Assembly: GCF_006538365.1 (NCBI RefSeq)
Contig: NZ_BJKN01000002.1
Span: forward strand, 1,006,411 to 1,070,410
DNA length: 64,000 nucleotides
DNA from: Moorella sp. E308F
GTDB lineage: Bacteria; Bacillota; DSM-521; Neomoorellales; Neomoorellaceae
Reading direction: 5' to 3'
The notes under the pieces are model-generated. The model was not told the DNA's origin and made no database searches. It saw only the letters and a list, made by a program, of their open reading frames with translations. The position numbers and the translations under genes are program-made. Shown here in pieces: positions 1 through 64,000 of this stretch (the stretch's first letter is position 1; every line of letters begins with the position of its first letter).

Positions 1-1
1 T

Positions 2-199
2 CTCCAGTTTCTCCAGGACCCGGATGCTGAAACCCGGGGCTATACGGCCTGGCTCCTCGGCAACTTAGGCGCGACAGCGGCCAGGGATATGCTGGAGGGC
101 CTCCTTAAGGACGGGCAACCAGTAACCTTTTACGAGAACGGTACCTTGCAAAAAAAGACCGTGGGTCTACTGGCGTCTGAAGCCCTGGCCAGAATGTGA
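2..199 (+). CDS. C-terminal fragment of a HEAT-repeat-like protein (5' end outside window)
   Basis: An open plus-strand frame enters from the left edge and stops with TGA at 197-199, giving 65 visible residues. The segment DPDAETRGYTAWLLGNLG has the spacing of a HEAT/PBS-lyase-type repeat, followed by a tail with FYENGTLQKKTVG and ASEALARM. The end overlaps the convergent TPR gene by about 33 bases. The family assignment rests on one repeat and is tentative. It may be a scaffold protein, but no function can be given. Confidence 0.5.
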   Translation, partial: LQFLQDPDAETRGYTAWLLGNLGATAARDMLEGLLKDGQPVTFYENGTLQKKTVGLLASEALARM

Positions 200-832
200 T
201 CCGCTTTCACCTTTACGATAGGGTTGCAGTTTTTTGAGAAATTCCGTGTGAACCTCAAACCCGAGTTCAAGGGCCCGGTCAACGTGTTCAATGGCCCTGG
301 CAAAATCCCCGTTTAAATAATAGGCATAGGCAAGATTATTATGCCCCAGGGCAAAATCCGGAGCAATTTCCAGCAACTTGTGGCCGGTGGCGATGGCCTT
401 GTCTATGTCACCCTGCTGGAGATAACAATTGGCCAGGTTATTCCATGCCTGGACGATCCTGGGGTTCAACTCTATGGCCTTTTCCAGGGCAGCAATGGCC
501 TCCTCAGTCCTGCCCATCTGGGAATAAGCAAACCCCAGGTTGGCATAACCACGGGCATACCGCGGCTCGATGGCGATAGCCTTTTCGTTGGCTTCGACTA
601 CTTTTTCCAGCTCACCCTTTTGCCAGTAGATGTAGCCCAGGTTTACATAAGCCTCAAACATGCGGCCGCTGCTGGCAATAGCTTCTTCAAAGGCTGCAAT
701 TGCCTCATCCCATTTCCCTTGCTGCATATAGGAAACGCCCAGGTTGTAGAGAGCTGTGGCGCAGCCGGGGTTTTCCGCCAGTATTCGCTTTTGCCCGGCT
801 ATAAAGGCTTCAAAGTCTTGTGCTTCCGGCAT
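167..832 (-). CDS. Tetratricopeptide repeat (TPR) protein
   Basis: The 221 residues are almost entirely TPR units: about five 34-residue repeats with the typical A-x-x-x-L-G/N-L-A-x-x-Y and A-x-x-x-x-x-x-A-I-E/A patterns (for example NLGVSYMQQGKWDEAIAAFEEA and NLGFAYSQMGRTEEAIAALEKA, each with the usual Asn-Leu and Gly/Ala positions). There is no signal peptide or membrane segment, so it should be a cytoplasmic protein-binding scaffold. It is the first gene after the dsrABD terminator, read in the same direction, and its last codons overlap the convergent HEAT-like gene. Its partner is not known; a role in sulfite-reductase assembly would be a guess from position only. Confidence 0.85.
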   Translation of the reverse strand: MPEAQDFEAFIAGQKRILAENPGCATALYNLGVSYMQQGKWDEAIAAFEEAIASSGRMFEAYVNLGYIYWQKGELEKVVEANEKAIAIEPRYARGYANLGFAYSQMGRTEEAIAALEKAIELNPRIVQAWNNLANCYLQQGDIDKAIATGHKLLEIAPDFALGHNNLAYAYYLNGDFARAIEHVDRALELGFEVHTEFLKKLQPYRKGESGSHSGQGFRRQ

Positions 833-859
833 ACCTTTCGCCCTTTCTGTATATGGTTA

Positions 860-900
860 ATATTAAAGAGAGGCTGCTGTTTGATCGCTGGCAGCCTCTC
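860..900 (-). terminator. Rho-independent terminator of dsrABD
   Basis: A perfect 10-bp stem (868-877 pairing with 891-900) is followed on the minus strand by TTTAATATT. It lies 45 bases after the dsrD stop and before the TPR gene, so it should end the dsrA-dsrB-dsrD transcript. Confidence 0.8.
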
Positions 901-944
901 CTCTTTGAGGGTCTCCGTTAAAACGTGATGTTTAAGGTTCCTTC

Positions 945-1178
945 TTACTGTTCTTCAGTTATGCCCCTTCCCTTTAAACCATACATGGTGGTGCTACCGG
1001 TCGAGAAGTAGATCAATTTTTCTTCGTTAACCAGTTCTGTAGCGGCCTTTTTAATGTCCCTCATTTTAGCGTCCGGGATCTTGGCCTGGACGGCCTTTTC
1101 CAGATCCTTGAAATAAAACTTGCTCTTTTTACTGGTCTCGGCATATTCGAGAATGGCCTTTTTGATCTCTTCCATCAT
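945..1178 (-). CDS. dsrD: Dissimilatory sulfite reductase-associated protein DsrD
   Basis: This 77-residue protein matches DsrD in size, charge and position directly after dsrB. DsrD is a small winged-helix protein found with reductive-type dsrAB; it is reported to bind and stimulate DsrAB. Visible features are the N-terminal helix MMEEIKKAILEYAE, the recognition-helix-like stretch DAKMRDIKKAATEL and the wing LIYFSTGSTTMYGL. The start may be either of two adjacent ATG codons behind a GGGGGTTATG-type ribosome site. Its presence favours a reductive rather than a sulfur-oxidising dsr system. It ends the dsrABD operon. Confidence 0.88.
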   Translation of the reverse strand: MMEEIKKAILEYAETSKKSKFYFKDLEKAVQAKIPDAKMRDIKKAATELVNEEKLIYFSTGSTTMYGLKGRGITEEQ

Positions 1179-1208
1179 TGCTCATAACCCCCTTATCATC
1201 AGGTAGGC

Positions 1209-2396
1209 CTACTCGTTAATACCTCCTGCCGCCTTGGATACTTCCCAGGCCGCCCGGGTATATTTAAACTGAGTGCTGGTCCGGTAAGTATCATAGGCCA
1301 GGCGATAATCATCAATCAGATGTTCGGTAAAGGGTAGATCACACTTTTCAAAGAACTTCTCCCAGCCGATCCTTTCCGCCCAGTCGCCAATGCGCTCATA
1401 CTTTCTGGCTTCAGCGGCATAAACTTCAATGATCTTCTTGACGGTGGCCACCACTTCTGGGAAGCGGGGGAAATTGTTGGGCAGCCAGGGGACGATTACT
1501 TTGGAGAACTTGGGTTCGCTGATACGGTTGGATATCTTGCCGCCGGCCAGGACGGCCACGCCATCGCCCAGCTTATCGGCAATGGGCAAAGCGGGGCACA
1601 TGGTATAGCAGTTGCCGCAGAACATGCAGCGTTCTTCTTTAATCTTAATCGTTTTCCTCCCGTCTTCCGTTTTTCCAGGCGACAGGGCTCCCACGGGACA
1701 GGCGGCTATGGCCAGGGGGATTTCGCAGATCGAGTCGATATTATCGTCCACAATGGGCGGTTTGCGATGGATGCCCAGCAGGGCGATATCCGAGCAGTGC
1801 ACAGCCCCGCACATGTTCAAGCAGCAGGCCACAGATATCCTGACGTGGGCCGGTAAAGTCATCCCGGTAAAGTAGTCCATGAGTTCGTCCATGATAGCCT
1901 TGACCATGGAGGAAGCGTCGGTAGCCGGGGTATGGCAGTGAATATAACCCTGGGTATGGACAATATTTGTTACCCCTGCACCCGTACCGCCGATGGGGTA
2001 TTTGTAACTCCCCGTGATATATTTTCGGCTTAAAAGGTCCTTTTTCAATGCCTCTACCTTTTCATAGCTGGTGACCATGAATTCGATGTTATTGCGGGTG
2101 GTGAAACGAACATAGCCGTCACAATATTTATCGGCAATATCGCAGATCTCACGAATATTTTCGGCCGTCATAAAACGGGAGCCACCGCATCTTACGGTAA
2201 AAACCTTGTCTCCGGTTTCGGAAACATGGACCATAATGCCCGGCTCTAAGATGTCATGGTAAAGCCATTTACCATAATTCTTTTGAATGACCGGCGGGAA
2301 AAACTCCCAGAAGTGCCGGGGGCCAATATCGGTAATCCTGTTTTCCGTCGGTTTCTCCGGATTGTATTTACCAAAACGCTCTTGAGATAACGCCAT
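1209..2396 (-). CDS. dsrB: Dissimilatory sulfite reductase beta subunit DsrB
   Basis: DsrB pairs with DsrA in the alpha2beta2 enzyme that reduces sulfite, passing sulfur to DsrC as a trisulfide. The 395 residues contain the DsrB cofactor signature: Cys154 in [10 protein letters not shown], then CCLNMC with Cys191, Cys192 and Cys196. This spacing equals that of the [4Fe-4S]-siroheme ligands of the Desulfovibrio enzyme shifted by three residues. A ferredoxin domain follows (CPVGAL and [12 protein letters not shown], around 250-280). The ATG has a strong AGAAGGAGG ribosome site. It lies 15 bases after dsrA and 30 before dsrD, so the three form one operon. Full length with no missing ligand. Confidence 0.97.
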
Positions 2397-2411
2397 GTTG
2401 CCAACCTCCTT

Positions 2412-3830
2412 CTATCGTTTATGCCGCAGCCGGTAATCTTTGATATCGCGCTTCCATCCGCCGGGCACGTCTTCTTCCTTCCAGAATATATACGGGTTGG
2501 TACGCGGCATTTTAACCATCTGCGGAGCAGCCGGGACGCCGATAACCTCCAGGAACCTGGGCAGCCCTTTACGCTGGATCAGTTCACCCAGACGCTCGCG
2601 GTTCTTGCCTTCTTCAATCCACCAGTCCCAGACCTTCTCGAGCAGCTCTTTAATGTTGTCATAGGGTGGCTCGGCTTTCATAAAAGGAACGGTCAATACC
2701 GCCAACTGGGCGCCCTCCAGGATCGGCGCCTTGGCCCCAAAGAGGACGCTGACGCCCGTGTCGACGCCGGGCCTTAAAGCCCTGGGCATGACATTGATGC
2801 AGTGCATGCAGCGGTTGCATTCCTGGTTATTGATTACCAGCTTGCCGTCCTCCATGGCCATACAGCCGGTCGGACAGAGGTCAATAACTTCCTTCTGGAT
2901 ATCGAACTTTCCCCAGTCGCGACCGCTGTGGGCGCCGCCGTTGGGCTGAATTTCACCCCTGATATAAGCCTGGACTGCTTCCTGGTCGATGCGGATGTTG
3001 TCCCGCCAGGTACCAATCAAGGCCATGTCAGAACGGGCGATGGAAGCCACACAGCCGTTGGGACAGCCATCAATCTTGATCTTGAATTTATATGGGAAAG
3101 CCGGACGGTGCAGCTCATCCTGGTAATGGGTGGTCAGCTCATAGCACAAATTCTGGGTATCGATGCAGGCGAATTCGCAGCGGGCTTTGCCGATACAGCA
3201 GGAAGGCGTGCGCAGATTCGAGCCCGAGCCGCCGAGATCCTGGTCCAGTTCATGAGTCAGGTCGTAAAAGAGGGGTTCTAACTGTTCGGTGGTGGTACCC
3301 AGCAGGATGATGTCACCGGTGGACCCGTGCATATTAAAAATACCGCTGCCGCGGAATTCCCAGAGATCGCAAAGGGCTCGTAAAAAGTCAGTTTTATAAA
3401 ATTTGCTGGCCGGTTGATTGACGCGTAAGGTATGGAAATGGGCGACGGAAGGATATTTTTCGGGAACATCGGAGTAGCGCCCGATAACGCCGCCACCATA
3501 ACCAAAAACGCCTACAATGCCGCCGTGTTTCCAGTGGGTTTCCCCGTCTACAAAAGATAATTCCAATTGACCAAGCAAGTCGTCCACTACGTCCTGGTCA
3601 ATCATCATACGATCTTTAGGGAGTTTCTTGCGGCGCAGGGCTTCCCGTTTAGCGTCGGTGACAAAGCTGGGCCACGGCCCCTTCTCCAGCTCTTCTAACA
3701 TAGGAATGTCATGTTTGATTTTGAAATCCTTAAGCTCTTCTTCCGAGTAGTTATGCAGTTCTTCGTCCGTATAGATGCGTAACTCTTCATATTTCAGTTC
3801 TTTTTGTGGCTGCTTTGGTTTAAAATCCAT
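2412..3830 (-). CDS. dsrA: Dissimilatory sulfite reductase alpha subunit DsrA
   Basis: This is the alpha subunit of the canonical cytoplasmic DsrAB. The 472 residues have the PSCCIGKARCEFAC segment (Cys about 211-222) and CPNGC (Cys 256 and 260) for the coupled Fe-S/tetrapyrrole site, then the inserted ferredoxin domain with CPTGC and CNRCMHCINVMPRAL, the usual DsrA form in which the last ligand comes from the CPTGC half. I start at the ATG at 3830, eight bases after an AAAGGGGG ribosome site; a TTG six bases upstream is too close to that site. It is first in dsrA-dsrB-dsrD, with about 400 bases of leader and one copy of the dispersed element upstream. Confidence 0.96.
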   Translation of the reverse strand: MDFKPKQPQKELKYEELRIYTDEELHNYSEEELKDFKIKHDIPMLEELEKGPWPSFVTDAKREALRRKKLPKDRMMIDQDVVDDLLGQLELSFVDGETHWKHGGIVGVFGYGGGVIGRYSDVPEKYPSVAHFHTLRVNQPASKFYKTDFLRALCDLWEFRGSGIFNMHGSTGDIILLGTTTEQLEPLFYDLTHELDQDLGGSGSNLRTPSCCIGKARCEFACIDTQNLCYELTTHYQDELHRPAFPYKFKIKIDGCPNGCVASIARSDMALIGTWRDNIRIDQEAVQAYIRGEIQPNGGAHSGRDWGKFDIQKEVIDLCPTGCMAMEDGKLVINNQECNRCMHCINVMPRALRPGVDTGVSVLFGAKAPILEGAQLAVLTVPFMKAEPPYDNIKELLEKVWDWWIEEGKNRERLGELIQRKGLPRFLEVIGVPAAPQMVKMPRTNPYIFWKEEDVPGGWKRDIKDYRLRHKR

Positions 3831-4154
3831 TAGCAATACCCCCTTTATTGGTTTGTTTTAATCCGTGCCCGCTGCGGGAGCCAGGTTTTAAGTAGGGACA
3901 ATACTAATTGGCAGGGATCTAACTTCGCCTCCTTCCTGGCAATGCATTTGATAGAACTCGAGGGGGCAAAGTGTTAATTATATCGTTAGCGTTCCCCGGC
4001 CGAGACTGCAAAGAATAGTTAACACAATCCCAAGTCTATTTTTAAAATGCCTTTTTGGGCGTTTTTACACCAGGAAAGGATACTCCTCCCGTCGCACCTT
4101 TGCCCCTTTCTTCGCAAGAATGCTAAACTCCTATCTGGCCGAAGGAACCATTTT

Positions 4155-4217
4155 TGCTATTTATAAATTTAGTTCGCTATTTCTCTTAAAATTCCTGCTG
4201 CCGGCCGAAATTTTTTC
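4155..4217 (+). repeat. Dispersed intergenic element, copy A
   Basis: AT-rich arm (GCTATTTATAAATTTA) followed by TTCGCTATT, a degenerate middle, TTCCTGCTGCCGGC and an A/T run. It shares this layout with the copies near 13267, 15322 and 25982. It lies between the selD terminator and dsrA, upstream of dsrA. Confidence 0.65.
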
Positions 4218-4234
4218 TTCATTCCTAACTAGAA

Positions 4235-4261
4235 GCAAAAAAGGCAGGCTAAAAGCCTGCC
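4235..4261 (-). terminator. Rho-independent terminator of selD
   Basis: A perfect 8-bp stem (4243-4250 with 4254-4261) and AAA loop, followed on the minus strand by TTTTTTGC. It ends the selD transcript 137 bases after its stop codon. Confidence 0.85.
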
Positions 4262-4397
4262 GCCAGGTATTAACCTGCTACAGCTGGTAAGTATAGAGGT
4301 TAGTTCGGTTTTAGTCATGACCACTTTCCTATTTATCACCCGGGCTGAGGAGGGTTACTGGTCCCGGCGATTAGGTTATTACCCATGACGATACAGG

Positions 4398-5477
4398 TCA
4401 TGGCAAGACTGTTATCTGGCCCGGCCCGGCTTCCACTTCCCCGATAATCCCGGCCGCCGTGACGCCGCGCTCCATTAAAGCCGCCATCAGGTCCCCCGCC
4501 TTATCTGCAGCTACGGCAATTAACAACCCGCCTGATGTCTGGGGATCGTAGAGAATGTCCTGAAGTGCTTCCGGTACGCCGGGAGCTATCCTTACATCCT
4601 TTTCAACATAATGGCGGTTATTATAGGCACCGCCCGGCACCAGTCCCATCGCGGCAAATTCCCTGGCCTGCGGTAAGACCGGGATGGCATGAGCATGGAA
4701 AACCAGGTTAACACGGCTCCCCCGGGCCATTTCCATGCCATGTCCCAGGAGGCCAAAACCGGTAATATCGGTGCAGGCGTGGACCCCGACAGCCACCATG
4801 GCCGCCGCAGCTTCCCGGTTCAGGGTGGCCATCCAGCGGCTGACCTCTTGCGCCACTTCCGGTGTTGCCATTTCCGCTTTAATGGCGGTAGTAATAATTC
4901 CTGTACCCAGGGGCTTGGTGAGAATTAGTTTATCCCCCGGCCGGGCACCACAGTTGGTAACTATCCTGTCGGGGTGGACAACGCCGGTTACAGCCAGCCC
5001 GTACTTGGGTTCCTCATCGTCGATGCTGTGGCCGCCTACCAGGACGGCCCCGGCCTCCAACACCTTGTCGGCCCCGCCCCGCAGGATCTCCGCCAGGACG
5101 GCAATATCCACCTTCTTGCTGGGGAAGGCTACGATATTCATGGCCGTAAGGGGTGTACCGCCCATGGCATAGACGTCGCTCAGAGCATTGGCCGCAGCTA
5201 TCTGGCCGTAGAGATAAGGGTCGTCGACAATGGGTGTAAAAAAGTCAATGGTCTGGATAATGGCAAGGTCGCCCGTTAAGCGGTAAACGCCGGCGTCGTC
5301 AACGCTATTCATTCCCACCAGGAGGTTGGGATCATCCATCACTGGCAGGTACTGCAGTACTTGATTCAGGGTCCCCGGACCCATTTTGGCCGCTCACCCG
5401 GAACTGCAGGAAAGCTGGGTCAACTTGGGATTTTCTATCCTGGGGCTCAACCCGCAAGCTTTATCAGCTTGTCCCAT
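4398..5477 (-). CDS. selD: Selenide, water dikinase SelD, a selenoprotein (in-frame UGA = Sec28)
   Basis: SelD makes selenophosphate from selenide and ATP for selenocysteine synthesis. An ATG at 5382-5384 gives only 328 residues and lacks the catalytic N-terminus. Reading upstream through one TGA (5394-5396) in the same frame restores the family start: PKLTQLSCSSGUAAKMGPG, with U at the position of the catalytic Cys/Sec and Lys31 following. The frame then reaches ATG at 5475-5477 behind an AAAGGAGGG ribosome site, giving 359 residues. Downstream motifs are normal (VDDAGVY, TIDFFTPIVDDPY, LSDVYAMGG, VGGHSIDDEEPKYG, DITGFGLLGH, DPQTSGGLL). A SECIS-like hairpin directly follows the TGA. The organism must therefore insert selenocysteine. 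Confidence 0.95.
5367..5396 (-). promoter_or_regulatory. UGA Sec codon and bacterial SECIS-type hairpin in selD
   Basis: On the minus strand the UGA at 5394-5396 is followed after 11 bases by a perfect stem GGGTC-CGGG-GACCC (5382-5369). The apical loop begins 17 bases after the UGA and contains G residues, which fits the known spacing of bacterial SECIS elements recognised by SelB. Confidence 0.8.
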
Positions 5478-5545
5478 TATTTCGCCCTCCTTTCTTCTCT
5501 TATTTTATCAGCTTTCAGACGTGCCATGTATGACAAAAAGGCATA

Positions 5546-5567
5546 ATAAAAAGGCCCTTATGGGCGC
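5546..5567 (-). terminator. Short terminator-like hairpin between tusA-like gene and selD
   Basis: GCCC-ATAA-GGGC followed on the minus strand by CTTTTTAT. The stem is only 4-5 bp, so it may give partial termination before selD. Confidence 0.45.
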
Positions 5568-5610
5568 AGTAAGGTGAACGTAGTCAAGGTCAGGGGGAAA
5601 GCAAATACAC

Positions 5611-5847
5611 CTATGCTCTAGAACCTTTTTTCCGAATCAGGTAGCTGTAATAATCGTCTCTTATTTCTTTCCTGACAATAGTATGCCCGGCCTGCTGGCA
5701 CCAGGCTGGTAAATCGAATTCCGAGGCCAGATCATCTACCCATACTTCCAGCATGTCCCCGGGTTTAAGTTTTTGCATTTGTTTGGCCGTGGCCATCAAC
5801 GGGCCGGTACAGTTCATACCCCGGCAATCAAGTACTTTCCGGGCCAC
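5611..5847 (-). CDS. TusA/SirA-family sulfur carrier-like protein
   Basis: This 78-residue protein has the TusA fold signature: a first strand VLDCRGMNC, then GPLMATAKQMQKLKPGDMLEVWVDD. In TusA the motif is C-P-x-P; here it is Cys13-Thr-Gly-Pro with an extra Cys8, a variant form. TusA proteins carry persulfide sulfur (or, in YedF-like members, are linked to selenium metabolism). It starts with GTG overlapping the stop of the triple-HTH regulator by one base, so the two are co-translated. Position between dsr genes and selD fits sulfur or selenium trafficking, but the sequence does not decide which. Confidence 0.85.
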   Translation of the reverse strand: MARKVLDCRGMNCTGPLMATAKQMQKLKPGDMLEVWVDDLASEFDLPAWCQQAGHTIVRKEIRDDYYSYLIRKKGSRA

Positions 5848-6749
5848 TAAGACTCTTCCTCCCGTGAGTTGCCCTGCAGGAGCCTGATGAGGTTGAGCAC
5901 AAGATTGCGCTCTTCTTCTGTACTACGGCTCAAAAAGCGACGTATTTCTTGATACTGGTCTTCGGCAGCCGTACTTAAAGGACGCCGGTTTTCGTTCAAT
6001 GAATGTAGGAAATCAAGGAGACCCCGGATCTCCACTTCGCCCCAGTCGGCCAGGGCGCGGACAACTTCCTGGAGAACCGGGCGTCGCAGGGCCTCCCGGA
6101 CGTCGGCCGGCAGGCGATAACCTAGGTATAAATCTTCCTCTTCTTCTTCCATGAGGAAATAGCAGGTTGATACTCCCAGGGCTTCGGCCAGGCTGCTTAA
6201 AGTTGCCAGGGAGGGCTGAATGCGGTCCGTCTCGATCTGGCCGATAAGGCTGTGGGAAATGCCTATCTGCTGGGCCAGTTCCTTCTGGGTCAGGCCCATC
6301 TTTTCCCGCAGGCGCTTTAATTTATTACCCAGGGTATCCTCCTGGCTGGAACGCAAAAGGGAACTGGGTGAAACCTCCAGGACGGCAGCCAGTTTCTCTA
6401 AAGTTTTTAAAGAGGCTGTCGAACGCGAGCGCTCGATCTCGCTGATATGGGCCAGGGAGACGCCGGACCGGCGGCTTAATTCGCTCAAGGTTATCCCTTT
6501 CTGCTCTCGCAGGCGCCTTAGCCTGGCCCCCACGGTATTTTTATCCTTATTCCCATTTTCCTCTGTAAAGTAACTAATATCAACATCGAAAATACCGGCT
6601 ACTTCTGTCAGGGTGGCCATGGAGAGACGCCTGGTCCCCTTTTCTACCTCGGCCATACAGTCCGGGGCAATATCCAGCCGGTCGGCCAACTCTTCCAAGG
6701 ATATGCCCCGCTCTTCCCTTAACTTCTTTAACCTTTCCCCTATCGTCAT
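5847..6749 (-). CDS. Triple XRE/Cro-type helix-turn-helix regulator
   Basis: The 300 residues contain three successive XRE HTH domains, roughly 4-60 (LKKLREERGISLEELADRL), 74-130 (LRRLREQKGITLSELSRRS) and 142-198 (LKRLREKMGLTQKELAQQI), each with the VEKG/IERS/IETD-type recognition segment. An acidic linker follows (EEEEEEDL), then an alpha-helical C-terminal region of about 90 residues with no recognised fold. Three HTH units in one chain suggest binding to a long or repeated operator. The gene overlaps the tusA-like gene by one base and sits between two sulfite reductase gene sets, making it the natural candidate regulator of this island; its ligand is unknown. Confidence 0.85.
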   Translation of the reverse strand: MTIGERLKKLREERGISLEELADRLDIAPDCMAEVEKGTRRLSMATLTEVAGIFDVDISYFTEENGNKDKNTVGARLRRLREQKGITLSELSRRSGVSLAHISEIERSRSTASLKTLEKLAAVLEVSPSSLLRSSQEDTLGNKLKRLREKMGLTQKELAQQIGISHSLIGQIETDRIQPSLATLSSLAEALGVSTCYFLMEEEEEDLYLGYRLPADVREALRRPVLQEVVRALADWGEVEIRGLLDFLHSLNENRRPLSTAAEDQYQEIRRFLSRSTEEERNLVLNLIRLLQGNSREEES

Positions 6750-6799
6750 CCAAATGCTCCTCCTTATTTCCCTCGCAATGCTACCGTTTATTTTTCTTT

Positions 6800-8155
6800 T
6801 TACCTGCTACCTGCTGCCAGGCCTACCAGATTGGCGGCCCACTCGGGGTGGGTGGGAGCATAGAGATGGTTGTATCCGGCCAGGACCCTGTTATAAAGGA
6901 TGCCGTCCACCCGGCCGTCAATACCAAAGCCGCGCTGGACCCGGTAAAGGAAACCCACGGCCTGGCGGTCCAAATTTATTACCCGGGAATGATGGAACTC
7001 ATGACCTTTAATGATGCTGCCCCGGCTAAAGAAGGGATTTTCCCCTTCCACCAGCATTGTTGTGTAGCCATGTCCCTGAGGCCGGGAGGACATGGTAACA
7101 TCAAAGGGTAATGCGCCGCTCATTTCATACCAGCGCCCCTGGTAATTAAGACGCCTGGCCAGGTACATCAGCCCGCCACACTCGGCATACACGGGCATTC
7201 CTTCGGCTATGGCCCTTTTTACTGCCTGGCGCAGAGATACGTTGGCCTCCAGCCGGGCGGCAAAAATTTCGGGAAACCCGCCCCCTATATACAGCCCTTC
7301 AATGCTCGGGAGCTTTTCATCCTCCAGGCTATTTACAGGCACCACTTCCGCGCCGGCCTGCTCCAGGGCCTCCAGGTTTTCCGGATAATAAAAGGTAAAG
7401 GCGCGGTCGCGAAAAATACCCAGGCGTACCCGCCGTAAAGGCGGCTGCTGCCGCTCCGGGCCGGGAGGTAGGTCCGGAACCTGGCTGGCAATGGCCAGTA
7501 GGGCGTCCAGGTCAACGTTTGCAGCTATGGCCGCCCCTGTAGCCGCCAAAGCGGCATGGATGCTCTCGTTTTCTGCGGCCGGTATCAGCCCCAGGTGGCG
7601 GTCAGGAATAACAAAATCCCTTTTTTTAGATAGGGCTCCCAACACGGGTAAGCCGGTATAGTGTTCAATGGAGCGCCGCAACATGTCTTCATGACGGGGG
7701 CGGGCTACCTGGTTTAAAATAACACCCGCTATTTTTACCCGGGGATCAAAATTTTGAAAACCTTGTACCATGGCTGCCGCACTCCTGGTCATGCGGGCGG
7801 CATCGATAACTAAAACAACCGGGCATCTAAGGGTACGGGCAATGGCCGCCGTGCTGTTGCTCCCTTCCAGGTCCAGGCCGTCAAAGAGCCCCATAGCCCC
7901 TTCTATTAACCCCAGGTCGGCCTCCCGGCAGCTGACGCTGAAATGTTGCTCCAGCTTTTCCGGCGGGAGAAAATATAAATCCAGGTTGCGGCAGGGACGG
8001 CCAGCGGCCAGGGTCAGCCAGCTCGGGTCGATGAAATCCGGCCCTTTTTTAAAGGGCTGCACCACCAGACCCCTTTGCCGCAAAGCAACAATTAACCCCA
8101 GGGTAATGGTTGTTTTTCCTGAGCGCCCGTGAGGCGCTGCTATTACCAGGCGCAC
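6800..8155 (-). CDS. dsrN: DsrN-type siroheme amidase (cobyrinate a,c-diamide synthase family)
   Basis: The 451 residues match the CbiA/CobB family: an N-terminal MoCo/dethiobiotin-synthase-type ATPase (APHGRSGKTT at 7-16; GAMGLFDG near 87-93) and a C-terminal class I glutamine amidotransferase domain with nucleophile Cys326 in AECGGLMYL and His in GHEFHHS. CbiA amidates cobyrinate in B12 synthesis; DsrN, a close relative in dsr operons, amidates siroheme to the siroamide found in DsrAB. No other cobalamin gene is adjacent, while sulfite reductase genes lie 18 bases upstream, so DsrN is favoured. A double role as CbiA cannot be excluded. Confidence 0.85.
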   Translation of the reverse strand: MRLVIAAPHGRSGKTTITLGLIVALRQRGLVVQPFKKGPDFIDPSWLTLAAGRPCRNLDLYFLPPEKLEQHFSVSCREADLGLIEGAMGLFDGLDLEGSNSTAAIARTLRCPVVLVIDAARMTRSAAAMVQGFQNFDPRVKIAGVILNQVARPRHEDMLRRSIEHYTGLPVLGALSKKRDFVIPDRHLGLIPAAENESIHAALAATGAAIAANVDLDALLAIASQVPDLPPGPERQQPPLRRVRLGIFRDRAFTFYYPENLEALEQAGAEVVPVNSLEDEKLPSIEGLYIGGGFPEIFAARLEANVSLRQAVKRAIAEGMPVYAECGGLMYLARRLNYQGRWYEMSGALPFDVTMSSRPQGHGYTTMLVEGENPFFSRGSIIKGHEFHHSRVINLDRQAVGFLYRVQRGFGIDGRVDGILYNRVLAGYNHLYAPTHPEWAANLVGLAAGSR

Positions 8156-8172
8156 GCCTCCCTTACCTCCCC

Positions 8173-9246
8173 CTAATAGCGAAAATGCAGGTCGCGGCGG
8201 AAATTTGTTTGGGGGAACCGTTTGTCTCCCAGTTCCTCGACTGCATCGGCGCCAATGGTTTCCAAAAATTTACTCCAACCTATACGTTCTATAAACCCGG
8301 CCAGCCTTTCGCCCGGTTTTCCTGCCCGGCGCCAGTAGTTGATGATGTCCTCAATACGATCAATAATGGCACTATATTCCAGGGGCCGGGCCGGTATCCG
8401 GGAAAAAACGACAGCCGCCATTTCGGGCCCCCTGTAGCCATTGCCGCCATGACCTCCTACAGCAATGGCCACGTAGCTTCTTTTCTTCAAAATAATGCCT
8501 TCTGGGGCCACCTGGACACAGGAAGTGCAACGCACGCAACGATCAGCATCAATGGTTACCAGAGTTCCCTTCTCAGCTTGCCAGGCCCGGATGGCTCCCG
8601 TAGGACACCAGGATATTAGGAGGCCAATGTCGATATTGGCGGCCAGGAAGCGTGCCTCATCAACTTCGGGTACGGATTCATACAGGCCTAAAATACCAAT
8701 ATCGGCTTCCACACCGCCGCCGCACTGGTTGGGACAACCACCAATAGAAATCTTTAAAGGAGCAGGCAGTTCTTGTTGGAAAAAGTCCCGGTAAAAGTGA
8801 TCAGTTATAGCCTTGGCTATACTGGGGGCATCAACGGCGGCATTCTGGCAATGGACAAAGGAGGTACAGCATTTTACCTGGTGCAGGGACTTGCCCGTAC
8901 CTCCTGCTGGGAAGCCGGCGGCTCGCAATTCGGCCAGGAATTTTTCCAGTTTTTCGGGCCTGACACCTACAAACTCAAATCCCTGGCGGCTCGTCCGGCG
9001 GCCGGTTAAAGCATACTCCCGGATCCAGCGCGCCAGCTGCCGCAAGGTGGTAGCGCTTAAGAGACCATTGGGGGGCAACAGGATGCGTACCGTTAACAGG
9101 GCGCTGCCATCTGCCGCCAGGTGACGGATAACGCCTGGTTGTAACATTTCATGCCACACCCAGCTGCCCTGGCGGGCCAGCAACCCGGCGGGTATTTCCC
9201 GGCGGTAGTCGGGCATGATGCCGGCCGGCAGATCAGGTGCGTTCAC
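8173..9246 (-). CDS. Divergent DsrB-like sulfite reductase subunit (second set)
   Basis: This is a paralogue of DsrB (357 residues): an N-terminal sulfite/nitrite reductase ferredoxin-like half, the siroheme/[4Fe-4S] domain, and a ferredoxin insert (CPTGAI, CVRCTSCVQVAPEG). Its ligand pattern differs from DsrB in this window: Cys127-x5-Cys133 and Cys171-x3-Cys175 (GGCPNQC), the classic siroheme-protein form, instead of single Cys154 plus CCxxxC. The HxxNAAVDAPSIAKAI segment aligns with DsrB's [14 protein letters not shown]. It follows the DsrA-like gene by 26 bases and precedes dsrN, so these are one operon. It probably forms a heteromeric sulfite (or related) reductase with the DsrA-like subunit; its substrate is unknown. 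Confidence 0.85.
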   Translation of the reverse strand: MNAPDLPAGIMPDYRREIPAGLLARQGSWVWHEMLQPGVIRHLAADGSALLTVRILLPPNGLLSATTLRQLARWIREYALTGRRTSRQGFEFVGVRPEKLEKFLAELRAAGFPAGGTGKSLHQVKCCTSFVHCQNAAVDAPSIAKAITDHFYRDFFQQELPAPLKISIGGCPNQCGGGVEADIGILGLYESVPEVDEARFLAANIDIGLLISWCPTGAIRAWQAEKGTLVTIDADRCVRCTSCVQVAPEGIILKKRSYVAIAVGGHGGNGYRGPEMAAVVFSRIPARPLEYSAIIDRIEDIINYWRRAGKPGERLAGFIERIGWSKFLETIGADAVEELGDKRFPQTNFRRDLHFRY

Positions 9247-9272
9247 CCCGTCAGCCTCCTTTAGTTCGTAGT

Positions 9273-10397
9273 TTAAAATCCATTTCTTCTGGGACTTAAA
9301 AGGATCTGGGGCTCAGCCTTCAGTCCCAGTTCCTTGATAACCCAGAGGGGACCCACACGGGAGATAAAATCACCTACCCGTTCTTTCTTCCGGGCATTAT
9401 CGGCCCAGAGTTCCAGGAAGGCACCAAAGAGATCGCCAATGGTTGTATAATCGTCATCCTTGATAGGGATAAAGGGCACTAGGACATAACCCACCATAGG
9501 ACCTTGGGGACCCCGGTGACCATACTTACCCCCTGCCACCCAGGCCACACCTCGTTCCCGGCCGGGACGGATGGCCGGGCAGAGGTTGATGCAAACCATA
9601 CAATGCCAGCATTTGTCCGGGTCTATCGCCAGGGTGGAGCCCGTCCATCTCAAGGCTCCCGCCGGGCAGGCCGAAAGTAGCCCGGTCAAGTCACCACCGG
9701 CCTCCTGCCAGGTAGCCAGGACTTCGCTGTTTATTTGCGGCAAATCACGGTACACGCCAATAAAGGAGTGGTCCTTTTGCATCATGGCCCGGATGCAGTC
9801 ATTGGGGCAACCTGCCACTCCACTTTTCACCTTTTGAGGGTAACCAGGGTATTGCTGTTCATCAATAAAACGCTGTCCCAGGTAGGTTGCCAGGGCCGGA
9901 GCATCAACCAGGGCCATATCGCACCTGGCCGGGCCGCAGCAGGCTGTTAAGCAGCGCAGATCATTGCCAGTAGAACCGACATCCAGGCCGGCAGCGTTCA
10001 ATTCCCCGACCATGGGAACCATTTGTTCTCTTGTGGTATAAATTTCAATGGTACCGCCGCTGGTAAAGTGGATAAGGCCTTTACCGTAGGTTTCCGCACA
10101 AGCAGCTAATTTTTCCAAAGTCTCCGCCGATAGCCACCCTCCTGCCGGCTGCAGGATGCGAAGATAGGCCGATTCCTCAATTATATCCGGCCGGCTACTG
10201 TTACGTACCCCTACACCGGAAGGTAATTCCGGTATGTTAATGTACCCGCCATGGCCGAAAGCAGATTCCCCTGTGGCAAGACCGTGTTCATACATGGCCA
10301 GTGGATAGTGACTAGTGCTTAATTCCCGGACATGGCTGGGGGAACACCCGTTTAAAAGCTGGCGGCAAAAGGGAAACTCCTGGCTGACCTCGGGCAA
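9273..10397 (-). CDS. Divergent DsrA-like sulfite reductase subunit (second set)
   Basis: The 374 residues are about 100 shorter than DsrA but share its core: LRCLTACCGPARCDMALVD with Cys154-x5-Cys159, GCPNDC with Cys197 and Cys201, then a ferredoxin domain (CPAGALRW and CWHCMVCINLCPAI). The FTSGGTIEIYTT segment matches the FRGSGIFNMHGSTGD region of DsrA. I accept a TTG start ten bases after AAAGGAG; the gene begins only three bases beyond the stop of the DsrC-like gene. The intact ligand set argues for an active enzyme rather than a decayed copy. I recall second divergent dsrAB copies being reported in Moorella, but have not verified that this is the same one. Confidence 0.85.
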   Translation of the reverse strand: MPEVSQEFPFCRQLLNGCSPSHVRELSTSHYPLAMYEHGLATGESAFGHGGYINIPELPSGVGVRNSSRPDIIEESAYLRILQPAGGWLSAETLEKLAACAETYGKGLIHFTSGGTIEIYTTREQMVPMVGELNAAGLDVGSTGNDLRCLTACCGPARCDMALVDAPALATYLGQRFIDEQQYPGYPQKVKSGVAGCPNDCIRAMMQKDHSFIGVYRDLPQINSEVLATWQEAGGDLTGLLSACPAGALRWTGSTLAIDPDKCWHCMVCINLCPAIRPGRERGVAWVAGGKYGHRGPQGPMVGYVLVPFIPIKDDDYTTIGDLFGAFLELWADNARKKERVGDFISRVGPLWVIKELGLKAEPQILLSPRRNGF

Positions 10398-10400
10398 AAT

Positions 10401-10655
10401 TTAACACTCCTTTGGCATGGGCAGGCCGGTAATCTGGCTGATTTCGCCAATGGGATTACCCGGGAAAAGTTTATAAATCTGCTTTTTATCCAGGCCGCTC
10501 AGTTTAATCAGGTTACGCAAGGTACAGATGGTTCGATGCTGATCATAATACTCATAGCTAATAGCGATCAATTTCCAATGGTCTTCATTTAAAATAATAC
10601 CCCTCTCCCTGGCCCGGGCAGCAATTTCTCTTTTTTTATCGTCTGGCGGCAGCAC
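10401..10655 (-). CDS. DsrC-family protein with only the C-terminal cysteine (CysB replaced by Ser)
   Basis: This 84-residue protein is a short DsrC/TusE relative: LNEDHWKLIAISYEYYDQH corresponds to LTENHWKVVNYLRQYYQQF of DsrC, and KKQIYKLFPGNPIG to LKEIYDLFPSGPAKG. DsrC uses two Cys on its C-terminal arm, 11 residues apart. Here the last residue is Cys84 (CysA), but the position 11 before it is Ser73. Such one-Cys forms (TusE/RspA types) cannot make the intramolecular disulfide of the DsrMK cycle. It starts with GTG behind GGGAGG and is the first gene of the second reductase operon, so it may carry sulfur for that enzyme. Confidence 0.87.
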   Translation of the reverse strand: MLPPDDKKREIAARARERGIILNEDHWKLIAISYEYYDQHRTICTLRNLIKLSGLDKKQIYKLFPGNPIGEISQITGLPMPKEC

Positions 10656-10680
10656 CTTCTACCATCCTCCCCGGATTGAT

Positions 10681-10708
10681 ATAAAGGCCAGCACTGGCGC
10701 GCTGGCCT
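10681..10708 (-). terminator. Terminator or attenuator after dsrC
   Basis: An 8-bp perfect stem (10685-10692 with 10701-10708) followed on the minus strand by TTTATATC. It separates dsrMKC from the second reductase operon; the short T-run suggests incomplete termination. Confidence 0.6.
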
Positions 10709-10726
10709 TCTCTGATTATGCTTGCT

Positions 10727-11044
10727 TTACACGCAACCGGTCGGCTTGGGCAAACCGGCAATCTTACAGGCCCCTTTGGCCGGGCCGCTGGGGAAGAGAT
10801 CGTAGATCTCTTTCAGGCTGAAACCTGTTTCTTTGCAAAGCTTGCGGATCATGGGGGCAATGCCAAACTGCTGGTAATACTGGCGCAGGTAGTTAACTAC
10901 CTTCCAGTGGTTCTCAGTCAGCTCGGTTACCCCTTCGGTTTCGGCCAGGGCTTTGGCTACGGCCTCATTCCACTTGCTGGGATCGGCAATGAAACCGTCC
11001 TCATCAACTTCAATTTCGATGCCACCAACATTAATTGCTGGCAT
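10727..11044 (-). CDS. dsrC: Sulfite reductase sulfur carrier DsrC
   Basis: DsrC is the co-substrate of DsrAB: it leaves the enzyme as a trisulfide, which the membrane complex DsrMK(JOP) reduces. The protein (105 residues from the ATG at 11044, placed after CAGGAGG) has both arm cysteines, Cys93 and the penultimate Cys104, in GACKIAGLPKPTGCV. The earlier Cys in RKLCKETGFS is also typical. It follows dsrK by about 90 bases and is probably transcribed with dsrMK. This copy is fully canonical, in contrast with the one-Cys paralogue next to it. Confidence 0.96.
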   Translation of the reverse strand: MPAINVGGIEIEVDEDGFIADPSKWNEAVAKALAETEGVTELTENHWKVVNYLRQYYQQFGIAPMIRKLCKETGFSLKEIYDLFPSGPAKGACKIAGLPKPTGCV

Positions 11045-11137
11045 GGCCAACACCTCCTGCTAGATTTTATTATACCTGTACCTTTGTATTTAGGCTACAG
11101 GCTAATAACCCCATGTTTGTAAGAAAAACGGCAGGTT

Positions 11138-12514
11138 TTAACGCACCAGGGCGTTGGCGACCAGTTCGCTAACGCCGGCGAAACGTACCGGCAGCTGATA
11201 GTAATTGATGATCTCGCGAAACTGGCCCTTGCAGTTGGAACAGGCCAGGGCGATGATACTGGCCCCTGAAGCCTTTAGCTGCTCGGCCTTGAGCTTGCCG
11301 TAGGTTTCCATACGGAATTTGCGGAAATCACCCTTTTCCATGATAGCAAAACCGCTGCCGCCACCGCAGCAAATACTCATTTCCCTGTTGGGCGTCAGTT
11401 CACGAAAATCCTTGCAGCACGCTTTAAGGATCCGCCGCGGCTCTTCATACATCCCCCCCAGGCGGCCCAGCTTGCAAGAATCATGGTAGGTAACTGGTTC
11501 CGGGTTTTTCTCCGGATCAACCTTAATCCGCCCTTCCCGGATCCATTCATCTTCCAGCTCCAGGATGCTCTTGACCTCAAAGGGCCTTTCCTCTGGAGGA
11601 ATGAGCCTTAACATTAAATACTTCAGCGCTTCAAAGGCATGGCCGCACTCGCCCACCACCAGGGTCTTTATACCCAGTTTCTTTGCTGTTTCTACATGGG
11701 CTTTAACAATTGTAGTAAACTCCGCATCGCTATAGAATACTCCATAATTAACCGCATCGTTAACACCTTTCGCCGGTGAATTTAAGGTCCAGTCAACGCC
11801 GGCGGCATCCATAACCTCAGCCGCACCCATAACCGTCTCGGCAAAGGCCAGATAGTCACCGGCATTATGCATGAGCAGATATTCGGCGCCCTCTTTATCA
11901 ACGGGTATTTTAACTTTATAACCCTTTGTATCCTCAATTTCTTCCTCAAGAAATTCAATCATATCCAAAAAGGCGTTGGCCGGTGTACCGGTGGCATTAC
12001 CGAACTTTATCTGTTTCTGGGTCCCGTTTTTCTTGAGCTCGTCAGGAGCAATATCAATAGCGTCAAAGATCTTTCTGGCCTCCCGGACAATCACGCCGTT
12101 ATCAATGGCTACCGGGCAGACGTAGGCACAGCGCCGGCAAATGGTGCAGCGGTAAACGTTTTCGGCCATGGCATTGAGCTTTTCTTCCGTCAAGTCCTCC
12201 GCTCCTACTAATCCGGGAAAAAGCCTGCCAGGCAGGGTAAAGTAACGCTTGTAGACCTTGCGCAACATATCGGAACGGTAAACCGGATGGTAGATATCTT
12301 TCTTCCCACTGGCCAGATAAACCGGGCAGACCTCGGCGCAGGTGCCACACTTCATGCAGGTATCCAGGGATAAAGTATAGGGCAACCAAAAGGTCCAGTT
12401 ATCCCTTTGTTGGAGGGATTTCTTCATGGCCTGCAGGAATTTTTCTACCCGCGGCTCGTCAGGTCGCAGAGTTTCATCGGAAAGTACCCGGTAGTCGTCA
12501 AAAACTTTACGCAT
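11138..12514 (-). CDS. dsrK: DsrK, heterodisulfide reductase-like Fe-S subunit
   Basis: DsrK is the cytoplasmic catalytic subunit of the membrane DsrMK complex, related to HdrD, and is thought to reduce the DsrC trisulfide/disulfide with menaquinol electrons. The 458 residues have two [4Fe-4S] motifs (CMKCGTCAEVCP at 53-64 and CTICRRCAYVCP near 134-145) and two Cys-rich domains, the second with the CCGGGSGF motif of the special catalytic cluster; the first carries VVGECGHAFEA. Its stop overlaps nothing but it abuts dsrM (start at 12514), and dsrC follows. No dsrJ, dsrO or dsrP is nearby, as in many Gram-positive sulfite reducers. Confidence 0.94.
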   Translation of the reverse strand: MRKVFDDYRVLSDETLRPDEPRVEKFLQAMKKSLQQRDNWTFWLPYTLSLDTCMKCGTCAEVCPVYLASGKKDIYHPVYRSDMLRKVYKRYFTLPGRLFPGLVGAEDLTEEKLNAMAENVYRCTICRRCAYVCPVAIDNGVIVREARKIFDAIDIAPDELKKNGTQKQIKFGNATGTPANAFLDMIEFLEEEIEDTKGYKVKIPVDKEGAEYLLMHNAGDYLAFAETVMGAAEVMDAAGVDWTLNSPAKGVNDAVNYGVFYSDAEFTTIVKAHVETAKKLGIKTLVVGECGHAFEALKYLMLRLIPPEERPFEVKSILELEDEWIREGRIKVDPEKNPEPVTYHDSCKLGRLGGMYEEPRRILKACCKDFRELTPNREMSICCGGGSGFAIMEKGDFRKFRMETYGKLKAEQLKASGASIIALACSNCKGQFREIINYYQLPVRFAGVSELVANALVR

Positions 12515-13176
12515 TATTCCACTTCACCCCACTTAACCTTATGATAGGTAAAATACTTGACGGCAAAGTGAGCCATACGGGTAAAGGGGAGGTAGATCAT
12601 AAAAAGCCACAACAATAATAGAAAGACAAGATAGCTTCCCGGCAAGGGTAAGTGGGGTTTGAAGGTTAATAAGCTGATAAAATAATTCCTGAAAGCAAAA
12701 TCACCTAGTGCACCACTGGCCAGAGCAGCAAGGGCTAGCAGGAAGATAAAAAGCAGGTTCAAGTATTCCACCGGCGTTGATATCTGACGCAGTCCGGGAA
12801 CAAATAACCGGAATAAAAACAACAGGCAGGAACCGGTCAGGGTCAATATACCGCCTGCCACACCAAGATAAATGGCGACTGGCGCCCCCACCAGCAGGAA
12901 AAACAGCCAGAAAACTACTGCGTAAATACCCCAGTGCATCACCAGGGAAGGAAACCACAATTTAAGGTTATGGTGGAAAAGGCTGCGAAGGGTGAAAACC
13001 TCTGCCAAAAGCTCGCTTAGTTGACCCCCGAGGGTATGCGGGTAAGGAAAAAGTTCCCAGTGCAGGTTTACCGGAGCTTTAAGCCAGCAGGTTACTTTAT
13101 AACCCAGGCCAAAAACCAGGGTGGCGACAGCTATATACGGTAAAAAACCTCCGATGAATGATTGCCAGAAATCCAT
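12514..13176 (-). CDS. dsrM: DsrM, NarI-like membrane cytochrome b subunit
   Basis: DsrM anchors DsrK and passes electrons from menaquinol through b hemes. The 220 residues hold about five to six membrane segments, with candidate heme His in LFHHNLK, LVMHWGIYAVVF and FTRMAHFAVKYFTYHK. The domain matches the NarI/nitrate-reductase-gamma family. The ATG follows AAGGAGGGC. Its last base is shared with the first of dsrK, so translation is coupled. A copy of the dispersed element ends about 90 bases upstream, after the terminator of the preceding operon. Confidence 0.92.
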   Translation of the reverse strand: MDFWQSFIGGFLPYIAVATLVFGLGYKVTCWLKAPVNLHWELFPYPHTLGGQLSELLAEVFTLRSLFHHNLKLWFPSLVMHWGIYAVVFWLFFLLVGAPVAIYLGVAGGILTLTGSCLLFLFRLFVPGLRQISTPVEYLNLLFIFLLALAALASGALGDFAFRNYFISLLTFKPHLPLPGSYLVFLLLLWLFMIYLPFTRMAHFAVKYFTYHKVKWGEVE

Positions 13177-13266
13177 AAACTGCCCTCCTTAAAAATCTTG
13201 CTACCCTGCATGTCTACGTTCACGCAAGTACGACTATGATATTTATAAAACTACGTTAGTTATTAT

Positions 13267-13320
13267 GCTATTTATTTCGCTATTGAGGGCAGTTTTCCTG
13301 CTGCCGGCAAAAAAATTTTT
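13267..13320 (+). repeat. Dispersed intergenic element, copy B
   Basis: Best-preserved copy: GCTATTTATTTCGCTATTGA, then GGGCAG-TTTTC-CTGCTGCC and an A/T run. The core can form a small hairpin (GGCAG with CTGCC). It starts 91 bases upstream of dsrM. Confidence 0.7.
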
Positions 13321-13327
13321 GGTATTT

Positions 13328-13380
13328 ATAAAAAGAGCTCAAGGCCCCGGCATTCCCGGACCTTGAGCTTAAATTTTTTT
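13328..13380. terminator. Bidirectional terminator after the 47-residue gene
   Basis: A long stem (AGCTCAAGG with CCTTGAGCT and an inner CCGGG pair) has a T-run on both sides: TTTTTATAAAT on the minus strand and TTAAATTTTTTT on the plus strand. It ends the yeiH-like operon. Confidence 0.85.
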
Positions 13381-13408
13381 CCAATTACCAGATAGATCTA
13401 ATCTACCC

Positions 13409-13552
13409 TTAGACAATGGTATGGCTTATCCACAAAAGAACTAGTAACAAGACAATCCCTAAACCAAGGCTGTAAGAGATTAGCCTTTTTTCAATCGGCA
13501 TTAAATCGAACCATTCTTCTTCCTGTTGCATCAAGCGTTCCTGTTCGGCCAT
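13409..13552 (-). CDS. Small membrane protein, 47 residues, encoded with the YeiH-like transporter
   Basis: This short gene has an ATG at 13550-13552, a strong AAAAGGAGG ribosome site, and a TAA at 13409. The product has a charged N-terminal half (MAEQERLMQQEEEWFDLMP), then one membrane helix (LGLGIVLLLVLLWISHTIV). It lies 28 bases after the yeiH-like gene and before a good terminator, so it is the last gene of that operon. I recognise no family. The single helix and acidic head suggest a subunit or regulator of the transporter. Confidence 0.8.
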   Translation of the reverse strand: MAEQERLMQQEEEWFDLMPIEKRLISYSLGLGIVLLLVLLWISHTIV

Positions 13553-13580
13553 TTCTGTTACCTCCTTTTCAGGGCTATGC

Positions 13581-15038
13581 TTATGCTACGGTCGGGGGAG
13601 TTATACCGTGGAAGAAAAGCCAGGAAATCACGAGACCAATCCAGATAATAAAGCCAAACAGGCAAACAACATACACTACAGCCAGCTTGCCCATACCTTC
13701 TTCCCGCAGTTTCCTGAAATTAGACATTAAGCCGATGGTGAAGAACGTCAGGGCGAAGAAAATACCGCGGAAAGCGTCCGCCTGGCCGACCCCAGCCTTT
13801 AACAGTTTTAACGTATCGCCGCTAGCGCTGGCGCCGATAAGCAGGACGATGATAAAGAGCCCCGCGTAACCCAGGACGAATTTCGGGAACCGCAGCCAGA
13901 TTTCGCCTGCGTTCACCTTTTCGCCTTCACGCCGGTCAATCTTGACAGACCATACAATTGCCAGGATAAAGGCCCAAATGGCAATAAAAATATCGATGAA
14001 GACCTTTACCGTAGTGGTGGTCATCAGCATCCAGCCTTCCTGCCACTTGGTCCCCAGCACGCTAATAGCTTTGCTCCTGATAAGTGCATCCACCATGGCA
14101 CCGCTTGCCGCCGCTGCGCCGTCCGTCTTAACGGCCAGGCCCATCCAGGCGCCGGCTACCATGGGTTCCTTGTAGAGCCAGGCCTGGGCGGCAAAGGGCA
14201 GGATGATGAGCTCAACGACTGCAAAAATAATGACCAGGGAAGAAACAATAATGGGGACTACCGGGCGGGCCTTAATGGCGCCACCGGTGGCAATAGCAGC
14301 GGAAACACCGCAGATGGAAATACCTGATGCCAAGGGGGCGGCCCATTCGGGGGTAAACTTAAAGTATTTCCTGGCGATAAAGTAAACCAAGGGCCAATAA
14401 ATCAGGTAGGCTTCGATGATGGCGCAGAGCCCCCGGAAAACCACCTGGGCTGCCAGCCCGGTTGATTGCAGGGCAGCAAGCCCAATTTTGGCGCCAAGAA
14501 TAACGATCGCCGTTTTAATATACCATTCAGGTTTGGTAGCTTCTTGAAGAAATCTTGTAAATCCCGGGAAGAAGTTGCCAATGATTAACCCAACAATTAG
14601 TGCCACAATAAAACCTGCTTCACCGGTCAATCTTAATGCCCAGCCAATTTTATACTTCTCGAATTGGTCCGGTGTTGCGGCAATGTAAGCATAATGGCCA
14701 ATTATCCAACAAACATACGTAATCCAAAAGATAATGGTGAACCCTGCAATGAAGCGCCTAACATTGCCCCCCATTGCTGAAATGCCGATGCTCAGGACAA
14801 TAGTTAAAAATAGATAAGTAAGAATCAATGAGGCAAAACCGGAAAGACCTTTAGCTGCCACAGGCGTGAGGGCTTTGGAGAAATCTAGCCAGACATTTGT
14901 TTTGACGACCCAACCAAGCACATCGGAGCCAGTTAATTTTAGTAGTCCCAGTAAAAAGATAAACAACCCAAGCCATACTGCCCACCAGTCTTCGCTTTTT
15001 AAAAGTGGGGAGCGCGCCCCTTTAGCCTCTTGAGACAT
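13581..15038 (-). CDS. YeiH-family (UPF0324) putative sulfate/sulfite exporter, long form
   Basis: A polytopic membrane protein of the YeiH/UPF0324 family, annotated elsewhere as putative sulfate exporters. Family features are the glycine-rich helix pairs LIIGNFFPGF, AIVILGAKIGL, GISICGVSAAIATGGAIKA and the TIGLMSNFRKL end. At 485 residues it is well longer than the usual 330-350: about 110 extra residues at the N-terminus add membrane helices. I start at the ATG at 15038 after GGGGGGAAT; a 17-residue longer frame has no ribosome site. Position between rex and dsrMKC suggests export or exchange of sulfur oxyanions, but the substrate is inferred. Confidence 0.85.
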   Translation of the reverse strand: MSQEAKGARSPLLKSEDWWAVWLGLFIFLLGLLKLTGSDVLGWVVKTNVWLDFSKALTPVAAKGLSGFASLILTYLFLTIVLSIGISAMGGNVRRFIAGFTIIFWITYVCWIIGHYAYIAATPDQFEKYKIGWALRLTGEAGFIVALIVGLIIGNFFPGFTRFLQEATKPEWYIKTAIVILGAKIGLAALQSTGLAAQVVFRGLCAIIEAYLIYWPLVYFIARKYFKFTPEWAAPLASGISICGVSAAIATGGAIKARPVVPIIVSSLVIIFAVVELIILPFAAQAWLYKEPMVAGAWMGLAVKTDGAAAASGAMVDALIRSKAISVLGTKWQEGWMLMTTTTVKVFIDIFIAIWAFILAIVWSVKIDRREGEKVNAGEIWLRFPKFVLGYAGLFIIVLLIGASASGDTLKLLKAGVGQADAFRGIFFALTFFTIGLMSNFRKLREEGMGKLAVVYVVCLFGFIIWIGLVISWLFFHGITPPTVA

Positions 15039-15321
15039 CTTATTCCCCCCTAAAAAATTGTTTTCTTTAATCTGTTTGCAATAATCCACCCCTTGCTTTC
15101 CTTAGCTCCTTATGTATCACCTCCTAGCGCTCATTCTCACCTTCACTTATTCTTGCTTTCACCCCCCTCCACGCGTTAACAAGACCATCTTTAAAAGAGA
15201 AAACAATACCTCTTGTGTTATAAATTATATTTATCTATTGCAAAGTAATATACTAAAACTTAACACCTACAATAGTCTTATTATGTAGATCATCCTTGTT
15301 CTAACATTCTCTTTATCATTA

Positions 15322-15383
15322 GCTATTATTAAATTATATTTCGCCAGCATTGAGCATTTTCCTGCTGGCAGAAAAGATTTTTT
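15322..15383 (+). repeat. Dispersed intergenic element, copy C
   Basis: GCTATTATTAAATTATATTT, then CGCCAGCATTGAGCA-TTTTCC-TGCTGGCAG and a run of A and T. The core hairpin here is AGCA/TGCT, different bases from copy B but the same place. It lies directly downstream of the rex terminator and upstream of the yeiH-like gene. Confidence 0.65.
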
Positions 15384-15390
15384 AAGTTAA

Positions 15391-15425
15391 AAATAAAAAA
15401 AGAGCACCCACTGAATTCGGGTGCC
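15391..15425 (-). terminator. Rho-independent terminator of rex
   Basis: Stem GCACCC (15404-15409) with GGGTGC (15419-15424), followed on the minus strand by TCTTTTTTTATTT. It lies about 20 bases after the rex stop. Confidence 0.85.
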
Positions 15426-15446
15426 AGTAATAACGAACAGCCGCCG

Positions 15447-16097
15447 CTATTCTCCCCAGGAGATATTACCGTCGTTTTTGATATAATAAGCCAGGCGCTG
15501 GAGGTCCAGGTTATAGTCAGCGTTGTAGACCAGTACATCTTCCGGGACGCTCAAAGTAATGGGCGCGTAACTGAGAATGCCCTTAATACCGCATTTAACC
15601 AGTTCATGGGCCACTTTCTGGGCTTCTTCTGCCGGTACGGCCAGCATGGCGATTTTTATCCCATACTCTTTAATAACCCCCGGCATATCCTCCATGGGGC
15701 TCACTTGCCGTCCCCCGACCTTCTTGCCGATTTTCTCCGGGTCCCGGTCAAAGACGCCTACCAGGTTAAAATGCCGGCCATATTTCCGGTTGTGCTCAGC
15801 CAGGGCCATACCCAGTTTACCAGCCCCGACCAGGATAAAGGGCCACTCCTTGTCCAGACCGAGGATGCGAGCGATTGCTTCTTTCAGGTAGGTTACGTTA
15901 TAACCCACGCCGCGTTTACCCAGCTCGCCAAACCAGGCCAGGTCTTTACGGATTACCGAAGGGTCGACTCCCACCCTGACTCCCAGTACCTGGGAAGAAA
16001 TTTCTTCTATCCCGTGCTCTTCAATTAAATTGAGGCAACGGTAATAAAGGGGTAAACGGTCAATAGTTGACCGAGGTATTTTAATCCGAAAAGGCAT
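15447..16097 (-). CDS. rex: Redox-sensing transcriptional repressor Rex
   Basis: Rex senses the NADH/NAD+ ratio and represses fermentation and respiratory genes when NADH is low. The 216 residues have an N-terminal winged helix (IPRSTIDRLPLYYRCL, then SQVLGVRVGVDPSVIRKDL) and a Rossmann domain with VGAGKLGMALAEH and VGVFDRDPEKIG, ending in the domain-swap helix NLDLQRLAYYIK. The length is normal. It is a single-gene unit with its own terminator. I found no clear Rex box (TTGTTAA-N4-TTAACAA type) at dsr or yeiH promoters, so control of the sulfite island by Rex is not shown. Confidence 0.95.
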   Translation of the reverse strand: MPFRIKIPRSTIDRLPLYYRCLNLIEEHGIEEISSQVLGVRVGVDPSVIRKDLAWFGELGKRGVGYNVTYLKEAIARILGLDKEWPFILVGAGKLGMALAEHNRKYGRHFNLVGVFDRDPEKIGKKVGGRQVSPMEDMPGVIKEYGIKIAMLAVPAEEAQKVAHELVKCGIKGILSYAPITLSVPEDVLVYNADYNLDLQRLAYYIKNDGNISWGE

Positions 16098-16144
16098 TGT
16101 CTCCTCCCTCGCTTTTCTTCATCTGGGGTTGATTATAGCATTAA

Positions 16145-17191
16145 TTACCTGGCCTGGTAGCGGGCTACTGCCTGGTTGTGTTCGGCCAGGGTACGACTAA
16201 AATAATGGGAACCGTCCGGTTTAGCGACAAAGTATAGATAATCTGTTTTAGCCGGTTTTAAGGCCGCAAGGAGCGAGGCCCGGCCCGGATTGGCAATGGG
16301 TCCTGGCGGCAGGCCATTAACCCGGTAGGTATTATAAGGGGAATCGATCTCCAGGTCCCGGTAAGTAAGTACGGGCTTGGGTTCAGGTAATAAATATTGT
16401 ACCGTGGGATCTGCCTCCAGGCGCATACCCCGTTTGAGGCGGTTAACATATACACCAGCAATGATAGGCCGTTCAGCATCAACCCTGGCTTCCTTTTCTA
16501 CGATGGAAGCCAAAGTAACGATCTGCCTGGTATTTAAGTCCAGGGCCGGGTCTTTCTCCTGGCTAATTTCCTGGTAAACCTCGTTAAAGCGTTTGAGCAT
16601 CATCAGCACTATCTCCTCTGGCGGCGTCCCCATGGCTACCCGGTAGGTGTCAGGAAACAAAAAACCCTGGACGTGTTCCGGGCCAGAAGGCAAGCCATGC
16701 AAAAAATCAAAGGGATAATCCCGAGCTGCAGCCTGCAGGAAATCCTCCTTCCGGGCCAAACCTTTCTGCTGTAGCAAGGAGGCTATTTGCCGTACAGTAT
16801 ATCCTTCGGGAATGGTAAATTCAATCTCCTGGACCTTGCCCGCAGCCAGCAGCCGGATGATTTCCGGCAGGGAAAGGCCGGGGGATATTAAATAGTAACC
16901 TGGTTTTAGGTGCGTGTCCAGGCCGGTAGCCATGGTTACCAACCGGAAGGCCAGTGGGCTCTTGATTATCCCCAGGCTGGTAAGAGTGCTGGCGATGGTG
17001 GCCGAACTTGATCCTGGCGCAATGTATACCTCTATGGCCGGGGCGCCGGGCTGCACCGGGGCCAGCAGGGTCATGAAAAAATACCCGCTCCCGCCCAGGA
17101 ACAAAATAATTAGCACCAGGGAAAAAATTAACCGGCGGCGCCAGGTCTGCCAGAAAGCTAGATTATAGCTTGTTTCCAGCTCTTCCCCCAT
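16145..17191 (-). CDS. mltG: Endolytic peptidoglycan transglycosylase MltG
   Basis: MltG (YceG family) cleaves nascent glycan strands and releases them from the membrane. The 348 residues have one N-terminal membrane helix (RLIFSLVLIILFLGGSGYFF), a LysM-like region (FTIPEGYTVRQIASLL) and the catalytic domain with LASIVEKEAR, the catalytic Glu being in this motif, then NRLKRGMRLEADPTVQY and SPYNTYRVNGLPPGPIANPG. It is complete. In Bacillus mltG follows the same ruvX/DUF1292 block, as here with a VanW gene between. Confidence 0.94.
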   Translation of the reverse strand: MGEELETSYNLAFWQTWRRRLIFSLVLIILFLGGSGYFFMTLLAPVQPGAPAIEVYIAPGSSSATIASTLTSLGIIKSPLAFRLVTMATGLDTHLKPGYYLISPGLSLPEIIRLLAAGKVQEIEFTIPEGYTVRQIASLLQQKGLARKEDFLQAAARDYPFDFLHGLPSGPEHVQGFLFPDTYRVAMGTPPEEIVLMMLKRFNEVYQEISQEKDPALDLNTRQIVTLASIVEKEARVDAERPIIAGVYVNRLKRGMRLEADPTVQYLLPEPKPVLTYRDLEIDSPYNTYRVNGLPPGPIANPGRASLLAALKPAKTDYLYFVAKPDGSHYFSRTLAEHNQAVARYQAR

Positions 17192-17232
17192 AATAGCCCT
17201 TTTTTCTCTCCCTAATTATTTTTTTCATTATA

Positions 17233-18588
17233 TCAAGATCCGGTGAAATGCACAACAGTTTCCTCTGGTTGCCCGCGGCGGACGACCCGTGGTAGCGGAG
17301 GGTATAAATCCTGGGAGACAACCTCTTGCCGCCCTTCTTTTCCCTGCTGGTGGAGAATCCTGATAACCCTGGTCCGGAAACCCGATTTTCCTTCCTGTTT
17401 AACTTCCACCTTTTCGGGGGGCCAGTTGGGGACTATTTCCACTTCTTCCGGTGGGGGGATTTTTTCAATTACCTGGCTCACCACCTCAGCGGCAGGGGCT
17501 TCCTCGGCGGCATAAAAGGTCATTGTCAGCTTATCATTATCCACCCGGGCCTTCAACCAGTACCAGAAGGGAGTATCATTGCGGATTTTAAGATCAATCA
17601 GGCCATAGGCGACGGTGGCATCCCGCCCCGGCGGCACATAACCTATGGCCAGACCATGGGGCTGGCGCTCGACGACGGTTAACCCGGCAGCCAGGGCGGC
17701 ATTATAAAGGGTTGACGACACCTGGCAGACACCACCGCCAATGCCGGGTACAAAGTTACGATCTTCAATAACCAGGGCTTCCCGGTAGCCACGTTCTATG
17801 GTCCGCGGCCCCACTGCCTGGTTAAAGGAGAACTCGCCCCCCGGCGGTATCCAGGTACCATCCAGCGTGCTGGACGCCAGCCGGATGTTGTGGGTACGGC
17901 CGGTATCGGATGGATTAAAAACGGTAGTAAAAGACCCGGTTGCTTTTTCAATTTTCCGGGCTGCCAGTGCATCTGTAGTCAGTTGTGGTTCAACACGGTT
18001 CAAGGGAATGTCGATTACTTCTCCCCGTGATCGCTCTGCCAGGCGTCTCATGAAGGTCATGGTATCCACTTGCCAGCCGGCCTGCCCGGGTATTAAGTAG
18101 GGTTTACCGTTACTATCTATTTCCAGGCGCGCATCTACTGGCTCTTTCAAGATATCAGTGCCCAGGCGCTTTAATTCTGCCAGGAGTCGCTCCTGTTCCC
18201 ACTGATATACCGGCTCCAGCCGGCGCCGGTTTGATGCGAAAACAGACAGGCGTTGCTTTAAATTTCCGGTCCGGCCCATGGCCCAGGCCCGGGACAGGGT
18301 AGCCTCAATATCAATTTTCATCCCCAGGGTCCGGGGAGTAGTTGTTACCAACCTTTCGCCCAGGCGCAATTTAATTTCCCGGTCCAGAATTTCCGTAGCC
18401 ATCTCCATTATTTTTAAACGGGCAGCACCCGGCGTCATCCCTCCGATTGGCCAGCCGGCTACGGTTACGCCCGGGAAAATGCGGCCGGAAAAATACATTC
18501 CCCTTACGGTCAGGCCGGCCGCTCCCAGCAGAAAAATTAAAAATGCTGCCAGTTTCCACCTGACCATGGGCCCACTTCCCGTAAACAC
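17233..18588 (-). CDS. VanW-family (YoaR-like) exported cell-envelope protein
   Basis: The 451 residues begin with a signal/anchor helix (WKLAAFLIFLLGAAGLTVRG), followed by a peptidoglycan-binding-like domain (GVTVAGWPIGGMTPGAARLKI) and the VanW domain (STLDGTWIPPGGEFSFN, VGPRTIERGYREA, GGGVCQVSSTLYNAAL). A beta-rich G5-like tail (about 370-450) is rich in Pro, Glu and Val. VanW proteins are named from vancomycin clusters, but their reaction is unknown. The gene sits between mltG and the DUF1292 gene, consistent with an envelope role. Confidence 0.85.
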   Translation of the reverse strand: MFTGSGPMVRWKLAAFLIFLLGAAGLTVRGMYFSGRIFPGVTVAGWPIGGMTPGAARLKIMEMATEILDREIKLRLGERLVTTTPRTLGMKIDIEATLSRAWAMGRTGNLKQRLSVFASNRRRLEPVYQWEQERLLAELKRLGTDILKEPVDARLEIDSNGKPYLIPGQAGWQVDTMTFMRRLAERSRGEVIDIPLNRVEPQLTTDALAARKIEKATGSFTTVFNPSDTGRTHNIRLASSTLDGTWIPPGGEFSFNQAVGPRTIERGYREALVIEDRNFVPGIGGGVCQVSSTLYNAALAAGLTVVERQPHGLAIGYVPPGRDATVAYGLIDLKIRNDTPFWYWLKARVDNDKLTMTFYAAEEAPAAEVVSQVIEKIPPPEEVEIVPNWPPEKVEVKQEGKSGFRTRVIRILHQQGKEGRQEVVSQDLYPPLPRVVRRGQPEETVVHFTGS

Positions 18589-18642
18589 TTTTAAAACATA
18601 ATATGCTTCCTGCCGACTGGAGATACAAAGTAAATTTAAGGC

Positions 18643-18671
18643 AAAGCCCGCCAGTCTTCCTGGCGGGCTTT
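18643..18671. terminator. Hairpin terminator between DUF1292 gene and VanW gene
   Basis: A 12-bp stem AAAGCCCGCCAG/CTGGCGGGCTTT with a short loop. On the plus strand a T-run follows; on the minus strand the stem itself supplies the T residues. It probably ends the alaS-to-DUF1292 transcript. Confidence 0.65.
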
Positions 18672-18680
18672 TTAGCTTCC

Positions 18681-18950
18681 CTATTCCTCTCCTTCGTCCA
18701 CGGCATCTGCCCAGGCCTCAGCCACGCGTTGCCATTCATCTTCATCCTCAATCTCATAGAGGACCTCGTTGCCATCTTCATCCAAACCGATTTTTAGCAC
18801 AATAGCTTCTGCTGCCTCGGTATCACTGGTTCCCACTGGTAACAGGATGGCATACTCGTCATCTTCGACATTGAGGATATCTACGACAACAAACTCATGC
18901 TCCTGCCCTTCATCATCTGTCAGGACGATGGTGTTTTCCTGGTCGGCCAT
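18681..18950 (-). CDS. DUF1292 family protein (YrzB-like)
   Basis: A very acidic 89-residue protein with the DUF1292 pattern: IVLTDDEGQEHEFVVVDIL, then YAILLPV and AIVLKIGLDEDGNEVLYEIEDEDEW. Function is unknown. It occupies its usual place next to ruvX in the alaS-ireB-ruvX-DUF1292-mltG order of Bacillus and Clostridia. Confidence 0.9.
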   Translation of the reverse strand: MADQENTIVLTDDEGQEHEFVVVDILNVEDDEYAILLPVGTSDTEAAEAIVLKIGLDEDGNEVLYEIEDEDEWQRVAEAWADAVDEGEE

Positions 18951-18980
18951 GTCCTCACTCCTTTTTCCAGGATAGGCCTA

Positions 18981-19403
18981 TCATACCCTATTTTGCCCCC
19001 GCCGGTCAAGGTATCCCTGTAAAATTATACTGGCCGCTACCTGGTCGACAACGGCCCGCCGGCGGCGGCGGGACAGGTCGGCCTCCAGGAGGATTTTATC
19101 AGCCGCTACGGTGGAGAGGCGCTCGTCATAGAGATGCACCGGCACTCCCAGTTCCGCCTCTAGCCTGGCGGCAAAGGCGCGGGCTTCTCCAGCACGGGGC
19201 CCGAAGGTGCCGTTCATATTGCGGGGGAGCCCGACCACCACCTCTTCGACGCCGTACCTGGCAACTAATTGCTTAAGGGCGTCCACATCGGCAGCCTTGT
19301 TTTTCCGGCGAATGGTGGTCACGCCCTGGGCCGTCCAGCCTAAAGGGTCGCTAACAGCCACGCCAATGGTTTTGCTGCCGACATCCAGTCCCATAATGCG
19401 CAC
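18981..19403 (-). CDS. ruvX: RuvX/YqgF family Holliday-junction resolvase-like protein
   Basis: The 140 residues show the RNase H-like YqgF fold: MGLDVGSKTIGVAVSDPLG with the first catalytic Asp, VVGLPRNMNGTFGPRA, and YDERLSTVAA with the Glu. The family is implicated in 16S rRNA 5' processing and/or junction resolution. It follows the aldo/keto reductase gene after one base (stop/start nearly overlapping), so the two are co-translated although the reductase is not normally part of this cluster. Confidence 0.93.
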   Translation of the reverse strand: MRIMGLDVGSKTIGVAVSDPLGWTAQGVTTIRRKNKAADVDALKQLVARYGVEEVVVGLPRNMNGTFGPRAGEARAFAARLEAELGVPVHLYDERLSTVAADKILLEADLSRRRRRAVVDQVAASIILQGYLDRRGQNRV

Positions 19404-19404
19404 T

Positions 19405-20352
19405 TCAAATCACCTTAAGGCAAAAATCGCGGCAGGCGCCGGCACAATAACCGCAGAGAATGCACTTATCCGGATCAACTACCGCCCGCCCGCCTTTAAG
19501 TTCCAGGGCTCCCTGGGGACAACGTTTGACGCATGACCCGCAACCCCGGCACCAGTCTTCAACCAGTAGCCGGCGGCTCCTCGCCTGAAGCCGCGCCAGC
19601 AGTTCCGCCGCCGGTTCCCGACCGTTAAACCAGGCGACATTCACCTCTACTTCCTCCAGGGATTGCATGCCAACAGCTACGGCATCAATGACCGGGGTGG
19701 CCAGGACAAACTCCAGGGCCTGCCGCGCTTGTGTTACCAGGTGGCCGCCGCCCAGGGCCTTCATGGCATAGATCCCCTTGCCGTTATCGTGGGCCAGGGT
19801 AATGGCGGCCAGCATCTCTTCCCTGCTGCCGTCTAGTATTCCCAGCCCCGCCTGATTGTACAGGGGATGGATAATATCGATTTCCGGCATTACAGCTGCC
19901 GCCCGCACCGCTGCTACAGCATGGGAGGATATACCCACGGCCCGTACCAGGCCGCGCGCTTTGGCTTCCAGGAGGTATTCCAGGGCCGGCCGGTGGCCGG
20001 CCAGGGTCAGGGGCGTTTCCTGCTCGTGGAGCAAAAAGATATCAATAACATCCCGGTCCAGCTCCCGCCGGGCCTCCTCCAGGCTCCGGGCCATACCTTC
20101 TGCCGTGTAGTCATAGGATTTGGTAGCCACCACCACCGGTTCCTGCCACCCCTGCAGGGCGGCCCGGATATGGGAGTAAGTGGCATAACACTGGGCCGTA
20201 TCAATAAAGTTGACACCCAGTTCCAGGGCACGGCGGAGGAGGCTGGCCCCGGCAGCAATACTCAGGCTCGCCTGGAGCGGGCCTATGGTCAAGGAACCAA
20301 AACACAGGCGGGAGACCCTGATCCCGCTGGCTCCAAGGGTGGTGTATAACAC
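19405..20352 (-). CDS. Aldo/keto reductase with C-terminal 2[4Fe-4S] ferredoxin domain
   Basis: Residues 1-260 form an aldo/keto reductase barrel (LCFGSLTIGPLQ, NFIDTAQCYATY, KSYDYTAEG, LLHEQE and AVGISSHAV), with Asp and Tyr of the catalytic tetrad in DTAQCY. Residues 265-315 are a ferredoxin with CRGCGSCVKRCP and CILCGYCAGACRDFC. The fusion indicates that electrons can pass between NAD(P)H chemistry and ferredoxin; the substrate is unknown. It is placed inside the conserved ireB-ruvX block, unlike in Bacillus. Confidence 0.9.
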   Translation of the reverse strand: MLYTTLGASGIRVSRLCFGSLTIGPLQASLSIAAGASLLRRALELGVNFIDTAQCYATYSHIRAALQGWQEPVVVATKSYDYTAEGMARSLEEARRELDRDVIDIFLLHEQETPLTLAGHRPALEYLLEAKARGLVRAVGISSHAVAAVRAAAVMPEIDIIHPLYNQAGLGILDGSREEMLAAITLAHDNGKGIYAMKALGGGHLVTQARQALEFVLATPVIDAVAVGMQSLEEVEVNVAWFNGREPAAELLARLQARSRRLLVEDWCRGCGSCVKRCPQGALELKGGRAVVDPDKCILCGYCAGACRDFCLKVI

Positions 20353-20372
20353 GGTGCTAACTTCCTGAATAT

Positions 20373-20678
20373 CTATTTCCGTATTTCATCCAGCTTTTTC
20401 TCCCAGTAAGCCAGCTTTTCTTCGGTACGGTTCAAAATCCGCCGATCCTGTTCAGTAAAGAAACCTCCTTCGGCCTTCGCCCTGGCTTCCTCCAGGTGGG
20501 CGCGCATAGTTTGGAGGCAGCGCTGGTAAAGCTCCAGGGCATAGGCCGCTCGTTCCCGCTCATGCCCCCAGCCCCCCTGCCAGTCACGCACCGCAGCCTT
20601 CAGGAGGTCAAATAACTTATCACCTTCGGTATAGAGGTTGACCGTCAGCTCCACATCCGACAGGGCCATGGGTATCAT
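20373..20678 (-). CDS. Hypothetical helical protein
   Basis: A 101-residue, charged, probably all-helical protein without signal or membrane segment. It has a Trp-rich spot (RDWQGGWGHERERAAYAL) and a coiled-coil-like end (ILNRTEEKLAYWEKKLDEIRK). I do not recognise the family. It is ten bases after ireB and 20 before the aldo/keto reductase gene, so it belongs to the alaS operon. Confidence 0.7.
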   Translation of the reverse strand: MIPMALSDVELTVNLYTEGDKLFDLLKAAVRDWQGGWGHERERAAYALELYQRCLQTMRAHLEEARAKAEGGFFTEQDRRILNRTEEKLAYWEKKLDEIRK

Positions 20679-20688
20679 CCTCCCCTTA

Positions 20689-20949
20689 TTAGGTTAAATA
20701 GTTCTTCAGCAACTCAGCGATGATCTCATCGCGCTCCACACGGCGAATCAAGTTGCGGGCCCCTTTATGGCTGGTAATGTAAGCCGGGTCCCCTGAGAGG
20801 AGGTAGCCTATCAACTGGTTTATGGGATCGTACCCCTTTTCCTTTAAAGCTGCCTGTACTTCCACCAGCACATCCCGGACCTTAACTTTCTCCTCTTTCT
20901 CTACTTTAAACATCATTGTTTCCTGCATGTCCCCGGACATTGCCTTCAC
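20689..20949 (-). CDS. ireB: IreB-family regulatory phosphoprotein (UPF0297)
   Basis: An 86-residue protein with the UPF0297 core [63 protein letters not shown]. In Enterococcus IreB is a substrate of the PASTA kinase IreK and affects cephalosporin resistance. It lies 24 bases after alaS, its usual neighbour. Confidence 0.92.
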
Positions 20950-20973
20950 CCTCCTTGCGGTTTCCCGCTTCTC

Positions 20974-23625
<2,652 letters not shown>

Positions 23626-23645
23626 TCAACTCCTCGTCAAAACTA

Positions 23646-23680
23646 AACCTCGCCCCCGCCCCGGGGCGGTGAACGAGGTT
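23646..23680 (-). other. GC-rich hairpin in the alaS leader
   Basis: AACCTCG (minus-strand reading) pairs with CGAGGTT, enclosing a CCGCC/GGCGG inner stem. It is followed on the minus strand by TAGTTTTGACG. It may terminate the methyltransferase transcript weakly or act in the alaS leader. Confidence 0.5.
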
Positions 23681-23726
23681 CTCCCTGCTAAATTTTTCTA
23701 CATTATACCTGAAGCGGCGAAGGTTG

Positions 23727-24608
23727 TCAATGAAGGTTCACGCTCCAGAAAAGGTATCCGGCCGTCATTTCCCGGCGGGAAAGGTAGCGGCCGTTCACCA
23801 GGTGGCCCTGGACATAATCGACAATGGCCCGGCGGACTGCCGGCGTCAGTTCCAGGTGGGGATAAAAGAAAATCTCCATTTCCTCAATGGCCTGGTCAGG
23901 CTCCAGTTCCCTGGTGCTTACCCATTGCTCCAGCTCCAGGGATGGGTTATATCCCCAGGCATAGAGGAGATGGAAAATATAGAGGACATCCGCCGGTATC
24001 CCTGGCATTTCTCCGCCAATGAGCTGCTGCCACAACTCCTTACGGCCGCTGATTTCCTGGCGCAAGTGGCCGGCCAGGAAACAGGCCCCCCGGGAAGCGG
24101 CGATCATTTTTCTTAAAGTGGCCGCATCCTTAATCCCCGGGCTCATGAAGGCCAGGACCAGGTCAAAGCTTCCCCGCCAGCCCTGTTTATCCAGGTCCAC
24201 CTCCTCCCAGGTCATCTGGACCGGCTCAATATTGGTTATGCCCTCTTCTCCGGCCCGCTCCTTTAAAATGGCCAGCATTTCCTCTGCCGGGTCCAGAGCC
24301 ACCACCCGCCGCGCCCGGCGGGCCAGGGGCAAAGCATAGTTGCCCGTACCGCAACCGATATCCAGGATCTCCAGGTCCCGGTCCAAACCGCCGTGGTGGC
24401 CCAGCCAGTGGAGGATCCGGGCTACCCTCTGCTTCCCCTCTTCCCCACCGGTCTGGCGGGCAAAATGGCCGGCGCGCCGGTTCCAGTAGCCGGTACCATC
24501 GCGATCCGGCCGGCGCCGGCCGTAGAGGGACTGCCGGCGCTCCTCCTGCCAGGACTCTTCCCAGAAATCGGCCCGCTGAAATAGGGGTAACTCCGTAGTA
24601 ACCATCAA
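23727..24608 (-). CDS. Class I SAM-dependent methyltransferase
   Basis: The 293 residues carry a class I methyltransferase core: LEILDIGCGTGNYALPLA (motif I), RVVALDPAEEMLAIL, and SFDLVLAFMSPGI (motif IV region). The N-terminal part is Arg/Trp rich (FWEESWQEERRQSLYGRRR). The substrate is unknown. It stands alone between the ygeY terminator and alaS. Confidence 0.85.
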   Translation of the reverse strand: MMVTTELPLFQRADFWEESWQEERRQSLYGRRRPDRDGTGYWNRRAGHFARQTGGEEGKQRVARILHWLGHHGGLDRDLEILDIGCGTGNYALPLARRARRVVALDPAEEMLAILKERAGEEGITNIEPVQMTWEEVDLDKQGWRGSFDLVLAFMSPGIKDAATLRKMIAASRGACFLAGHLRQEISGRKELWQQLIGGEMPGIPADVLYIFHLLYAWGYNPSLELEQWVSTRELEPDQAIEEMEIFFYPHLELTPAVRRAIVDYVQGHLVNGRYLSRREMTAGYLFWSVNLH

Positions 24609-24664
24609 TAATCACCTCTGCCCCTATTTTATCCCTCTGTCGTTATTTTTCCAGATGGAAAATT

Positions 24665-24709
24665 AAAGCCCCTCTGCCTTGTCCGGAGTAACCGGGGACG
24701 GGGGCTTTT
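24665..24709 (-). terminator. Terminator of the ygeY-like gene
   Basis: Outer stem AAAGCCCC/GGGGGCTTT with inner GTCC/GGGAC pairing, followed on the minus strand by TAATTTTCC. It is 20 bases after the gene's stop. Confidence 0.75.
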
Positions 24710-24727
24710 AAAACCACCATGTAAAGC

Positions 24728-25933
24728 TTATTTCGCCAGCATCTCGCTCAAGACTGTTGGGAAGAAGGCGTAAAACTCGGTAGAGCGGACGACATCCTCA
24801 ATAGGTACCTGGTCTAGGACGGAGTGGGCATATACCTCATCGCCCGGTCCGAAGCCGATGGCAGGGATACCGGCTTTGCCCATCCAGTAGGTACCATTGG
24901 TGCTGAAGACCCACTTGCCTACGCCTGTCGGTTGACCAAAAAGCTGCTCATAGGTTTTGAGGCCGGCCTTCACCAGGAGGTGATCCTCGGGTAAGGCCCA
25001 GGCCGGGAAGTATTTATCTACTTTAAAGACAAAGCCGGTGTAGCTGGGTTCATCAAATTCCAGCACTTCCACCACACCGCCGTGGGGTTCCGCCACTTTG
25101 CGCACCTGCTCCACGGCCATTTCCTGGGTTTCCCCGAAGGTAAGACGGCGGTCGATGTAAATAAAGCACTCATCGGGTAGGGCATTGATGGAAGGCGTCT
25201 TGCAATGAATATCAGTAACGGCAATGGAGCCCTTTCCCAGGAAGGGGTCCTCAATAAACTCGTCCCCCATCTGGCTGATACCCTTGATAATTTCCGCCAT
25301 CTTATAAACAGCATTGATCCCGCGCTCGGGGGCGCTGGCGTGGCAGGTACGGCCCTTGGTGGTGACCTTCATCTCCACCCGGCCGCGATGGCCACGGTAG
25401 ATATTCATTTTCGTCGGCTCGCCGATGACAACAAAGTCGGGCTTGATCTTGTCCGTGACCACCAGGGAGTTGGGGGCCACCCCATCGCAGATCTCTTCGA
25501 TATTGCCGAAGTAATAAAGGGTGAAGTCGTGGGTCAGGCCCAGGTCCTTCATAATCTTGAGGCCGTACACCATCCCCGGGGTGGAATTCTTCTCATCACC
25601 GGCACCCAGGCCGTAGAAGATGCCGTTCTCTATTTTGCCCTTATAAGGGTCCCACTGCCACTGGTCAGAATCGGCTATATCAACCGTGTCGATATGGCTG
25701 TCGTAAAGCAGGACCTTCGGGCCGTTACCAATACGACCGACGATGTTGCCCATACTGTCCAGGAAGACCTCGTCAAAATCCAGCTTTTTCATTTCCCGGC
25801 CAATGCGCTCGGCCACTGCTTTGATGTCCCCGTTGGGGCTAGGAATGGCTACTATGTCCCGTAAAAACTGGATTATGTCCTCGCGGTGCCTCTCTACTTC
25901 CGCCTTAATCTTTTTAATAATTTCCTCGTGCAT
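24728..25933 (-). CDS. ygeY: YgeY-type selenium metabolism-linked M20 hydrolase
   Basis: The 401 residues are an M20 metallopeptidase: DSHIDTVD (metal His and Asp), GLGAGDEKNSTPG (bridging Asp region), FGNIEEICDG (the Glu pair), GEPTKMNIYRGHRGR with the dimerisation-domain insert, and GFGPGDEVYAHSVLDQVP (metal His). This long form with EICDGVAPNS and YRGHRGRVEM matches the YgeY subgroup, described as linked to selenium-dependent molybdenum hydroxylases. The reaction is not established. The gene stands alone here, 19 kb from selD. One copy of the dispersed element begins 49 bases upstream. Confidence 0.87.
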   Translation of the reverse strand: MHEEIIKKIKAEVERHREDIIQFLRDIVAIPSPNGDIKAVAERIGREMKKLDFDEVFLDSMGNIVGRIGNGPKVLLYDSHIDTVDIADSDQWQWDPYKGKIENGIFYGLGAGDEKNSTPGMVYGLKIMKDLGLTHDFTLYYFGNIEEICDGVAPNSLVVTDKIKPDFVVIGEPTKMNIYRGHRGRVEMKVTTKGRTCHASAPERGINAVYKMAEIIKGISQMGDEFIEDPFLGKGSIAVTDIHCKTPSINALPDECFIYIDRRLTFGETQEMAVEQVRKVAEPHGGVVEVLEFDEPSYTGFVFKVDKYFPAWALPEDHLLVKAGLKTYEQLFGQPTGVGKWVFSTNGTYWMGKAGIPAIGFGPGDEVYAHSVLDQVPIEDVVRSTEFYAFFPTVLSEMLAK

Positions 25934-25981
25934 CTGATTTTCCTCCTTTTAGCACGGCTTAACTTGACTTTAATCGAGCTA

Positions 25982-26050
25982 GCATTTTTAACTTATAGTT
26001 AATTTATTTCCACGTTGAGAGCAGAATTCCTGCCGGTTAGTAAAATTTTA
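25982..26050 (+). repeat. Dispersed intergenic element, copy D
   Basis: AT arm, then TTTATTTCCACGTTGAGA and GCAG-AATTC-CTGCCGG and TAAAATTTTA. The core stem is GCAG/CTGC. It lies between the AI-2E transporter gene and the ygeY-like gene, 49 bases upstream of the latter. Confidence 0.62.
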
Positions 26051-26058
26051 ACTCCAAA

Positions 26059-27096
26059 TTAACTGCCAACCAGGCGCGCCCAGATAAATTTTACCACAAT
26101 GCAACCAATAGCCGTCAGGGGTACGGCCAGGAGCAGGCCGGTCACACCCCAGAGTTCGCCGCCGGCCAGGAGAGCAAAGATAATTACCAGGGGATGGAGG
26201 CCGACACTTTCACTTAAAATACGCGGAGCCAGTAAACTGCTTTCTACCTGCTGGACAATACCCATGACTACCAGGGCGTAAAGGGCCGTTTTTTTCGATT
26301 CCAGCAAGGTCAGGGCCAGGACGGGAACAGCACCGATTACCGGTCCAAAATAGGGAATTAAATCGGCCAGGCCCACTACTATGCCCAGGAGGACTGCGTA
26401 CCGGGAACCGACCAGGGCCAGGCCCAGGCCGGTTAGGAGACCCACAATCAGGGACACCAGCAGGTGGCCGCGGATGAAACTGGTCAATACCCGGTCGATC
26501 TCCAGCCACAGGCCCAAAGCATCCTCTTTCATCTGGATGGGTAGCAGGTGGCTGGCTGCCCGGCCGATTTGTTCACTGTCGCGTAAAAGGTAGTAGGCTA
26601 AAATTGGCGCCAGGAGGAAGCTGGTAGCCCCAGTCAGGAGATCGAGGAGGGCCTGGAGGGCCTGGCGAGCGCCCTGCTGGAAGGTGGTGCTTATACTGGT
26701 GAGGGATTCATCCAAGAGCCGGCGCAGGCCGGCAGGTATGGCTACTTGATTGTACCGCTGGTAGAAATCCTGAAGCAGGCCTTCAACCTCGGCCGTGAAG
26801 GCAGGTAGCCGGATAAGAAATTCATTTAATTCCCGGATTAGCCTGGGTAGAATAAAGAAAAATACCGGCAGGGAAAGGGCCAGGATAAGCAGGTAGAGAA
26901 GTAAAATGGCCAGGGGTCGCTTTACACCCTTTTTCTCTAGCTTCATCATGGCTGGCTTCAAAAGGTAGGCCAGGAAGGCCGCCAGAAAGAAGGGTGTCAA
27001 AACCCCACGCACGCGGTACAGGAAAAATAAGGCCCCAGCCAGGAAAAGCCCGGCCCCGGCCAGGCGCCAGATTTTTAAAGCCCGCTTTACCGTCAT
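26059..27096 (-). CDS. AI-2E family (YdiK/PerM-type) membrane transporter
   Basis: The 345 residues match the AI-2E/UPF0118 exporter family: an N-terminal pair of membrane helices (LFLAGALFFLYRVRGVLTPFFLAAFLAYLLKP region), a central hydrophilic helical segment, and the conserved LIPYFGPVIGAVPVLALTL and PRILSESVGLHPLVIIFALLAGGELWGVTGLLLAVPLTA. Some members export autoinducer 2, others are Na+/H+ antiporters; the substrate cannot be inferred. The next small gene lies 12 bases upstream. Confidence 0.9.
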   Translation of the reverse strand: MTVKRALKIWRLAGAGLFLAGALFFLYRVRGVLTPFFLAAFLAYLLKPAMMKLEKKGVKRPLAILLLYLLILALSLPVFFFILPRLIRELNEFLIRLPAFTAEVEGLLQDFYQRYNQVAIPAGLRRLLDESLTSISTTFQQGARQALQALLDLLTGATSFLLAPILAYYLLRDSEQIGRAASHLLPIQMKEDALGLWLEIDRVLTSFIRGHLLVSLIVGLLTGLGLALVGSRYAVLLGIVVGLADLIPYFGPVIGAVPVLALTLLESKKTALYALVVMGIVQQVESSLLAPRILSESVGLHPLVIIFALLAGGELWGVTGLLLAVPLTAIGCIVVKFIWARLVGS

Positions 27097-27108
27097 GCTT
27101 TTCCCAAC

Positions 27109-27297
27109 CTAAGGCCTAACCTGAGGGCGACGGTGGACAACTCCCCTGCATCGCGCCGGGAACTGCTCCTCTGGCGGCGCAGGGGGTACTATTTCCTGTT
27201 GGAATGGGGGTGTTTCCCGGGGCCATTTTAAGGTACTGCTGATTATGGCCCCCATGATACTGCCAGCGATAAAACCACGCCAGAAGCTCAAGCCCAC
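27109..27297 (-). CDS. Small YtxH-like single-helix membrane protein
   Basis: A 62-residue protein starting MGLSFWRGFIAGSIMGAIISST, a Gly-rich membrane helix of the kind found in YtxH proteins, then a Pro/Arg-rich tail. Function is unknown. It is eight bases from the zinc-ribbon gene upstream and 12 from the AI-2E gene downstream. Confidence 0.6.
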   Translation of the reverse strand: MGLSFWRGFIAGSIMGAIISSTLKWPRETPPFQQEIVPPAPPEEQFPARCRGVVHRRPQVRP

Positions 27298-27305
27298 CTT
27301 GCCCC

Positions 27306-27455
27306 CTACCCTTCCAGGGATATTAAGGTTCCGTCCTCAGCAACGTTAAAAATTTCCCGGCGGTTGTTAAATTCTACGAAACAATCCCAGCAGTAGTATT
27401 GATCGGTCCCGATTTTCCCGATGGATTTACTCCCGCAATGGGGGCAATTTAACAT
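27306..27455 (-). CDS. Small zinc-ribbon protein, 49 residues
   Basis: A short gene with ATG at 27453-27455, a TTAGGGAGTGAG ribosome region and TAG at 27306. The product has CPHCGSKS and CWDCFVEFN, two CxxC knuckles 18 residues apart, then a beta-hairpin-like tail with FNVAEDGTLISL. It is probably a structural zinc ribbon. It lies 20 bases after the PRC-barrel gene. Confidence 0.75.
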   Translation of the reverse strand: MLNCPHCGSKSIGKIGTDQYYCWDCFVEFNNRREIFNVAEDGTLISLEG

Positions 27456-27475
27456 TTAGCTCACTCCCTAAAAAA

Positions 27476-27940
27476 TTAACCCATAATTACTGCCTGCGTA
27501 TCCCACTTAATCTCCCCGCTGAGGGGAACTTCCTGGCGCCCTTCCAGGAGGTCGTTAACCAGGCCCGTAGATATCTCTAAGGCTTTCACCTGGCCGGAAG
27601 GAAGGTCAACAACCAGATCTTCCACCAGGCCTAATTCCTGGCCATCCCGGCTTAAAAGGCGCAGGCCTTTAATCTCCTGCCAGCGCCTTAACCCTGCTGG
27701 CAGTTCATGGCCGATGGCCTCTGCACCGGCAACGGTAAAGGTTTTGGGTCCCCGGGCCTGCAATTCCTCAAAGGATACCACCTGGGGCTGCTGCAACCAG
27801 CTGCCGTCGGCCAGGACCAAGGCCTTTAAAAGGCCGGTTTTCTCGTCATAGAGGAGGTCCTGGACCCGGCCCAATTCTTCCCCCCGGTCCTGGCTGATGA
27901 CCGGTAAACCAACCAGTTCCCTCCCCTTGGGCATAGTCAA
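27476..27940 (-). CDS. PRC-barrel domain protein (two repeats)
   Basis: The 154 residues hold two PRC-barrel units: GRELVGLPVISQDRGEELGRVQDLLYDEKTG (about 4-35) and IKGLRLLSRDGQELGLVEDLVVDLPSGQ (about 88-117). PRC barrels bind RNA or proteins and occur in RimM and photosynthetic reaction centres; tandem forms are common and uncharacterised in Firmicutes. It heads the small run leading to the AI-2E gene. Confidence 0.85.
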   Translation of the reverse strand: MTMPKGRELVGLPVISQDRGEELGRVQDLLYDEKTGLLKALVLADGSWLQQPQVVSFEELQARGPKTFTVAGAEAIGHELPAGLRRWQEIKGLRLLSRDGQELGLVEDLVVDLPSGQVKALEISTGLVNDLLEGRQEVPLSGEIKWDTQAVIMG

Positions 27941-27948
27941 ACCTCCAC

Positions 27949-27989
27949 TAAAAAAGATAACCTTCCTCTAGTATAACCAGGGAAGGTTA
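27949..27989 (-). terminator. Terminator of the isc-mnmA operon
   Basis: Perfect 9-bp stem TAACCTTCC/GGAAGGTTA, then TCTTTTTTAG on the minus strand, 14 bases after mnmA. Confidence 0.88.
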
Positions 27990-28002
27990 ACAGCATGCGC
28001 CC

Positions 28003-29109
28003 TCAATCATGAGCAAAGGTAGCCTCGATAGTACCGCCGCCTACCACCAGGTCGCCCTGGTAGTAGACGACGGCCTGGCCCGGGGTAATGGCCCGCTGGG
28101 GCTCGTCAAACTCCAGCCTGGCGCGGCCGTCCTCCATGGGGTACACGGTAGCTGCCGCCTCAGGGGCCCGGTAACGGATTTTCGCCGTTACCCGGGCGTG
28201 GGATGGCAGTTCCCCCCACAGAATGTAATTGTTGTCCCGGGCATAGAGAACGCGTCGCTCCAGGTCTTCTTTGCCGCCGACAATAACAGCATTGCGTTCT
28301 GGATCCAGGGCTACCACAAAGCAGGGCTTGCCCAGGGCCAGGCCCAGGCCTTTGCGCTGGCCGATGGTGTAATAAGGGAGTCCCTGATGCTGGCCAACCA
28401 CCCGACCTTTGACATCCAGGATGGGACCAGGTTTTATAGCCTGCGCCACCCTGCTCCGGAGGTAATCACGATAATCACCCTCGGTGATAAAACAAATATC
28501 CTGGGATTCGGCCTTTTCAGCTACCGGCAGGCCATAACTTTTGGCAATCTGGCGCACTTCTTTTTTAGTATAATCCCCCAGGGGTAGCAGGGTATGGGCC
28601 AGCTGTTCCTGGGTAAAGGAATAAAGGACATAGCTCTGGTCTTTATCGGTATCCCGCCCTTTGGCCAGGAGATACCGGCCGCGCCTGGCATCGTAAAGGC
28701 GCCGGGCATAATGGCCGGTGGCAAGATAATCCATACCCAGGGCCCTGGCCTTTTTTAAAAGGGCATCAAACCGCACCTTTCGGTTGCAGGCTATACAGGG
28801 ATTGGGAGTTTCCCCTTTCAAGTAAGATGTAATGAAGTAATCAATAACTTCACGCTCAAAAAGCTCGCGAAAGTTTAAGACATAATAAGGTATATCCAGG
28901 ATACCGGCCACCCGGCGGGCATCGTCGACGGCAGCAAGACTGCAACAGCCGGTTTCCCCTGCCGGAGGAGGCGTACCCTCGGGCCACTGGTCCAGGGTAA
29001 CGCCGATTACTTCATAGCCGGCTTCCTTCAATAAAGCGGCGGCCGTAGAACTGTCCACGCCGCCGCTCATGGCCACCATAACTTTTTCCTTGCGGGCCGC
29101 TTTGGCCAC
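28003..29109 (-). CDS. mnmA: tRNA-specific 2-thiouridylase MnmA
   Basis: MnmA inserts sulfur at C2 of U34 in Lys, Glu and Gln tRNAs. The 368 residues contain the PP-loop AMSGGVDSSTAA, the catalytic Cys in PNPCIACNRKVRF and the second Cys in ESQDICFITEGDY, plus the C-terminal barrel. IscS supplies the sulfur, and the gene follows iscU and iscS in one operon. Full length. Confidence 0.97.
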   Translation of the reverse strand: MAKAARKEKVMVAMSGGVDSSTAAALLKEAGYEVIGVTLDQWPEGTPPPAGETGCCSLAAVDDARRVAGILDIPYYVLNFRELFEREVIDYFITSYLKGETPNPCIACNRKVRFDALLKKARALGMDYLATGHYARRLYDARRGRYLLAKGRDTDKDQSYVLYSFTQEQLAHTLLPLGDYTKKEVRQIAKSYGLPVAEKAESQDICFITEGDYRDYLRSRVAQAIKPGPILDVKGRVVGQHQGLPYYTIGQRKGLGLALGKPCFVVALDPERNAVIVGGKEDLERRVLYARDNNYILWGELPSHARVTAKIRYRAPEAAATVYPMEDGRARLEFDEPQRAITPGQAVVYYQGDLVVGGGTIEATFAHD

Positions 29110-29132
29110 CCCCTGAATTTAGTTTTATCCAC

Positions 29133-29510
29133 TCAAGAGGCTTTCTTATTCCTATTCCGGTAATCTTCGATGGCTTTATGCAGGGCATCAGCAGCCAGGT
29201 TGGAACAGTGCATCTTCTGGGCTGGCAGGCCGTCAAGGGCCTCGGCTACCGCCTTATTAGTTATTTGCAGTGCTTCTTCTATTGTTTTTCCTTTGACCAT
29301 TTCCGTTACCATGCTGCTCGTGGCAATGGCGGCACCGCAGCCAAAGGTTTTGAACTTACAATCCTTGATTATACCATCTTCCACCTGGATGTACAGGCGC
29401 ATGATATCGCCGCAAACGGGGTTACCCACTTCACCGACACCGCTGGGATTTTCAATCTCGCCCACATTGCGGGGATTGGTAAAATGGTCCATAACCTTTT
29501 CCGAATACAC
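29133..29510 (-). CDS. iscU: Iron-sulfur cluster scaffold IscU/NifU N-terminal type
   Basis: A 125-residue scaffold with the three cluster ligands in NPVCGDIMRLY, FGCGAAIATSSM and KMHCSNLAADAL. The reaction is assembly and transfer of Fe-S clusters with sulfur from IscS. I place the start at GTG 29508-29510 (VYSEKVMDHFTNPRNVG), eight bases after AAAGGAG; a longer upstream frame would read through the ribosome site. It lies between iscS and mnmA. Many clusters encoded nearby (Dsr proteins) would depend on such machinery. Confidence 0.93.
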   Translation of the reverse strand: MYSEKVMDHFTNPRNVGEIENPSGVGEVGNPVCGDIMRLYIQVEDGIIKDCKFKTFGCGAAIATSSMVTEMVKGKTIEEALQITNKAVAEALDGLPAQKMHCSNLAADALHKAIEDYRNRNKKAS

Positions 29511-29538
29511 CCTGCTCACTCCTTTGTTTCTCCTTTTT

Positions 29539-30702
29539 TTACCTGTTGTACAGGGGCGACATGGCACGCAACCGGGCCACTATCTCCGGCATAACTTCCA
29601 GGACGTAGTCAATATCTGCTTCCGTATTATCACGGCCCAGGGTCATACGTACCGAGCCGTGGGCCACTTCATGGGGAATTCCCATGGCCAGCAGGACATG
29701 GGACGGGTCCAGGGAACCGGAAGTACAGGCCGAACCGCTGGAAGCACAGATGCCCTTCATGTCCAGGCTCAGAAGCAGGGATTCGCCTTCTACATAGCGG
29801 AAGCTGAAGTTGGCATTGGTGGCTACCCGTTTTTCTCTGTCGCCGTTTAACTGTACATCCTCAATCCGGTTCAGAATACCGTCAATCAGCTTGTCCCTCA
29901 AGGCCTGCAGGCGTTTCATTTCCTGAGGCAGTTCCTGGCCGGCCAGTTCCGCCGCCCGGCCAAAGCCGACAATACCCGGCATGTTTTCCGTGCCCGGCCG
30001 GCGCTTACGTTCCTGGGCCCCGCCGTGGAGGAGGGGGTTAATCCTGGTGCCTTTACGGATATAAAGACATCCAACGCCCTTGGGCCCGTATATCTTATGG
30101 CCGGAAGCCGAGAGCAGGTCGACATTCAGCTCATCGACATTAACGGGGATTTTGCCCACGCTCTGGACGGCGTCAGTATGAAAGATAATCCCCCGCTCCC
30201 GGGCAAGCTGCCCTATCTCTTTAATAGGCTGGATGGTACCCACTTCATTGTTGACGTGCATGACGCTGATGAGGATGGTTTCAGGGGTAATGGCTTCTTC
30301 CACATCCTCTACCCGCACCAGGCCTTCCGGGGTTACCGGCAGGAATGTTACTTTAAAGCCCAGGCGCATTAAATACTGCGCCGTGTGCAGGACGGCATGG
30401 TGCTCGATACTGGAGGTTATAATATGGCGGCCTTTTTTTTCGTTGGCCGTCGCCGTGCCGATGAGGGCCAGGTTATCGGCCTCAGTACCACCGCTGGTAA
30501 AGAAAATCTCCTCCGGCCGGGCGCCAATCAGGCCGGCTACCTTTTCCCGGGCCTCGTCCAGGGCCTTTTTCGCCTCCCGGCCGTAGCTGTAAATGGTGGA
30601 AGGATTGCCAAAGGCATCCTCCTTAAGAAAGGGCAACATAGCATCCAGTACTTCAGGACGGACCGGTGTGGTGGCACTGTGATCAAGGTAAACCCTGCGC
30701 AT
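29539..30702 (-). CDS. iscS: Cysteine desulfurase IscS/NifS
   Basis: A PLP enzyme that takes sulfur from cysteine to a Cys persulfide. The 387 residues have YLDHSATTPVRPEVLDAM, the PLP Lys in LLSASGHKIYGPKG, the catalytic Cys loop SSGSACTSGSLDPSHVL and the RMTLGRDNTEADID ending of group I desulfurases. It lies 20 bases after iscR. Confidence 0.97.
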   Translation of the reverse strand: MRRVYLDHSATTPVRPEVLDAMLPFLKEDAFGNPSTIYSYGREAKKALDEAREKVAGLIGARPEEIFFTSGGTEADNLALIGTATANEKKGRHIITSSIEHHAVLHTAQYLMRLGFKVTFLPVTPEGLVRVEDVEEAITPETILISVMHVNNEVGTIQPIKEIGQLARERGIIFHTDAVQSVGKIPVNVDELNVDLLSASGHKIYGPKGVGCLYIRKGTRINPLLHGGAQERKRRPGTENMPGIVGFGRAAELAGQELPQEMKRLQALRDKLIDGILNRIEDVQLNGDREKRVATNANFSFRYVEGESLLLSLDMKGICASSGSACTSGSLDPSHVLLAMGIPHEVAHGSVRMTLGRDNTEADIDYVLEVMPEIVARLRAMSPLYNR

Positions 30703-30722
30703 AATTACACCCTTTTCTTTCG

Positions 30723-31175
30723 CTAGATATAGTACATATAGTATTTGTCGTCTTGCTGCATTTTACTGGCTCTGGCTACCATGTCGGCCAGGGTAAAGCT
30801 GTCCAGGACGTCGCTGATGCTGTCGCGCACCTTTTCCCAGATGTCCCTGGTGACACAGGTTTCTGCCCGCTCGCAGCCCTCGCCTTCGCCGGCATTCAGG
30901 CAATCTACCGGGGCAATGGGGCCTTCCAGCACACGGATGATATCCCCCACGGTAATTTCTTCCGGGTCACGGCTCAAGATATATCCGCCCTGGGCGCCCC
31001 GGACACTTTTCACCAGGCCGGCCTTACGCAAAACGGCAATAAGCTGTTCCAGGTAGTGCTCGGATATATCCTGCCTTTCGGCCACACTTTTAATAGGGAT
31101 GGGGCCTTCGCCGTAATGCTGGGCCAGGTCAAACATGGCCCGCAGGCCATATTCGCCCCGCGTTGAGAGTTTCAC
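30723..31175 (-). CDS. iscR: Rrf2-family regulator, IscR-like
   Basis: IscR represses Fe-S assembly genes when it carries a [2Fe-2S] cluster. The 150 residues start MKLSTRGEYGLRAMFDLAQ (GTG 31173-31175 after GGAGGTGGTG; the longer frame has no ribosome site). Visible are the recognition helix ISEHYLEQLIAVLRKAGLV, the wing SVRGAQGGYIL, and three Cys in DCLNAGEGEGCERAETC for the cluster. It is the first gene of iscR-iscS-iscU-mnmA, with a candidate site on its own promoter. Confidence 0.92.
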   Translation of the reverse strand: MKLSTRGEYGLRAMFDLAQHYGEGPIPIKSVAERQDISEHYLEQLIAVLRKAGLVKSVRGAQGGYILSRDPEEITVGDIIRVLEGPIAPVDCLNAGEGEGCERAETCVTRDIWEKVRDSISDVLDSFTLADMVARASKMQQDDKYYMYYI

Positions 31176-31213
31176 CCCACCACCTCCAATCCCTAGTGGT
31201 TTGCTCGGTAATA

Positions 31214-31244
31214 ATATCTTAGCAACTAACTCGGGTATTGTCAA
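31214..31244 (-). promoter_or_regulatory. iscR operon promoter with overlapping IscR-type operator
   Basis: On the minus strand TTGACA (31239-31244) and TAAGAT (31216-31221) are 17 bases apart, a strong housekeeping promoter. The 25 bases at 31214-31238 match about 18 of 25 positions of the type 1 IscR site known from proteobacteria (best in the left half, ATACCCGA). A GTCAAC/GTTGAC inverted repeat also overlaps the -35. Confidence 0.7.
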
Positions 31245-31344
31245 CGCTAAAGTTGACTTTTTTACTCTGCTTTTTAAATTATCCCGGATAGAAAGAAAAT
31301 ATACTGATATTAGTTTCCTTCCTCATTTTACCATAGCAGGCCGC

Positions 31345-31377
31345 ATAAAAAATAGCCCCGGAGGTTACTTCCGGGGC
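31345..31377 (-). terminator. Terminator of the cytochrome b/Fe-S gene pair
   Basis: Stem GCCCCGG (31355-31361) with CCGGGGC (31371-31377), then TATTTTTTAT on the minus strand, 35 bases after the cytochrome gene. Confidence 0.85.
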
Positions 31378-31411
31378 CAGGGCGGTATTAATCGCCAAAG
31401 GTATTTAATGT

Positions 31412-32080
31412 TTAACTGCTTAACTTCTTTTGTAATTTTTCATACCATAAAGAATGCCTCTTACGGACATACTCCTCATCCACGTAGCCGGTAAACATAC
31501 CGGGCAAAAGGGGCCGGTTGGCTTTAAAGATAAAGGCCGCCAGGTGGGCAATAATGCCGACTATAATCATTACCATTCCCAGGTTATGCAGGTTGGTAGC
31601 CCAGTCAAGAAGAGTATCAGAAAAAGTGATGCCCGGGAAATTTTTAATCACTTTAATGAATCCGGTAACAATAAGCAAGAGCAGGTTAAAGGCAATAAAA
31701 GCATAGGCCACACGTTGCTCAGCCAGGTACTTATCGGCAGGAGGTTCTTCACCTAGCCCCAGCATGGCTTTGATAACGATTATAGACTCTCTGACATCGC
31801 CGCGACGGGGCAGGATAGTAAACTCGCGGCGCAAGCTGTGATAAACGATATGAAAAGCAGCCGCAAATACCAGCCAGACAGCCGCCACATAATGCAGGGT
31901 AAGGGTAATGTGGAAATTAGAGGACCAGGTTAAGCCCGGAATCTTATCAACCATATAGCGCTGGTAAAGGGGTAATTGCCCCAGGCCGCTGAAGATCAGG
32001 AGAAAGGTAGAAATGGCTACCGACCAGTGCACGAACCGTACCGCGAGGCTATGCCTTTTAATGCGCCCGCTTTTATTCAT
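31412..32080 (-). CDS. Formate dehydrogenase gamma/PhsC-like membrane cytochrome b
   Basis: A four-helix b-type cytochrome of the FdnI/thiosulfate-reductase cytochrome family (222 residues from ATG 32080, 11 bases after AAAGG). Candidate heme His are in RHSLAVRFVHWSVA, LHYVAAVWLVFAAAFHIVYH and NLHNLGMVMIIVGIIAH. Such subunits exchange electrons between menaquinone and a partner Fe-S subunit. The partner gene lies directly upstream and overlaps by eight bases. No molybdopterin or other catalytic subunit is encoded beside them. Confidence 0.87.
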   Translation of the reverse strand: MNKSGRIKRHSLAVRFVHWSVAISTFLLIFSGLGQLPLYQRYMVDKIPGLTWSSNFHITLTLHYVAAVWLVFAAAFHIVYHSLRREFTILPRRGDVRESIIVIKAMLGLGEEPPADKYLAEQRVAYAFIAFNLLLLIVTGFIKVIKNFPGITFSDTLLDWATNLHNLGMVMIIVGIIAHLAAFIFKANRPLLPGMFTGYVDEEYVRKRHSLWYEKLQKKLSS

Positions 32081-33050
32081 TATTCCCATCACCTTTCATG
32101 CCTTTATATACTGCCAGGCCAGCTGCCAGGACACCGGCTACCGGCGCCAGCAGCAACCCCTGGGCCAGCCCATTGGCAGTTTCGAGATAGTTTTCTACTT
32201 CCACAGGTAAACCGGGGCTCTGTTTTTGCTCCATTAAAGCCCGGTGCAGGACTGTAAAGGGTACTGCCGAAACATAAAAGGTAGAAGTACCGCCATTTTC
32301 TTTTTCCCCATATATATGGCCGTTAATGGCGGCTGCCCTGGCGCGGGCTTTTTTACGCATTTCTTCCTTGGGCCCAAAGGCTATGGCTTCCCGGGGACAA
32401 GCCTCTACGCAGGCCGGCAGGGCTCCCCTGGTAATCCTGCTGTAACAGAGATCGCATTTATACATCACTCCCCCGCCCGCAAACTTGGGGGCTACTTTTA
32501 AGTATAAACCTACCCCCGCCTGCCGCTGGGGAATATGCCAGGGGCAGACTTCACGGCACTTGGCCCCACCAAAGCAGATATTGGGATCTATCAGCACTGG
32601 CCCTTCGGGCGTTTTTTCCTGGGCGCTGAAAGGGCACAGGTTGGCACAGGGGGGATTATCGCAATGCATACACCGCCTGGGGATAAACACAGTTGCCTTT
32701 TTACCCTGGTATTCTACTTCAACTTTTTGGACAAAAGTCCAGTTATAAGGAGTCAGGCGGTTGGTTACATCCTGCTTTTTGGACCAGTCTTCAAATTTTT
32801 TCTGGGGCCAGTAGGGCCGGATGTCTTCGGGTCGCGGTTGAGGAAAACGGTCGCGGTTAGTTTCCCGGCAGGCTGCCACACAGGCAGGCAATTTTTTATC
32901 AGCGCAGCCATCACATTTGGTCAAATCAATCAGCGTACCTACCGGTGTTGTAGCTGCCCAGGCGGTTTCAAGCTTGTTCAATCCGGTGAGGGCTATCCCG
33001 CCGGCAATACCGGCCACGGCGGTGCGTTTTAGAAATTCACGCCTGTTCAT
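32073..33050 (-). CDS. Tat-exported four-cluster ferredoxin-type subunit (FdnH/HybA/DsrO-like)
   Basis: The N-terminus MNRREFLKRTAVAGIAGG is a twin-arginine signal. Four Cys groups follow, as in FdnH/DmsB-type electron-transfer subunits: DLTKCDGCADKKLPACVAAC, PRRCMHCDNPPCANLCP, DPNICFGGAKCREVCP and MYKCDLCYSRITRGALPACVEACP. A C-terminal membrane helix (LAQGLLLAPVAGVLAAGLAVYKG) anchors it on the outside of the membrane. The 325 residues are complete. It pairs with the cytochrome b gene, but no catalytic subunit is adjacent; it could serve an enzyme encoded elsewhere or be a DsrO-like partner for DsrMK. Confidence 0.85.
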   Translation of the reverse strand: MNRREFLKRTAVAGIAGGIALTGLNKLETAWAATTPVGTLIDLTKCDGCADKKLPACVAACRETNRDRFPQPRPEDIRPYWPQKKFEDWSKKQDVTNRLTPYNWTFVQKVEVEYQGKKATVFIPRRCMHCDNPPCANLCPFSAQEKTPEGPVLIDPNICFGGAKCREVCPWHIPQRQAGVGLYLKVAPKFAGGGVMYKCDLCYSRITRGALPACVEACPREAIAFGPKEEMRKKARARAAAINGHIYGEKENGGTSTFYVSAVPFTVLHRALMEQKQSPGLPVEVENYLETANGLAQGLLLAPVAGVLAAGLAVYKGMKGDGNNE

Positions 33051-33362
33051 GTATGGTTCTCACTCTCCCCTTTATAATTCCAATTACTATAATACGGTCT
33101 TTGTTATTCGCCGTCAATATTATTTAGCGAAATACAAGGTAATCTTTATTCAGGCCCATTTTATCAGCTGGTCTGTTGCAGTAATAATACCCCGAAAAGC
33201 TTTTAGAGCAGGAACTGCATCTTTCCTGCCCAAGACTTGCACTTCCTGGCAAGGTATGCTACTTTTATTCTTGCTGGAAATACAGCCCAGAGGAGGTTAG
33301 TAGCAGCTACCAACAGATTAATAAATATTGACAAAACATAACAAAAAGCGCACCATAAAGTC
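33051..33362. other. Intergenic region left of the IS607-type element
   Basis: No gene is supported. It holds the divergent upstream regions of the Fe-S gene (minus) and tnpA (plus) and the left end of the element, whose exact position is not visible. A TATTTAGCGAAATAC word at 33120-33134 resembles part of the dispersed element in reverse, but the core is missing. Confidence 0.5.
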
Positions 33363-34028
33363 ATGGAACTATTAACCATCAGCAAAGCGGCAAAGAAACT
33401 GGGCGTCCATCCTAACAGCCTGCGCAACTGGGAAAAGCGGGGCTTAATCAAGCCCGTGCGTTTGCCTGGAGGCCAGCGCCGGTACTCTATGGATGAACTC
33501 AATAAGCTTCTACAGTCCGGCCAATTGACTGGCGGACGTGAGGCAGTCGTGCTGTACGCCCGGGTGTCCACCAAAAAGCAGGCCGACGCCGGCAACCTGG
33601 AACGGCAGATGGAACGGCTGCGCCAGTATGCCAAAGAAAACGGCTTTATTGTGAGGGCGGAATTTGCGGACGTGGCCAGCGGCTTGAACCAGAAGCGCCG
33701 TGGCCTGGCCAACGCACTCAAGTTAGCCGAGCAGGGTGAGTATAAGAAACTTATTATCGAGTACCCCGACCGGCTGGCCCGTTTCGGATATTCGTACATT
33801 GAGCGTCATTTAAAATACTGTGGCGTAGAAATAATCGCCATAGCGGAAAAAGAGCCGGAAGACGCTCAAAGCGAACTGGTGAAAGATTTGCTGGCCATAG
33901 TCACGTCATTTACTGCCAGGTTATACGGGGCCAGGGGCGGCAAAAAAGTGAGGCAGGGGTTTCAGGAACTAATCGCGGATGTGGAGTCAGATGAAGAAAC
34001 GACGAAAGAACAAAAAGAGGATGATTGA
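33363..34028 (+). CDS. tnpA: IS607-family TnpA: MerR-type HTH plus serine recombinase
   Basis: Residues 1-50 are a MerR-like DNA-binding domain (LTISKAAKKLGVHPNSLRNWEKRGLI), as is typical of IS607 transposases. Residues 60-205 are a serine recombinase with nucleophile Ser69 in LYARVSTKKQ, then DVASGLNQKRRGLANAL, IIEYPDRLARFGY (the conserved Arg pair) and DLLAIVTSFTARLYGAR. The 221 residues are complete, so the element may still be active. The 3' end overlaps tnpB by about 50 bases in another frame. Confidence 0.95.
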   Translation: MELLTISKAAKKLGVHPNSLRNWEKRGLIKPVRLPGGQRRYSMDELNKLLQSGQLTGGREAVVLYARVSTKKQADAGNLERQMERLRQYAKENGFIVRAEFADVASGLNQKRRGLANALKLAEQGEYKKLIIEYPDRLARFGYSYIERHLKYCGVEIIAIAEKEPEDAQSELVKDLLAIVTSFTARLYGARGGKKVRQGFQELIADVESDEETTKEQKEDD

Positions 34029-35700
34029 ACTTAATGGCGACATCAAGTATACCATCTGCGGCGAGTGGTTTCCGGAAGCTTACCCTGCTTTTCGGTCTAA
34101 GAAATGGAGCCGGGGAGATGAAGACCCGCTGGATACTGAGATGCGGCTTTTCTGCGCCTGCGAGCGTTGGGCCTTCAACCGGCTTATGGAAGGCCGTTCC
34201 CGGGAAGAACTCAAACAAGAAGGCCAGCGGTTATTCGGCTTAAATTCCCGCTACTGTGACGATGCCATACTGAAAGCGAGGGCTGTCATAGAAACGCAAA
34301 AGGAACTCCTGGCGCTGGAAATCGAGGAAACAGAAACCAAACTGAGCCGGGCTAAAAAGAAACTCCGCTGGGCTGAAAAAGATCTGGACAAAGCGATTAA
34401 GGTTAATGATCCTGCAAAAATAGAAAAAGCCAAACGGGCATTCCACGGCCGTAAGGCCCGGGTCCAAAAGCTTGCCGCTAAACTGGCCGAACTCCAGAAG
34501 CATGAAGCCGACGGCACTATTCCCAAGGTAGTATTCGGGGGCCGTTCTTTATGGCGGCAGGTCTGCCGGGGCAAGGCCGGCCGGGAAGAATGGCGCCACA
34601 CCCGGCAGAACCGGTTATACGCCCGGGGCGACGAAACTAAAGGCGGCAACCCCAACATGAAGGTAGCTTACCAGGAGGGGAGATTTACCCTGGCAGTCAC
34701 TATTTCCCATCTATCCGAGCAGAAAGGTACTGACAGCAAAGGAAGGCCCATAATGACCAGGGCACCGCGGGTGGAAGGAGAGCTCTGGCTGCCGGAAAAA
34801 CACCGGCTCAAGGTATGGGGGTTGCTTCTTTCCGGCGCACCCTATAACGTTGAATTAATTAGAGGCCGGGATGGCCGGTACAGGGTCCATATCGCCTTCA
34901 CCATGACGGCGCCTGAATTGGCGACCGACCCCAACCGCGGCTACCTTGGGATAGACACCAACCCAGATGGGGTAGCTCTGGCTAACGTTAATTATTTTGG
35001 CCAGCCCGAGCCCTGGCCGGAAGGCTTCACTGTTCCTTATCCCAAAGCCTTGCACAAATTTGCCGGAGAGTTTCAGACGATAGTACACCCGAACGGTTTC
35101 CTTTACCTCAAGATACCGGAACTGGCTTACAGCCGCAGTTTTAGACGTACTTACCTCATCGGCGTTCTGGCCCAGGTAGTGGTGAACATCGCCAAAGTTT
35201 TAGGCAAATCTATCGCTATAGAAGACCTGGGCTTCGGCAAAGACCGGCTGGACACCGATAAAAAGTTCAATCGCATGGCGGCCAATTTTCCTTACCGGAA
35301 GATAACCGAAGCTATTATCCGTAAAGCCTACAAAGAAGGCGTCGGCGTAAAGCCGGTCCGGCCGGCCCACACTTCCACCATCGGCTATTGGAAATACATG
35401 GAGCGGTACGGGGTAACTATCCACCATGCCGCCGCATTGGCAATCGCCCGCCGGGCAATAGGTTTTAAAGAACGCATAACAAAAGAGTTAAAACAAAAGA
35501 TCCAAGCTGTCATTGAGTCGCTGAACCAAAAGGAGAATTCCTTGCCTGGGGAAGGAAAAGGGATGACCCGAAAGGTGAAGCGGCAAATCATGCGGCTGGA
35601 CGAAAAGGTTCCCGTTCACAACGGTTTAGACCGCTATAAACAGGAAGCCTTTTATTCAGTCTGGCACGACTTGAAGCAGCTCGCTTTATCGAGTAGGTGA
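33979..35700 (+). CDS. tnpB: TnpB-related RuvC-like protein with altered third motif and no zinc ribbon
   Basis: The 573 residues exceed the usual 370-450 of TnpB. There is a helical N-terminal region with a long coiled coil (about 100-175), a WED/REC-like middle, and a RuvC-like domain: GIDTNPDG with Asp326 (RuvC I) and SIAIEDLGF with Glu415 (RuvC II). The CxxC...CxxC zinc ribbon expected next is absent, and where RuvC III should give DxNAAxN the chain reads GVTIHHAAALAIARRAIG (His482/His483). This variant is known in databases as a TnpB-related accessory protein. Several starts are possible (33979, 33991, 34021). Confidence 0.88.
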   Translation: MWSQMKKRRKNKKRMIELNGDIKYTICGEWFPEAYPAFRSKKWSRGDEDPLDTEMRLFCACERWAFNRLMEGRSREELKQEGQRLFGLNSRYCDDAILKARAVIETQKELLALEIEETETKLSRAKKKLRWAEKDLDKAIKVNDPAKIEKAKRAFHGRKARVQKLAAKLAELQKHEADGTIPKVVFGGRSLWRQVCRGKAGREEWRHTRQNRLYARGDETKGGNPNMKVAYQEGRFTLAVTISHLSEQKGTDSKGRPIMTRAPRVEGELWLPEKHRLKVWGLLLSGAPYNVELIRGRDGRYRVHIAFTMTAPELATDPNRGYLGIDTNPDGVALANVNYFGQPEPWPEGFTVPYPKALHKFAGEFQTIVHPNGFLYLKIPELAYSRSFRRTYLIGVLAQVVVNIAKVLGKSIAIEDLGFGKDRLDTDKKFNRMAANFPYRKITEAIIRKAYKEGVGVKPVRPAHTSTIGYWKYMERYGVTIHHAAALAIARRAIGFKERITKELKQKIQAVIESLNQKENSLPGEGKGMTRKVKRQIMRLDEKVPVHNGLDRYKQEAFYSVWHDLKQLALSSR

Positions 35701-35980
35701 CCCCGTTAGCCGGTATCGGAGAAACCGGTAGGCCGCATCTAACAGATCGCGCGGAGGCGTCCGGCGCTTGAAAGAATAAAGTGCTGGACCGCTTGACGGT
35801 CGACGCAAGGCGGGAACTTTTACGGTTCTCCTTAAGGCCGCGCCTTGCGCCCGTGAAGTGCCGTTCTCCCGTCCGGGTGAGACTCCCGGGGCCGAGGTCT
35901 CCCTGTCGCGCAGCCTGCTCCCAGGGGCAGGCAAATCAAATCCGAAAGGAGCGAAAAGCCTGGTCATGGGGAGGCCGCCT
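35700..35980 (+). ncRNA. Structured 3' region, candidate guide (omega/reRNA-like) scaffold of the tnpB-related gene
   Basis: Directly after tnpB there is no gene but a dense series of hairpins: CCGGT/ACCGG (about 35711-35732), GACCG/CGGTC (about 35789-35803), a long one with CGCAAGGCG pairing with CGCCTTGCG around a GAAC/GTTC inner stem (about 35805-35850), CCGGG/CCCGG (about 35873-35891) and GCCTGC/GCAGGC (about 35918-35937). In TnpB elements the guide RNA lies at this place and ends at the right edge. This is inference from position and structure. Confidence 0.6.
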
Positions 35981-35984
35981 AATA

Positions 35985-36563
35985 ATGATTGACATAATGT
36001 GTCAAGAATTGTTAGGTTTTTTGAACCAGGCCTGGACCTTGACTAAAGACGTAATCGATTGCATTAAAGAACGGCGGAGCATCCGCCGTTTCAAGCCCGA
36101 CCCCGTTCCCGAAGCTACCATTGGCCGCCTGCTGGAAGCAGCCTGCGCCGCGCCTTCGGCCGGTAACGTACAGCCCTGGTTTTTCTATTGCATCTATAAG
36201 GACGATCTAAAACAAGCCCTAGCCAGGGCAGCCCTGGGCCAGAAGTTCGTTGCCCAGGCGCCGGTCGTCATTGTAGTATGCGCCGACCCGGAAAGGGCCG
36301 CCACCGCTTATGGCGAACGGGGCCGCAATCTATATTGCCTGCAAGACACGGCTGCAGCTGTCACCAACCTCATGCTGGCCGCCACCGGCTACGGCCTGGG
36401 GACCTGCTGGGTAGGGGCTTTCAGTGAAGCTGAGGTAAGCCGCGTCCTTTCTTTACCACCCAACCTGCGGCCGGTAGCCATCATACCGGTGGGTTACCCC
36501 GACCAGACGCCGGCACCGCGGCCGCGCCGTTCCCTGGAAGAGGTGGTAAGGGTTATGCGTTAA
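35985..36563 (+). CDS. Nitroreductase family protein
   Basis: An FMN-dependent NADH dehydrogenase/nitroreductase-type protein: IKERRSIRRFKPDPVPE (FMN-binding Arg cluster), AACAAPSAGNVQPWFFY, and LMLAATGYGLGTCWVGAF, then IIPVGYPDQTP. The usual family start corresponds to about TTG 36039, which has no ribosome site. An ATG at 35985, with GGGGAGG ten bases upstream, adds 18 residues and I use it provisionally. That ribosome site may belong to the mobile element, so insertion may have replaced the native start region. The substrate is unknown. Confidence 0.85.
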   Translation: MIDIMCQELLGFLNQAWTLTKDVIDCIKERRSIRRFKPDPVPEATIGRLLEAACAAPSAGNVQPWFFYCIYKDDLKQALARAALGQKFVAQAPVVIVVCADPERAATAYGERGRNLYCLQDTAAAVTNLMLAATGYGLGTCWVGAFSEAEVSRVLSLPPNLRPVAIIPVGYPDQTPAPRPRRSLEEVVRVMR

Positions 36564-36601
36564 ATAAAAATATGACTGGCCCCGGATTTTTCCGGGGCCA
36601 G
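36558..36601 (-). terminator. Terminator of mrp, shared with the nitroreductase gene
   Basis: An 11-bp stem CTGGCCCCGGA/TCCGGGGCCAG (36576-36586, 36591-36601) has TCATATTTTTATTTA on the minus strand, fitting the end of mrp; on the plus strand only A residues follow. Confidence 0.7.
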
Positions 36602-36682
36602 AAAACCATAAGAAGTCCTCCAGGGGGTCGCTAAAGGCGGCCCTGGCTTTTAAAACCATTTACCTTGGCAGGAAAGTCAATC

Positions 36683-37516
36683 CTACCCGGCGATCTTCCT
36701 GATAAACTCCCTGGCCCGTTCCAGCAAGGGCCCGCGGTAATCTTCCACCCGGCCGTGGTCGCACAGGGCCGTCAGGTCCGGATCCAGGGGCAGGGTGCCC
36801 AGTAGAGTGATACCGGCTTCTGCTGCCGCTTCTCCGGCGCGGCTGGGACCAAAGAGATAAATCTCCTTACCGCAGTCCGGGCAGACGGCATAGCTCATAT
36901 TTTCCACCAGACCCAGGATCTTAACGTTCATCAGGGCCGCCATCTTTACAGCTTTGCGGACCACCATCTGGGCCAGTTCCTGGGGTGAGCTGACAATGAC
37001 CAGGCCGTCCAGGGGTAAAGACTGGAGCACTGTCAGGGGGGCATCCCCGGTTCCCGGCGGCAAGTCAACCAGGAGGTAATCCAGGTCGCCCCAGATGACA
37101 TCGGTCCAGAATTGCTTGACAGCCCCGCCGATCAGGGGGCCGCGCCAGATGACCGGGTCATCTTCATGGGGCAGCAAAAGGTTAAGGGACATGATCCGGG
37201 TACCTCCGTGACTTTGGGGCGGGATCATGCCGTGGCCGGTGCCTTCCGGCGGCCGGCGGACGCCGAACATCCTGGGGATGCTGGGGCCGGTAATGTCGGC
37301 ATCCAGGATGCCCACCTGGTAACCGGCCTGTTGCAAGGCCACCGCCAGCAAAGCCGTTACTGAAGACTTGCCGACGCCGCCCTTGCCGCTCATGATGCCG
37401 ATAACGTGTTTGATGTTGCTCAGCTCATGAGGCGGGATGCGGCTCGGCCCTTTGGCCTCACAGGTCGTAGAACTGCAGGTTGCCGGGTTGCAGGTTTCGC
37501 AAGCTCCTGTAGCCAA
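36683..37516 (-). CDS. mrp: Mrp/NBP35-family Fe-S carrier ATPase
   Basis: The 277 residues have a Cys-rich N-terminus (CETCNPATCSSTTCEAKG) for a cluster, the deviant Walker A IMSGKGGVGKSS, switch segments LDADITGPSIPRMFG and LLVDLPPGTGD, and CPDCGKEIYLFG with the bridging CxxC. Mrp proteins transfer [4Fe-4S] clusters. It is a single gene read divergently from rarA. Confidence 0.93.
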   Translation of the reverse strand: MATGACETCNPATCSSTTCEAKGPSRIPPHELSNIKHVIGIMSGKGGVGKSSVTALLAVALQQAGYQVGILDADITGPSIPRMFGVRRPPEGTGHGMIPPQSHGGTRIMSLNLLLPHEDDPVIWRGPLIGGAVKQFWTDVIWGDLDYLLVDLPPGTGDAPLTVLQSLPLDGLVIVSSPQELAQMVVRKAVKMAALMNVKILGLVENMSYAVCPDCGKEIYLFGPSRAGEAAAEAGITLLGTLPLDPDLTALCDHGRVEDYRGPLLERAREFIRKIAG

Positions 37517-37646
37517 TGTTTTTCACCTCGTAATAATTATACTCTTTTGCGGTCATATGTCAATTAAAAAATAACGGCTATTTTACATCCAGTTGCAAAA
37601 TGCTAAAATGGAGGTAAAAAGCCCATTCCCTATTGAGGTGTAATGA

Positions 37647-38984
37647 ATGGACCTTTTCGAGCAGGCCAGCGAGGAAAGCCGTGAGGCACGAGCGCCCCTG
37701 GCCGTAAGGATGCGGCCGCGTACTTTAGATGAATTTGTCGGCCAGGAAAAGATCGTCGGGCCCGGTACCCTGCTGCGCCGGGCCATTGAGAACGACAGCC
37801 TGACTTCCATTATCCTCTGGGGACCTCCGGGAAGCGGTAAAACAACCCTGGCCCGGATTATCGCCCGCATGACCAGGGCCCACTTTGAATCTTTAAATGC
37901 CGTTTTGGACGGCGTTAACGATATTCGCCGGGTCATAGCCGCCGCCCGGGAGCGGGAAAAATATTACCAGCAAAAGACGGTAATCTTTGTCGACGAGATT
38001 CACCGCTGGGCCAGGAACATTCAGGATGCCCTTCTCCCCTGCGTTGAGGAAGGGTTACTCACCCTTATCGGCGCCACCGTTGAGAATCCCATGTTTACCG
38101 TTAATGCCGCCATCCGTTCTCGTTCCAGAATCTTCCGCCTGGAGGCTTTGTCCGACCAAGCCATCCTAACCCTCCTCCGGCGGGCCTTACAAGATCCCGA
38201 GCGGGGCCTGGGTAAATTTAGCGTCGTAGTCGAGCCGGAGGCTCTGGAACACCTGGCCAGGGTAGCCAACGGCGATGCCCGGGTGGCTTTGAACGCCCTG
38301 GAGTTTGCCGTCCTCACCACCCCACCGGACGAAAAGGGCCGGCGCCTCCTTACCCTCAAGGTTGCTGAAGAAGCCATCCAGCAGCGGGCCGTCCTCTATG
38401 ACCGGGATGGTGACCAGCACTACGACTGCGTCTCGGCCTGGATTAAAAGTATGCGCGGTTCAGACCCCGACGCCGCCCTTTACTGGCTGGCCCGGATGAT
38501 TTACGCCGGGGAAGACCCGGCCTTCCTGGCCCGCCGGCTCCTCATCCATGCCGCCGAAGACGTGGGCCTGGCCGATCCCCAGGCCCTGGTGGTGGCCAGT
38601 GCCGCCGCTCAGGCTGTGGAACGGGTAGGCCTGCCGGAAGGCCGCATAATCCTAGCCGAAGCCACCATCTATATTGCCCTGGCCCCCAAGAGCAACTCGG
38701 TCATCAAGGCCATTGACGCTGCGCTGGCAGCAGTGGAAAAAGAAACGGCCGGGCCGGTACCCATCCACCTGCGGGATGCCAATTACCGGGGTGCAGCCGC
38801 CTTTGGCCATGGGAAGGGCTATAAGTACCCCCATGATTACCCCGGCGGCTGGGTGGAACAACAGTACCTGCCGGACAACCTCCTGGAGAAGGTTTTTTAC
38901 CACCCCAGCGACTACGGCCGGGAAGGGCAATTAAAAACAGCGTGGCAGCAGCGCAGGCGTAACAGGGATAATAGCAAGGGTTAA
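37647..38984 (+). CDS. rarA: Replication-associated recombination protein RarA (MgsA family AAA ATPase)
   Basis: RarA acts at stalled replication forks. The 445 residues have MRPRTLDEFVGQEKIVGPGTLL, Walker A GPPGSGKTTLA, Walker B IFVDEIHRW, sensor 1 LIGATVENPMF, and the MgsA C-terminal domain (YDCVSAWIKSMRGSDPDAALYWLARM, YKYPHDYPGGWV). One of the few plus-strand genes outside the IS. The loop residue after DEIHR is W rather than the usual F/L. Confidence 0.95.
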   Translation: MDLFEQASEESREARAPLAVRMRPRTLDEFVGQEKIVGPGTLLRRAIENDSLTSIILWGPPGSGKTTLARIIARMTRAHFESLNAVLDGVNDIRRVIAAAREREKYYQQKTVIFVDEIHRWARNIQDALLPCVEEGLLTLIGATVENPMFTVNAAIRSRSRIFRLEALSDQAILTLLRRALQDPERGLGKFSVVVEPEALEHLARVANGDARVALNALEFAVLTTPPDEKGRRLLTLKVAEEAIQQRAVLYDRDGDQHYDCVSAWIKSMRGSDPDAALYWLARMIYAGEDPAFLARRLLIHAAEDVGLADPQALVVASAAAQAVERVGLPEGRIILAEATIYIALAPKSNSVIKAIDAALAAVEKETAGPVPIHLRDANYRGAAAFGHGKGYKYPHDYPGGWVEQQYLPDNLLEKVFYHPSDYGREGQLKTAWQQRRRNRDNSKG

Positions 38985-39012
38985 ATTGTGAATAACCATG
39001 CCTAATAACATC

Positions 39013-39055
39013 ATAGCCCACCGGGTGCGACGTGATTCTTTACCCGGTGGGCTAT
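39013..39055. terminator. Long hairpin between rarA and trxA
   Basis: A 14-bp stem ATAGCCCACCGGGT/ACCCGGTGGGCTAT. It lies between convergent genes and has no clear T-run on either side, so it probably acts as a bidirectional terminator. Confidence 0.6.
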
Positions 39056-39064
39056 CCCCGTGGT

Positions 39065-39400
39065 TTATAAATGCTTCTCCAACACCTGGACCAGTTTGTC
39101 TTTAGCCTGGTACCCTACGAGCCGGGAGACAACTTCGCCGTTTTTAAATAGCAAGAGGGTAGGAATACTCATAATGCCATATTCCGCTGCCAGTCCTTGA
39201 TACTCATCTACATTCAGCTTGGCCACCTTGATTCGACCCTTGTATTCCTCCGCCAGTTCATCCACAAGGGGAGCAATCATCCGGCAGGGACCACACCACA
39301 CAGCCCAGAAGTCTACCAAAACCGGGAGCTGCGCGGCGAGCACTTCTTCTTTAAAATTGGCATCCGTGAGGGTAACGATATTTGGCGCTGCCAAACCCAT
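39065..39400 (-). CDS. trxA: Thioredoxin
   Basis: A 111-residue thioredoxin with the active site WCGPC (Cys36, Cys39), cis-Pro in [12 protein letters not shown] and the end [16 protein letters not shown]. It is 21 bases after the CsoR-like gene. Confidence 0.96.
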
Positions 39401-39421
39401 TCTCTCCCTTCGCTTTTCCCA

Positions 39422-39715
39422 TTAACTAATAAAACGGTTTAAAACATCGATTAATTCATTAATTATTTCTCCATCTTCTTGATTGACAATGGCCGTCCGG
39501 ACGCAACCCCGGACATGGGCTTCAAAAATCATGGTCCCGACCTTTTTCAAGGCTGCCCGCGCAGCGGCAATCTGAATGAGAATATCAACACAGTACTTGT
39601 CCTCTTCAATCATGCGGTGGATACCTTTAACCTGGCCCTCGATCTTTCGCAGGCGGAGCAGTAAATCATCCCGCTGGGGGGCATAGGAACTCTCTTCGCC
39701 CGGCCTCCTGCTCAT
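39422..39715 (-). CDS. csoR: CsoR-family metal-sensing repressor
   Basis: A 97-residue all-helical repressor of the CsoR/RcnR/FrmR family (LLLRLRKIEGQVKGIHRMIEEDKYC). The Cys42-His67-Cys71 set (the last two as HVRGC) is the Cu(I)-binding trio of CsoR, so copper sensing is most likely; the persulfide sensor CstR lacks this His. No copper pump is adjacent; the downstream gene is trxA, which it may control. Confidence 0.88.
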   Translation of the reverse strand: MSRRPGEESSYAPQRDDLLLRLRKIEGQVKGIHRMIEEDKYCVDILIQIAAARAALKKVGTMIFEAHVRGCVRTAIVNQEDGEIINELIDVLNRFIS

Positions 39716-39780
39716 TTCACTGAACCTCCTTCCCCGGGGATACCCTTATCCAGTATACAGCATAATTGCAGCCACGGCAA

Positions 39781-40503
39781 CTAACAATTGGTTTGGGAAA
39801 GGAGGTATCGTACCACCAGGCTGGCCAGTATCATGCCGGCCACGGCCGGGACAAAAACCATACTGCCGGGAGGATGTCGCTCACCTGCCGCCAGTTCCGG
39901 GTTGGGCCGGGCCGGCAGCGGCGGCTCTTCCGAATAGACCACCGTCAGGCCCGTGGTGATACCCAGAGATTTTAGACCCCGCCGCACGGCCCGGGCCAGG
40001 GGGCACCCCCGGGTGGCACTGATGTCGGCCACCTTTAAACTGGTGGGGTCCAGGCGATTGCCGGCTCCCATACTGCTGACCACAGGTACCCCCGCCTGCA
40101 GGGCCGTAGCCAGGAGGTCAATTTTGGCTCCCACGCTGTCAATGGCATCAACTATGTAATCCAGGTCGGGCCGGACAAATTTAGAACCCGTTGCCGGGCT
40201 GTACGCTTCGTGCCGGGCAACAATTACTGCCTCCGGGTTAACCTCCCGGCAGCGCCGGGCCAGGACTTCAACCTTGGGCTGTCCTAAAGTTGAATGGAGG
40301 GCCGGCACCTGGCGGTTGATATTGCTGGGTCGTACTACATCCGGATCCACCAGTTCCAGGTAGCCTATACCTGCCCGTACCAGGCCCTCCACAGCAAAGG
40401 AACCGACTCCGCCGGTACCAATTACTGCTACTCGGGATGCCGCCAGGCGGGCCCGCCCTTCAGGCCCAATGAGCATTTCCGTTCGGGACCAGAAACTCTC
40501 CAC
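39781..40503 (-). CDS. tcdA: tRNA threonylcarbamoyladenosine dehydratase (TcdA/YrvM, ThiF family)
   Basis: An E1-like enzyme that cyclises t6A37 in tRNA. It has SRTEMLIGPEGRARL, the nucleotide loop VAVIGTGGVGSFAVEGL, DVVRPSNINRQ and DYIVDAIDSVGAKIDL. I place the start at GTG 40501-40503 (VESFWSRTEML), matching family length; a longer frame runs into the 6S RNA 3' end. The place next to 6S RNA and aspS is the same as for yrvM in Bacillus. Confidence 0.9.
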   Translation of the reverse strand: MESFWSRTEMLIGPEGRARLAASRVAVIGTGGVGSFAVEGLVRAGIGYLELVDPDVVRPSNINRQVPALHSTLGQPKVEVLARRCREVNPEAVIVARHEAYSPATGSKFVRPDLDYIVDAIDSVGAKIDLLATALQAGVPVVSSMGAGNRLDPTSLKVADISATRGCPLARAVRRGLKSLGITTGLTVVYSEEPPLPARPNPELAAGERHPPGSMVFVPAVAGMILASLVVRYLLSQTNC

Positions 40504-40519
40504 CTTGCCCACCCAAAAA

Positions 40520-40727
40520 ATAAAACCCCACAAATGCCGTGCTCACCGTGTGTTTAATGAACCCGCTCTCAGCAGGTGGGTGCCTCCCTGGACGCTTTTT
40601 GCTTCCCCTCCAAGGGGGCCTGCAAGCCACGCCCAGAGGTGGGGCTCCCTTTGTATAGGTGTTGGCTCAAAACTCCACGGTGCGACACGAACATCGCAGG
40701 GTAAAATTTTTTATTCCTCCTGTTGCA
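40520..40727 (-). ncRNA. ssrS: 6S RNA (SsrS/BsrA-type)
   Basis: The minus strand of this gap carries 6S hallmarks: near the 5' end CTGCGATGTTCG, then GAGCCAACACC before a central open region, and complementary arms near the ends (GCACCGTG with CACGGTG). It ends in GGGGTTTTATTTTTT. It lies between aspS and tcdA, exactly as bsrA does in Bacillus subtilis. 6S RNA binds housekeeping RNA polymerase and tunes transcription in stationary phase. The ends are approximate. Confidence 0.9.
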
Positions 40728-40733
40728 AGCATA

Positions 40734-40762
40734 ATCTTAACATAAACTTAAAGGGTTTGCAA
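40734..40762 (-). promoter_or_regulatory. 6S RNA promoter
   Basis: TTGCAA (40757-40762) and TAAGAT (40734-40739) on the minus strand, 17 bases apart, directly after the aspS stop. It places the 6S start near 40727. Confidence 0.7.
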
Positions 40763-40765
40763 GTG

Positions 40766-42577
40766 CTATGCTTTACCAGCTCTGCTTTGTTTCCCTTCCG
40801 GACGGGCGGTAGTTTTGAGATGCAGCTCCAGGAGCTGTTCCGGCGCGACTGTCGAAGGTGCCGCCGTCATCAGGCAGGTACCGCTCTGGGTCTTGGGGAA
40901 GGCGATGCAGTCCCGGATAGTATCCCGCCGGGCCATGAGCATGATCATCCGGTCCAGGCCAAAGGCAATGCCGCCATGGGGCGGAGTGCCGTATTCAAAG
41001 GCCTCCAGCAGGAAACCAAATTTCTCCCGGGCCTCTTCCGGGGAAAAGCCCAGGAGGCTGAACATTTTTTCCTGGATATCGCGGCGGTGAATACGGATGC
41101 TGCCCCCGCCCAGCTCGACGCCGTTTAAAACCAGGTCGTAGGCCAGGGCGCGCACCTTCAGGGGCTCGGTATCCAGCAAGGGCCAATCCTCCTCCATGGG
41201 CATGGTAAATGGGTGGTGGACGGCCACATAACGCTTTTCTTCCGGGCTGTATTCCAGTAAGGGGAAATCCGTTACCCAGGTAAAAGCCAGTTGCTCCGGA
41301 TCATAGAGGTGTAACCGCCGGCCCAGCTCCAGGCGTAAAGCTCCCAGGACGCTGGCCGCAACCATCTCGTTATCGGCAACAAACAGGAGCAGATCCCCTT
41401 CCCGGCCGCCCATCCTGGCCACCAGTTCCTGGAGCTCCTCGCCGGTAAAGAACTTGGCAATGGGAGAGCGGACACCTCCGGCCGTAACGGCCATCCAGGC
41501 CAGGCCTTTGGCCCCATAGGCGGCTGCAGCTTGCGTCAATTCATCCAGTTCCCGGCGGGAGAAACTGGCGCCGCCAGGGACGCACAGACCCCGTACGACT
41601 CCGCCCCGGGCTACTGCGTCGGCAAAAACCTTAAAGCCGCAATCTCTAACCAGGTCAGACACATCGGTAATCTCCAGGCCGAAGCGAAGATCAGGTTTGT
41701 CAGTACCAAAGCGGGCCATGGCTTCTTGATAGGTCAGCCGGGGCAAGGGAAGGGTAAGTTCTACCCCCAGGGTTTCCCGGAAAACATGGGCCATTAATTC
41801 TTCCACCAGGTTTAAAACATCTTCCCGCTGGACAAATGACATCTCCATATCCAGCTGGGTAAACTCCGGCTGGCGGTCGGCCCTTAAGTCTTCATCCCGG
41901 AAACAGCGGACAATCTGGAAATAACGTTCTATACCGGCCACCATGAGAATTTGTTTAAAGAGTTGGGGTGACTGGGGCAGGGCAAAGAATTCCCCCGGCC
42001 GCAGGCGGCTGGGTACCAGGAAATCCCGCGCCCCTTCCGGGGTGCTGCGGGTGAGCATAGGTGTTTCAATTTCCCAGAAACCCCGGCTGTCCAGGAAATC
42101 GCGGATAGCCCTGGTCGTCCGGTAACGCAGGTGCATAATGTCCTGCATTTCCGGGCGGCGCAGGTCCAGGTAGCGGTAACGCAGGCGCAAGGCTTCGTCG
42201 ACAGCAATGTTGTCCTCAATGTAAAAGGGCGGTGTTTTGGCCCGGTTGAGGATGCGCAGTTCCCGCGCCTCGACTTCAATGGTGCCGGTGGCGAGCCTGG
42301 GATTGGCCGTCCCTTCCGGTCGCGGCCGTACATTACCCGTCACCGCCACCACATATTCATTGCGTACCTCTTCGGCTTTCTTAAAGGCCGGTCCTGCCTC
42401 CGGGTCGCAGACAACCTGTACCAGGCCGGAACGGTCGCGCAAGTCGATAAAGATGAGGCCGCCGTGGTCGCGGCGGCGGTGCACCCAGCCCATAAGGGTT
42501 ACTTCTTTACCTGTATCTGTTGCTCTGAGCTCACCGCAACCATGAGTGCGGTGCAGCCCGGCTATAGACTCAAGCAC
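40766..42577 (-). CDS. aspS: Aspartyl-tRNA synthetase
   Basis: The 603 residues are the bacterial type: OB-fold anticodon domain ([23 protein letters not shown]), class II core ([23 protein letters not shown]), a GAD insertion domain, and motif 3 [15 protein letters not shown]. The bacterial end [16 protein letters not shown] is present. The start overlaps the hisS stop by one base. Confidence 0.98.
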
Positions 42578-43848
42578 TAAAATCCACGCTCCTTTTCCTG
42601 CCGGCAGTAAGCAACTGCTGCGTCTAAAGGTATTTCTTCCTGGACACCACTATCCAGGCGGCGGACCAGGACCTGCCCCCGGGAGAGTTCCTCCTCCCCG
42701 AGGATTACTACCAGTTTAGCCGGGTAGCGATTGGCATACTTCATCTGGGCCTTGAGGCTGCGGCCCAGGTAGTCTTTATCGGCCTTCAACCCAGCCGCCC
42801 TTAAACTGGCCAGCAGGCGGACAGCCATCCTCTCTACCCCGGCACCAGCCGTCACTACCAGAACATCTATCCCTTCATCGGGCGTCAATTCCCCGTCCTG
42901 GGCTTTCAGGGCGAGTAAGACCCGTTCCAGGCCCAGGCCAAAGCCAATGCCCGGCATCGGTTTACCACCCAGGGCCTCCACCAGGCCATCATAGCGACCG
43001 CCGCCGCCAATGGAACTCTGGGCCCCGATACCTTTGACCATTATTTCAAAGGCTGTATTGGTGTAGTAATCCAGGCCGCGCACCAGGTGCTCGTCCAGGA
43101 TAAAGTCAATCCCCAGTTCTTGCAGGTACTCCTGAACGCGCTCGAAATGCTCACCGCAGTCCGGACACAGGGAGGCGGCAATCGTCGGCGCCCCGACAAT
43201 TATTTCCTGGCAGACCGGGCTCTTGCAGTCAAAGATGCGCAAAGGATTACGCTCAAAACGTCCTTGGCACGTGGGGCATAGATCGGCAAGGTGCGGCCGC
43301 AGGTAATCCTGCAGTTTCTCCCGGTGCCGGGGCCGGCAGGCCGGGCAGCCGACGCTGTTTAAATGCAGTTCCAGGTCCTTCAACGCCAGGTGGTTATAAA
43401 AATCCATGGCCAGGGCGATAACCTCGGCGTCCAGGGCCGGGTCACGGGAACCAAAGGCTTCCACCCCAAACTGGTGGAACTGGCGCAGCCGGCCGGCCTG
43501 GGGGCGGCCGTAACGGAACATGGGACCAAGGTAAAAGAGCTTTACCGGCAATCCCCCGGCCTCCAGGTGGTGTTCCAGGAAGGCCCGCACCACCGGCGCC
43601 GTGCCTTCCGGCCGCAAGGTCAAGCTGCGCCCGCCACGATCGGTGAAGGTATACATTTCCTTCTCCACAATATCGGTGGTATCCCCCACACCGCGGTTAA
43701 AAAGCTCGGTATGTTCAAAAACGGGCGTACGGATTTCCCGGTAGCCGTACAGCCGGCTCACCTGCCTGGCAGTGGCTTCCATTAAATACCAGCGGCCCAC
43801 CTCTTCCGGCAGGATGTCTTCCGTACCCCGTGGTCTACTGGTCAGCAT
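42577..43848 (-). CDS. hisS: Histidyl-tRNA synthetase
   Basis: The 423 residues have the class II motifs ([46 protein letters not shown]), the histidine motifs [15 protein letters not shown] and [15 protein letters not shown], and the anticodon-binding end. It carries the CxxC pairs CPACRPRH and CPTC/CPDC seen in some thermophile enzymes. It lies 12 bases after the MBL gene and overlaps aspS. Confidence 0.97.
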
Positions 43849-43860
43849 CTCAGGCCTCCA

Positions 43861-44484
43861 TTAACTAAAAAAGGGATTCTCGGCCCGCTCGGCACCAATG
43901 GTAGAGGCCGGGCCGTGGCCGGGATAAATTTTTAGATTATCCTCCAGGACAAAAAGTTTTTCTTTGATGGAATTAAGGAGCTGGTTAAAGGAACCGCCGG
44001 GAAAATCAGTACGGCCAATGGAACCGGCGAAAAGGGTATCGCCCGTAAATATTAATCCCTCGCCTTTCAGGCAAATACCGCCCGGGGTATGCCCGGGGGT
44101 ATGGATCACCGTCAGGGTAATGGTCCGGCCGATGGTGATAGTATCCCCCTCTTGTAAAAGGCGATCGGCGGCGGGGCTCCTTTCCCTGGCACCCATGAGC
44201 ACGGAAAGATTGCGCCCGGGATCGGTAAGACAGGGAGCATCATTGTTATGGATCAGGATGGCGGCACCAGTGGCGTTTTTTATGGTCCCGTTGGCCCCAA
44301 TATGGTCAATATGACCATGGGTATTGATGATATAGCGGATTTTTAATCCCGCTTCCCTGGCTACCGCGAGAATTCGCTCGCCTTCTGCGCCCGGGTCAAT
44401 GATAGCCCCCTCTTTCGTTTCCTGGCAACCCACAAGGTAGCAGTTGGTGCCAATTGGTCCTACCACAAGGTTTTTTAAATACAT
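43861..44484 (-). CDS. MBL-fold metallohydrolase (glyoxalase II-like)
   Basis: A 207-residue metallo-beta-lactamase-fold hydrolase: NTHGHIDHIGAN (HxHxDH), HTPGHTPGGICL, and YPGHGPASTIGAE. The YqgX/glyoxalase II-like group hydrolyses thioesters or related substrates. It often lies between rel/dtd and hisS in Clostridia, as here. Confidence 0.9.
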   Translation of the reverse strand: MYLKNLVVGPIGTNCYLVGCQETKEGAIIDPGAEGERILAVAREAGLKIRYIINTHGHIDHIGANGTIKNATGAAILIHNNDAPCLTDPGRNLSVLMGARERSPAADRLLQEGDTITIGRTITLTVIHTPGHTPGGICLKGEGLIFTGDTLFAGSIGRTDFPGGSFNQLLNSIKEKLFVLEDNLKIYPGHGPASTIGAERAENPFFS

Positions 44485-44518
44485 AAAGCAACCCCATCCC
44501 CAAAAAATAACTCCAAAC

Positions 44519-44977
44519 TTAAAACAACTTCTTACTATCCAGCAGCATGGTCACCGGGCCGTCGTTTTCCAGGGCCACCAGCATCTCGGCCTGGAAGTGG
44601 CCGGTGGCCACCTTGATGCCATAATCTTCAAGGGCGACAACAAATTGCCGGTACAGCTCCCTGGCTAATTCCGGCGGCGCCGCGGCGGTAAAACTTGGCC
44701 GCCGTCCTTTGCGGCAGTCGCCATAAAGGGTAAACTGGGAAACAGCCAGTACCTCACCGCCGACATCCCGGACCGATAAGTTCATTTTACCTTGGTTATC
44801 AGCGAAAATCCGCAAATTGGCCACCTTGTCGGCCAGGTAGGCAACGTCATGGTCATCATCACCCTGGCCTACGCCGATGAAAACCAGGAGCCCTGGGCCA
44901 ATAGCGCCCACTTCCTGCCCTTCTACCGTCACCCGCGCCCTTTTGACCCGCTGCACTACCGCCCTAATAATTGTCAC
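44519..44977 (-). CDS. dtd: D-aminoacyl-tRNA deacylase
   Basis: Dtd removes D-amino acids from tRNA. The 152 residues have [16 protein letters not shown], the catalytic [17 protein letters not shown] and the GxP-type [11 protein letters not shown] near the end. Located after rel, its common neighbour. Confidence 0.96.
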
Positions 44978-45027
44978 CTGCCTTCCAGTTTAACACAAAA
45001 AGAGATGAAAACAAAGCCGTTATCCAT

Positions 45028-47184
45028 TTAACCGGGAATTACCCTTTTGACCTCCATCACATCGCGGATACGGCGGATTTTATCCATAATGTAGTTCAGG
45101 TGCTCTAGACTCCTGATTTCAATCTTTAAGTCTACCAGAGCCTGGTCATTTCTGGTGGCCCGGGCGTGGACGGAGTTAATAATGGTTTTGGTATCCGCCA
45201 CAGCGGCCATAATATCCATGGCCAGATTGGGCCGGTCCAGGGCCAGGGCCTCAATATGCACCTGGTAGGTGGCATCGGAGGTATCCCCCCAGGCCACCTC
45301 AATGATTCGCTCCTTTTCCGTTTCCCGGTGGTGGTTGATATTGGGACAATCGATCCGGTGGACGCTGATACCCCGTCCCCGGGTTATATAACCAAGGATG
45401 GCATCCCCCGGCAGGGGATTGCAGCAGTGGGCCAGGCGGATATCCAGGTTATCCAATCCCTTAATTCGGATACCATGGGAAGGTTTACCGTAGCCGCTCC
45501 AGGGCTTAACTGCTGTTTTAGCAACTTCCGCAGGAGGGGGTACTTCTTCTTCACCCTTCAGCCGGCCGAGTACCTGGGATGGGGGTATGACCCCATCGCC
45601 CACCATTACATACAGGTCTTCGTTGGTGGCCACATTGAATTTACGGGCCGCTTCCTGGAGCAGAGCCGGTTTTAAGATTTCTTCCGGATCTAAGCCCTGC
45701 TTCTGGCATTCTTTTTCCAGCATTTCCCGGCCCCTGGCCAGGTTTTTCTCCCGCTCTTCCTTTCTAAACCACTGGCGGATGCGGTTTTTGGCCTGGGAAG
45801 TCTTGACGATGTGCAACCAGTCCCGGCTGGGGCGGCTGCCCTTGGTGGTTAAAACTTCAACAATATCCCCTGTTTTTAACTTATAATCCAGGGGTACAAT
45901 GCGGCCGTTAACCCGGGCCCCGGTACAGCGGTGGCCCACATCGGTATGCACGCGGTAGGCGAAGTCTATGGGTACCGAACCGGCCGGCAGTTCCACCACA
46001 TCCCCCTTGGGGGTAAAGACGTAGACGCGATCGGAAAAGAGATCGATCTTTAAGGATTCCATGAACTCCCGGGGATCGCGCATCTCGCGCTGCCAGTCCA
46101 GGAGCTGCCGCAGCCAGGTCAGTTTTTTCTCAAAATCCGGGTCCGAGTTACCCCCGTCTTCTTTATAGCGCCAGTGGGCGGCAATGCCGTATTCGGCCGT
46201 GCGGTGCATCTCCCAGGTGCGGATCTGGATCTCAAAGGGGTCCCCGTTAGGCCCGATAACGGTTGTATGCAGGGACTGGTACATATTAGGTTTGGGCATG
46301 GCAATGTAGTCCTTAAAGCGCCCGGGGATGGGTTTCCACAGGGCGTGGACCAGGCCCAGAACGGCATAACAATCCTTTACACTATCAACAATCACCCGCA
46401 CGGCAATAAGGTCGTATATCTCGCTTAACTCCTTGCCCTGCTTCATCATTTTATTGTAAATACTGTAAAAATGCTTCGGCCGCCCCTGGATGTCGGCTTT
46501 AATCCCACCTTCAGCTAATTTCTCCCCCAGGATCTTGACCACTTGCTGGATATATTCTTCCCGTTCCCGGCGCTTCATGTTGATGCTGTTGACCAGCTCA
46601 TAATAGCGTTCAGGCTCGAGATAGCGCAGGGACTGGTCTTCCAGCTCCCACTTCAGGCGAAAAATACCCAGGCGGTGGGCCAGGGGCGCGAAGATTTCCA
46701 GGGTCTCCCGGGCGATCTCCTGCTGCTTTTCCGGCGGGTGGTGCTTCAAGGTGCGCATGTTATGCAGGCGGTCGGCCAGTTTAATCAGGATGACCCGGAT
46801 ATCCTGGGCCATAGCCAGGAACATCTTGCGTAAAGTTTCCGCCTGCTGTTCTTCCTTGGTCTTGTATTCCAGGCGGCTGAGCTTTGTGACGCCGTCGACC
46901 AGAAGGGCCACTTCATCGCCAAAAATTTCCCTGATAGTATCCAGACTGATGGGTGTATCTTCCACCACATCATGGAGGAGGGCCGCTGCTATGGTCACCA
47001 CGTCCAGCTGCAATTCCGCCAGGATAGCAGCTACATTTAAGGGGTGAGTAATAAAATCTTCCCCGGAGCGCCGTTTCTGTCCCTGGTGGGCGGCAGCAGC
47101 AAACTGATAGGCGTCATCCAGGAGTTTCAGGTCCGCTCCCGGCTGGTAACTTTTAACCTGTCGCTCCAGTTCCTTCAGGTCCAC
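45028..47184 (-). CDS. rel: RelA/SpoT-type (p)ppGpp synthetase/hydrolase
   Basis: A bifunctional stringent-response enzyme. The 718 residues contain an intact HD hydrolase site (HPLNVAAILAEL, LLHDVVEDTP), the synthetase domain (YDLIAVRVIVDSVKDCYAVLG, GNDGDPFEIQIRT-like segment at NGDPFEIQIRTWEMH), then TGS (VYVFTPKGDVVELPAGSVPIDFAY), a helical/CC region (RLAHCCNPLPGDAI) and ACT. All parts are present, so both activities are expected. Confidence 0.96.
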   Translation of the reverse strand: MDLKELERQVKSYQPGADLKLLDDAYQFAAAAHQGQKRRSGEDFITHPLNVAAILAELQLDVVTIAAALLHDVVEDTPISLDTIREIFGDEVALLVDGVTKLSRLEYKTKEEQQAETLRKMFLAMAQDIRVILIKLADRLHNMRTLKHHPPEKQQEIARETLEIFAPLAHRLGIFRLKWELEDQSLRYLEPERYYELVNSINMKRREREEYIQQVVKILGEKLAEGGIKADIQGRPKHFYSIYNKMMKQGKELSEIYDLIAVRVIVDSVKDCYAVLGLVHALWKPIPGRFKDYIAMPKPNMYQSLHTTVIGPNGDPFEIQIRTWEMHRTAEYGIAAHWRYKEDGGNSDPDFEKKLTWLRQLLDWQREMRDPREFMESLKIDLFSDRVYVFTPKGDVVELPAGSVPIDFAYRVHTDVGHRCTGARVNGRIVPLDYKLKTGDIVEVLTTKGSRPSRDWLHIVKTSQAKNRIRQWFRKEEREKNLARGREMLEKECQKQGLDPEEILKPALLQEAARKFNVATNEDLYVMVGDGVIPPSQVLGRLKGEEEVPPPAEVAKTAVKPWSGYGKPSHGIRIKGLDNLDIRLAHCCNPLPGDAILGYITRGRGISVHRIDCPNINHHRETEKERIIEVAWGDTSDATYQVHIEALALDRPNLAMDIMAAVADTKTIINSVHARATRNDQALVDLKIEIRSLEHLNYIMDKIRRIRDVMEVKRVIPG

Positions 47185-47190
47185 AGGACA

Positions 47191-49947
47191 TCACCTCCCG
47201 CCTGCAATTTGCCGGTAAAATTGCCGGGCCATTTCTGTTTCAGCCAAAAGCTGGCGGTAACGCCGGGAAGCCATTAAATTGCACCTGGCAGCTACCTCCT
47301 GGAGATGGATGGCCAGCTCCCGCCCCCGGCTTTCGACCCGGATGAGCCCAAGTTCTTCAAAAATCGCCAGGTACCATCGTTGATGATAACCTTTATTATT
47401 AATTATGTAAAGTCTGCTGCCGTTGTTAGTCCCTTTTTGCAGCTGGCGGTAAAATACCGCCAGTTCCCGGCGCAGGTTTTCCGGCTGCCTGTCGCCTTCC
47501 CGGAGGCTGATATATACTTCCGGTACCTGTTCAGCCAACGGCAGGGCCAGCTCTATTTCCTCCTGGCTGCCGGGAGGGTAATTAAAGATTACGGCATCGG
47601 CGGGGTAAAACCATGCCGGCATCTCCCGGCTGGCTACCAGCAACGGCAGGCGGCCGCTCAAAGCCGTTTCCCGAACCAGCCAGAGGTGCCGGGCATCAAG
47701 ATAAGTATCTACGGCCAGCCGCACCCCGGGCAGCTCCCGCTGCAACCGGGCACCCAGCTGTAACGTCTGCGCAGCGTCCCTTTCATATATGAGAACGTTT
47801 TGTCCCCTGGCCAGCAGTTCTGTTAAGAGGGGCAACAGTTCCGGGAATACCTGCCACGTTGCCGGGCCGCCAACAGGACGTAACAGGTGCCCTGCCGCCT
47901 GTTCCCCGGTGACCAGGGCAGATACGAGGAAAGAACCTTCCCCGGCCTCTGCTTCTGCTGCCCAGAAGGGGTGACAGGTGATGAGCGTCCCTTCCCGGGT
48001 TAAAATCCTGCTTAAACCCGCCTGTCCCAGCCAGGGGCCCAGGGGGCGTAAAAATACTGGATTCTTGAAACAGCGCTTTAAACCGTAATAGCTCTGGCGG
48101 ATGGCAAGACTGGTGGCGAATAACAGACCCGCGATCGGGCGGTTGTTACTTAAGGCTCTTTGCAGTTGTCGGCACCAGATTGAACTGGCACCTGCCGCGC
48201 CGGTTGCCGCCACCAGATCCTTGTTTATAACCGGCAGTACCGGTACCCGGCCGGCCGGCCGGAGGGCTGCCAGGGAGAGCTGCAGCTCCTCCCTTCCCTG
48301 GTAGTTGTCCCGTTCCAGATAAAAGGCCAGGTCCAACAGGTCTCCGGGAGACAGTTCCGGCGGTAATTGCAGGTTAAAGCCAATGGCCTCCAGTTGCCTG
48401 CCTTCCCCGGCTAGCGTCAATTTTAAATGAGCACCATTGCTACCAACCTGGCGGGCCGCCTTTAACCGGGCGTTACTGTAGACCAGGAGGGGGCGGGGAT
48501 TGCCTTCGCCAAAGGGAGCCAGGCCCTCCAGCTCCGCCAGTAAATCCCAGTCCAGCTGGTTGAAAAGGACTTCCGCCTCAGGTGATATTTCCGGAGCAGG
48601 TTGAACCTCAGCCATGAGTGACTTTACTACTTCATTAAAGGCGGCCCGGAAGGCCGGAATTTCTTTAGTAGCGATCTCCAGCCCTGCTGCCTGGGCATGG
48701 CCGCCAAAGGACAGGAGGTAGGAACGGCACCTGGCTAAGATTTCATGGAGATTGATACCCGGAAGGCTACGGCCCGAACCTCGGCCCCTATCGCCCATCA
48801 CAGTAATTAAAACAACCGGGCAGTTATATTTTTCCACCAGGCGGGCGGCAATAATGCCGGTTACTCCCGGGTGCCAGCCCTCGGCCGCCAGGACCAGGCC
48901 TTTTGCTCCTGCAGCTAAAGCCGTCACGGCCATGGCTTCGGCCTCGGCGGCAATGCTCTCCTCCAGGTGTCTCCGGGCCTGGTTTTCCTTCTGCAGGTGC
49001 TGGGCCAGTTCCAGAGCTCGCTGGGGAGAAGTAGTTAGTAAAATTTCCAGGGCTGGCATCGCACTTCCCAGGCGGCCGCAGGCATTCAAGCGGGGAACAA
49101 GGCCAAAGGCCACCTCCCGGGACGTCCACTCCCTGGCTGGCAGGCCTGCCACCTCTCCCAGAGCCTTCAGGCCGGGCCGCGCGCCTCCGGCCAGGGCCTT
49201 TAAACCCAGCTGGACCAGGAGGCGGTTTTCTCCCAGGAGGGGTACGGCGTCAGCGATAGTTGCCAGGGCTACCAGGTCAAGAGCCCAGCCAGCGGCCACA
49301 CCTTTCTGGGGTACCAGACCAAAATGGGTCGCCAGGGACTGAGCCAGTTTAAAGGCCACCCCGGCCCCGCAGAGGGGGGGCAGGCCCGGTGCCAGCAGGG
49401 GGTTGACGACAGCCTTAGCCTGGGGCAGGCCTGTCCCGGGTCGGTGGTGGTCGGTAATAATCAGGTCCAGCCCCTGTTCACGGGCGAAGATGGCCTCCTC
49501 CAGGGAAGTAATGCCGCAGTCTACCGTTATGACCAGCTGACAATTTAACTCCAGGGCTTTAATGAGACCCTTCTTTTTTAAACCGTAACCCTCCGTTAGA
49601 CGGTCGGGCAGGTAAACTTCCGCCTCAACCCCCAGGCGCGCCAGGGTTTCCAGCATAATGGCCGTGGCCGCCAGGCCGTCGACATCATAGTCACCATGGA
49701 CCATGATTTTTTCCCCGTTTACTATAGCCTGGACCAGGCGCTCCCGGGCCGCCGGCAGGCCGGGAATTTTTTCCGGCGGGATAAGATTGGCCGGATCCGG
49801 CTGGAAAAAAGTCCTGGCCGCTGCCGCCGTAGTAATGCCCCGGTTGAGGAGAATTTGCGCCGTTACAGGTGAGATATGTAACTCCCGGGCCAGGGCGAGT
49901 CTCTCCGGCAAGTTTACTGGAGGCATGGCCCACCGCATACCCGTCAA
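47191..49947 (-). CDS. recJ: Single-stranded DNA exonuclease RecJ, extended form
   Basis: Residues 1-570 hold the DHH exonuclease core: VHGDYDVDGLAATAIML (DHH motif I as DYD), VITVDCGIT, IITDHHRPG (DHH), and DHHA1 with GSGRSLPGINLHEIL and GGHAQAAG. An OB-like domain follows (LLVYSNARLKAARQVGSNG). About 300 further residues (600-918) resemble a degenerate helicase C-terminal half (QNVLIYERDAAQTLQLGARL, LVASREMPAWFYPADAVIFNYPP). This is longer than Bacillus RecJ by over 100 residues. It overlaps the LapA-like gene by four bases. Confidence 0.93.
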   Translation of the reverse strand: MTGMRWAMPPVNLPERLALARELHISPVTAQILLNRGITTAAAARTFFQPDPANLIPPEKIPGLPAARERLVQAIVNGEKIMVHGDYDVDGLAATAIMLETLARLGVEAEVYLPDRLTEGYGLKKKGLIKALELNCQLVITVDCGITSLEEAIFAREQGLDLIITDHHRPGTGLPQAKAVVNPLLAPGLPPLCGAGVAFKLAQSLATHFGLVPQKGVAAGWALDLVALATIADAVPLLGENRLLVQLGLKALAGGARPGLKALGEVAGLPAREWTSREVAFGLVPRLNACGRLGSAMPALEILLTTSPQRALELAQHLQKENQARRHLEESIAAEAEAMAVTALAAGAKGLVLAAEGWHPGVTGIIAARLVEKYNCPVVLITVMGDRGRGSGRSLPGINLHEILARCRSYLLSFGGHAQAAGLEIATKEIPAFRAAFNEVVKSLMAEVQPAPEISPEAEVLFNQLDWDLLAELEGLAPFGEGNPRPLLVYSNARLKAARQVGSNGAHLKLTLAGEGRQLEAIGFNLQLPPELSPGDLLDLAFYLERDNYQGREELQLSLAALRPAGRVPVLPVINKDLVAATGAAGASSIWCRQLQRALSNNRPIAGLLFATSLAIRQSYYGLKRCFKNPVFLRPLGPWLGQAGLSRILTREGTLITCHPFWAAEAEAGEGSFLVSALVTGEQAAGHLLRPVGGPATWQVFPELLPLLTELLARGQNVLIYERDAAQTLQLGARLQRELPGVRLAVDTYLDARHLWLVRETALSGRLPLLVASREMPAWFYPADAVIFNYPPGSQEEIELALPLAEQVPEVYISLREGDRQPENLRRELAVFYRQLQKGTNNGSRLYIINNKGYHQRWYLAIFEELGLIRVESRGRELAIHLQEVAARCNLMASRRYRQLLAETEMARQFYRQIAGGR

Positions 49948-50294
49948 GCTTGCCTCGTCCTTTCCTGCCGGCCTTCCCCTGTTCCCGATCCCGCTGCTGC
50001 TTGCTCGAGGCTGGATATGGTTTCCTGCAGTCTTTTAAGTTGGCTTTTTAATTCTCTTATTTCCCGTGCCTGGCGTACCTGCCTGACAGCGCCCAGCAAA
50101 AATACCACCAGGGCACCAAAGGCTGCCGACCCCAGGATAACCAGGACCAGGGAAATATTGCTAAATTGCCAGGCCAAAAATTTAATTTCTACCGGACCTG
50201 CATTCTGGACGGCAAAGATAGCCACCAGCAAGGCAAAAAAAATGGAGAGAAGGGAATAAATCTGCACCGTGGTCCACCCCCGAAAAATAGACAC
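49944..50294 (-). CDS. LapA-domain small membrane protein
   Basis: A 116-residue protein with two membrane helices (YSLLSIFFALLVAIFAVQN and ISLVLVILGSAAFGALVVFLLGAV) separated by GPVEIKFLAWQFS, then a coiled coil (LKSQLKRLQETISSLEQAAA). This is the LapA/YciM-partner-like pattern. Its stop overlaps the recJ start. Confidence 0.85.
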   Translation of the reverse strand: MSIFRGWTTVQIYSLLSIFFALLVAIFAVQNAGPVEIKFLAWQFSNISLVLVILGSAAFGALVVFLLGAVRQVRQAREIRELKSQLKRLQETISSLEQAAAGSGTGEGRQERTRQA

Positions 50295-50303
50295 CGTTCG
50301 CCT

Positions 50304-51233
50304 CTAATCAATTCGCCTTTGAGGAACGTTTTCCTTCTCCGGGCAGGCGGCGCACACCGGGCAATCAACCGGTGAAGTACAGGGTTCAGCATGAATTAAA
50401 ACCTCGGTATAAGGCAGGGCCGCTTTTATCTCATCGCCAATATGCTCGCAGAGGTCATGGACGTAATCGATATGCTTGTAACGCGGCACCACCAGGTGCA
50501 GGTCTACCTGGCGGTCCCGGCCAGCCTTGCGGGTGCGTAATTTATGGAATTCAACATATTCATGGGCATGGCGAGCGATAATTTCTTTAATTACCTCTTC
50601 TTCTTCAGCCGGCAGGCTGACATCCATCAGGGGCAACATGGCTTCCCTGGTTAAATGATAGGCTGCCCTAATGATCATGGCAGCCACCACCAGGGCCACC
50701 AGGGGGTCCACCCAGTAGAAACCGGTAAAATAAAGAGCTACCAGGCCCAGCATCACGCCAGCGGAAGTATAAACATCGGTGCGCAGGTGCCAGGCATCGG
50801 CCTCCAGGGCGATGGACTCCGTAGCCTTTGCCACCTGGAAGAGATAGCGGGAAACCAGGTAGTTGATGAGGCCGGCCCCGCCCATGACGAGAACGCCGGT
50901 CAGGGGTTGGTTTACAGCATGACCGCCGCTAATAAGCCTTTTTATGGCTTCATAGATAATCCAGAGGGCTGCCAGGAAAATCAGCAGGGCTTCAATGGTA
51001 CCCGCAATATTTTCAATTTTACCATGGCCGTAGCGGTGCTCGGCATCAGCCGGCTTACTGGCTTCCCGGACGGAAAAATAGGCTATTGCCGCTGCCACCA
51101 GGTCCAGGCCGGAGTGGATGGCTTCCGACATGACGCTGACCGAATGCATCCAGTAACCGATCCCTAGTTTGCTCAGTACCAGGATAAAATTGGAAAAAAT
51201 GGATACCCTGGCAGCTCTGGTCCGTAAATCCAT
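50304..51233 (-). CDS. Cation diffusion facilitator (CDF) efflux protein
   Basis: The 309 residues have about six membrane helices with metal motifs SEAIHSGLDLVAAAIAYFSV (HxxxD), a second site in LEADAWHLRTDVYTSAGVM (HxxxD), the RYGHGKIENIAGTIEA region, and a cytoplasmic domain (YVEFHKLRTRKAGRDRQVDLHLVV). The tail CTSPVDCPVCAACPEKEN is Cys-rich, which is unusual, and may bind metal. The exported metal (Zn, Fe or Mn) is not decided by sequence. Confidence 0.92.
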   Translation of the reverse strand: MDLRTRAARVSIFSNFILVLSKLGIGYWMHSVSVMSEAIHSGLDLVAAAIAYFSVREASKPADAEHRYGHGKIENIAGTIEALLIFLAALWIIYEAIKRLISGGHAVNQPLTGVLVMGGAGLINYLVSRYLFQVAKATESIALEADAWHLRTDVYTSAGVMLGLVALYFTGFYWVDPLVALVVAAMIIRAAYHLTREAMLPLMDVSLPAEEEEVIKEIIARHAHEYVEFHKLRTRKAGRDRQVDLHLVVPRYKHIDYVHDLCEHIGDEIKAALPYTEVLIHAEPCTSPVDCPVCAACPEKENVPQRRID

Positions 51234-51258
51234 TCCTTAAGGCCCCCTGCACCCTTAT

Positions 51259-51298
51259 AAAAGTAAAAATTGGACTTCATGCGGGAGCGATGAAGTCC
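51259..51298 (-). terminator. Terminator of the 162-residue membrane protein gene
   Basis: Stem GGACTTCAT (51272-51280) with ATGAAGTCC (51290-51298), then AATTTTTACTT on the minus strand. Confidence 0.8.
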
Positions 51299-51357
51299 CT
51301 AGCACCAGGCCTTTTATTCATTGTACAACGCCGGTTGGCCTTCCGCAAGCTGCCGGT

Positions 51358-51846
51358 CTAAAAAAGTCCAAGCAGGCGCCCGCCCAGCAGCACAGCCGGT
51401 AAAAATAAAGCGCCCACTCGTAAGCATGATAAAAATAATCCCACGGCTAATTCAGATAGTGAATGCCGGCGCGCGAAATAAGCCGCTCCCAGGCTGCCGG
51501 TGCCCCCTGCCAGGAGCAATCCCCACAGGGAGCCGAGAAAGATCCCGGCCAGGAGTAGAACCGCTAGACTCCCTGTTAGCAACTGTTTTCCTGCCAGGAC
51601 AGCTTCTTTATGCCCCCGGTACCAGTGCCGGGCAATTCCTTCGGCTGCCATCAGAGCAACGGTTCCCCCGACTGTAGCCAGGGTAGCATAAGAGGCAGCC
51701 AGCCCCGGGACCAGGCCGGTGACGCCAAAAATTACCCCGGTAGCCCATAGAAACAATAACCCCCGCCAGGGCCGGACCACTCCTGCTGCCAGGGCCAGGA
51801 TAAAGGTTAAACCGCCCAGGAAGGGAATAGCTAAACGAATATCCAT
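51358..51846 (-). CDS. Hypothetical Gly-rich membrane protein (possibly DUF456-like)
   Basis: A 162-residue protein with four or five membrane helices rich in Gly and Leu, including GVTGLVPGLAASYATLATVGG and GSLWGLLLAGGTGSLGAAY. The layout resembles DUF456, but I would not rely on it. I use ATG 51846 (MDIRLAIPFLGG); the frame stays open upstream, with another ATG about 39 bases earlier and no better ribosome site. A weak copy of the dispersed element lies upstream. Confidence 0.65.
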   Translation of the reverse strand: MDIRLAIPFLGGLTFILALAAGVVRPWRGLLFLWATGVIFGVTGLVPGLAASYATLATVGGTVALMAAEGIARHWYRGHKEAVLAGKQLLTGSLAVLLLAGIFLGSLWGLLLAGGTGSLGAAYFARRHSLSELAVGLFLSCLRVGALFLPAVLLGGRLLGLF

Positions 51847-52017
51847 AAGTATAATTCGCCTGCAGTTTTTTACGTTTAGCATACCCTTGTTGACGTTAAC
51901 TATGCTGCCCGGCGCCAGGCCCGGTCGCTCCATTTTCTGGTGCACGGGCGATGGTGTTCGAATTGAGGGCAGTCATGGCCGCCATTTCCCCTGGCGCCCG
52001 ATTATCAATACGATAGG

Positions 52018-52052
52018 AAAATATTTTGCCCACCGGTAGGAAACCGGTGGGC
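52018..52052 (-). terminator. Terminator of the opuC operon
   Basis: A 10-bp stem GCCCACCGGT/ACCGGTGGGC (52028-52037, 52043-52052), then AAAATATTTTCC on the minus strand, about 90 bases after the binding-protein gene. Confidence 0.75.
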
Positions 52053-52140
52053 TCCGTCGTACTGGTGGTTCCCTTTTAGATCGACTATAGTATCTCGTTC
52101 TTGGTACAGATAAACTCTTCGTAAGCTTTATACCCGCATG

Positions 52141-53055
52141 TTAATCGATCAGGCCTTTTTTCAGCAGGAAATCTCTTGCCACCTGGGCCACTTCCTTTTT
52201 TTCCTCGTCTACCTGATAATTCAGCTGACGCATTTCATCATCATTGAGCTGGCCTGCCAGCTTGTTCAGGATTTCTTCCAGTTGCGGATACTTCTCAAGG
52301 GTATCCATACGTACCAACGGTGCAGCAAAGTAAGGCGGGAAGAACTGTTTATCATCTTCCAGGATCTTTAGCTTATAGGTAATCAATTGGCCGTCGGTGG
52401 CGAAGGCGTCGATCACATCTACCATTTTGTTGCGAACGGCTTCGTATTTTAGGCCGGTTTCCATCTGCTTGGTGCTTTTGAAATTTAGCCCGTAAGTGGC
52501 AATTAAGCCGTCATAGCCGTCCGGGCGGTTAAAAAATTCCTGCTCGGCCCCAAGTACCATCTCACTGGCCACGCTTTTCAGGTCGGAAATTTTTTGTAAG
52601 TTATACTGCTCCGCAACCTCCTCCGGTACCGCCAGGGTGTAGGTGTTATTAAAGCCAAAGGGTTGCAGCCATTTCAGCTTGAACTGCTCGTTATACGCCT
52701 TTTGGACGGTATCGTAGGCCTTCTGGGGGTCATTAATAACCTCCCTTTTCAAGATTGCCACCAGGCCGGTACCGGTGTAGTCAGCGTAAAGGTCTAAGTC
52801 ACCTTTTTTAAGGGCGTTAAAGTTAACCAGAGTGCCGCCAAGGTTTAATTTGCGTTCAACCTTCAGGTCCGTATGGGCCTCAATGAGCTGGGCCATCATC
52901 TCGCCAAGGAGAATGTTTTCGGTAAAGTCTTTGGAACCTACAACCACCACGCCGTTAGCCCTTGTTCCACCGCATCCAGCTGCCACCAAAAGCAACATAG
53001 CAATGCCTGTAACTAGCGCGATCAGCTTCCACACTCGTTTGCATTTCTGACGCAA
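52141..53055 (-). CDS. opuCC: Osmoprotectant ABC transporter substrate-binding lipoprotein (OpuCC type)
   Basis: A 304-residue lipoprotein: signal GIAMLLLVAAGC with the lipobox Cys, then the OpuAC/ProX fold VVGSKDFTENILLGEMMAQLIEAHTDLKVERK and DLYADYTGTGL. The Trp/Tyr-rich positions suit binding of betaine, carnitine or choline-like compounds. It is the last gene of opuCA-B-D-C in transcription order. Confidence 0.92.
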   Translation of the reverse strand: MRQKCKRVWKLIALVTGIAMLLLVAAGCGGTRANGVVVVGSKDFTENILLGEMMAQLIEAHTDLKVERKLNLGGTLVNFNALKKGDLDLYADYTGTGLVAILKREVINDPQKAYDTVQKAYNEQFKLKWLQPFGFNNTYTLAVPEEVAEQYNLQKISDLKSVASEMVLGAEQEFFNRPDGYDGLIATYGLNFKSTKQMETGLKYEAVRNKMVDVIDAFATDGQLITYKLKILEDDKQFFPPYFAAPLVRMDTLEKYPQLEEILNKLAGQLNDDEMRQLNYQVDEEKKEVAQVARDFLLKKGLID

Positions 53056-53077
53056 AATATCTCCTCCTTAACTTACT

Positions 53078-53701
53078 TTATAATGCTGAGACAGCCTTCT
53101 TTTTGAGCCCCCGCGGGACCAATGCTTGTTCAAGCAGGGCCAGTCCGGCGTCGGTCAAAATAGCCAGCAGCGCCGCAGGTACGGCCCCCATCAGTACCAT
53201 GGTGTTGTTCCTCGTTTGAATGCCGCGCCAGATTAGCGTCCCCAGTCCACCTGCCCCAATGAGTACGCCGATGGTCGCAATGCCAATGGCCGTGACAAGA
53301 GCTACACGCAAGCCGGCCAGGATCACCGGCAGGGCAATTGGCACCTGCACCCGCCATATTAGTTGGCTCCTGGTCATCCCCATGCCTTTACCTGCCTCCA
53401 GCAGGCCGGGTTCTACCCCTAATAGCCCGGTATAGGTATTGCGGACAATAGGCAGCAGGGAATAAAGGAACAACGATACAACGAGGGTAGTATCCCCCAG
53501 TCCGAACAGCATCATCAACAGAGCTAACATGGCCAAGCTGGGAATAGTTTGGATCACTTCAGTGGCTGCCATTACAGGCTTGGCTAACCACCGGTACCGG
53601 GTCAACAGTATTCCCAGCGGAATGCCGCCCGCCGCGGCCAGCGCTACTCCTATTACCGATAGGCTGAGGTGTTGCCAACTCAGAGCCAGCACCCTATCCA
53701 T
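53078..53701 (-). CDS. opuCD: Osmoprotectant ABC transporter permease (second)
   Basis: A 207-residue permease of the OpuCB/OpuCD family, with about five membrane helices and the EAA-like loop LEAGKGMGMTRSQLIWRVQVPIALPVILAGLRVA that contacts the ATPase. IGAGGLGTLIWRGIQ is the family end motif. It follows the first permease gene by 37 bases. Which of the two is OpuCB or OpuCD is set by order only. Confidence 0.92.
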   Translation of the reverse strand: MDRVLALSWQHLSLSVIGVALAAAGGIPLGILLTRYRWLAKPVMAATEVIQTIPSLAMLALLMMLFGLGDTTLVVSLFLYSLLPIVRNTYTGLLGVEPGLLEAGKGMGMTRSQLIWRVQVPIALPVILAGLRVALVTAIGIATIGVLIGAGGLGTLIWRGIQTRNNTMVLMGAVPAALLAILTDAGLALLEQALVPRGLKKKAVSAL

Positions 53702-53738
53702 CTTTCGCCTCCTCTCATTTGGTTTTTAAACGGGCGGG

Positions 53739-54416
53739 TTATCGCTGCTGCAGCCCCCGTGGGGTTACCGCCCGCTCCACAAGCCCTAGTAACCAGCTGG
53801 CCAGTAGGGCCAACATGGCAGCGGGTAACGCACCGGCTATGATGAGCTTGGCATCATAGGTGTGGATGCCAGCAAGAATTGGATCGCCCAATCCACCGGC
53901 GCCAATTAAGGCCGAAAGGGTAGCCCAGCTGATAATATAGACAGTCGAAACACGGATGCCAGACATAATAACCGGGAAGGCCAAGGGGAACTGTATCCAG
54001 GTTAAAAGCTGCCGTCGGTTCATTCCCATACCTACGCCAGCTTCCAGGTAGGCAGGGCTTACTTCGCGAATGCCGGTATAGGTGTTGCGTAGGATAGGGA
54101 GAATCGAGTAAAGGAACAATACAGTCATGGCCGGAACTACACCAATACCTAGAAAAGGCAGAACAAATCCAAAAAACGCCAGGCTGGGAATGGTTTGAAT
54201 AGTACCAGAAATACCGAGCACCACCGACGCTACTCGCTCATGGCGGGCGAGTAGAATACCCAACGGCACGGCGATAAGGGTTCCCAGCAACACCGCACCT
54301 AGCGAAAGCAGCAGGTGTTCCCCGGTAGCAGATAGGATACTTGAACCTCTGGCAGCCAGAAACTCCGTCCAGCTAAGCACTTGCTTCATCTCCCCATACC
54401 ACGGAAGCCAGGGCAT
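53739..54416 (-). CDS. opuCB: Osmoprotectant ABC transporter permease (first)
   Basis: A paralogous permease (225 residues) with the loop YLEAGVGMGMNRRQLLTWIQFPLAFPVIMSGIRVS and IGAGGLGDPILAGI. The frame start at 54416 overlaps opuCA by 44 bases; an internal ATG (MKQVLSWTEF, nine codons on) is possible but its GGGGA site is very close. Confidence 0.92.
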   Translation of the reverse strand: MPWLPWYGEMKQVLSWTEFLAARGSSILSATGEHLLLSLGAVLLGTLIAVPLGILLARHERVASVVLGISGTIQTIPSLAFFGFVLPFLGIGVVPAMTVLFLYSILPILRNTYTGIREVSPAYLEAGVGMGMNRRQLLTWIQFPLAFPVIMSGIRVSTVYIISWATLSALIGAGGLGDPILAGIHTYDAKLIIAGALPAAMLALLASWLLGLVERAVTPRGLQQR

Positions 54417-55503
54417 TGACTATACTGGTCCTGGTGACCAGTCCCTTCAAGCGGCCTTCCCTGTCCATTACCGGCAGATATTCCAACTTCTCCTGGATGA
54501 TCAGATCAAAAGCTTCCCGTGCTGGGGTTCCCTCAAACACTACAGGAACATCACGCGCCATTAAGTCCTGCACCTGGTGAGCCCGCTGGTAGTTGCGATT
54601 CAATTCCTCGATAGATACGGCGCCTAACAGCCGGCCAGATTCATCGGTAACCAGCAGCGTATCTACCTTTTTACGACGCATGGTAGCAACTCCTTCGGCA
54701 ACACCCGTATGAGGCCGCACCGTCACCGGTTCACCAATCATAACCTGTTCTACGGTGCGCAATTCCAGTCCGGGGGCCAGCCGATCTTTGCCGATGAACG
54801 ACGCTACGAACTCGTTGGCTGGGTGCCGCAACAGTTCTTCAGGCGCAGCGACTTGAACAATGTGGCCGTCTTTCATTACCACAATCCGATCAGCAAGCTT
54901 CAGGGCTTCGTCCATATCGTGGGTAACAAAGAGAATGGTCTTGCGCAGCTTGGCCTGCAAGGCCTTCAATTCCTCCTGCAGGTTTTCCCGTGTAATGGGG
55001 TCAAGGGCACCAAAGGGCTCATCCATAAGGATGAGCGGCGGTTCTGCCGCCAGGGCACGCAACACCCCGATACGCTGTTGCTGCCCCCCGCTTAGCTCTG
55101 AAGGGTAACGGTCAGAGTATTCATCAGGATCCATCCCCACCAGTTCCAGTAATTCGCGGACGCGCTGGCGACGGCGTTCTGCCGGCCATCCCAGTAGACG
55201 GGGTACCACATCTACGTTTTGAGCAATAGTCATGTTGGGAAACAGGGCGATCTGCTGGATAACGTAGCCAACCTGCCGCCGTAACGCTACGGGATTTTGT
55301 TCCCGGATGTCCTTGCCGTTAAGGTAGATAGCCCCGGCGGTGGGTTCGATAAGGCGGTTAACCATTTTTAAGGTGGTGGTCTTGCCACAACCGCTGGGGC
55401 CGATTAACACAATAAATTCTCCTGCTTTGACGTCCAGGTTAAAATCGGCTACGGCTATTCGGTTACCGTCATATACTTTTGAGACGTGTTCGAAGGTAAG
55501 CAT
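54373..55503 (-). CDS. opuCA: Osmoprotectant ABC transporter ATPase with two CBS domains (OpuCA)
   Basis: The 376 residues hold an ABC ATPase (Walker A IGPSGCGKTTTLK, signature LSGGQQQRIGVLRAL, Walker B LILMDEPFGALD, VTHDMDEAL) and a C-terminal CBS pair (VAEGVATMRRKKVDTLLVTDESGRLLGAVS; AREAFDLIIQEKLEYLPVMDREGRLKGLVTR). In Listeria OpuCA the CBS pair binds c-di-AMP and shuts off uptake. The gene follows the BusR-like gene by 47 bases, so the importer is probably controlled twice by the same messenger. Confidence 0.94.
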   Translation of the reverse strand: MLTFEHVSKVYDGNRIAVADFNLDVKAGEFIVLIGPSGCGKTTTLKMVNRLIEPTAGAIYLNGKDIREQNPVALRRQVGYVIQQIALFPNMTIAQNVDVVPRLLGWPAERRRQRVRELLELVGMDPDEYSDRYPSELSGGQQQRIGVLRALAAEPPLILMDEPFGALDPITRENLQEELKALQAKLRKTILFVTHDMDEALKLADRIVVMKDGHIVQVAAPEELLRHPANEFVASFIGKDRLAPGLELRTVEQVMIGEPVTVRPHTGVAEGVATMRRKKVDTLLVTDESGRLLGAVSIEELNRNYQRAHQVQDLMARDVPVVFEGTPAREAFDLIIQEKLEYLPVMDREGRLKGLVTRTSIVNALASVVWGDEASA

Positions 55504-55550
55504 GGCGTCCTCCTTTCAACAGTGCTGTTTCGGGCCAAAAACACCTGGTA

Positions 55551-56195
55551 TTAACTGTCATGAGGTGCTGGTTTAACTTCAGCCAGCTGACGGAGCCGAT
55601 CCACCGCGTTCTGGCTTCCTACCACAAGAAGCAAGTCCCCTGCGTTTAAGCGCAGCTCTGTCCCCGGAGAGGCGTACCAGCGGCCCCGGCGCCGCACAGC
55701 GGTAACGGTAACACCCGTAAGTGTCCTCAATTGGGCCTCTTGCACACTCTTTCCTACAAGGGGTGAACCCGGTGAAACCAGGACCTCTTCAGCATTCTGC
55801 ATGTTTTTTAGCATGCCGGTTTTAAAGTGCACAATTTCTTTAACCAGTTTATCGATTTCTGTGTTTAGCTTATTACGCTGTCTTATAAGGGTCTCCAGCC
55901 GGCGCTCCAAGACCTCAAGGGAGTTGTGTTCGTGAAAATCATCTATAAAGTCCCGGGCAGCCTGACGGGAAAGGATAATTACCCCACTCCCCGGAACTAC
56001 TTCAACCACCTGTCGTGCCTGCAGGAGCGCCAGGGCTTTTCTTACTGTTTCTGGCGAAACCCCGTACTGCCCGGCTAAACTAGTCCGGCCCGATACTCTT
56101 TCACCTTCCTTGTAAGTTCCCCGGAGAATTTCGCTGGCAATCATTAGCGCAATTTGTTCATAACGGGCCAGATCTTCGTTGCTTGTATAGTCCAT
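55551..56195 (-). CDS. busR: BusR-like GntR/RCK_C repressor of osmolyte uptake
   Basis: The 214 residues have a GntR winged helix (YEQIALMIASEILRGTYKEGERVSGRTSLAGQYGVSPETVRKALALLQA), a coiled coil (about 95-128, RLETLIRQRNKLNTEIDKLVKEIV) and an RCK_C/TrkA_C domain (GSPLVGKSVQEAQLRTLTGVTVTAVRRRG, ELRLNAGDLLLVVGSQNAVDRL). This is the BusR architecture; BusR binds c-di-AMP and represses glycine-betaine import in streptococci and lactococci. It is the first gene of the opuC operon. Confidence 0.9.
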   Translation of the reverse strand: MDYTSNEDLARYEQIALMIASEILRGTYKEGERVSGRTSLAGQYGVSPETVRKALALLQARQVVEVVPGSGVIILSRQAARDFIDDFHEHNSLEVLERRLETLIRQRNKLNTEIDKLVKEIVHFKTGMLKNMQNAEEVLVSPGSPLVGKSVQEAQLRTLTGVTVTAVRRRGRWYASPGTELRLNAGDLLLVVGSQNAVDRLRQLAEVKPAPHDS

Positions 56196-56222
56196 TTTTA
56201 GTCTCTCCTTACCGCCAACTCT

Positions 56223-56251
56223 ATATTATAACTTAGATTGTCACCTGTCAA
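56223..56251 (-). promoter_or_regulatory. busR-opuC promoter
   Basis: TTGACA (56246-56251) and TAATAT (56223-56228) on the minus strand, 17 bases apart. A GGTGACA word lies just after the -35, resembling the GTGAC half-site reported for BusR operators; a full second half is not clear. Confidence 0.65.
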
Positions 56252-56353
56252 CCTATCCCACTATGCCATTTTAATTACCAAATAAGTTCTAGAGCCAATA
56301 TCATAATGTAGGGACAAGGATATTATTGTCTTCATTCGGGTATAAACCGCAAA

Positions 56354-56394
56354 AAAAGCCGCCTTATTCTTTATGAAAGAGTAAGGTGGCTTTT
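56354..56394. terminator. Second hairpin after secF, AT-flanked
   Basis: A long near-perfect stem AAAAGCCGCCTTA.../...TAAGGTGGCTTTT with an ATGA loop, having A/T runs on both sides. It backs up the terminator nearer to secF. Confidence 0.7.
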
Positions 56395-56446
56395 GACTAT
56401 ACGGACAGGCTCATTGTAACATTCGATCACTGCCCATGGCCAGCGC

Positions 56447-56486
56447 ACATAAAAGATAGCCTGTCAAACTTCCTAACAGGCTATCT
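56447..56486 (-). terminator. Terminator of the secD-secF operon
   Basis: A perfect 11-bp stem AGATAGCCTGT/ACAGGCTATCT, then TTTTATG on the minus strand, about 30 bases after secF. Confidence 0.8.
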
Positions 56487-56517
56487 CCTGGTAAACCCTT
56501 TTATAGCCAAACTTTAT

Positions 56518-57453
56518 TTAATGGGAAGTAGCCTTGCGCGTCTTGGCTTTGGTCGCTGACTTGGTCACCGCCGCCTGCCGGTGGCGTTCCCGGCTAAAAT
56601 TACGCAAATCGATCCACAGGGGACTGGCGGTAAAGATTGAGGAGTAAGCACCGCTGATAGTACCGATGAGCATGGCCAGGGCAAAGGTCCTGGTGGTCTC
56701 ACCGCCCAGGAGCATCAAAGCCAGTAGGGCGATGACGACAGTCAAGACGGTATTAATAGACCGGGTCAGGGTCTGGTTAATACTGCGATTGACCAGTTCC
56801 TCTATAGTTTCCTTCTTGCGTAGCCGCAAGTTTTCCCGGATGCGGTCAAAAATAACAATGGTGTCATTTATAGAATAACCGATAATAGTCAGGATGGCCG
56901 CCACAAAGGTACTGTCTACTTCCCAGCGGAAAATGGCAAATAATCCTATAGTAACCAGGACATCATGAATCAGAGCCAGGATAGCCGCCAGGCCGGATAA
57001 AAATTCAAAGCGGATTGTGATATAGATAATCATCAGGACCCAGGCAATGGCCATGGCTTCAATACCTTTTATGGTCAGTTCCCGGCCAATGGTGGCGCCA
57101 ACCTTTTCATTTCGCTTTAAATCGAGTTGCCCCAATTTATCGCGCAGGGCACTAATTACCTGGTCGGTTTGTTCTTCACTGAGTTCTGTTGTCCGGACCA
57201 GAAACTCATTATTGCCCGCTGCTTGAATGGAGCTGTTACCCAGGTTGAGACCGCCGAGAACCTCCCTGACCTGGCTGGCACTAACCGGTTGCTGGAACTG
57301 GATCTGAACAATATTCCCGCCGGTGAAATCAATGCCAAAATTCAGGGGGGATGGCCAGTTCAGGACCATGGCTATAAGGCCCGGTATAATTATAAGCAGC
57401 GAAAGGGCATACCACCATTTGCGCCTGCCGATAAAATTAAAGTTTAAGTTCAT
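56518..57453 (-). CDS. secF: Protein translocase subunit SecF
   Basis: SecF assists SecYEG-driven export using proton motive force. The 311 residues have helix 1, LNFGIDFTGGNIVQIQF, an external domain and the five-helix C-terminal part with YSINDTIVIFDRIRENLRL and the NQTLTRSINT motif. Its ATG shares one base with the secD stop. Confidence 0.96.
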   Translation of the reverse strand: MNLNFNFIGRRKWWYALSLLIIIPGLIAMVLNWPSPLNFGIDFTGGNIVQIQFQQPVSASQVREVLGGLNLGNSSIQAAGNNEFLVRTTELSEEQTDQVISALRDKLGQLDLKRNEKVGATIGRELTIKGIEAMAIAWVLMIIYITIRFEFLSGLAAILALIHDVLVTIGLFAIFRWEVDSTFVAAILTIIGYSINDTIVIFDRIRENLRLRKKETIEELVNRSINQTLTRSINTVLTVVIALLALMLLGGETTRTFALAMLIGTISGAYSSIFTASPLWIDLRNFSRERHRQAAVTKSATKAKTRKATSH

Positions 57454-58739
57454 TAAATCTCACCCCTCGCCGCTACCGGTATTTGTCCTTCTTTGACCCC
57501 ATAGAGCCACAGTTTTTGGAAGGCTGGTACGCTAATGACCTGGTGTAAGAGGAAACGAGTCAGGGTTATGGCTGTGAACATGCTGGCGACAATACCTAAA
57601 GAGAGGGTGACGGCAAAGCCACGCACCGTGCCGCTGCCCAAGAAATAAAGGACCAGTGCCGCCAGCACCGTCGTGGCGTTAGCGTCAAAGATGGTGGTGA
57701 AGGCGCGCTTAAAGCCGGCATCAACAGCCGCACGTAAAGTTTTGCCATTACGCAGTTCCTCTTTGAGGCGCTCGTAGATAATAATATTGGCGTCGACGGC
57801 CATACCCACCGACAGCAAGAGGCCGGCTATGCCCGGTAGTGTCAGGGTAGCCTTTAAAGCCCACAGGACGACAAGGACAATCAAGGCGTAAATAATCAGG
57901 GAAAAATCGGCTACTAATCCCGGCAGGCGGTAAACAACAAGCATAAACAGGGCAATTAAAACCAGGCCGGCAATGATCGCCGTCTTACTCTTAGCCAGGG
58001 AATCAGCTCCCAGGGTCGGACCCACGGCTCGGCGCTCAATAATCTGCACTGGTACCGGGAGGGCGCCGCCGCGTAAGAGGGCTGCCAGGTTGGCTGCCTC
58101 CTGGAAGGAAGCAAAGCCGCCCCTGATGACCGCCTCGCCGCTGGGAATGGCTTCGTCAACATGGGGGTTTGTCAGCAGCTGGTTATCCAGGTAGATGGCT
58201 ATATGCCGCTTGGGGTCACCCCTGCTGTAGCTGCTGACCAGCTTCTGGGTCGTTTCGGCAAACTTTTTGGTGCCTTCGGCATTAAATTTCAGGGTAATTT
58301 CCGGCTCCCGGGTTTGCTGGTCAATAACGGCCCTGGCGTCTTTCAAGTCTTTCCCGGATACTACTACCTGGCCGTCACTGGTCTTAAACTCCAGTAAGGC
58401 TGTTTTACCGATCATTTTAACGGCTTCCTCCGGGTTGTTGACCCCGGCCAGCTGAATAATCAGGCGGTCACTACCTTCCCGCTGGATCACCGGTTCAGCT
58501 ATCCCCAGCTGGTCGACCCGGTCGCGCATAATCCGTTCCAGAGCAGCCATATCCTCACTGGTCACCGTATGTTCCGGTGTGCTCTGGGCCTGGATGAGGA
58601 TATAAACACCGCCGCGCAGATCCAGTCCGAGTTTCATGGCCCGTATTAAAGGTTGAAAGGCTCCTATGCCTAGCGCCAGGATGGCAACCAAAACAATGGC
58701 GAGCTTAAAGAAGCCGCCTGTTCCTTTTCCCCCTGCCAA
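57453..58739 (-). CDS. secD: Protein translocase subunit SecD
   Basis: The 428 residues include LGLDLRGGVYILIQAQ, the P1 head region (shortened relative to E. coli), GEAVIRGGFASFQEAANLA, RRAVGPTLGADSLAKS and the membrane part GMAVDANIIIYERLKEELRNGKTLRAAV, AGFKRAFTTIFDANATTV. A separate SecD and SecF (not fused as in Bacillus) is usual for Clostridia. Confidence 0.97.
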   Translation of the reverse strand: MAGGKGTGGFFKLAIVLVAILALGIGAFQPLIRAMKLGLDLRGGVYILIQAQSTPEHTVTSEDMAALERIMRDRVDQLGIAEPVIQREGSDRLIIQLAGVNNPEEAVKMIGKTALLEFKTSDGQVVVSGKDLKDARAVIDQQTREPEITLKFNAEGTKKFAETTQKLVSSYSRGDPKRHIAIYLDNQLLTNPHVDEAIPSGEAVIRGGFASFQEAANLAALLRGGALPVPVQIIERRAVGPTLGADSLAKSKTAIIAGLVLIALFMLVVYRLPGLVADFSLIIYALIVLVVLWALKATLTLPGIAGLLLSVGMAVDANIIIYERLKEELRNGKTLRAAVDAGFKRAFTTIFDANATTVLAALVLYFLGSGTVRGFAVTLSLGIVASMFTAITLTRFLLHQVISVPAFQKLWLYGVKEGQIPVAARGEI

Positions 58740-58849
58740 AATTCTCCTGCCTCCCTTGACAGAATGCGATTGTAGGACAACCTATTATAACTCCAGCAGG
58801 AGTTACCCGTCAATTGCTGCCAATACCACTCCTACCAGTTTTTACTATT

Positions 58850-59515
58850 TTACAGCAACCGGGCTTCATTGGCCACCAGCCCAAAATGGCAATCGAGGAA
58901 AGCGGCGGCCCGCCGGCACATCATCATCCGCGTCAGGAAGATCTCAAAATACTCCATGGGCGTGCTGATTGAAAGGTCAATGGTCAGTTCCAGGGTAATG
59001 GTACGCCTGGTAGCATCTACCCGTAAAAAGGAGTGCTGAACGGCGTAATTAACCCGGTCGTGGATATCAAAGGTACTGATATCATTATTGCGCACCCGGG
59101 AACGGTGGACATCAGATTTATCCGCCAGGATGAGGGCTGCCCCAACGATATTGACGGCCTGGCCATACTCTTCTTCATGGTTACCGATGGCGCCTGCAAT
59201 GGTAGCTACCTCAGGGATAGGCATACCCATGCGGGTTAGGATGCGGTAAGCCAGCAAGGCCCCTGTCTGGCCGTGATCCTGCCGGCTTATGACATTACCG
59301 ATATCATGCAGGTACCCGGCTATAGCCGCCAGTTCGGCCAGCCTCCGGTCATAGCCCAGGTGTTCAAGCACGTTATAGCTGATCTTGGCCACCAGGTTCA
59401 AATGGCGGTGGCTATGTTCAGTAAATCCCATGGCCCCCAGGTGTTCATTACCTTTAACAATCAGCGCATCTACTTCGGGATCCCTTTTAACATCTTCCAG
59501 GGTCACCGGATCCAA
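58850..59515 (-). CDS. HD-domain metal-dependent phosphohydrolase
   Basis: The 221 residues have an HD site (His70-Asp71 in GYLHDIGNV), upstream His in EHSHRHLNLVAKI and a later NHEEEYGQAVNI, plus a short N-terminal leader and a C-terminal helical part. The substrate is unknown (nucleotide or cyclic dinucleotide). It lies six bases after yajC in the secDF cluster. Confidence 0.85.
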   Translation of the reverse strand: MDPVTLEDVKRDPEVDALIVKGNEHLGAMGFTEHSHRHLNLVAKISYNVLEHLGYDRRLAELAAIAGYLHDIGNVISRQDHGQTGALLAYRILTRMGMPIPEVATIAGAIGNHEEEYGQAVNIVGAALILADKSDVHRSRVRNNDISTFDIHDRVNYAVQHSFLRVDATRRTITLELTIDLSISTPMEYFEIFLTRMMMCRRAAAFLDCHFGLVANEARLL

Positions 59516-59521
59516 TCCTTA

Positions 59522-59791
59522 TTATTCCTCCTGTCCCGGGACATAGGCCACCCCCGCCTTGTCCACTTCGACCTCAACCCGATCAGCAATGCGGACCATC
59601 AAAGTTCTATCTTTGATTTTCGTTATTCGGCCATGCAGCCCTCCAGCCAGGACCACCCGATCATCCACCTTCAAGCTGTTCAGCATTTCCTGGCGCCGTT
59701 TTTGTTGCTTTTGCTGGGGCCGGATCATTAAGAAATACAGGATTGCAAAGAAAACCACCATGTAAAAAATGGTTCCTGCCCACTGTTGCAT
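59522..59791 (-). CDS. yajC: YajC, Sec translocase accessory subunit
   Basis: An 89-residue single-helix protein (TIFYMVVFFAILYFLMIRPQQKQQKRRQEML, then LKVDDRVVLAGGLHGRITKI). I start at ATG 59791 with GGAGG ten bases ahead; an upstream frame extension lacks a ribosome site. The order tgt-yajC-secDF is the normal one. Confidence 0.95.
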   Translation of the reverse strand: MQQWAGTIFYMVVFFAILYFLMIRPQQKQQKRRQEMLNSLKVDDRVVLAGGLHGRITKIKDRTLMVRIADRVEVEVDKAGVAYVPGQEE

Positions 59792-59871
59792 GAAACAACC
59801 TCCATTCTTTCTTAAATTTAGTCTGGACTTGCTTATCATTCGACGTACCTTTGGAAAATACCTGCCCTGTT

Positions 59872-61011
<1,140 letters not shown>

Positions 61012-61106
61012 CTAATAATCCGAAAATAACTCGAAAACAAAGCCAGCACTCATCTACATAGTTTACCCTCCGGGGGTGGTCACTGACAAGCAACCGAAAC
61101 TCTTTC

Positions 61107-62147
61107 CTACAAGATCAGCATCGCATCCCCGAAGCTGAAGAAACGGTAGCCCTCTGCCACAGCAGTCCTGTAGGCGGCCAGGATTTTTTCCCGTCCGGCA
61201 AAGGCACTGACGAGCATAATGAGGGTTGATTTGGGCAGGTGGAAGTTGGTGATGAGGCAGTCAACGGCCTTGAAACGGTAGCCGGGGTAAATAAAGATAT
61301 CCGTCCAGCCGTTCCCTGGCTGGATAAGGCCTTCTTCAGTAGCTACCGTCTCCAGGGTGCGAACTACCGTCGTGCCCACGGCCACTATCCGCCCTCCCCG
61401 GGCGCGGGCGGCATTAATGGCCGCCGCCGCCTCTGGGGTTACTTCGTAGTACTCGGCATGCATATGGTGTTCTTCAATATTTTGCACCTTAACGGGGCGA
61501 AAAGTGCCCAGGCCAACATGGAGAAGGAGGTAGACTATTTGCACCCCCTGCCCCCGAAGCTGTTCCAGGAGGCGGGGGGTAAAATGTAGACCAGCCGTCG
61601 GCGCTGCCACGGAGCCTTCAACCCGGGCATAAACCGTCTGGTAGCGCCCGGGGTCCTCCGGCTTTTCTTTAATATACGGCGGCAGGGGCATCGCCCCCAG
61701 ACGGTCCAGGAGGGTTTCAAAGGGCCCTTCCTGGTAAAAAAACTGCAGTAATCGTCCCCCGGCGCTAGTCGTAGCCGTGGCCCGTGCCTTCAATTCCCCT
61801 TGACCAAAGATTATCTCCGTACCGACCGGCACCCGTCGCCCCGGCCGTACCAGGGCCTCCCAGGTATCCCGGTCGCGCCGGGTTAGTAAAAGAACTTCAA
61901 TCCTGGCCCCGGTACCGGCCCGGCGGCCCCAAAGACGGGCCGGTATCACCCTGGTCTCATTTAAAACCAGGACATCCCCCTCTTTGAGATAATCAGGCAG
62001 GTCGTAGAAATGACGGTGTTCCAGATAGCCCCTTTCCCGATTAAGGACAAGGAGGCGCGAGGCATCCCGCGGCTCCACCGGTGTCTGGGCAATCAATTCC
62101 GGCGGCAGATCATAGTCGAATTCTTCCAGGCGCAAAACACCTTTCAC
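61107..62147 (-). CDS. queA: S-adenosylmethionine:tRNA ribosyltransferase-isomerase QueA
   Basis: QueA adds the epoxycyclopentandiol ring to preQ1-tRNA. The 346 residues include [68 protein letters not shown] and [19 protein letters not shown]. Its start overlaps the spoIID stop by four bases. Confidence 0.97.
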
Positions 62148-63601
62148 CTGCGGTAAGAAGCAATTTTTAAGCGGCCGTCAAAGCGGTCCTGGTTATAATA
62201 GTGTTCAATAATTTGCTGGTAAGTATACCCTTTTTCTGCCATCCCCATGGCGCCCCACTGGCTTAAGCCCAAACCATGGCCGTTACCCCGGCCCTGGAAT
62301 ACTACCTGCCGAAACATCTTCGGTATACTGCGGGTACCATCCCGGCCGGCTACCGTATACTCACCGGCGGCGCCGTTGGGAGCGTTCATCACCCCGCCGG
62401 CCCCCAGGGCCACCAGCTCGGCACCGTAATTTACGGCCCGCTGCTCGCCGGTGCCGTCCAGGATGTTAACAGTGGAATCCATCTGCACGGTAAACAAGGT
62501 GCTTTTCAGGATATCCTTCCCGAAGACGGCCCGGATGCCGTCCCGGAAGGCCGAGGCAGTCCCGGTGGTTGTCCGAATATCCATCCTGGTAACACGGCCG
62601 GAGACCGTTTCCCCCTGGCCGTCCCTGCGCTGGCGGGAAAGCACCAGGTCAACCACATCCCCGGCTGCCACCTGGCCCTGCCCCGCCAGCCAGGCATTGA
62701 ACTTTTCCTGGACCTGTTGCCGGGTCATGGTTACCGTCCAGGTGTAGGTGTTGGCCGGGTAGCCGCCCGGCGTCTGATGGGGATACTTTAAAGCCCACTC
62801 ATCTTCCGGAGAAGGCACCCCGCGCAAGTAGGGCAGGGGGTTGCTCCAGACATTCTCGCTGTCCTCGGTATAGCCGCCCGCATTGGCATGAAAGTAGGCC
62901 TCGATTACCCTGCCGTCATAGTAAATTACCTGCCCGCGGGTGGCATCGACGGCTTGAATGACTTTATCGCGGTTAGGGCCATAGTTGACCTCGGCTTCAT
63001 AACCGCCATAGACCTGCGTCATGGTATCATCGGTGACATCATATAAGGCAGCCGGTTTCAACCTCGTAACGGCATAAGAACGAGCAATCACAGCCTGGGC
63101 CTTGAGGGCCTCTATGCCGGCACTGGCCGGCATCTCCCTGCCCACCACGCCATAGAGGTATTGTTCCAGATCCAGGACATTAACAGCCATCAGGCCGCTG
63201 TCTCCCTTGAAAATATGCAAATTACCCCGGTAACGCTGCCCCTGGTAGCGGAAAAGATTCAAAGCCCCGGTATCCTGCGCTTTAAGCTGGATGGGGCCAG
63301 GGATTGTACCCGGGAAAGGCGTGCCCTCCCGGAGTAACTGATAGCCGGCCCCGGTATTTTTAACCGTCCACTTTTCTCCTTCTTTCACAGGGCTGATCTC
63401 CTTGCCGCTGGAGCCATCAATTAACTTGTAGCTGCCCTGGTCAACCTGGAAATCAACCTGCTCCAGATCGCCAGCGAGCAAGACCCGGATTATTGGTACG
63501 TCTCCTTTAGGGGCGGCACCTGCCGGTATCGTTACTAGAACCAGGAGCAAACTCGCCAGGAGAACGATTGCCCCCCCTCTCCTGCAGGCTTTATTTTTCA
63601 A
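62144..63601 (-). CDS. spoIID: SpoIID/LytB-domain protein (stage II sporulation protein D type)
   Basis: SpoIID is a lytic transglycosylase required for engulfment. The 485 residues have a signal peptide ([26 protein letters not shown]), SH3-like N-terminal part ([19 protein letters not shown]), and the core [55 protein letters not shown] with the catalytic Glu, then QVYGGYEAE and [16 protein letters not shown]. It ends [33 protein letters not shown]. It supports a spore-forming host. Confidence 0.92.
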
Positions 63602-63710
63602 GTTTTCTCCTCTCCCTTTAGTGCCGTATTTTATTTAAGGTAAAAATTGAAGCCCATACAAAAGAAGCTTCTTGCAGCGATAGTTTAAAGAAACGATAAA
63701 TCCGGTCAGT

Positions 63711-64000
63711 TTATCTGGTTTTCTGGTACCCTGGTATCCCTTTACCTTCCGGAACTGCCTTCAAGCCTTTACTGCCGCCCGGGTTAACGTGGCCCGGGGC
63801 GGGCTCTTTCACCTGCCTGGCAGCCTTTGGTTTTTCCCGGGGATTACCTTCACCGGTTTTCTGGTCCTTTTCTTTTACCTGCCCCGGTCGCTCCTTGTAA
63901 TTGGTATTATTTTTCTGTTTCTCGCCCTGCCCCCCGTCGTCATCACGATGGTTACCAGCACTATTACCACCTGCAACTTGTTGCCCCAGGGCCTTCTTGA
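63711..64000 (-). CDS. C-terminal part of a hydrophilic low-complexity protein (5' end outside window)
   Basis: A minus-strand frame enters from the right edge and stops with TAA at 63711, giving about 96 residues. It is rich in Lys, Gly, Gln, Asn and Pro (examples: HRDDDGGQGEKQKNNTNY, REKPKAARQVKEPAPGHV) with no fold visible, ending VPEGKGIPGYQKTR. It is a disordered tail; the rest is not in view. It lies about 110 bases upstream of spoIID. Confidence 0.6.
   Translation of the reverse strand, partial: KKALGQQVAGGNSAGNHRDDDGGQGEKQKNNTNYKERPGQVKEKDQKTGEGNPREKPKAARQVKEPAPGHVNPGGSKGLKAVPEGKGIPGYQKTR

Follow-up and report, generated by a model that had tools for sequence, protein, structure and literature searches.

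Conserved layout of a second dsr module

What does a second, divergent pair of dissimilatory sulfite reductase subunits do in a bacterium that also encodes the canonical pair, and does its small DsrC protein belong to it? The question is raised by a stretch of 64,000 nucleotides from contig 2 of the 3.06-Mb genome of Moorella sp. E308F, which we refer to at its full length as the window. On the minus strand, running from 13176 to 6800, the gene order is dsrM, dsrK, dsrC1, a hairpin, dsrC2, dsrA2, dsrB2 and dsrN; a gene for an XRE regulator follows, and selD and the canonical dsrA1, dsrB1 and dsrD lie further along the same strand (Table 1). The first-pass annotation had described three closely packed DsrC/A/B-like genes with dsrN alongside. 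We reproduced the open reading frames, their positions, the gaps (3 intervening bases between dsrC2 and dsrA2, 26 between dsrA2 and dsrB2, and 17 between dsrB2 and dsrN) and the cysteine motifs, and family matches and the tree described below bear out the view of a second divergent DsrABC module beside dsrN. That annotation held no reference to the literature record of the pair, the cysteine loss in DsrC2 or the dsrMK genes just upstream.

Table 1. Features of the two dsr gene groups, with positions counted from the first letter of the window
Feature	Position	Strand	Description
dsrM-like	12514..13176	-	haem-b membrane subunit, NarI family, 220 aa; synteny
dsrK-like	11138..12514	-	CCG domain; 332 bits, below the DsrK cut-off of 400; synteny
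dsrC1	10727..11053	-	canonical DsrC, both cysteines (C96, C107)
hairpin	10686..10707	-	between dsrC1 and dsrC2; conserved; T-tail weak
dsrC2	10401..10655	-	GTG start, 84 aa; DsrC/TusE family
dsrA2	9273..10397	-	TTG start, 374 aa; divergent early-branching DsrA; ferredoxin domain
dsrB2	8173..9246	-	GTG start, 357 aa; divergent early-branching DsrB; ferredoxin domain C214, C237, C240, C243
dsrN-like	6800..8155	-	CobB/CbiA-family amidase
XRE regulator	5847..6749	-	three HTH_3 domains; adjoins dsrN in module-bearing lineages
dsrA1	2412..3836	-	canonical DsrA, comparison copy
dsrB1	1209..2396	-	canonical DsrB, C..CCX3C (CCLNMC), comparison copy
dsrD	966..1166	-	contig 2 positions 1007376-1007576; adjoins dsrB1, not the second module

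A second, early-branching DsrAB copy has already been described in Moorella (PMC10504309, PMC7174415). The window pair is an orthologue of that copy and not a new enzyme: it comes from the same genus, has dsrC and dsrN alongside and is basal in both the DsrA and the DsrB trees. The genomic setting differs, as dsrA2B2 lies about 4 kb from dsrA1B1 here, whereas those of M. thermoacetica have been reported from separate regions. What either copy does has been called unclear (PMC7174415), and the Moorella Dsr system had, to its authors' knowledge, not been studied (PMC10504309).

Gene neighbors and the hairpin between dsrC1 and dsrC2

The adjacency of dsrMK and dsrC1 holds in most of the order, and the dsrK-like product is likely the reductase for oxidised DsrC. 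The dsrN-like protein belongs to the CobB/CbiA family and carries the NCBIfam label CobB; a second full paralogue is encoded at another locus of the genome, next to a CobQ-like gene. The dsr context, this paralogy and PMC10504309 make the window copy the likely siroheme amidase. Within the order, DsrD was detected in Moorella and one further genome (G014) only, in each case beside DsrB1, so the module is independent of DsrD. No AprA above the cut-off was found in this genome or in the order, and sulfate reduction by AprAB is therefore not indicated in this genome. An AsrC is encoded elsewhere in the genome (L122, 435 bits).

The hairpin between dsrC1 and dsrC2 had been annotated as a terminator that gives the module an operon head of its own. 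The structure itself is well founded: it was more stable than all 200 shuffled sequences (z = -4.0), is unique in the window and is conserved across Moorella; in two genomes (G016 and G017) both arms of the stem have changed, turning a C-G pair into T-A. Its role as an operon boundary is less well backed: it went uncalled in the terminator scan, and we found no promoter-like site between it and dsrC2. A separate operon head is also unsupported because dsrC1 and dsrMK lie upstream in the same direction. Given the weak T-tail and the lack of a promoter-like site behind it, the hairpin may instead act in attenuation or transcript processing and thereby keep DsrC1 at a higher level than the rest.

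DsrA2 and DsrB2 branch beside canonical DsrA and DsrB

The top family match of DsrA2 was dsrA (TIGR02064, 2.5e-71) and that of DsrB2 was dsrB (TIGR02066, 6e-74). Both proteins are divergent, since their scores of 241 and 249 bits fall under the curated cut-offs of 392.9 and 341.5, respectively. In a maximum-likelihood tree of 54 rows (LG+C20, 1000 ultrafast bootstraps), four clades, A1, A2, B1 and B2, were each recovered at 100/99 or better, with A2 sister to A1 (100/98), B2 sister to B1 (98/91) and long branches leading to A2 and B2. The available outgroup rows, namely AsrC, AsrC-like proteins and one NirB-like protein, all came from the same order. The AsrC-like rows fell outside the DsrA/DsrB clades, and a quick tree containing AsrC and the NirB-like protein placed both outside A2 and B2. 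Neither subunit thus lies within the AsrC or nitrite reductase group, a placement that the first-pass annotation would have counted against its view, and membership of either is ruled out by the tree. AsrC does share the siroheme/[4Fe-4S] centre and a ferredoxin domain with the pair, but DsrA2 and DsrB2 group with DsrA and DsrB. The order at the base, relative to archaeal, Rokubacterial and oxidative-type DsrAB and to Dsr-LP, is taken from PMC10504309 and PMC7174415. Judged by sequence, DsrA2 and DsrB2 are basal sisters of canonical DsrA and DsrB rather than canonical members.

With canonical reductive DsrAB (3mm5 of A. fulgidus and 2v4j of D. vulgaris), the pair shares its subunit fold, its two-subunit build and the inserted ferredoxin domains; DsrA2 further shares the four basic catalytic residues and the lack of Arg at the assimilatory position. 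The module differs in its shorter chains, a missing third Lys in DsrA2 and the absence of an adjacent DsrD, and DsrB2 is only about 30% identical to the canonical DsrB of the window. AlphaFold modelled DsrB2 with moderate confidence (mean pLDDT 69.5), and the Foldseek matches of the model to DsrB chains (E 1e-27, TM about 0.55) support the family but not the geometry.

DsrC2 retains one of the two conserved cysteines

DsrC2 matched Pfam DsrC at 2.7e-15, with an NCBIfam score of 44.2 against a cut-off of 53.5, and its AlphaFold model (mean pLDDT 88.1) has the DsrC fold, with TM scores of 0.68-0.76 to eight DsrC-family structures. In a gapless alignment of the C-terminal arm, CysA is kept in all 15 DsrC2 proteins, where it is the very last residue (C84 in the window), and CysB is replaced by Ser in 14 and kept as Cys in one (L101). 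Both cysteines are present in 27/27 DsrC1 proteins. Cys44, on the other hand, occurs in 15/15 DsrC2 and 0/27 DsrC1. An earlier survey found CysB confined to organisms with DsrAB, and Ala, Ser or Thr at this position almost always in TusE-type proteins of organisms that lack DsrAB (PMC3397948); a CysB-less DsrC within a dsrAB operon goes against that rule. DsrC2 should be able to hold sulfur on CysA, whereas a CysA-CysB disulfide or the usual trisulfide is predicted to be impossible because Ser replaces CysB. TusE and other single-cysteine DsrC proteins likewise combine the DsrC fold with a retained CysA and Ser in place of CysB, but DsrC2 is encoded inside a dsrAB operon, co-occurs strictly with DsrA2 and has a Cys44 that is unique in the compared set.

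DsrA2 and DsrC2 co-occur and are under purifying selection

Across 398 genomes of the phylum, DsrA2 and DsrC2 were found in an identical set of 13, separated from all others by score gaps (at least 424 versus at most 220 bits for DsrA2; at least 74.6 versus at most 49.9 bits for DsrC2). These 13 co-occurrences are not independent, with 11 belonging to one order and two (G053 and G094) to another family. The latter two have a different gene order (A2-B2-N-XRE ... C2 ... A1-B1-C1), and G129, of the same family, encodes DsrA1 but neither DsrA2 nor DsrC2. Canonical DsrAB is also present in 15 of the 16 module-bearing genomes, the exception (G004) being an 84% draft. The gene block is present at 69-89% DsrB2 identity in eight other members of the genus, and also in M. 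mulderi, M. stamsii, M. sulfitireducens and Thermanaeromonas. A non-exhaustive search of genome contigs with the DsrA2 alignment, dependent on a pair of short peptide patterns, identified six loci, all in Moorella, Thermanaeromonas or a Clostridia MAG.

Plasmids contained no close relatives, only AsrC-/NirB-like matches below 60% identity, and IMG/VR contained none. The only phage matches, in searches that also included DsrC2, were a Lau218 DsrA at 24% and a short record without annotation. On these grounds we rejected an origin from a plasmid or virus. A TAG in the DsrA2 of G018 that resembled recoding is simply a stop some four codons short of the match end.

The dN/dS values, some of them with dS near saturation, were 0.07-0.14 for A2 and B2, 0.04-0.14 for C2 and 0.01-0.05 for A1 and B1. 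A2, B2 and C2 are under strong purifying selection, and the A2B2 proteins evolve about two to ten times faster than DsrA1B1. Since the cluster ligand motifs are invariant across all orthologues and dN/dS is low, the cysteine motifs reflect more than chance.

A predicted mosaic of dissimilatory pocket and assimilatory-type cluster

In DsrAB, the catalytic siroheme is held by the DsrB cluster (C..CCX3C) and the DsrA centre is structural; four basic sulfite-binding residues are perfectly conserved across sulfite reductases (PMC10229431). As had been annotated, both subunits of the second module have complete Cys-x5-Cys and Cys-x3-Cys sets (C153-x5-C159 and C197-x3-C201 in DsrA2; C127-x5-C133 and C171-x3-C175 in DsrB2), in contrast to the single Cys plus CCLNMC in the canonical DsrB of the window. 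All 16 DsrB2 proteins, the window copy included, have CX5C..CX3C and none has the canonical motif, whereas C..CCX3C is present in 39/39 canonical DsrB and CX5C..CX3C in 0/39.

On the DsrA2 side, alignment identified R80, R148, K189 and K191 as the four basic sulfite-binding residues, invariant in 11/11 sequences. DsrA2 lacks the last Lys of the KxKxK stretch that 18/18 DsrA1 have. Because all four sulfite-binding residues are invariant, the site formed by the DsrA2 pocket and the DsrB2 cluster should work. Assimilatory enzymes and Fsr combine CX5C..CX3C with an Arg where DsrA has Thr (PMC10229431). At that position (DsrA Thr133/136; the column of DsrB2 R87), DsrA2 has Ser in five sequences, Thr in four, Asn in one and Ala in one, and four outgroup AsrC-type rows have Arg. 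The predicted catalytic centre is accordingly a mosaic, with a dissimilatory pocket and an assimilatory/Fsr-type cluster. Neither the single cysteine of DsrC2 nor the ligand motif of DsrB2 is mentioned in the accessible sections of PMC10504309 and PMC7174415, and the DsrC2 partnership and the mosaic of cluster and pocket are new as far as our search of the searchable papers reached.

Proposed mechanism and alternative readings

We favor, with a probability of roughly 0.6, a catalytically competent siroheme-[4Fe-4S] DsrAB-type sulfite reductase, with DsrC2 as a dedicated partner beside DsrC1. Sulfite would bind the siroheme of the DsrB2 cluster (C127, C133, C171, C175), and DsrA2 would line the pocket with R80, R148, K189 and K191. 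The inserted ferredoxin domains would serve as the entry point for electrons, the siroheme would be amidated by DsrN, and the reduced sulfur would be passed to a DsrC-type carrier; we infer sulfite as the substrate, the reductive direction, the route of the electrons and the hand-over to DsrC1 or DsrC2. With its two cysteines, DsrC1 could make the trisulfide, to be recycled by the adjacent DsrMK, and DsrC2 would be an extra partner that uses CysA alone, as a persulfide carrier or a gate in the manner of TusE, with Cys44 perhaps serving as an alternative resolving thiol.

In favor of this reading, the linkage of DsrA2 and DsrC2 is kept in a second lineage despite a different gene order; against it stand the missing third Lys of DsrA2, the moderate-confidence model of DsrB2 and the lack of sulfite use in some Moorella. 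M. carbonis uses neither sulfite nor thiosulfate (PMC11328732), and Moorella species have been described as not reducing sulfite (PMC7174415). M. sulfitireducens grows on H2 and sulfite (PMC11328732) and carries both the module and canonical DsrAB; such growth cannot be credited to the second copy because canonical DsrAB is co-present in every near-complete module-bearing genome.

An unlikely alternative is that DsrA2B2 produces sulfide directly by six-electron reduction, as in aSir or Fsr, for detoxification or assimilation, with DsrC2 as a structural or regulatory subunit and not an acceptor. The ligand motif of DsrB2 is one of the two assimilatory/Fsr traits (PMC10229431), shared at the presumed catalytic site with Group I Fsr and assimilatory sulfite reductases, and a DsrC trisulfide cycle cannot be completed on a DsrC2 without CysB. 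The second trait, the Arg, is nevertheless absent; the tree indicates a DsrA/DsrB heterodimer, which has no F420H2-oxidase domain, and the dissimilatory-chain genes dsrMK, dsrC1 and dsrN lie in the same gene run.

Still less probable is an enzyme for a different oxyanion or sulfur compound, such as thiosulfate, trithionate or nitrite, or one that runs in the oxidative direction. Among Moorella species, the use of thiosulfate, nitrate or DMSO is more common than that of sulfite (PMC7174415, PMC11328732). However, Group II Fsr, which is thought to be substrate-shifted, has two of its four sulfite-contact residues changed (PMC10229431), whereas all four are intact in DsrA2, and the absence of AprA above the cut-off in the genome makes oxidation to sulfate by AprAB unlikely.

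The first-pass annotation had suggested that complete ligand sets may allow both siroheme centres to work. As argued, this is unsupported: canonical DsrB also has four ligands (C plus CCX3C), and a full set is not diagnostic of activity because the inactive centre of ordinary DsrA has one too. Activity is decided by the basic pocket that faces the siroheme. Here, DsrB2 keeps R54, R87 and K165, and its His122 stands where most canonical DsrB have Ser or Thr, but the active pocket of every aligned DsrA has Arg at position 122, as well as Lys at position 163, which is variable in DsrB2. The site of the A. fulgidus DsrB Trp is Gly in DsrB2, but also in 17/18 ordinary DsrB. By alignment, the mirror pocket of DsrB2 is less degenerate than that of ordinary DsrB at position 122, yet incomplete. 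A second working site, combining the DsrA2 cluster and the DsrB2 pocket, is possible but not indicated, and we consider it improbable that both centres are catalytic, even with CX5C..CX3C in both subunits.

That the module is a sulfite sensor, or a degenerate relic with no enzymatic role, as the faster protein evolution and the constant company of canonical DsrAB in near-complete genomes might suggest, is hardly credible given the dN/dS of 0.07-0.14, the ligand and catalytic residues invariant across the sampled genera and the reported detection of both DsrAB copies in the M. thermoacetica proteome (PMC10504309).

Implications for the Dsr family

We do not claim a new enzyme class; a recognised question has become directly testable, namely which site works, whether DsrC1 or DsrC2 is the acceptor and whether a CysB-less DsrC serves DsrAB. 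We tentatively raise the possibility, rather unlikely, of a distinct Dsr mode in which the mosaic enzyme hands sulfur to a carrier unable to form the CysA-CysB trisulfide. If this were true, mosaic DsrA2B2 and DsrC2 would represent a living intermediate between an ancestral sulfite reductase and the DsrC-trisulfide pathway. The second Moorella DsrAB serves to root DsrAB trees, and its active-site make-up is absent from the published discussion in the sections accessible to us. For users of such trees, the basal DsrB has an assimilatory/Fsr-type ligand set, as would be expected if the canonical CCX3C motif is derived.

Variation in DsrC2 and related sequences

Only one DsrC2, that of locus L101 in G094, carries Cys at the CysB position (..LICQLTGLPKPEEC), so CysB has not been lost from every member of the DsrC2 family. 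The Moorella sp. E308F genome also encodes four more siroheme reductases outside the dsrAB copies: a true AsrC (L122; 435 bits) and, among L124, L121 and L123, a 294-aa AsrC-like protein scoring below the AsrC cut-off, a NirB-like protein of 309 aa and a NIR_SIR protein of 236 aa. The NIR_SIR protein had no NCBIfam match at the applied threshold. TusE/DsrC-like and siroheme-reductase-like DNA was also present in two short INPHARED "phage" records (OR851037 and OR851376; Salmonella phage S.Kent 1-2-1), where it probably represents contamination from the bacterial host.

Conserved elements of the module neighborhood

Synteny comparison showed that dsrN is followed by the XRE gene in module-bearing lineages, including the rearranged G053 and G094, and the encoded protein is likely the regulator of the module. 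The hairpin shows a compensatory change in the Moorella relatives G016 and G017 and may tune dsrC1 relative to dsrC2-A2-B2. The same comparison revealed that the PF03601 gene is kept beside the module in most Moorellales. Members of this family are often annotated as putative sulfate exporters; the protein encoded here may be a transporter of sulfite or of a different sulfur oxyanion.

Features of the module and of the exceptional DsrC2 locus
Feature	Genome	Position	Strand	Location
XRE-type regulator, three HTH_3 domains	E308F	5847-6749	-	after dsrN
Conserved hairpin	E308F	10686-10707	-	between dsrC1 and dsrC2
PF03601 membrane protein, YeiH-like	E308F	13581-15089	-	upstream of dsrMK
DsrC2 (L101)	G094	9355-8975
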